A stretch of 20,178 nt of DNA from a virus, in the IMG/VR virus record IMGVR_UViG_3300025616_000050, positions 1-20,178 of that record, one strand, 5' to 3'. This document shows positions 1 through 20,178 of the stretch, in pieces. Within the stretch, counting starts at the first letter, position 1, and each line of letters starts with the position of its first letter. Both the position numbers and the translations under genes were made by a program. The notes beneath the pieces are model-generated. The model worked only from the letters and a program-made list of their open reading frames with translations, was not told where the DNA came from and did not search any database.

Positions 1-691
1 GTGTTTCATCTTGTATCTCATCAGTCTCTTCTTCGTCAGCTTCAAAGTCTTGAGCATTTGATTGACCTTTCTCTTCAGACTCTTCTTCTTCAAATTCTTC
101 GTGATCGTCTGACATAGCTTTCATTTGTTCGATCTTGTCTTCCATAGCTTTCTTAGAATAGTCATAGATCTCTTTAGCTAACTTAATAACATCTTCACAT
201 GACTCAGTCTCTTCAGCGCGTCTTACGAATGCTTTCTCAACGTCTGTAAAAGTAACACCGCATGAGTAACCAGCTTTGAAATATAGGTTGATCTTGTCGA
301 TCAATAACATATCTTTAAAACCGTTAGCTACACCAAAGAAGTCACGGTCGTTAAGTTCTTTATAACCAATGTTAAATGACTTACGAAGGCCAGGATAACG
401 ACGCTTCATTAATTTTTCGATACGTACATCCTCAAGCACATTCATATAGCCTGAGAAGTGTGGTACATCTTTATGTGGGTTTTTAGTTGAATACTCTTCA
501 AGAGTAGTGTAAAGTGCATGACCTACTTCATGGCCAACTAGCATATCTAAAAGATTGTCAGTCATGTCCTTCCATTGCGGAAGTCTTAGGACACGGTTTT
601 TAATATCAAACGAAGCTGTCTTAACAGGGCCCTGGATGACCGTAAGGTTTTCGTTTGCTAATAATTTTGCTACTAAGTCTGTCTTTGTCAT
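1..691 (-). CDS. Putative phage metallopeptidase (HEVGH), 3'-truncated by window edge
   Basis: The reading frame is open from an ATG at 691 to the window edge, giving 230 residues without a stop; the C-terminus lies outside. Residues 54-58 read HEVGH, the HExxH zinc-binding motif of metallopeptidases. They are followed by an NVLEDVRIEKLM segment near residue 90 that could supply the third acidic ligand. The last 40 visible residues are very acidic (runs of Glu and Asp), a likely disordered linker. The start is well supported by GGAGAG ending 4 nt before the ATG and by a promoter-like element just upstream. Proteins of this kind, annotated as peptidases, occur in marine T4-like phages. Substrate and role in infection are unknown. 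The zinc-peptidase call rests on the motif; activity is inferred. Confidence 0.75.
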   Translation of the reverse strand, partial: MTKTDLVAKLLANENLTVIQGPVKTASFDIKNRVLRLPQWKDMTDNLLDMLVGHEVGHALYTTLEEYSTKNPHKDVPHFSGYMNVLEDVRIEKLMKRRYPGLRKSFNIGYKELNDRDFFGVANGFKDMLLIDKINLYFKAGYSCGVTFTDVEKAFVRRAEETESCEDVIKLAKEIYDYSKKAMEDKIEQMKAMSDDHEEFEEEESEEKGQSNAQDFEADEEETDEIQDET

Positions 692-714
692 CAATCTCTC
701 CAATTAATATAACC

Positions 715-746
715 ATTATACCCTATTTTATATTTAAAGTACATAG
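715..746 (-). promoter_or_regulatory. Sigma70-like promoter upstream of the metallopeptidase gene
   Basis: On the minus strand a perfect -10 TATAAT (715-720) lies 16 bp from GTACTT (737-742). The surrounding CTATGTACTTTAA block and the G after the -10 are shared with the promoter of the 60-aa gene. The predicted transcript would start near 708, leaving a short leader with a GGAGAG ribosome site. The element sits inside a perfect 11-bp inverted repeat. This is an early or middle phage promoter by inference. Confidence 0.65.
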
Positions 747-753
747 GGTATAA
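716..753. repeat. Perfect 11-bp inverted repeat around a promoter
   Basis: TTATACCCTAT (716-726) and ATAGGGTATAA (743-753) are exact reverse complements separated by 16 nt. The left arm contains the -10 box of the minus-strand promoter. The right arm places a GGGTATAA sequence on the plus strand. It could be an operator for a dimeric regulator, a hairpin, or part of a mobile promoter cassette; the sequence alone does not decide. Confidence 0.7.
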
Positions 754-794
754 GTTATTGATTTATATAGATAATTATGTAAGTTATTGATTTA
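751..794. repeat. Two direct copies of a 15-bp repeat (third, inverted copy at 1103-1117)
   Basis: TAAGTTATTGATTTA occurs exactly at 751-765 and 780-794 on the plus strand. Its exact reverse complement lies at 1103-1117. The copy at 780-794 covers the stop codon of the 60-aa gene, and the copy at 1103-1117 covers the stop codon of gene 46. The repeats bracket the 60-aa gene and its control region. Confidence 0.85.
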
Positions 795-966
795 AAAGAT
801 ATTCTTGTAGGGAGGTTAGGGGGTAGCCTAAGTTGTATTTTGCTTGTAGCCAAGATGATGCTTGGATTGATTCTTTGAGTTCACAATTGTTGGATAGTGA
901 TGTGTCAATAATTAAGCGGTTTTGTGATGGTGAAAATTGTAAGTAATAAGTGATTTGTGTTGTCAT
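784..966 (-). CDS. 60-aa orphan protein of unknown function
   Basis: A 60-codon frame starts at an ATG preceded by a good ribosome site (GGAGAG, 3 nt before the start) and a well-formed promoter-like element 23 nt upstream, so it is probably expressed. I do not recognise the family. The protein is soluble-looking, with no signal peptide, membrane segment or cysteine pair; it has one Cys near residue 28 and a leucine-rich C-terminus. It lies between gene 46 and the metallopeptidase gene in a cassette flanked by 15-bp repeats. Small genes with their own early promoter are typical of host-takeover or accessory proteins in T4-type phages. That role is only inferred from context. Confidence 0.55.
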   Translation of the reverse strand: MTTQITYYLQFSPSQNRLIIDTSLSNNCELKESIQASSWLQAKYNLGYPLTSLQEYLLNQ

Positions 967-988
967 AAACTCTCCAGGTTAAAGAAAC

Positions 989-1020
989 ATTATACCTAAA
1001 AAGCTATTTAATGTACATAG
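989..1020 (-). promoter_or_regulatory. Sigma70-like promoter upstream of the 60-aa gene
   Basis: On the minus strand GTACAT (1011-1016) is followed after 16 bp by a perfect TATAAT (989-994) and a G. The context CTATGTACATTAAATAG closely matches the element at 715-746. The predicted start is near 982, 16 nt before the ATG and upstream of the GGAGAG site. A GC-rich stem-loop block lies directly upstream. Confidence 0.65.
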
Positions 1021-1099
1021 GCCCCTGGGCCCAGACAGGGTATATTGACCTATCTAGCCAAAAAATGGGCTGTCCTGGGCGCTGCCGGGAAAGTTTCCC
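1021..1099. repeat. GC-rich block of inverted repeats in the gene 46 to 60-aa gene gap
   Basis: This gap is strikingly GC-rich against AT-rich surroundings. It holds the 10-bp palindrome CTGGGCCCAG (1025-1034). GCCCAGACAG (1029-1038) can pair with CTGTCCTGGGC (1070-1080), giving 10 bp with one bulged base. GGGAAAGTTTCCC (1087-1099) is a 6+1+6 inverted repeat. On the minus strand a run of six T lies at 1060-1065. It could act as a processing or termination structure after gene 46, but no classical hairpin directly followed by a U-tract is present. A stem-loop plus promoter resembles the mobile regulatory cassettes (PeSL) described in T4-type phages. Confidence 0.6.
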
Positions 1100-1102
1100 A
1101 TA

Positions 1103-1117
1103 TAAATCAATAACTTA
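1103..1117. repeat. Inverted third copy of the 15-bp repeat, covering the gene 46 stop
   Basis: TAAATCAATAACTTA is the exact reverse complement of the 15-mer at 751-765 and 780-794. It includes the TAA stop of gene 46 (1115-1117). Confidence 0.85.
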
Positions 1118-2833
1118 TGAGTTAGTTACCACAGAGCTAAAATCGTTAGTCTTTTCAAAGCGTATGTTATTCTTAAACTTATCAAGAAGCACATCACCTT
1201 TATGGGATATAACAAACACATTGGTATTTTCGCCCAGTGTATCCATTACAGATAGGAAGTAATCGGTACCAGCCACGTCAAGACTAGAATCAAAGATCTC
1301 ATCTAGTAATAACAAGTTGGTGTTCACCGAGTTTTTCATCTTAGCGATCTGGCGCCAAGTGAATAGGATTGCGAGGTCGATACGCATCTTCTCGCCTTCA
1401 GAGAATGAGGCATAAGTGAACTCGTCTCTAAACCTAGATTTAATCGATTCATTGAATGATTCATCTAGTTCAAACTTAACAAAGAAGTCCATTGCGGACA
1501 GGTACATGTTAATTAATTTATTCATCGCCGGTAAGTATTCTCTAATGATAGTGGTCTTGATACCGGTATCTCTTAATAAAACTCCAGCGATCTCTTGTAA
1601 TTGTTTCTCTTTTATAAGTTCCATCTTTGATTCATTCTTTTGTAGTGCATCATTAGCTAATGTCTTGATCTTATCCTTCTCAACATCGATGTCACCTTGT
1701 ACAGATAACTCGTTGATCTCTTTCTCAAGTTGTTGGTTAGCTTTAACAAGCATGTTCATACCATTGATCTCTGTAGATATAGAGATATTCTTATCTTGTA
1801 TTTGATTTAAGACATCTTGTTTCTCTTGTAGGTCTACACTCAATTTACTATATGCAGAGTTAAGTGTATCCATATTGTTTGTGATCTGTTGTTTGCTTTC
1901 AGTTATCTTACTGATGATCTTATCTTTATGTTCATGTTGGATACCTTGCTCACACGATGGACACGTCTCGTTACTAGTAAAGAATTCTATATGCTCATCG
2001 ACTTGCGTAAGTTTTTGCGACAGCTTATTCATGTTTGATTTACACATATCAATATTTTTATCTACATCAGCTTTATCATGTAGTTGTGTATTAAGTACCT
2101 CTATATCTTTATTAAGTAGATCTACTAATTGAGTCTTATCATTTATCTCGTTGATGTTAGTATCGATCTTATCTCGCAACACCTTAACGTTTTGGTCCTT
2201 AGAGTTTTGTAATGAATCGATCAAACTCTTTTGAGCTTTAGCTTGTTCAGTAATGATACGGATCTCAGTCTCCACTGCAGACAGTTCTTCTTTGTTCTCC
2301 GCAATCTTTTCTTTAAGGATAGTATTCATCGTTGAGAATACCTTGATGTCAAGGATGTCTTCGATGACTTCACGTCTTTGCCACACAGGTAACTGCATGA
2401 ACGGTACAAAGGAAGCAGATCCTAATATCACTACCTGGGTGAAGGTTTTATAATTTAATTTTAGGATCTGCTGTTCGAGGACTTTTTGATAATCTTTTAC
2501 GGCAGCATCTTGGTTGATGATAGTCCCGTTCTGATATATCTCAAAGATATTAGGTTTGATACCGCGTACTACTCTATAGTGTATAGGACCAATGTCAAAC
2601 TCAATCTCAACCACACAGTTCTTTTGATTAATAGAGTTTACTAGTTGGTTCTTATTGATGTCTCTAAATGGTTTATTGAACAGTGAGAAGGTAAGTGCAT
2701 CAAGGATAGTGGACTTACCTTCACCGTTTTTCCCAACTATTAAGGTTGTTGAGTGACCATCTAATTGTACTTTATTTGCTGAGTTACCTGTTGATAAGAA
2801 GTTTTTCCAACTCACTGACTTAAATATTATCAA
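1115..2833 (-). CDS. 46: gp46, recombination nuclease SbcC/Rad50-like subunit
   Basis: This is the ATPase subunit of the gp46/gp47 complex, which resects DNA ends for recombination-dependent replication and helps degrade host DNA. At 572 aa it is close to T4 gp46 (about 560). The Walker A motif GKNGEGKS is at 34-41. A coiled-coil arm follows, with a zinc-hook CPSC (C291, C294) at its tip. The ABC signature SEGEK is at 478-482 and Walker B LLLLDE ends at D511-E512, followed by a D-loop-like SSLD. The start codon is TTG: AGGAGG stands 4 nt upstream, no nearby in-frame ATG exists, and the N-terminus matches the family. The TTG overlaps the TGA stop of gene 47, implying translational coupling. 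Confidence 0.96.
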   Translation of the reverse strand: MIIFKSVSWKNFLSTGNSANKVQLDGHSTTLIVGKNGEGKSTILDALTFSLFNKPFRDINKNQLVNSINQKNCVVEIEFDIGPIHYRVVRGIKPNIFEIYQNGTIINQDAAVKDYQKVLEQQILKLNYKTFTQVVILGSASFVPFMQLPVWQRREVIEDILDIKVFSTMNTILKEKIAENKEELSAVETEIRIITEQAKAQKSLIDSLQNSKDQNVKVLRDKIDTNINEINDKTQLVDLLNKDIEVLNTQLHDKADVDKNIDMCKSNMNKLSQKLTQVDEHIEFFTSNETCPSCEQGIQHEHKDKIISKITESKQQITNNMDTLNSAYSKLSVDLQEKQDVLNQIQDKNISISTEINGMNMLVKANQQLEKEINELSVQGDIDVEKDKIKTLANDALQKNESKMELIKEKQLQEIAGVLLRDTGIKTTIIREYLPAMNKLINMYLSAMDFFVKFELDESFNESIKSRFRDEFTYASFSEGEKMRIDLAILFTWRQIAKMKNSVNTNLLLLDEIFDSSLDVAGTDYFLSVMDTLGENTNVFVISHKGDVLLDKFKNNIRFEKTNDFSSVVTNS

Positions 2834-3888
2834 ACAACCTCCTGATTAATTGCTTCAATGTATAATCCTTTTACGAAAGATTTAATAGCTTCCTTATCTC
2901 CTTCCGTTTGGACGGAATCAATGTAATTACCAAGAATGCTAATAGTATCTTCCAGATTAATCTCTGCGTCGATCGTACCTTCGTTAAACTCTGAAAGGTC
3001 TTCGATGATTTTGACTTCATATGGTTCTTGTTCGTACAATAAATTGACAAACCTATCAAACTTATATAGGTCGGTTTTATTTATAACGACCAACTTAATG
3101 TACTTATCCTTTATATCTATGGTTGTAAGATCGATTGGTTCTTGATCCTTATCATTATACTCGATCTTTTCATGTATAGTGAAAGGGTTTTGGATGAATT
3201 CAAGCTGTCTTGTTACAGTATCAAATACTGAGAATCCTTTTGGATCATTCGCATCTTGCCATGTCATCTCGTATGGTGTACCGATGTACTCGATGTTTTC
3301 TTGCTTAGACCTTGTATGGTAATGACCAGATAATACTCGTTCATACTTACTAAACATATCGTGTGATAGACCATCTTCGGCTACCATGCCACGATACATC
3401 GGGAATCCTGCTATCTCAAAATGACCCAAGCACAGGTCAGATTTACTGCTATCAATAAAACTAAATACATTAACTTCATTCTCCTTACAGATCCATGGTA
3501 TAAGATCGATCGTAGTGTTATCTTCATGCATACGAGTCGGTTTATCGATCACTATGATGTTATCATACTCGCCTAATATCAATGATTGTGCATTGACTTC
3601 TAACGACTCTTTCCAAAATATATCATGGTTGCCCAATAGAGTTATTAGTTGGATGCCTTTATCTTTTAGTTTATCAAAGAAGTAGCGTTTGCACTCAGCA
3701 AGCGTATTGAAGTTAACAAACTTACGACGATCAAATAGATCGCCAAGCTGATAGATACCTTTGATGTTATGCTCTTCCATATACGGAAACAAAAATTCTT
3801 CATAGAACCTCTCATAGTATTTGTGAAACTTTAATGAGTCTCCTCTTACACCAAAGTGGGTATCGCCTAATATGACTATCTTACTCAT
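2830..3888 (-). CDS. 47: gp47, recombination nuclease SbcD/Mre11-like subunit
   Basis: This is the Mn2+-dependent nuclease partner of gp46 in end resection and host DNA degradation. The calcineurin-like phosphoesterase motifs are in order: GDTH (D9, H11), GDLFDRR (D50), GNHD (N87-D89), a GH pair at 155-156, and GHYH (H189, H191). Length is 352 aa against about 339 for T4 gp47. I chose the ATG at 3888: it places the first beta strand at the usual position, whereas the longer frame needs a TTG at 3900. The start overlaps the end of gene 55 by 8 nt (ATGAGTAA). Gene 46 follows with overlapping TGA/TTG, so 55-47-46 read as one operon. Confidence 0.95.
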   Translation of the reverse strand: MSKIVILGDTHFGVRGDSLKFHKYYERFYEEFLFPYMEEHNIKGIYQLGDLFDRRKFVNFNTLAECKRYFFDKLKDKGIQLITLLGNHDIFWKESLEVNAQSLILGEYDNIIVIDKPTRMHEDNTTIDLIPWICKENEVNVFSFIDSSKSDLCLGHFEIAGFPMYRGMVAEDGLSHDMFSKYERVLSGHYHTRSKQENIEYIGTPYEMTWQDANDPKGFSVFDTVTRQLEFIQNPFTIHEKIEYNDKDQEPIDLTTIDIKDKYIKLVVINKTDLYKFDRFVNLLYEQEPYEVKIIEDLSEFNEGTIDAEINLEDTISILGNYIDSVQTEGDKEAIKSFVKGLYIEAINQEVV

Positions 3889-4447
3889 TCGGATTCTCAA
3901 TAAATGTATCTAAAGTAATAGTATCTGGATCGACTTTCTTTTTCTTCTTCTTATTCTTTTGGCGTTCTTCATAGCCATCATCAAACGTACCATGTTGTTG
4001 CATGAACCCGATGAATCCATTATAGAAGTCGTCACCATCATCATGACCTTGTGTCTCAAATGATTCTATCGTGGTGTCTCTGATTAGTTTACCGCGGATG
4101 TATGATTGTTTCTTTTCTTTTTCTATACGTCTAAGGAATGCATAGTAAATGATCTGCGTAAAGTAACTGAATGGATTAGATGATTTTGCTGGATCAAAGT
4201 TATCAAAGTACATGATACAGTTCTCGATGCCGTCGAGGATCATGTCATCTTTATAAGAATAGTTGATAAAGTTTGGACGATTAGCAAGCTTAGTAGCGAT
4301 CTTAAGGATACACTCACCAAGATAATTAGAGAGCTGTGGTTTAGGATCTCCACCAGCTTCTGCATCTGCACACTGCTTCTTATACTTCTTAACCGCTTCT
4401 AAGAAGTCTGGATTGTTTACGTAGTGGACTGGTTTTTTCTCAGCCAT
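3881..4447 (-). CDS. 55: gp55, late-transcription sigma factor
   Basis: gp55 replaces host sigma on RNA polymerase and recognises TATAAATA-type late promoters, with gp33 and the gp45 clamp as coactivators in T4. At 188 aa it is near T4 gp55 (185). The centre, with DGIENCIMYFDNFDP and a following FSYFTQIIYYAFLRRI, matches the sigma region 2 core of this family. The end carries a lysine run (near residues 168-175) and then a hydrophobic/acidic tail (TLDTFIENPNE) that may be the clamp-binding tip. I chose ATG 4447 over GTG 4456 because AAGGTGA lies just ahead of it. Matching late promoters occur upstream of four structural genes in this window. Confidence 0.93.
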   Translation of the reverse strand: MAEKKPVHYVNNPDFLEAVKKYKKQCADAEAGGDPKPQLSNYLGECILKIATKLANRPNFINYSYKDDMILDGIENCIMYFDNFDPAKSSNPFSYFTQIIYYAFLRRIEKEKKQSYIRGKLIRDTTIESFETQGHDDGDDFYNGFIGFMQQHGTFDDGYEERQKNKKKKKKVDPDTITLDTFIENPNE

Positions 4448-4477
4448 GTAATTCACCTTTATTTAATAATTAAGATC

Positions 4478-4505
4478 ATTGTACTACATAGTAGGTATAA
4501 AGTAA
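4478..4505 (-). promoter_or_regulatory. Sigma70-like promoter upstream of gene 55
   Basis: On the minus strand TTACTT (4500-4505) is separated by 16 bp from TACAAT (4478-4483), followed by G. With a 17-bp spacer the -35 can also be read as TTTACT. It shares the TACTTTA core and spacer length with the elements at 715-746 and 7299-7328. It would drive 55-47-46. Confidence 0.55.
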
Positions 4506-4512
4506 AATTATT

Positions 4513-4842
4513 TTATGCAGAGAATGATGAACCACATCCGCATTTAGATGTTGCGTTTGGATTTTTTATTGTGAATTGAGATGCTGCTAGAGATGTTTCA
4601 TATGCTATTTCAGACCCAGCTAAATACTGCATGCTCATAGCATCTATTAGTAACTTAACTTCATGTTGTTCTATGACAAAGTCGTCTTCATTTTGATTAT
4701 CGTCAAATGTGAATCCATATTGAAATCCAGAACATCCTCCTCCTGATACGAATATACGTAACATAAGGTTTTGAACATCCTCTTCTTTTAATAGAGACTT
4801 GATCTTATCTGCTGCCGTTTGATCTATTGTTATTTGATCCAT
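4513..4842 (-). CDS. erpA-like: ErpA/HesB-type A-type iron-sulfur carrier
   Basis: A-type carriers take nascent [Fe-S] clusters from the Isc/Suf scaffold and hand them to apo-enzymes. The 109-aa frame is full length, with the three ligand cysteines in place: C37 in [11 protein letters not shown] and C101/C103 in the CGCGSSF tail. The [10 protein letters not shown] and NPNA..CGCGSSF stretches point to the ErpA branch rather than IscA or SufA. This is a host-derived auxiliary gene set between uvsW-side genes and gene 55. No ribosome binding site precedes the ATG: the eight bases before it are A/T only, and a promoter-like TACAAT ends 7 nt upstream, suggesting a leaderless message. Which phage or host proteins it serves is unknown. 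Confidence 0.92.
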
Positions 4843-4849
4843 AAAAATA

Positions 4850-4877
4850 ATTGTACTTTAATTGTTCAAAGTGTTAC
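4850..4877 (-). promoter_or_regulatory. Sigma70-like promoter abutting the erpA-like gene
   Basis: On the minus strand GTAACA (4872-4877) is followed after 16 bp by TACAAT (4850-4855). Seven bases separate the -10 box from the ATG, so transcription would begin at or next to the start codon. The spacer equals that of the other four elements, but the -35 context is weaker. Confidence 0.45.
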
Positions 4878-4904
4878 TATGACTGTATGGGGTTTTTCAA
4901 GTGG

Positions 4905-5345
4905 TTAATGTAATGTTTTATTACCATCGATGTTTAAAGAGATTGTTTCGGGATAATCTTCATCTATGTTATCTCTAAACATGTTCTTAAGCTTATCAGA
5001 TAACTGTTGTAGTTCGTTCGGGTCATAAGCTTCAGGGGGTGGGGTGTTAGCTCCAATGAAATCATCCACAGATCTATGATACTCGTCTACGTATCGAGGA
5101 TCCATGTCTTTTAATACCACGATGTGTTGTTTATGAAACACGAATTCATCATCAGCACAAAAGTGACTATAAGTCCCTAATACTATAGACTCTACAGGAT
5201 ATCCACTCATGATACGGCTAACATGCTTTACTACCATAGGGAACTGGATCTTGATATCATAGTCATCTTCTTTTACAAGAGTGCCTAAGAGCTCTTCGCC
5301 AGAGATTAATTTAATTACTACGTAACGATCTAGATCTGCTGTCAT
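4905..5345 (-). CDS. Small protein with an Sm-like N-terminus, function unknown
   Basis: This 146-aa protein has an N-terminal half that looks like a small beta barrel (VVIKLISGEELLGTLV, then KIQFPMVV), reminiscent of Sm/Hfq-like folds. Its C-terminal half is acidic and helical with a PPP linker near residue 102. Similar small proteins are common hypotheticals in marine T4-like phages, but I cannot assign a role. The start ATG overlaps the TGA of uvsW (ATGA), so it is translated with uvsY-uvsW. The Sm-like reading is pattern-based. RNA binding would be speculation, although UvsW acts on R-loops and branched DNA. Confidence 0.75.
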   Translation of the reverse strand: MTADLDRYVVIKLISGEELLGTLVKEDDYDIKIQFPMVVKHVSRIMSGYPVESIVLGTYSHFCADDEFVFHKQHIVVLKDMDPRYVDEYHRSVDDFIGANTPPPEAYDPNELQQLSDKLKNMFRDNIDEDYPETISLNIDGNKTLH

Positions 5346-6835
5346 AGTTGTACCTCGTGGACTTTATAGTCAAACTTTTCTTCTGAGTATATCTTGATTC
5401 TCTCAACAAAGTGGTTCAATGTATGGTTCTTTCGCGATTTGTGTTGTAAGTCATCAGCAATATCATATAGTTTTAAATGAGTCTTACCATCTTTTAATCT
5501 TAGACCACGACCTATAGATTGAAGGTTTCTGATCTTAGACTTGGTAGGACTAGCAAAGATGATATTCTCTATGCTTGGTATATTTATACCCGTTGAGAAC
5601 GTAGCATATGAGGCAACGATGATAGTATTATCACCAAGCTCGGTGTTCTTACGGATGTCTTCACGATCTAAAGTTTCTATCCCGCCGTGTACAACATAGA
5701 CGTTCTTGTCAGGAGCTCGAGCTTTAATATCCTCATATAGAGGTATACCATGTTTCTCTACGAATTGGAATAAGACTAGAGTATTACCTTTACAAGATAA
5801 GGCAAGGTTACGGATAAATTTGTTTCGTGCTTCGTTTAATACAAGGAATTCCATCTCTTCTTGATAGGTGTGTTCTTTACAAGCTTTACGTATCTCGTCT
5901 TTATACTTAAGTAATAGGCAATTTATGTCGATCTTAACGACCTTACCATCATCCATCAGTTCTCGTGTAGTCGTTACTCTATGGACAGGTCCGAATAAAC
6001 CTTCTAAAGTTAGTTGATTAATCTTTTTGTTATCTATCGTACCTGTGGTACCAATGCGATACTTAACGTGTTGCATACGTTCCATGATTGTAATCAATGA
6101 GGTGGCTTTAAATTGATGTGCTTCATCGCCGACTATCACATCAAAGTTTGCAAACCATTGTTTAGGTTGTGTATAGATGGATTGCCACGTAGTAATGAGT
6201 ACGTTCTTAGTAAAGTCACGGGTGAATCCTGAATATAGTTTCTGACAGTTATCTTTGACTGACCATTGATTGTGTGATGAGTAGTCTTCAAAGTCTGAGT
6301 ACATCTGTTCTACTAGTGATGTAGTAGGTACAACGATGATTGTCTTACGATCTTCTTCAAGGTGCCATCTCATCAAACAATAGATCATGAAAGATTTACC
6401 TGAAGCGGTAGGAGATAATAATACTGTACGATTAAGATTTAGTGCTGTCTGTACTGCTGCGATCTGATAGTCGCGAGCTTCGATTGGTTCTCCACGACCA
6501 TATAAGTCGAGGTCATATATGAACTTAGTTACTTGTTCTGTTGAGTAGTTGTGTAGATCGAGAGGTTTTGGATAGTCATCTGTCGGATTGAACGTTAAGT
6601 CATAGTTATTACGTTGAGCAAACTCTAAGACGTATTGATATAGACCAGCATATAGCGTCTTCTTGATTAATGAATACAGTCGAACCTTACCGTCCCACAA
6701 CCTAGCTTTAAACTTAGGCGTAAACCTTGCGCCAGGAACTTCGTAAGTAAAAAATGATTCTAGTTCTTGCTCACAGCCAGCATCACCATATACACGGATG
6801 TTTACTTCATTAAGTTTTTCTATGGTTAGTTTCAT
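5342..6835 (-). CDS. uvsW: UvsW, RNA-DNA and recombination helicase
   Basis: UvsW is an SF2 helicase that unwinds R-loops, shutting down origin-dependent initiation, and remodels forks and branched recombination intermediates. From ATG 6835 the protein is 497 aa (T4 about 503). The N-terminal DNA-binding domain precedes Walker A SPTASGKS (GKS at 146-148), DEAH (237-240), the TGT motif III and a C-terminal QSIGRGLR motif VI. An upstream in-frame ATG at 6862 exists, but it would add nine residues and overlap uvsY by 28 nt. The start at 6835 forms TAATG with the uvsY stop, has GGAA ahead of it, and matches the T4 N-terminus. The uvsY-uvsW pairing is conserved in T4. Confidence 0.95.
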   Translation of the reverse strand: MKLTIEKLNEVNIRVYGDAGCEQELESFFTYEVPGARFTPKFKARLWDGKVRLYSLIKKTLYAGLYQYVLEFAQRNNYDLTFNPTDDYPKPLDLHNYSTEQVTKFIYDLDLYGRGEPIEARDYQIAAVQTALNLNRTVLLSPTASGKSFMIYCLMRWHLEEDRKTIIVVPTTSLVEQMYSDFEDYSSHNQWSVKDNCQKLYSGFTRDFTKNVLITTWQSIYTQPKQWFANFDVIVGDEAHQFKATSLITIMERMQHVKYRIGTTGTIDNKKINQLTLEGLFGPVHRVTTTRELMDDGKVVKIDINCLLLKYKDEIRKACKEHTYQEEMEFLVLNEARNKFIRNLALSCKGNTLVLFQFVEKHGIPLYEDIKARAPDKNVYVVHGGIETLDREDIRKNTELGDNTIIVASYATFSTGINIPSIENIIFASPTKSKIRNLQSIGRGLRLKDGKTHLKLYDIADDLQHKSRKNHTLNHFVERIKIYSEEKFDYKVHEVQL

Positions 6836-7272
6836 TACATTCCAGCTAGGAACTTCTTCCATTCAATACCGTTTTTAAGTTGCCAATCTCTTGCTTTGAT
6901 TTGACCTAAGATACCTTCGAGTAGGTAGCCCATAGTCTCAAGGTATTCGATCCTAGTATTTAAAGTTATTAAATCTTGATCACCTTGAAGGAATTCATCC
7001 ATCTCATTCTTAAGTGGTTTGATTAGTTGATACTGTTGCCAGCCTAACTCGGCCAACTCTTCTCTTGATAGTTCACCGCGATAGTATCTAAACTTATTCT
7101 TACGTAGGATATTATAGTCACCTCGAGCCTTTGTAAGCTTGAGCTTGACACCTACCATAAGTTTGATATACTTGGAATGGACCTTGGCAGTCTCAGTCGA
7201 TGCTTCACCTAAGTGATTATCATCGATGACACTGTCTTGTTCCCACATCTGCTGTATCTCTTCAATATTCAT
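6835..7272 (-). CDS. uvsY: UvsY, recombination mediator
   Basis: UvsY loads the UvsX recombinase onto gp32-coated single-stranded DNA. The 145-aa length (T4 137), the N-terminal NIEEIQQMWEQDSVID segment, the basic central region and the C-terminal helix ending WKKFLAGM fit the family. Adjacency to uvsW supports the call. The ATG is preceded by GTGGG, a weak ribosome site, and a strong TATAAT promoter lies 27 nt upstream. It heads a uvsY-uvsW-Sm-like operon with overlapping starts and stops. Confidence 0.9.
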   Translation of the reverse strand: MNIEEIQQMWEQDSVIDDNHLGEASTETAKVHSKYIKLMVGVKLKLTKARGDYNILRKNKFRYYRGELSREELAELGWQQYQLIKPLKNEMDEFLQGDQDLITLNTRIEYLETMGYLLEGILGQIKARDWQLKNGIEWKKFLAGM

Positions 7273-7298
7273 AATATACCCACACCATTTAAAATTAC

Positions 7299-7328
7299 AT
7301 TATAACACAATAATTAATTAAAGTACAT
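7299..7328 (-). promoter_or_regulatory. Sigma70-like promoter upstream of uvsY
   Basis: On the minus strand GTACTT (7321-7326) and TATAAT (7299-7304) are 16 bp apart. The -10 is extended (TGT before TATAAT) and followed by G. ATGTACTTTAA is identical to the element at 715-746. T4 uvsY is also preceded by a middle promoter, so a middle-class role is plausible. Confidence 0.65.
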
Positions 7329-7331
7329 GCT

Positions 7332-7913
7332 TTAGTTTGCTGCTCCCACCGCGCTTGAAGTAGCATTAGGGTCCACAAAGTCATAGTATGTATACCTAAA
7401 TGTAGCAGTCCCAATAAGATAATTAATATCAGTAGCATTAGCTGTGAATGGTAATGACGATATTGAGGTTGGATGCAGGTCTCTAAAAAGTATGGTTTGT
7501 GTTGCTAAGTTGTTACTGCCTAATATCTCAAGCACTCCGTCTGAATAATTTCCTACCATACCACCAAACTTATTATCTTGTACTAGTGGATCTTTAGATA
7601 CTAATGCTTGATACTGTAAGTAGTTTTCCGGGAATCCTAAACCTATTAACCAATTAAATACGCCCTTATAGTTTGCAAGGTTCTCGTCTACTAAAAACTG
7701 GACAGTAAGGTCTCCAAAATGAAGCATGTCTCCAGGTACACCAATAGTTGAGAATGATGTAGGCATTTCCATAGATGGCAACTCGACCTCAGGTAGATTT
7801 GCTTCTTGACAGAAGTATGTCAAGTCTGGTAACTTTGATATTGATAACCTAAATCCGGTAGGTGATAAAGGGTTTAAATTATTAGGTATAGGACAATTTG
7901 CATTTGCTGCCAT
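7332..7913 (-). CDS. Second tail-tube-like virion protein (gp19/gp54 family candidate)
   Basis: This 193-aa protein resembles T4-type tail tube proteins: an LSISKLPDLTYFCQEANLPEVEL opening with predicted beta strands, a GDLTVQFLVDE strand, and a C-terminal TATFRYTYYDF strand like the end of gp19 here (FEVSFTYNYW). It is therefore probably a tube-fold paralog. A baseplate tube initiator (gp54-like), tube cap or gp3-like terminator are all possible. It is a stand-alone late unit: a TATAAATA promoter lies 25 nt upstream and the gp23 terminator is just beyond. The start has AAGGA about 7 nt upstream. The structural role is fairly safe; the exact homolog is not. Confidence 0.7.
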   Translation of the reverse strand: MAANANCPIPNNLNPLSPTGFRLSISKLPDLTYFCQEANLPEVELPSMEMPTSFSTIGVPGDMLHFGDLTVQFLVDENLANYKGVFNWLIGLGFPENYLQYQALVSKDPLVQDNKFGGMVGNYSDGVLEILGSNNLATQTILFRDLHPTSISSLPFTANATDINYLIGTATFRYTYYDFVDPNATSSAVGAAN

Positions 7914-7937
7914 GATGATTTCCTTAATGTTATATCT

Positions 7938-7945
7938 TATTTATA
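7938..7945 (-). promoter_or_regulatory. T4-type late promoter for the second tail-tube-like gene
   Basis: A perfect TATAAATA lies on the minus strand, 25 nt before the start codon and immediately after the gp23 terminator. It matches the gp55-dependent late promoter consensus. Confidence 0.8.
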
Positions 7946-7950
7946 TGCAA

Positions 7951-7973
7951 TAAAAAGGGACCTTTCGGTCCCC
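7951..7973 (-). terminator. Intrinsic terminator after gene 23
   Basis: On the minus strand GGGACC-GAAA-GGTCCC (7957-7972) forms a 6-bp GC-rich stem with a stable GAAA tetraloop, directly followed by TTTTTA (7951-7956). It lies 33 nt past the gp23 stop and separates the capsid transcript from the next unit. A related TCCGAAAGGA repeat lies between it and the gp23 stop, but its stem is too short to count. Confidence 0.9.
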
Positions 7974-8005
7974 TCTTATTCAATGTAGTGTCCTTTCGGA
8001 TCTTA

Positions 8006-9322
8006 TTACATTAAGTTTGTTACTGCAACCTTACGGTAGTAGTAGTTTTTGTTAGCTACGATAACGTTGTTATCTGAATTGCTATCGTCTAAGTTAACAA
8101 ATGGGTTAGCTACGATACCATAACGTGTCTTGAAGCCAATTTTTGGTTGGAATGTGTTAGGATCAACAGCTCTAACCAATTGGAGAGGAACGTATGGGCA
8201 ATAGAATAAACCAGCATCAAATGCTGATGTACCTTTGTAACCAACTACGAAGAATTGTGAACCAGATGCAGATGGATTGTTACCGCCTGAATATGGATCA
8301 ACATAAACTTTGTACTTACCATTTAAAACACCTGCAAAAGTTGTAGATGCTTCGTCAACATTTAATGATGTTGAAAGAGCTGGAGCGTAATCTAATACAC
8401 CTGCCATAGCCAATGCTGATGCAGTGTCTGATGAACAGATGATGAAATTACCACGACCTCTACGAGTTTGTTGAGCAATCGCATTAGCTTCACGTTCGAT
8501 TTGGAACAATAAGCCTTTGAATTTTTCAACAGACCAACGACCGTTAGAGTCAACGTCTAAGTCGAATGTACCAGCAGTAGCTGTACCGTATTGAGCACCA
8601 ACTTTAGCACCGTAGTAAACTGTACGGATAACTTCACGATTGATTTCAGCAAGGATTTCTGTTGAAAGGATGTTGCTTAATTCGCCTTCAGCATCTAAAC
8701 CATGAACTGATTTCAAGTCTTGAGCTAACTCGATTGAGTACTCAGCTTTAAGTGCACGTGTTTTAGCAGTTACGCTAGTTTTTTCAATTGAGAATGCCAT
8801 TGAATGGAAGTCAGCTGGTGTTGAACCTAATTGTTCAGCAGTAGCTGTTGACATACCATTAATAACGTTGTCAGTGAATGGGTTTGTGCCAGATTGAGCA
8901 GCACCAGTAGCACCAGCGAAAGCTGTATCAGCTTCGTTGAATAAAGCTTCTGTACCATCTTGTGTTGTATATTTGCTCTTCATAGCGAAGATCAAACCAG
9001 TTGGTTGTGTCATTGGTTGTACACCAGCGATGTCGTATGCAATCATTTGTGGCATTGCACGACGTACTAATGCGATAAGTACTGGATCGAAACCAGCAAC
9101 TGTACCTGTTGAAGAACCAGAACCACCTAAAGCGATACCAGAACCACCTGAGTTAGCTGGAGCTGCTTCGAAAAGAGCTTCAGCACCTTTTTGCATTTCA
9201 CGTTCTTGATTTTCTAAAAGAATCGCAGTAACTTCCTTACGGTAGTTATCTTTGATTTCTGGGAGCGAACCGTGTTCTAAGATCGGGCTCCATTTTTTTA
9301 CTAAGTCTTGACGAGTTGTCAT
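8006..9322 (-). CDS. 23: gp23, major capsid protein precursor
   Basis: gp23 forms the hexamers of the T4-type prohead and is trimmed by gp21 during maturation. At 438 aa it is shorter than T4 gp23 (521) but typical of marine T4-like phages. The N-terminal helix-rich delta segment (1-52) ends in LFE before AAPANSGG, fitting the gp21 cleavage rule (L/I-x-E). Downstream come the conserved RRAMPQMIAYDIAGVQPM and PTGLIFAMKSKY blocks. The start has AAGGA 7 nt upstream and lies 11 nt after gene 22. No late promoter occupies that short gap, so it is probably co-transcribed with gene 22 and ends at the terminator downstream. Confidence 0.97.
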   Translation of the reverse strand: MTTRQDLVKKWSPILEHGSLPEIKDNYRKEVTAILLENQEREMQKGAEALFEAAPANSGGSGIALGGSGSSTGTVAGFDPVLIALVRRAMPQMIAYDIAGVQPMTQPTGLIFAMKSKYTTQDGTEALFNEADTAFAGATGAAQSGTNPFTDNVINGMSTATAEQLGSTPADFHSMAFSIEKTSVTAKTRALKAEYSIELAQDLKSVHGLDAEGELSNILSTEILAEINREVIRTVYYGAKVGAQYGTATAGTFDLDVDSNGRWSVEKFKGLLFQIEREANAIAQQTRRGRGNFIICSSDTASALAMAGVLDYAPALSTSLNVDEASTTFAGVLNGKYKVYVDPYSGGNNPSASGSQFFVVGYKGTSAFDAGLFYCPYVPLQLVRAVDPNTFQPKIGFKTRYGIVANPFVNLDDSNSDNNVIVANKNYYYRKVAVTNLM

Positions 9323-9332
9323 TTTATTTTCC

Positions 9333-10379
9333 TTATTTAATGTTGTTGAGTACGGACATATACTTTCTGATTGAAGGATCTACAGCTTTTTCTTCTGTAA
9401 GATTTTCAACTGGAGTATCTGTTACTACAGACTCAACTAATGTTGATGCCTTGTTTGTGAAATAGTTCTCACGGATTGTCTGAACTTTCTTAGAGAATGA
9501 TTCAGCATCTTCAAAAGCTAATTCTTCAGCTAAGCCAAGGAATTTTTCTTTATCAGTTTCTGTTAAACCATCTAAAGCACCGTCGACGATTTCGTTACGA
9601 GTAGATTCATTTAAAGCTTTGTTAAGCTCAACGTTCACTGCAACTTGTTCATCTAACTTAGCTTGTAATTCAGAGATTGCTTCTTCTTGAGCACCTAATA
9701 CATCAAATTTTTCCTCAGGAATATCAATGTAGTGTTCTTCGAATAGGCCTTTTAGACCAGAAACAAAACCTTCTAAGATTTCAGATTTCATACCACTTTC
9801 AAGGGCGATTTCATTTTGTGTAAACCACTGCTCAACTATATAGTTGAGGTATCCATCAACTTTTTCAACAAGACCCTCTTGATTCTTTGCTGCTTCTTCT
9901 TGCAAGCGCGCTTCGAATTCTTCTTCAATAGTAGCGAATGCTTCGTTGATACGAGTCATTACTGCTGCTTCGAAAATAGTAGTTGCTTTTTCTTTGAATT
10001 CTTCAGTGAGTTCTTCACCGTTGAATAAAGCATCCATATCTTCTTTAAAATTAACTGCTGCACCGGCCGCTGTAGCTGGGATTGAATCCTTAGCTGTGCG
10101 AATAACTGCTTGATCACCAGCTTCAGCTTTTGCTGTAACAACGTTAGGTTTCTTAGAAGCAACTTCAGCTTCTTTTTCGTCTTCTGCATTGTTTTTAGCG
10201 TTAGCTTCATTTGGTGTTTCGCCACCGTTTGGTACTGAGTTTGTAGCTGTACGAATCACTGCTTGGTCGCCTGCTGCAGCATTCTTTGTAACCACATTCT
10301 CTTCAACAATTTCTTCCACTTGATCATCAGCTGATCTTGATTCAGCTAAGATTTGTGCAATTTTTTGTTCGATTGACAT
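9333..10379 (-). CDS. 22: gp22, prohead scaffolding core protein
   Basis: gp22 builds the internal scaffold of the prohead and is degraded by gp21 after assembly. The 348-aa protein is strongly acidic and helical, longer than T4 gp22 (269). Position between genes 21 and 23 fixes the identity. The extra length lies largely in the first 110 residues, where a 23-residue segment is duplicated (28-50 and 79-101, both containing AGDQAVIRTA). Several L/I-x-E sites (for example IFE-AAV near 140) suit gp21 processing. The ribosome site AGGAG is 6 nt before the ATG, and a TATAAATA late promoter lies 42 nt upstream. Confidence 0.92.
   Translation of the reverse strand: MSIEQKIAQILAESRSADDQVEEIVEENVVTKNAAAGDQAVIRTATNSVPNGGETPNEANAKNNAEDEKEAEVASKKPNVVTAKAEAGDQAVIRTAKDSIPATAAGAAVNFKEDMDALFNGEELTEEFKEKATTIFEAAVMTRINEAFATIEEEFEARLQEEAAKNQEGLVEKVDGYLNYIVEQWFTQNEIALESGMKSEILEGFVSGLKGLFEEHYIDIPEEKFDVLGAQEEAISELQAKLDEQVAVNVELNKALNESTRNEIVDGALDGLTETDKEKFLGLAEELAFEDAESFSKKVQTIRENYFTNKASTLVESVVTDTPVENLTEEKAVDPSIRKYMSVLNNIK
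10077..10298 (-). repeat. Duplicated coding segment inside gene 22
   Basis: Codons 28-50 (10230-10298) and 79-101 (10077-10145) encode near-identical 23-residue units, with a shared AGDQAVIRTA core and 16 of 23 positions equal. The DNA copies differ at many third positions, so the duplication is old or maintained by selection rather than fresh. Confidence 0.85.
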
Positions 10380-10420
10380 TTCTTTCTCCTAATTTGTGTA
10401 TCTTTTTACGGATATACTAT

Positions 10421-10428
10421 TATTTATA
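10421..10428 (-). promoter_or_regulatory. T4-type late promoter for genes 22-23
   Basis: A perfect TATAAATA on the minus strand lies in the 50-bp gap between gene 21 and gene 22, 42 nt before the gene 22 ATG. It would give the high expression needed for scaffold and capsid. Confidence 0.82.
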
Positions 10429-10429
10429 G

Positions 10430-11080
10430 TTATTTAATTTTCGCGAGGAATGATTGGAATGCTCTAATCTTTGCCTCTTGTAAATTTTTACTAGACGCAC
10501 GGCGGATATTCGCTTGCATTTCTCGTAAGTCTTTCTCCACAAATTTTCCATCGACCATAACCCATTCTTTAGACTCCATTACACCCTCTACGAAAGCATT
10601 AGGGGCGGACGGGTCAGCTACGATATCTGCAGCTGTCGCTAAAGTAAAATCCTTACCAACATAAGAAACATCACCTTTTTTGTCAAGTGAACCCATACCT
10701 CTAGAACTAACACCAAGTGTAGCTCCTTCATCTATGAGTGACTTAACGATCTTGCCATATGGAGTATCCATGATCTTAGCCTTACCAATGAAGTTATCAC
10801 CTTCACGTCGTAATGATTTAATCATATGAGACACTCTGTCAAGATTGATCGTTGGTGAATCAGGATGACCTAACTCGCCAAAGGCACGACTCTTGTTGAC
10901 ATATTCATCGTTATATCGTTTTACCTCATTATCAAGTATTTCTACTGGATAGATGCGGCCGTTACGATTCTTTAAGTTCGATTGAAGGAATACACCTTCA
11001 ATGAAGTATTCTTTACCTTTACCTAGTTTTTCTTCAACTAAGTATTTTACGGTCTCGGTATGTTCTTTAATTAGTTTCAT
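10430..11080 (-). CDS. 21: gp21, prohead maturation protease
   Basis: gp21 is a herpesvirus-assemblin-like serine protease that cleaves capsid and core proteins after L/I-x-E. At 216 aa it matches T4 gp21 (212). Visible are the N-terminal core with LKNRNGRIYP (36-45), the GELGHP motif with catalytic His72, and LGVSSRGMG with the Ser pair at 125-126. The basic C-terminus ends in AFQSFLAKIK, which likely mediates incorporation into the core. The ATG follows AGGATAATAAAA, 5 nt after the preceding gene. Confidence 0.94.
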   Translation of the reverse strand: MKLIKEHTETVKYLVEEKLGKGKEYFIEGVFLQSNLKNRNGRIYPVEILDNEVKRYNDEYVNKSRAFGELGHPDSPTINLDRVSHMIKSLRREGDNFIGKAKIMDTPYGKIVKSLIDEGATLGVSSRGMGSLDKKGDVSYVGKDFTLATAADIVADPSAPNAFVEGVMESKEWVMVDGKFVEKDLREMQANIRRASSKNLQEAKIRAFQSFLAKIK

Positions 11081-11085
11081 TTTTA

Positions 11086-11571
11086 TTATCCTGTGTAATC
11101 TGGGCTACCAACGATGTCTAATGCACCAACTGTAGTCTCATCATCGTAAGCACCATATTTTTCGTACTCAACTTTAGAGTAGAAACCGTCTTGTTTATGA
11201 AGGACTAGGTATCCAGTGACTGGAACTCCAGTTGCGCCTTCTTTAATGATAACTATGTCTTTATTATTTTTACGATTTTCAGTAATACCGTTTCCAACTA
11301 AGTCTAAAAATGGAGCATTTTCTGGGGCACCCGCAAAGATATTCTCGCCGTCTCTAGTAATCCTAATCGCAGAGTTAAGTTCTCCAGTAAAGATGATCTT
11401 AGCTATATTAACTACAGGACCAGTAGCGCCAGCTGCACCAGTTGCACCTAATACTTGATCTGCAGATGCTAAACTTGTAAGTGCAATTATTCCAGTAGCA
11501 CCATCAACAGTGTCTACCTTAACAACTACTTCTTTGTTAGTGTTCTTAATTATGTAGGTTAATACAGCCAT
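11086..11571 (-). CDS. Small protein with collagen-like Gly-x-x stretch, unknown function
   Basis: This 161-aa protein lies within the head-gene operon between the portal/core genes and gene 21. I do not recognise the family. It has a beta-rich N-terminus (TYIIKNTNKEVVVKV), a GATGAAGATGPV collagen-like stretch near residues 42-53, then more beta-rich sequence and an acidic C-terminus. Short collagen-like segments are common in exposed phage structural proteins, so a virion component is plausible, but this is inference. The start is well supported by GGAGAATAAAG before the ATG, two bases after the stop of the upstream gene. Confidence 0.7.
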   Translation of the reverse strand: MAVLTYIIKNTNKEVVVKVDTVDGATGIIALTSLASADQVLGATGAAGATGPVVNIAKIIFTGELNSAIRITRDGENIFAGAPENAPFLDLVGNGITENRKNNKDIVIIKEGATGVPVTGYLVLHKQDGFYSKVEYEKYGAYDDETTVGALDIVGSPDYTG

Positions 11572-11573
11572 CT

Positions 11574-12113
11574 TTATTCTCCAATTTGCTTAAGTACATC
11601 GATAAAGTTTTCTTTACTTTCTCTCATGTGCTCAATGATTTCTTGTTCTTCTTTAAATAGTTCTGTCAACTTGTCTTGAGTCGACTCATTTATAGCTATG
11701 ATAGTACCATCAGCTAACTTATAATCTATCTTACCTTCAATAAGCTTATCTAACTTATTAAGGCTTCTGATCTCTAATACGACAGGGTCTACAGTAAAAA
11801 GTTTAGAGGAAGCAAGTTCTATGTATGACTCTATTAATGTATCAGTTACTTTAATATCATGATGCTCTTTAATTATATTCGCTATCTTATTATCAGGGAT
11901 ATCTTCGTATAATTGTGTCTTAACTTGTTCTTCTATCGTTTTATTGTATTGCTTTGCTTTAACGTATTGTCTTGCTTCCTCTAAATCTGTAAAAGAAGTC
12001 TTCTCGCCATCGATAAGGATCTTACCGTTGGATGCCTGCTCGATTATATGACCATATGAATGGACACGAGCAGTAGTGCCATTTAAGGCCTTAAGAAAAC
12101 TCCCGTAGTACAT
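11574..12113 (-). CDS. Unknown 179-aa protein in the head-gene operon
   Basis: The frame starts at TAATG overlapping the preceding stop and is tightly packed with its neighbours, so it is almost certainly translated. No family is recognised. The N-terminus is mixed beta (VHSYGHIIEQASNGKILIDG) and the rest is charged and helical, with a likely coiled coil at the C-terminus (KLTELFKEEQEIIEHMRES). Position between portal and prohead protease suggests a head-assembly or core role, though it could equally be an accessory protein. Confidence 0.7.
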   Translation of the reverse strand: MYYGSFLKALNGTTARVHSYGHIIEQASNGKILIDGEKTSFTDLEEARQYVKAKQYNKTIEEQVKTQLYEDIPDNKIANIIKEHHDIKVTDTLIESYIELASSKLFTVDPVVLEIRSLNKLDKLIEGKIDYKLADGTIIAINESTQDKLTELFKEEQEIIEHMRESKENFIDVLKQIGE

Positions 12114-12385
12114 TATACTGGATTATCCTTTGTATATGTCTTAGGTCCACCCGGTTCTTGGTCACCAAACACGCCTTCTTTTTTAATCTTTTTCTTTGCT
12201 TCGTAAGCAATATTAACCTTCATTGCATCAGGTTTTGATCCATTTGGTTCTGATTTAAGGTCATCCATACCACAAGATGGGTTATAAGCAGACTCTTTTT
12301 CGCAGCCGCATTTCATCGCAGCTTCTAATAAGTCTGCATCAAGACCTAAGTCTGACACATTCATCTTGCTTAATGGATTGAACAT
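12113..12385 (-). CDS. Unknown 90-aa protein with CxC-containing N-terminus
   Basis: This short frame is linked to both neighbours by TAATG-type overlaps. It contains three cysteines: a CGC pair at 26 and 28 and a third at 38 (SCGMDD). This could be a small metal site, but no full zinc-finger pattern is present. The C-terminal half is lysine-, glycine- and proline-rich and probably unstructured. In T4, small core proteins gp67 and gp68 are encoded between genes 20 and 21, but I see no sequence reason to equate this protein with gp67. Confidence 0.65.
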   Translation of the reverse strand: MFNPLSKMNVSDLGLDADLLEAAMKCGCEKESAYNPSCGMDDLKSEPNGSKPDAMKVNIAYEAKKKIKKEGVFGDQEPGGPKTYTKDNPV

Positions 12386-12825
12386 TATTTAGCTCTCATT
12401 TTGGCGAGGATAGCACCAGCTACTCTTTCGCCTGCTTCTTTAGAACCATATTTTTTACTAGCTTTATCAGCAATTTTATGGAAGTTTTTACCAGGTTTAC
12501 CTAAGTCTTTACCTGCACGACCAGCTTTTGCTGATAATGTAGCTTCATCAACTTGTTCTTCTTCATTGATTTCCACTAAGTCTTCTTCTGTAATAGCATC
12601 TAAAATAGAATCAACTTCTTCTTCTGTTAGTTCAACTTCTTCTTCAACAATTTCTGTTTCTTCAGCAGATTGCTCAGTAGCAAACATGCCTTGAGCTACA
12701 GACACTCTCATGTCTTCTAGTCTTGTTGAGATACGTGATGCCATCTCAGCATTAAATGCTGAATTGATAGCTTCTGAATCACCTGTACTAATTGCTGCGA
12801 TTAAGTCGTTAATACCTTGGGTCAT
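12385..12825 (-). CDS. Prohead core protein, gp68-like candidate
   Basis: The 146-aa protein sits directly after the portal gene, as genes 67/68 do in T4 (gp68 is 141 aa). The N-terminal helix (NDLIAAISTGDSEAINSAFNA and following) resembles the gp68-type core protein annotated in marine T4-like phages. A long glutamate-rich middle (55-95) and a strongly basic C-terminus (KKYGSKEAGERVAGAILAKMRAK region) give it a split charge like other internal head proteins. Its ribosome site AAAGGAG lies inside the last codons of gene 20, and the start overlaps that gene's stop (TAATG). Confidence 0.65.
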   Translation of the reverse strand: MTQGINDLIAAISTGDSEAINSAFNAEMASRISTRLEDMRVSVAQGMFATEQSAEETEIVEEEVELTEEEVDSILDAITEEDLVEINEEEQVDEATLSAKAGRAGKDLGKPGKNFHKIADKASKKYGSKEAGERVAGAILAKMRAK

Positions 12826-14399
12826 TATACTTCTCCTTTAGTTTTATTAGTAGCTGGTGGTAATCCAGGTGGGTTTGGACCTGCGCCCATTCCTCCGTCG
12901 ACTGGCATACCGCCTTGCATAGTCATCATGGCCTGCATCTGTTCTTGCTCTGCATCCATTTGTTTTTGTATCTCTTCAATATCTTCTTCAGACTGCTTAA
13001 GAACGTTTCGCTTAACGTACTCTAAACTATAGAATGTACCAATGTATGGCTGCATCATGTTTAGTACGTTGATCCTATTAGTAAGGATCTCTGAATCTTT
13101 TAACTCTGCGAAGTGGTTATCTTCTTGGAAGTCAAATCTAATGTCTTGAGAGATTTGATCCCACTCGTCAGGTCTGATAATCTGTTTAGCAACTAGTTGT
13201 ACTCTTAATGCTTCTGAGAATAACGCAGAGAACTTGCGTCTAATACGTTCAATGAACTTATTGAACTTGACTTCGTCTCTTGTTATCTCGTTTGATCTGC
13301 CAAGACTGAAACCTTGATCTGGCTTCATCCTTGATACAGGTACGTTCAAGCATTGGTACAACTTGTTTTGGAAATATTGTATGTCTTCGATCTGACCGAG
13401 GTTTTGACCGCCGTTCAGGGTAGTGATCTCTGTACCCTTGCCACCTTCTCGTCGAGGCATCCAAAAGTCTTCCATCATAGAGAGGTGTTTGCGGTCATCT
13501 CTGATCTCGCCTGTTGCGGCATCATAGACAACTTTATTTCTGTACTTATTCATGATATCATTAACGTATTGCTCAGCTTTAAGCTTAGGCAAGTTACCTA
13601 CGTCAATGTAAAATATTCTTCTTTCAGGTGCTCGCGATACACGGTAGATTACCAATGCATCTTCGATCATCTTCAATTGGTTTACAGGTTTGATCGCTTT
13701 ATGTAGATACCCTAACATGGTGTTAGAGTTCTGATCGATCAAGCCTGAAGGACAATAGATTACCGAATCAATCGATAACTTAACGCCTTGACTTGTATTC
13801 TCGTTGATACCCTTATCGTTGTAGATATAGAACTCTTCTATACCAACAACGACGTCAATACCTTTATCGTTCTTACCTTTTTTGATATTCTTGATACGTC
13901 GTATCTTACGTGGATCGATGTATCTTAACTCTTGAATACCATTCTTAATGTTCTCGTTGTCAATAAGGATGTGATAGTATAGTCTACCATCCACATACCA
14001 TGACCTAAATATGTCATGACCTCTGCTGTCAAACTTATAGAGTTTAAGGATCTCTTCAAACTCGTCTTGTATCATCTTCTTGACAGAAGCGGACAACTTA
14101 ACATCGTCTAGTACGACTTCAACGATCTGTTCATTGTTATTAGCAACGATCGCTTCGTTAATGATGTCCTCTACAGCATTGTCACAATCACCGTACTGAG
14201 ATACTTCTCTGTATCGGCGGATTAAATCATTCTCGTTCTTGATAACACCTTCAAGGTCGACAGTCATGCCATAATAGGCAGCTGCAGCTCCAAGTGTAGA
14301 TATTACCGTTGAGCCGTCATCCGGCGCAGGGGTTACAACTTCTGTGCCCTGCGCACGTTTGACTTTTTTCTTTGCTATCTCGAATCCAAAGATTTCCAT
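12825..14399 (-). CDS. 20: gp20, portal vertex protein
   Basis: gp20 forms the dodecameric portal through which DNA is packaged and on which the prohead is initiated. The 524-aa length equals that of T4 gp20. Recognisable blocks include IRRYREVSQYGDCDNAV, ELRYIDPRKIRRIKNIKKG, YRVSRAPERRIFYIDVGN, and LGRSNEITRDEVKFNKFIERIR, all characteristic of the T4 portal family. The C-terminus is a Met/Gly/Pro-rich tail. The ATG has AAGG 7 nt upstream and lies 30 bp after gene 19, with no convincing promoter between them. Confidence 0.96.
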   Translation of the reverse strand: MEIFGFEIAKKKVKRAQGTEVVTPAPDDGSTVISTLGAAAAYYGMTVDLEGVIKNENDLIRRYREVSQYGDCDNAVEDIINEAIVANNNEQIVEVVLDDVKLSASVKKMIQDEFEEILKLYKFDSRGHDIFRSWYVDGRLYYHILIDNENIKNGIQELRYIDPRKIRRIKNIKKGKNDKGIDVVVGIEEFYIYNDKGINENTSQGVKLSIDSVIYCPSGLIDQNSNTMLGYLHKAIKPVNQLKMIEDALVIYRVSRAPERRIFYIDVGNLPKLKAEQYVNDIMNKYRNKVVYDAATGEIRDDRKHLSMMEDFWMPRREGGKGTEITTLNGGQNLGQIEDIQYFQNKLYQCLNVPVSRMKPDQGFSLGRSNEITRDEVKFNKFIERIRRKFSALFSEALRVQLVAKQIIRPDEWDQISQDIRFDFQEDNHFAELKDSEILTNRINVLNMMQPYIGTFYSLEYVKRNVLKQSEEDIEEIQKQMDAEQEQMQAMMTMQGGMPVDGGMGAGPNPPGLPPATNKTKGEV

Positions 14400-14429
14400 A
14401 ATATACCTTACTTAATTATAAAATACCAA

Positions 14430-15026
14430 CTAAACGTTGATAGGGAAAGAACCAACTGGAGTATTGACTGTTACGCCAACTCCAAAGTTCGATCCAGCTG
14501 TACTTGTATCAGAAGTCCAATAGTTGTAAGTGAAACTTACTTCAAAAATTTCCATTTGATTGACAGTATCATAATCAACTGCGATAGCACCAATCTCTGT
14601 TGGATATGCATCATGGAACTTATAAGTCTTAACGATAGCACCATTACGATCTAATTGATGAACTCTTAAGTCCACTTGATAGTCTCTTGGGTTTGTACGA
14701 CCGTTTGTTTGACTATGGTTTTGCACGCCATCTGACCATTTTTCCATCGCATTACGGATGTTAAATGTTGTGTCATTATAGATGGATACATTCCATGGAG
14801 CAAATACTCTTTCGCCTGCAAAGTTAACAGCACGACCACGATATTGGATAGGCATATTCTCTACGTTAGAAGCTGGCAATTGAGCAGCTTTACATAAAAA
14901 CTGTGACTGTAATCCAACAGCAGGTCCACCGACAACGTATGCTGGGAATGTTAATTCTACACTAAACTGATTGGCACGAGCTCCGCCACCAATCAGTTGT
15001 GCTTTAAAATCGCTAATGTTTGCCAT
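14430..15026 (-). CDS. 19: gp19, tail tube protein
   Basis: gp19 is the major tail tube subunit, stacked inside the sheath. The frame is 198 aa (T4 163). It shows the family's N-terminal GGARANQFSVELTFP strand, the YRGRAVNFAGERVFAPWNV loop, the NAMEKWSDGVQNH helix and the terminal FEVSFTYNYW strand. It directly follows gene 18, as in T4. The start has AAAGGA about 6 nt upstream and its own TATAAATA late promoter 27 nt before the ATG. Confidence 0.94.
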   Translation of the reverse strand: MANISDFKAQLIGGGARANQFSVELTFPAYVVGGPAVGLQSQFLCKAAQLPASNVENMPIQYRGRAVNFAGERVFAPWNVSIYNDTTFNIRNAMEKWSDGVQNHSQTNGRTNPRDYQVDLRVHQLDRNGAIVKTYKFHDAYPTEIGAIAVDYDTVNQMEIFEVSFTYNYWTSDTSTAGSNFGVGVTVNTPVGSFPINV

Positions 15027-15052
15027 ATTTTATCCTTTATTTTTCCTATTAT

Positions 15053-15060
15053 TATTTATA
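15053..15060 (-). promoter_or_regulatory. T4-type late promoter for gene 19
   Basis: A perfect TATAAATA on the minus strand begins 27 nt before the gene 19 ATG, in the 36-bp gap after gene 18. It allows tail tube and the downstream head genes to be transcribed separately from the sheath gene. Confidence 0.82.
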
Positions 15061-15062
15061 TG

Positions 15063-17021
15063 CTATGCACCGATTTCGCTGAATGCAACTGATGTTCTAG
15101 CAGCAATAAAGTTCAGTGTAATGAAATTGATGGAGCGGTTAGGTTTAATATAGATATCGGCAATGAACTCGTTACGATCGATAACTTCACCGGTGTTATT
15201 TGTGTCATCACACTTAACACGGAAGTCTGTAACGCCGCGTCTACCTTGAACGTCTCTTAAGAACGGTTCTACAAGGTTCTTAAACTGAGCTCTTGTAAAG
15301 CTGTCATTAAACTCGAATAGTTGATACTTAGCAGCTGTAGCGATTGCTTTTTCAAGTACGATGAATAAACGACGTACGTTGATACGATCGAACGCGCTAG
15401 GTGTAGCAAGAAGAGTCTTATCACCGAAGAGTACTGTACCTTGACCAGGGAAGTTAACCACTGGATTAACACCACCTTTATAAAGTGTATCACGTTCTGT
15501 CTTACCTGGATTAAATGCAAGTCTAACAACGTTCTTGATTTGACCACGATTAAGACCAGCTGGTGACCACCATGGATCATTTGTATAGTCTGTACGAGCA
15601 GATAAACCAGCTACGTCACCATTTAATGGTACATATCTATACTTGTCGTTATAGCGATCATATTGGTATTTGTAACCAGAATCTAATACAGCGTATGATG
15701 AACTTGGTAATTCTAGTCTATATGCTACAGTTGCTAAAGTTGCATCTGAACCAGATCCTATGATGATATCACCAGTTGCAACATCTTGTGGAGAAGCGTA
15801 TACTACGCAATCTAATCTTGTTTCTGCCACGTTGTTGATAACGTATGTAGCAACAGTTGAAGAAGCTTTACCTAATGGTATCAATGATATGTCATAGAGG
15901 TCTGCATTAGCAAAGATCGCATAGCCGTTGATTATCTCGCCGTCAGTAGCTGATAGATCATCTACGCCGCCAACTAATGTCTTTGTAACTAAAGCTGATA
16001 AGTCTTTGAAACCTACACCAGCAGCATCTCTACCCCAAGCAACGCCTGAAGTACCTGTGCCACCGACAGTGGTTAACACTGAAGTAGTATGATCCATCCA
16101 CCAGATATATCTTGATTGTGAATTTATTACGTCTTTATAGTAGTTGTTTGTACCATCTGACTTTTTAGCATCGCCAGCTTTTGATATAAACGCAAATTTT
16201 TCTAATACTGTACCAGCTACGCCAGTCCATAGACCATCGGCGTCAACTATAACGATATGTAATTCATCGTTTTCGCCGCCAACTGAAGCAGCATATGTTG
16301 AAGTGCCAGGTGGATAATTAAATTCACCTTCATAGTCCCAGCCAGAATATGTTTGTGAGTCAGCCATAGAAACTTTTAATGAGTTACCTAAAGCGCCCGG
16401 ATACTTAGCAGCCCATTCACCAACAACACCAGCACCGCTGATATATGTTGCAGAATAGTCATTAAAGTTATTGATCTTGATAGCTCCTGAACCGATTTGA
16501 GTATGTGCAGTAGCATCTACTCCTGGACCAGTAGCAATACTTATTGAAGGAGCAGAAGTGTAGCCTGTACCTGGATTATCGATGACGATATGATCTACGC
16601 CACCACCAGAAAGTACAACGTGTGCTGTAGCTTGAATACCACCAGCAAGGTTAGGTGCACCGATAGTTACTGCTGGAACTGTAGCATATGAATCACCAGC
16701 TATATCAACTACGATCGCTGTCACTGAACCAGTCAGTGCTGCAACTGCATTTTTGTTACCTGTAGTGTCTACGCGTACTGTTAATAGGTTGTTTGTATAA
16801 GCAAGGAAGTTTGCAGCTGTAAAGAATGATTGTGCATTAGCATCTGTTGGTTTACCAAATCTTTGAACCAAAACGTTTTCAGATGAGATTGTAACAGGAT
16901 CAAGTACTGGACCCCATGTAAATACACCAGCAAAAGCACCAGCGGATGTTGAAACGGCTGGGATGATTGCTGAAAAGTCTTTTTCGACTACCGCAACTCC
17001 TGGAGATAATTGGAACGGCAT
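15063..17021 (-). CDS. 18: gp18, contractile tail sheath protein
   Basis: gp18 polymerises around the tube and contracts on infection. The 652-aa length is close to T4 gp18 (659). The N-terminus (SPGVAVVEKDFSAIIPAVST), the GVFTWGPV strand, RFGKPT, and the C-terminal FIADIYIKPNRSINFITLNF block are hallmarks of T4-type sheath proteins. Residues 98-177 form a tandem beta-rich repeat (GxGY-TS-P type) where T4 gp18 has its exposed, variable domain I. The start has AAGGAG 10 nt upstream. The leader from the late promoter contains a small TAGAG/CTCTA hairpin (17064-17077). Confidence 0.96.
   Translation of the reverse strand: MPFQLSPGVAVVEKDFSAIIPAVSTSAGAFAGVFTWGPVLDPVTISSENVLVQRFGKPTDANAQSFFTAANFLAYTNNLLTVRVDTTGNKNAVAALTGSVTAIVVDIAGDSYATVPAVTIGAPNLAGGIQATAHVVLSGGGVDHIVIDNPGTGYTSAPSISIATGPGVDATAHTQIGSGAIKINNFNDYSATYISGAGVVGEWAAKYPGALGNSLKVSMADSQTYSGWDYEGEFNYPPGTSTYAASVGGENDELHIVIVDADGLWTGVAGTVLEKFAFISKAGDAKKSDGTNNYYKDVINSQSRYIWWMDHTTSVLTTVGGTGTSGVAWGRDAAGVGFKDLSALVTKTLVGGVDDLSATDGEIINGYAIFANADLYDISLIPLGKASSTVATYVINNVAETRLDCVVYASPQDVATGDIIIGSGSDATLATVAYRLELPSSSYAVLDSGYKYQYDRYNDKYRYVPLNGDVAGLSARTDYTNDPWWSPAGLNRGQIKNVVRLAFNPGKTERDTLYKGGVNPVVNFPGQGTVLFGDKTLLATPSAFDRINVRRLFIVLEKAIATAAKYQLFEFNDSFTRAQFKNLVEPFLRDVQGRRGVTDFRVKCDDTNNTGEVIDRNEFIADIYIKPNRSINFITLNFIAARTSVAFSEIGA
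16491..16730 (-). repeat. Two tandem about 40-aa repeats encoded within gene 18
   Basis: Residues 98-138 and 139-177 of the sheath protein follow one pattern: G-x-V-x-x-I-V-x-D, then G-x-x-Y-x-x-x-P-x-x-x-I, then ATAH. Both copies keep the final ATAH. Such GTGYTSAP-type beta repeats are familiar from fibres and surface domains of marine phages. Confidence 0.75.
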
Positions 17022-17083
17022 TTTTGTGTTTCTCCTTAAATTAGGTTTTTATGATATAAATTCTAGAGTCACCTCTATACATA

Positions 17084-17091
17084 TATTTATA
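17084..17091 (-). promoter_or_regulatory. T4-type late promoter for gene 18
   Basis: A perfect TATAAATA on the minus strand lies 63 nt before the gene 18 ATG, just past the gene 17 stop (17096). The 5' leader is longer than for the other late units and includes a 5-bp-stem hairpin. Confidence 0.8.
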
Positions 17092-17095
17092 ACTA

Positions 17096-18685
17096 TTAAA
17101 AATTCAATAGGACCTGTTCGTCCTGGCTACCCCTGCCATCATCCATGAATCCGAATGGGGTCAGCTCATCCTCAATCTGCTTGATACGGTTCTCATACAT
17201 TAATTGCCTAATGTTTACGTTGTTTAGGTCTTTAAAGTACGGGTTTGTGGTCAACCAGCCAAATAATACTAATGTCATCACTAAGTCATCATGATAGCCT
17301 TCATCGGCCTCGTAAGAGCCTTTATTGTTCTCGATGAAGGTCGATATCTCTTGTATGGTGTCGATGTCTTGAACTAAGAGTCTATTCTCTTCGATCAAAG
17401 CTTTGAAGTTCATACAACCGATCCGTTTTACTTTCTTATCAGTGTTGACTCCAAGCTGTGTCTTACCGCCCCCGAATCCACCTGATACTACTTGTCCATC
17501 TGTATTTCTATTCACAAATAGGATGTTCTCATACTCCATCTCAGAGTATAGGATAGAACCTACTTGTTCAGAAGAGTTAACTTCTAGTAATACGTATGCT
17601 TGATTATATTCTGTAGCTACTTTATAAATCACCGATGGGAACAGCATAGGACTAATGTTGTTGTCTCTATACTTTGCCACTTGTTTATATGGTGACTCTG
17701 TGATGTCCACTATAGAGAAGGTTGAGTAGTCTCCTCCCACACCCTTTGCGGTATCAGCTACTAAACAATAGCTATGATCCTTGATAGGCTTATCGTATAC
17801 ATCTAATCCATCCTTACTATATATGATCCTAGCTGGAGATAGTCTCCCGATCACATCTGAGCGCACCAGAGTGAGTGCAGAACCTAAGAAGGTACATAAT
17901 ACCTCTTGGTTATATTTCAGCTCTCCAAGCTGTCTCCTTTGTGCTTCAGCCCATTTTTCATCCCTACCTGGGATTCGTGTGTATGGTATGAATAGAGGCA
18001 CGAAGTCATTGCGTTTGTTCTCAGCGTCGTTCCAAAACTTCCAAAAGTGGTTATAACCCAATGGAGTAGAGCTTAATAATATCTTTGTCGTTTCACCCGC
18101 AGATATCGTAGGATAGACTGAAGTAAAGAAGTCTTCTGCTACGTTGTTAGGTATGATCGCAGCTTCGTCGACGTATAGCATGTTAACTGACTTACCGCGG
18201 ATACCAGAAGATGTCGTTGCTGCAGTGAACACCTTTGAATTGTTCTCAAGTTCTATATCTCCCTTGTTCCATGTAGTAACGCCTTGCTGCAACCACATAG
18301 GTAAGTTCTCATACATCAACTGATACCTGTATAAGACCTCACGGGCGGCGGTGGCTTTGTTTGCCATGATCGCGACTTGTTTCGATTCCTGAAATAGGGT
18401 ATACCATAAAATATATGCTGCACTAGTTGTCGTCTTACCTTGTTGACGACCTTCCATAAGGATGACTTTTCTATTATCATGTATGACCTTCACCTTTTCC
18501 TTTTGGCAATCATATAGTTTAAAATCAATAAGACCATGATCAAGTGATATGATCTTGCAGTACGTTTCAATAAAATATATTGGGTCAGCAGCACACTTCA
18601 TGTACTCCTTGACTTGTTCTTCAGTAAAAGGTACTACTACACCAGCCGCTTTTAACTGACTATTGGCATTATAGTTCTTTGCCAT
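17096..18685 (-). CDS. 17: gp17, large terminase subunit
   Basis: gp17 is the DNA-packaging motor and headful nuclease docked on the portal. Length is 529 aa (T4 610). The ATPase domain has Walker A GRQQGKT (79-85), Walker B MLYVDE (D173, E174) and the coupling motif SSTP (205-208). The RNase-H-like nuclease domain has D311 in LVADTAKG, E368 in LLEVN, and H465-D466-D467 in the GYHDDLVM motif, as expected for the metal ligands. The ATG overlaps the gene 15 stop by one base (TAATG), so no small terminase gene (16) fits between them. Confidence 0.97.
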   Translation of the reverse strand: MAKNYNANSQLKAAGVVVPFTEEQVKEYMKCAADPIYFIETYCKIISLDHGLIDFKLYDCQKEKVKVIHDNRKVILMEGRQQGKTTTSAAYILWYTLFQESKQVAIMANKATAAREVLYRYQLMYENLPMWLQQGVTTWNKGDIELENNSKVFTAATTSSGIRGKSVNMLYVDEAAIIPNNVAEDFFTSVYPTISAGETTKILLSSTPLGYNHFWKFWNDAENKRNDFVPLFIPYTRIPGRDEKWAEAQRRQLGELKYNQEVLCTFLGSALTLVRSDVIGRLSPARIIYSKDGLDVYDKPIKDHSYCLVADTAKGVGGDYSTFSIVDITESPYKQVAKYRDNNISPMLFPSVIYKVATEYNQAYVLLEVNSSEQVGSILYSEMEYENILFVNRNTDGQVVSGGFGGGKTQLGVNTDKKVKRIGCMNFKALIEENRLLVQDIDTIQEISTFIENNKGSYEADEGYHDDLVMTLVLFGWLTTNPYFKDLNNVNIRQLMYENRIKQIEDELTPFGFMDDGRGSQDEQVLLNF

Positions 18686-19413
18686 TAGAATTGAGATTCC
18701 CAGTTCTCTGTAACCAAACCATCTACGGCAGGAGCTGTTGCGGTATACTTCCTACCAGGTATTGATACGTTTGCCATAGAAGTAAGGATGACACCGTTAG
18801 CAGATACTGGTCCATATATGTTAGTCTTAAGCGTGAACGTAAGTGTATGTACTACGAATCGCCTCTCTTGGAAAGAGCCATCATAGTTGTCTTCTACTGT
18901 GATAGAGTTTAGTATCACCGGTATGTCTTGTGTTATCTCCATCTCAGGAACTGCATTCACAGATAGAGTATACTCTGGATTAAATATGGGTAAGATCTGT
19001 TCAATGATCTGCATAGCATCTTCTTGAGTCTTAGTCAATACATATAGACTAATATCTATGTTATACGGAGCTGGAGAGAATACAGCTTTTGCAGTAGGAT
19101 TGCCTGTATTAGTAGCATCTTTACACATGATCTTATTCATCTTATTAGTCTTACGGGATGCATCATAGTGATAGCCTGTGACTTCAAATGATAGACGAGG
19201 TAGAGATATGTAAGTATTATGATTAAGGTTTGGATCTGAGTCTACACGAACCAGCCACTTCTCTTTAGGTGCATAAGCAAGAGGAACTGCGATGGTCTGT
19301 GCTACTGCTCCATCGTTACCTTGTCTCGCGATCTTGATGTCAGAAAATAGACGACCAAACATGACGATCGTCTTTCGTATAGCACCGTGATAGTAGGTTT
19401 GTCCGCTTAACAT
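18685..19413 (-). CDS. 15: gp15, tail completion and sheath stabiliser protein
   Basis: gp15 forms the hexameric ring capping the tail and joins it to the neck. Length is 242 aa (T4 272). Matching segments are YYHGAIRKTIVMFGRLFSDIKI at the N-terminus, VPLAYAPKEKW, the YNIDISLYVLTKTQEDAMQIIEQILPIFNP helix region and the FVVHTLTFTLKTNIYGPV strand, all aligning by eye with T4 gp15. The ATG lies one base after the stop of the upstream gene with only a distant AGGA, so translation is probably coupled. Gene 17 follows with a 1-bp overlap. Confidence 0.92.
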   Translation of the reverse strand: MLSGQTYYHGAIRKTIVMFGRLFSDIKIARQGNDGAVAQTIAVPLAYAPKEKWLVRVDSDPNLNHNTYISLPRLSFEVTGYHYDASRKTNKMNKIMCKDATNTGNPTAKAVFSPAPYNIDISLYVLTKTQEDAMQIIEQILPIFNPEYTLSVNAVPEMEITQDIPVILNSITVEDNYDGSFQERRFVVHTLTFTLKTNIYGPVSANGVILTSMANVSIPGRKYTATAPAVDGLVTENWESQF

Positions 19414-19414
19414 A

Positions 19415-20178
19415 TTATAGTGCTGCTATCCTTGTTTTAAAGTCTGCAAAGTCTGTAGATGCAGCAACCACAGTTTTTAATGAAGATAAACTGATGTATG
19501 TTTGACCATCAACTGTTAATGTACCACCTACTGTTACGTTGCCTGTAAAGCTAGCATTAGTTGATGATATAGCTTGAGCTGATGTTAATGGAGCTAAAGC
19601 TGTAAAACCAATAGAAAATTGACTTATAACATCTCCACCAAATGAATCCTTAATATCACGGGCTCTATTATATCCTAAACTAATTCCTCCACTGATGATA
19701 GCATTATTAGTTCCAACTAATTCTGGCTCTCCTGGTACATTTAAGTGTTGAGTTATCGTTTTAGAATTCGCATTAATTAAGTAACTATAGTCAGAAAAGA
19801 ATGCTTGTAATTGAGCTAGTGTAAATCCACTAATTGGAGTAGCACCAAAATTTTGTGGTCCACCATTGACTTTAACAGAATGTAATACAAAGTCTGTAAA
19901 GTATGTTGGATCAAAAGGGTCCTTATATGCGTTTATTTGAATTTCTAAAGTTAATGAACCTAACATGACTAATCCAGTATATGCACCTTCTGGAAAAATA
20001 GTTAAGTCTGAATTATATCCATTAAATGATCCGGAGTTATTTGTAAAACTTCCTCCCATATTTTGAGTAGTATCTGTCGCATTTGCAAAATCATATATCT
20101 GCCATTGTTCTGAAGGATTAACAGCACAGAAAACTCCATCAGATTGAAATAAAAATCTTTCAGGGGCTGGATAAACAC
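19415..20178 (-). CDS. Putative virion structural protein, 5'-truncated by window edge
   Basis: The frame ends at 19415 and stays open to the right edge. An ATG at 20059 is internal: the 39 codons upstream of it are open and protein-like (VYPAPERFLFQSDGVF and onward), with no ribosome site before that ATG. At least 253 residues are visible. The sequence is rich in Gly, Asn, Thr and Ser, with a GNVTVGGTLTVDGQTY segment typical of beta-structured fibre or whisker proteins in marine phages. Location upstream of gene 15, where T4 has neck genes 13-14 and nearby fibritin, supports a virion role. I do not see gp13 or gp14 features. Function is inferred. Confidence 0.65.
   Translation of the reverse strand, partial: VYPAPERFLFQSDGVFCAVNPSEQWQIYDFANATDTTQNMGGSFTNNSGSFNGYNSDLTIFPEGAYTGLVMLGSLTLEIQINAYKDPFDPTYFTDFVLHSVKVNGGPQNFGATPISGFTLAQLQAFFSDYSYLINANSKTITQHLNVPGEPELVGTNNAIISGGISLGYNRARDIKDSFGGDVISQFSIGFTALAPLTSAQAISSTNASFTGNVTVGGTLTVDGQTYISLSSLKTVVAASTDFADFKTRIAAL

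Follow-up and report, generated by a model that had tools for sequence, protein, structure and literature searches.

It has been reported that T4-like myoviruses carry promoter early stem-loop (PeSL) modules (Arbiol et al. 2010; Comeau et al. 2014; both as cited in PMC4503421). Binding sites for the host protein IHF span 30-35 bp and combine an AT-rich 5' part with a 13-bp 3' consensus (PMC7581858), the core of which is WATCAANNNNTTR (PMC8942017, PMC7581858), and the surrounding A/T elements govern the affinity of IHF for them (PMC10380432). IHF has also been described as stimulating the lambda pL promoter (Giladi et al. 1992, as cited in PMC8942017). In the Stenotrophomonas T4-like phage DLP6, PHIRE predicted 25 'phage promoters', of which 22 form pairs that precede gene clusters, and the clusters named include AAY80_060, 092, 113, 121, and 131 (PMC5349666).

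The locus considered here lies in a stretch of viral DNA of 20,178 nucleotides (the window), in which a pattern search located exact copies of the 15-mer TAAGTTATTGATTTA at 751-765 and 780-794 and, inverted, at 1103-1117, exactly where the initial annotation had placed them; the reversed control pattern gave no match in the window. The minus-strand gene order is late sigma factor gp55, gp47, gp46, a 60-aa ORF, and a peptidase. Gene 46 (1115..2833, minus strand), an SbcC-like recombination endonuclease subunit by family match, forms the upstream border of a slot whose downstream border is the peptidase gene (1..691, minus strand), which has an HEVGH motif, matches PHROG 459 'peptidase', and runs off the window. 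The annotation had also noted that the flanking repeat copies cover stop codons, and this was borne out: the copy at 1103-1117 contains the TAA of gene 46 (1115-1117), with which the inverted copy starts, and the TAA of the 60-aa gene (784-786) falls within the middle copy at 780-794. The 60-aa ORF (family A; 784..966, minus strand) is a real gene under purifying selection: its pN/pS is 0.14-0.25 in comparisons with nearer relatives and rises to 0.37-0.44 in those with the most distant ones. Its description as an orphan holds for PHROG and Pfam, searches of which returned no match for the protein, and neither the window nor any of four relatives had a match in Rfam.

T4-early-type promoters of the form GTAC(A/T)TTAA...GGTATAAT, of which there are 12 in a related 127-kb contig (G001) with a 95% identical gp46, precede both the 60-aa gene (989..1017, minus strand; TGTACATTAAATAG...GGTATAAT) and the peptidase gene (715..742, minus strand; GTACTTTAAA...GGTATAAT, with TATAAT). 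The inner repeat pair does enclose one gene and its promoter, with early-type hexamers at 1017-989, as initially proposed. Each repeat copy contains a 13-bp core, AATCAATAACTTA. Upstream of the peptidase promoter, a proximal core (751..763, minus strand) and a distal core (780..792, minus strand) have their centres 37 and 66 bp from the -10 element, respectively, and the centre of the inverted core (1105..1117, plus strand), an IHF-consensus core within the 1103-1117 repeat, lies 117 bp from the -10 of the 60-aa gene promoter; on its own strand, this core comes directly after AAGTTTCCC, an A/T tract followed by a C-run. A further sequence, TAAGTTATCGATTGA, with two mismatches to the 15-mer, was found at 13768-13782 within the coding sequence of a large ORF (12825-14399); it is retained at the matching sites in G001 and another relative (G003) and is probably a coincidence of conserved coding sequence.

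Between the inverted repeat copy and the promoter of the 60-aa gene lies a spacer (1018..1101, minus strand), which includes a T6 run after CCCA. The initial annotation had described a GC-rich stem-loop here; the segment is indeed GC-rich, but shuffled sequences fold about equally well (z -0.3 to -0.7), and terminator scoring gave no canonical terminator on its strand. A relaxed search for the GC-rich core yielded mostly unrelated contigs, plus the known relatives. The peptidase promoter lies inside a perfect 10-bp inverted repeat, TATACCCTAT-N16-ATAGGGTATA, at window positions 715-752 (z -2.6). In relatives, a different stem, AAGGGCTA...TAGCCCTT, was observed around the -35 element of the same promoter, and the differing sequences suggest compensatory change.

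A comparison of eight IMG/VR loci carrying the 60-aa gene and 80 loci carrying gp46 homologues (1.16 Mb) revealed that the region between gene 46 and the peptidase gene is far from invariant. Gene A alone occupies the slot in the window, L135, L006/L008, L009, and L137/L138, a second small gene (B) alone in L133/L134, L136, L061, and L142 (a 66% relative), and B plus A in L132/L005 and L007, while L140/L141 have unrelated ORFs. The slot of L139 holds a B-like gene, and there the peptidase is replaced by a gene that we take to be DUF932-like, judging by eye from its start, MAHMIAKTVDGKDAMAYVG; in the more distant L143, a gene of this kind directly follows gp46, with nothing in between. In the loci of the relatives, the gene 46-peptidase slot was the only genome position at which genes A and B were found. 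The GC-rich spacer is common to the window, L135, L139, L133/L134, and L009, accompanying gene A in the window, gene B in L133, and the B-like gene in L139, and it is absent from L006/L008 and L061/L136. Because the spacer is shared by loci with different genes and missing from loci with the same gene (L006/L008), the pieces appear to recombine at the slot. These data support the view that small genes are exchanged at this site and that an early promoter module of T4 type lies there, and to this extent the suggestion of a PeSL-like variant was sound.

Additional promoter arrangements were observed at this slot in several relatives. About 100-200 bp after gp46, L133/L134 have an early promoter, a short non-coding stretch (CTGGTATYCCGG...GACCTGCG), and a second early promoter; this double-promoter layout with the same stretch also occurs in L140 and L142 and is thus conserved between distant relatives, and the non-coding stretch is possibly a small RNA. 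Moreover, L140 and L142 (66-68% gp46 relatives) have no 15-mer and carry repeated TTGTTACAAT or GTTACAA words directly upstream of their early promoters, perhaps representing another upstream element.

The part of the PeSL-like proposal that did not survive the comparison is that the module has its own terminal repeats. In G001, AATCAATAACTTA or near forms of it occur at several other early promoters, as singles, direct pairs, or inverted pairs, and the module is present at 7 of the 12 early promoters. Two early promoters in this contig (locus L215; at 8449 and 122564) have motif pairs, 22 bp apart, that are inverted rather than direct. The repeat remains where the small gene has been replaced (L061, L136, L139), and in L139 the same direct pair stands before the DUF932-like gene. 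In L061 and L136, the direct pair is kept and the slot is occupied, whereas the inverted copy is missing. Many environmental T4-like phages share a wider motif, consisting of an A/T tract and then AATCAANNACTTA, of which the 15-mer is the local version, and even very distant phages have related motifs at their early promoters. The core AATCAAYAACTTA has 48 matches in the 80 gp46 loci, compared with 0-2 for scrambled versions. An 18-mer, GTAAAATCAACAACTTAC, was found in at least 119 IMG/VR stretches, whereas the 257 billion bases of the GTDB collection gave 67 matches. The Thiomargarita sp. SulCav MAG (DYNO01) accounts for many of these, on about 14 contigs, and no other genome has so many; since the GTDB matches are otherwise scattered, they do not point to a host group. 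On the other hand, AATCAANNACTTA is missing from T4, KVP40, 133, Aeh1, PhiW-14, IME-SM1, HTVC008M, and three cyanophages. Its absence from the first six of these, which have IHF-bearing hosts, indicates that the element belongs to certain lineages.

A BLAST search with the motif led to phage DLP6, which contains 30 exact copies of AATCAANNACTTA, mostly as direct pairs 25-26 bp apart. The pairs lie after a gene end and before a GC-rich stem-loop that runs into CTTTAC...TATAATGG, and one motif trio precedes an early promoter in the opposite orientation, which speaks for orientation independence. The five gene clusters named in the genome paper are among those behind the motif pairs, which indicates that the motif is already in print, where it was read as the promoter itself.

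The 13-bp IHF core WATCAANNNNTTR is present in all three window copies, and DLP6 has 32 matches to it, compared with 0.9 for permuted controls. Further features were found outside the search pattern. At positions -14 to -10, the A/T content is 84-97% among 77 non-redundant IMG/VR copies (background 60%), and the bases after this tract, at -9 to -6, are rich in C. The window copies are likewise A/T at -14 to -10, apart from a single G in the 780 copy and another in the 1103 copy, and the distal copies of DLP6 show an A/T bias again, at -12 to -10, despite the 55.8% GC of this phage (binomial test). Lambda attP has three consensus matches, at 27606, 27684, and 27764, which by position are presumably H1, H2, and H', respectively. 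The A6 tract of H' at -14 to -9 is in the same register as the A/T tract of the motif, and the site at 27606 (H1), AATCAACTACTTA, fits the motif exactly. No protein of the HU/IHF family (PF00216) was found in any of 20 phage records, so that host IHF would have to serve.

The motif copies are closely associated with early promoters. The proportion lying at most 150 bp upstream of early-type promoters is 10 of 11 in G001 (random-shift expectation 0.15), 8 of 9 in the relative G008 (0.12), and 23 of 35 in DLP6 (0.55), some promoters of which are missed by the pattern used for this count. For 13 forward promoters of DLP6, the distance from the core centre to the -10 element takes only the values 40-41, 50-51, or 61 bp. 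A Rayleigh test on proximal sites, the mixture of proximal and distal sites being uninformative, gave an R of 0.97 at 10.5 bp for DLP6; the spacing tests are post hoc, made after the data had been seen, and the duplicated DLP6 promoters are partly dependent samples, although the intervening stem-loops differ. Forward copies in other phages lie at 37-39, 48-51, and 61 bp, with weak helical phasing (p about 0.01-0.1), and reversed copies at unrelated loci in different phages cluster at 47-49 and 60 bp.

Taken together, the likeliest explanation, which we hold with moderate confidence on the basis of sequence features, is that the 15-mers are regulatory sites upstream of T4-type early promoters and that host IHF or an IHF-like protein most likely binds them. 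By bending the DNA upstream of the -35 element, IHF would raise or tune early transcription. Because the sites lie at the junction between a gene end and the next early promoter, the block of one or more sites, a spacer or stem-loop, and an early promoter constitutes a recurring gene-boundary module, and such boundaries are places of small-gene exchange, in this case the one that separates gene 46 from the peptidase gene. Against this explanation, two of the four free bases are almost fixed in DLP6, with AC at positions 9-10 (NNAC in 30 of 32 matches), which IHF does not require. A footprint of 30-35 bp fits on single copies, but at the 25-29 bp spacing of direct pairs the footprints would overlap, and both copies could hardly be filled at once. 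The absence of the motif from several T4-like phages with IHF-bearing hosts, the weak phasing outside DLP6, and the 117 bp that separate the 60-aa gene's own site from its -10 also count against it. This fixation of AC, the tight pairs, and the existence of motif-free T4-like phages keep a different protein as a serious rival, although a distinctly less probable one. A phage-encoded or different host regulator might read AATCAA-NN-ACTTA, an 11-base site, in tandem, the likeness to IHF sites being partial convergence; the restriction of the motif to some T4-like lineages, with 30 copies in DLP6 and none in IME-SM1 from the same host genus, would fit such a regulator. It explains less well why the A/T tract stands in the exact IHF register and why a lambda IHF site fits exactly, and it has no named candidate so far.

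The idea of a mobile cassette that moves by homologous recombination between copies of the 15-mer, which would be its terminal repeats or recombination seams, draws on the variable slot content of close relatives whose flanks and repeats stay alike, on the recurrence of regulatory blocks at gene boundaries, and on the PeSL-mediated shuffling described for T4-like phages (cited in PMC4503421). It is nevertheless improbable, given that copies of the repeat exist without a cassette, that they point either way and keep to restricted promoter distances, that the inverted copy is absent from some occupied slots (L061/L136), that genes A and B were found at one genome position only, and that 13-15 bp is short for homologous recombination. 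The repeats might still aid recombination, as a by-product rather than as their function. More doubtful still is an action of the motif as RNA, whether GTAA-loop-TTAC served as a hairpin or as a processing signal behind stop codons or the motif terminated transcription of the gene. Many copies do lie over stop codons, and some environmental copies have the form CCCTGTAA-AATCAACAAC-TTACAGGG, but copies are found in both orientations relative to transcription, no U-run is present, the stems are not conserved in DLP6 (e.g. AATGA...TTAGC), and better-than-chance folding in the window is confined to the separate promoter palindrome. The orientation independence and the lack of stem conservation in DLP6 led us to reject the hairpin. 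Chance repetition in AT-rich intergenic DNA has a negligible probability: the window is 62% A/T and 2.5 matches would be expected at three mismatches, but exact copies recur in relatives, the core is far more frequent in the gp46 loci than its scrambled versions, and conservation across phages with gp46 only 58-62% identical refutes this reading.

Should the sites indeed be bound by IHF, the 'phage promoter' motif of DLP6 and the supposed cassette end in the window would both be a host-factor site, which would help to explain how early genes are driven in many uncultured T4-like phages, and the motif would be an easy marker for early promoters and gene-swap points. That a large environmental T4-like lineage, unlike T4 itself, ties its early promoters to host IHF through spacing-constrained sites, with the blocks serving as boundaries for small-gene exchange, is a broader proposal to which we give about an even chance. 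The proposed action of host IHF upstream of an early phage promoter would resemble that reported for lambda pL, although a scan of the pL region found no IHF consensus match of 8/9 or better. The sites H1, H2, and H' of lambda attP share the WATCAANNNNTTR core with the window motif; those sites serve site-specific recombination, whereas the ones described here lie upstream of early promoters, often as close direct pairs. Unlike the repeats of a mobile element with terminal inverted repeats, the present ones also occur away from the element ends and in other orientations. The locus resembles the PeSL modules, as these are described in the works cited above, in that a T4-type early promoter adjoins a segment that is GC-rich or contains an inverted repeat, at gene boundaries with exchange of small ORFs; it differs in that one or two conserved 13-bp IHF-like sites precede the promoter, and the case for the stem-loop at the 60-aa gene as a terminator is not convincing. 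In its order, the window also resembles the DLP6 'phage promoters', where a direct pair is again followed by an early promoter, with a pair distance of 25-26 bp compared with 29 bp in the window; the repeated motif, taken as the promoter in the DLP6 paper, would here be an upstream site, and the promoter would be the CTTTAC...TATAAT that follows it.
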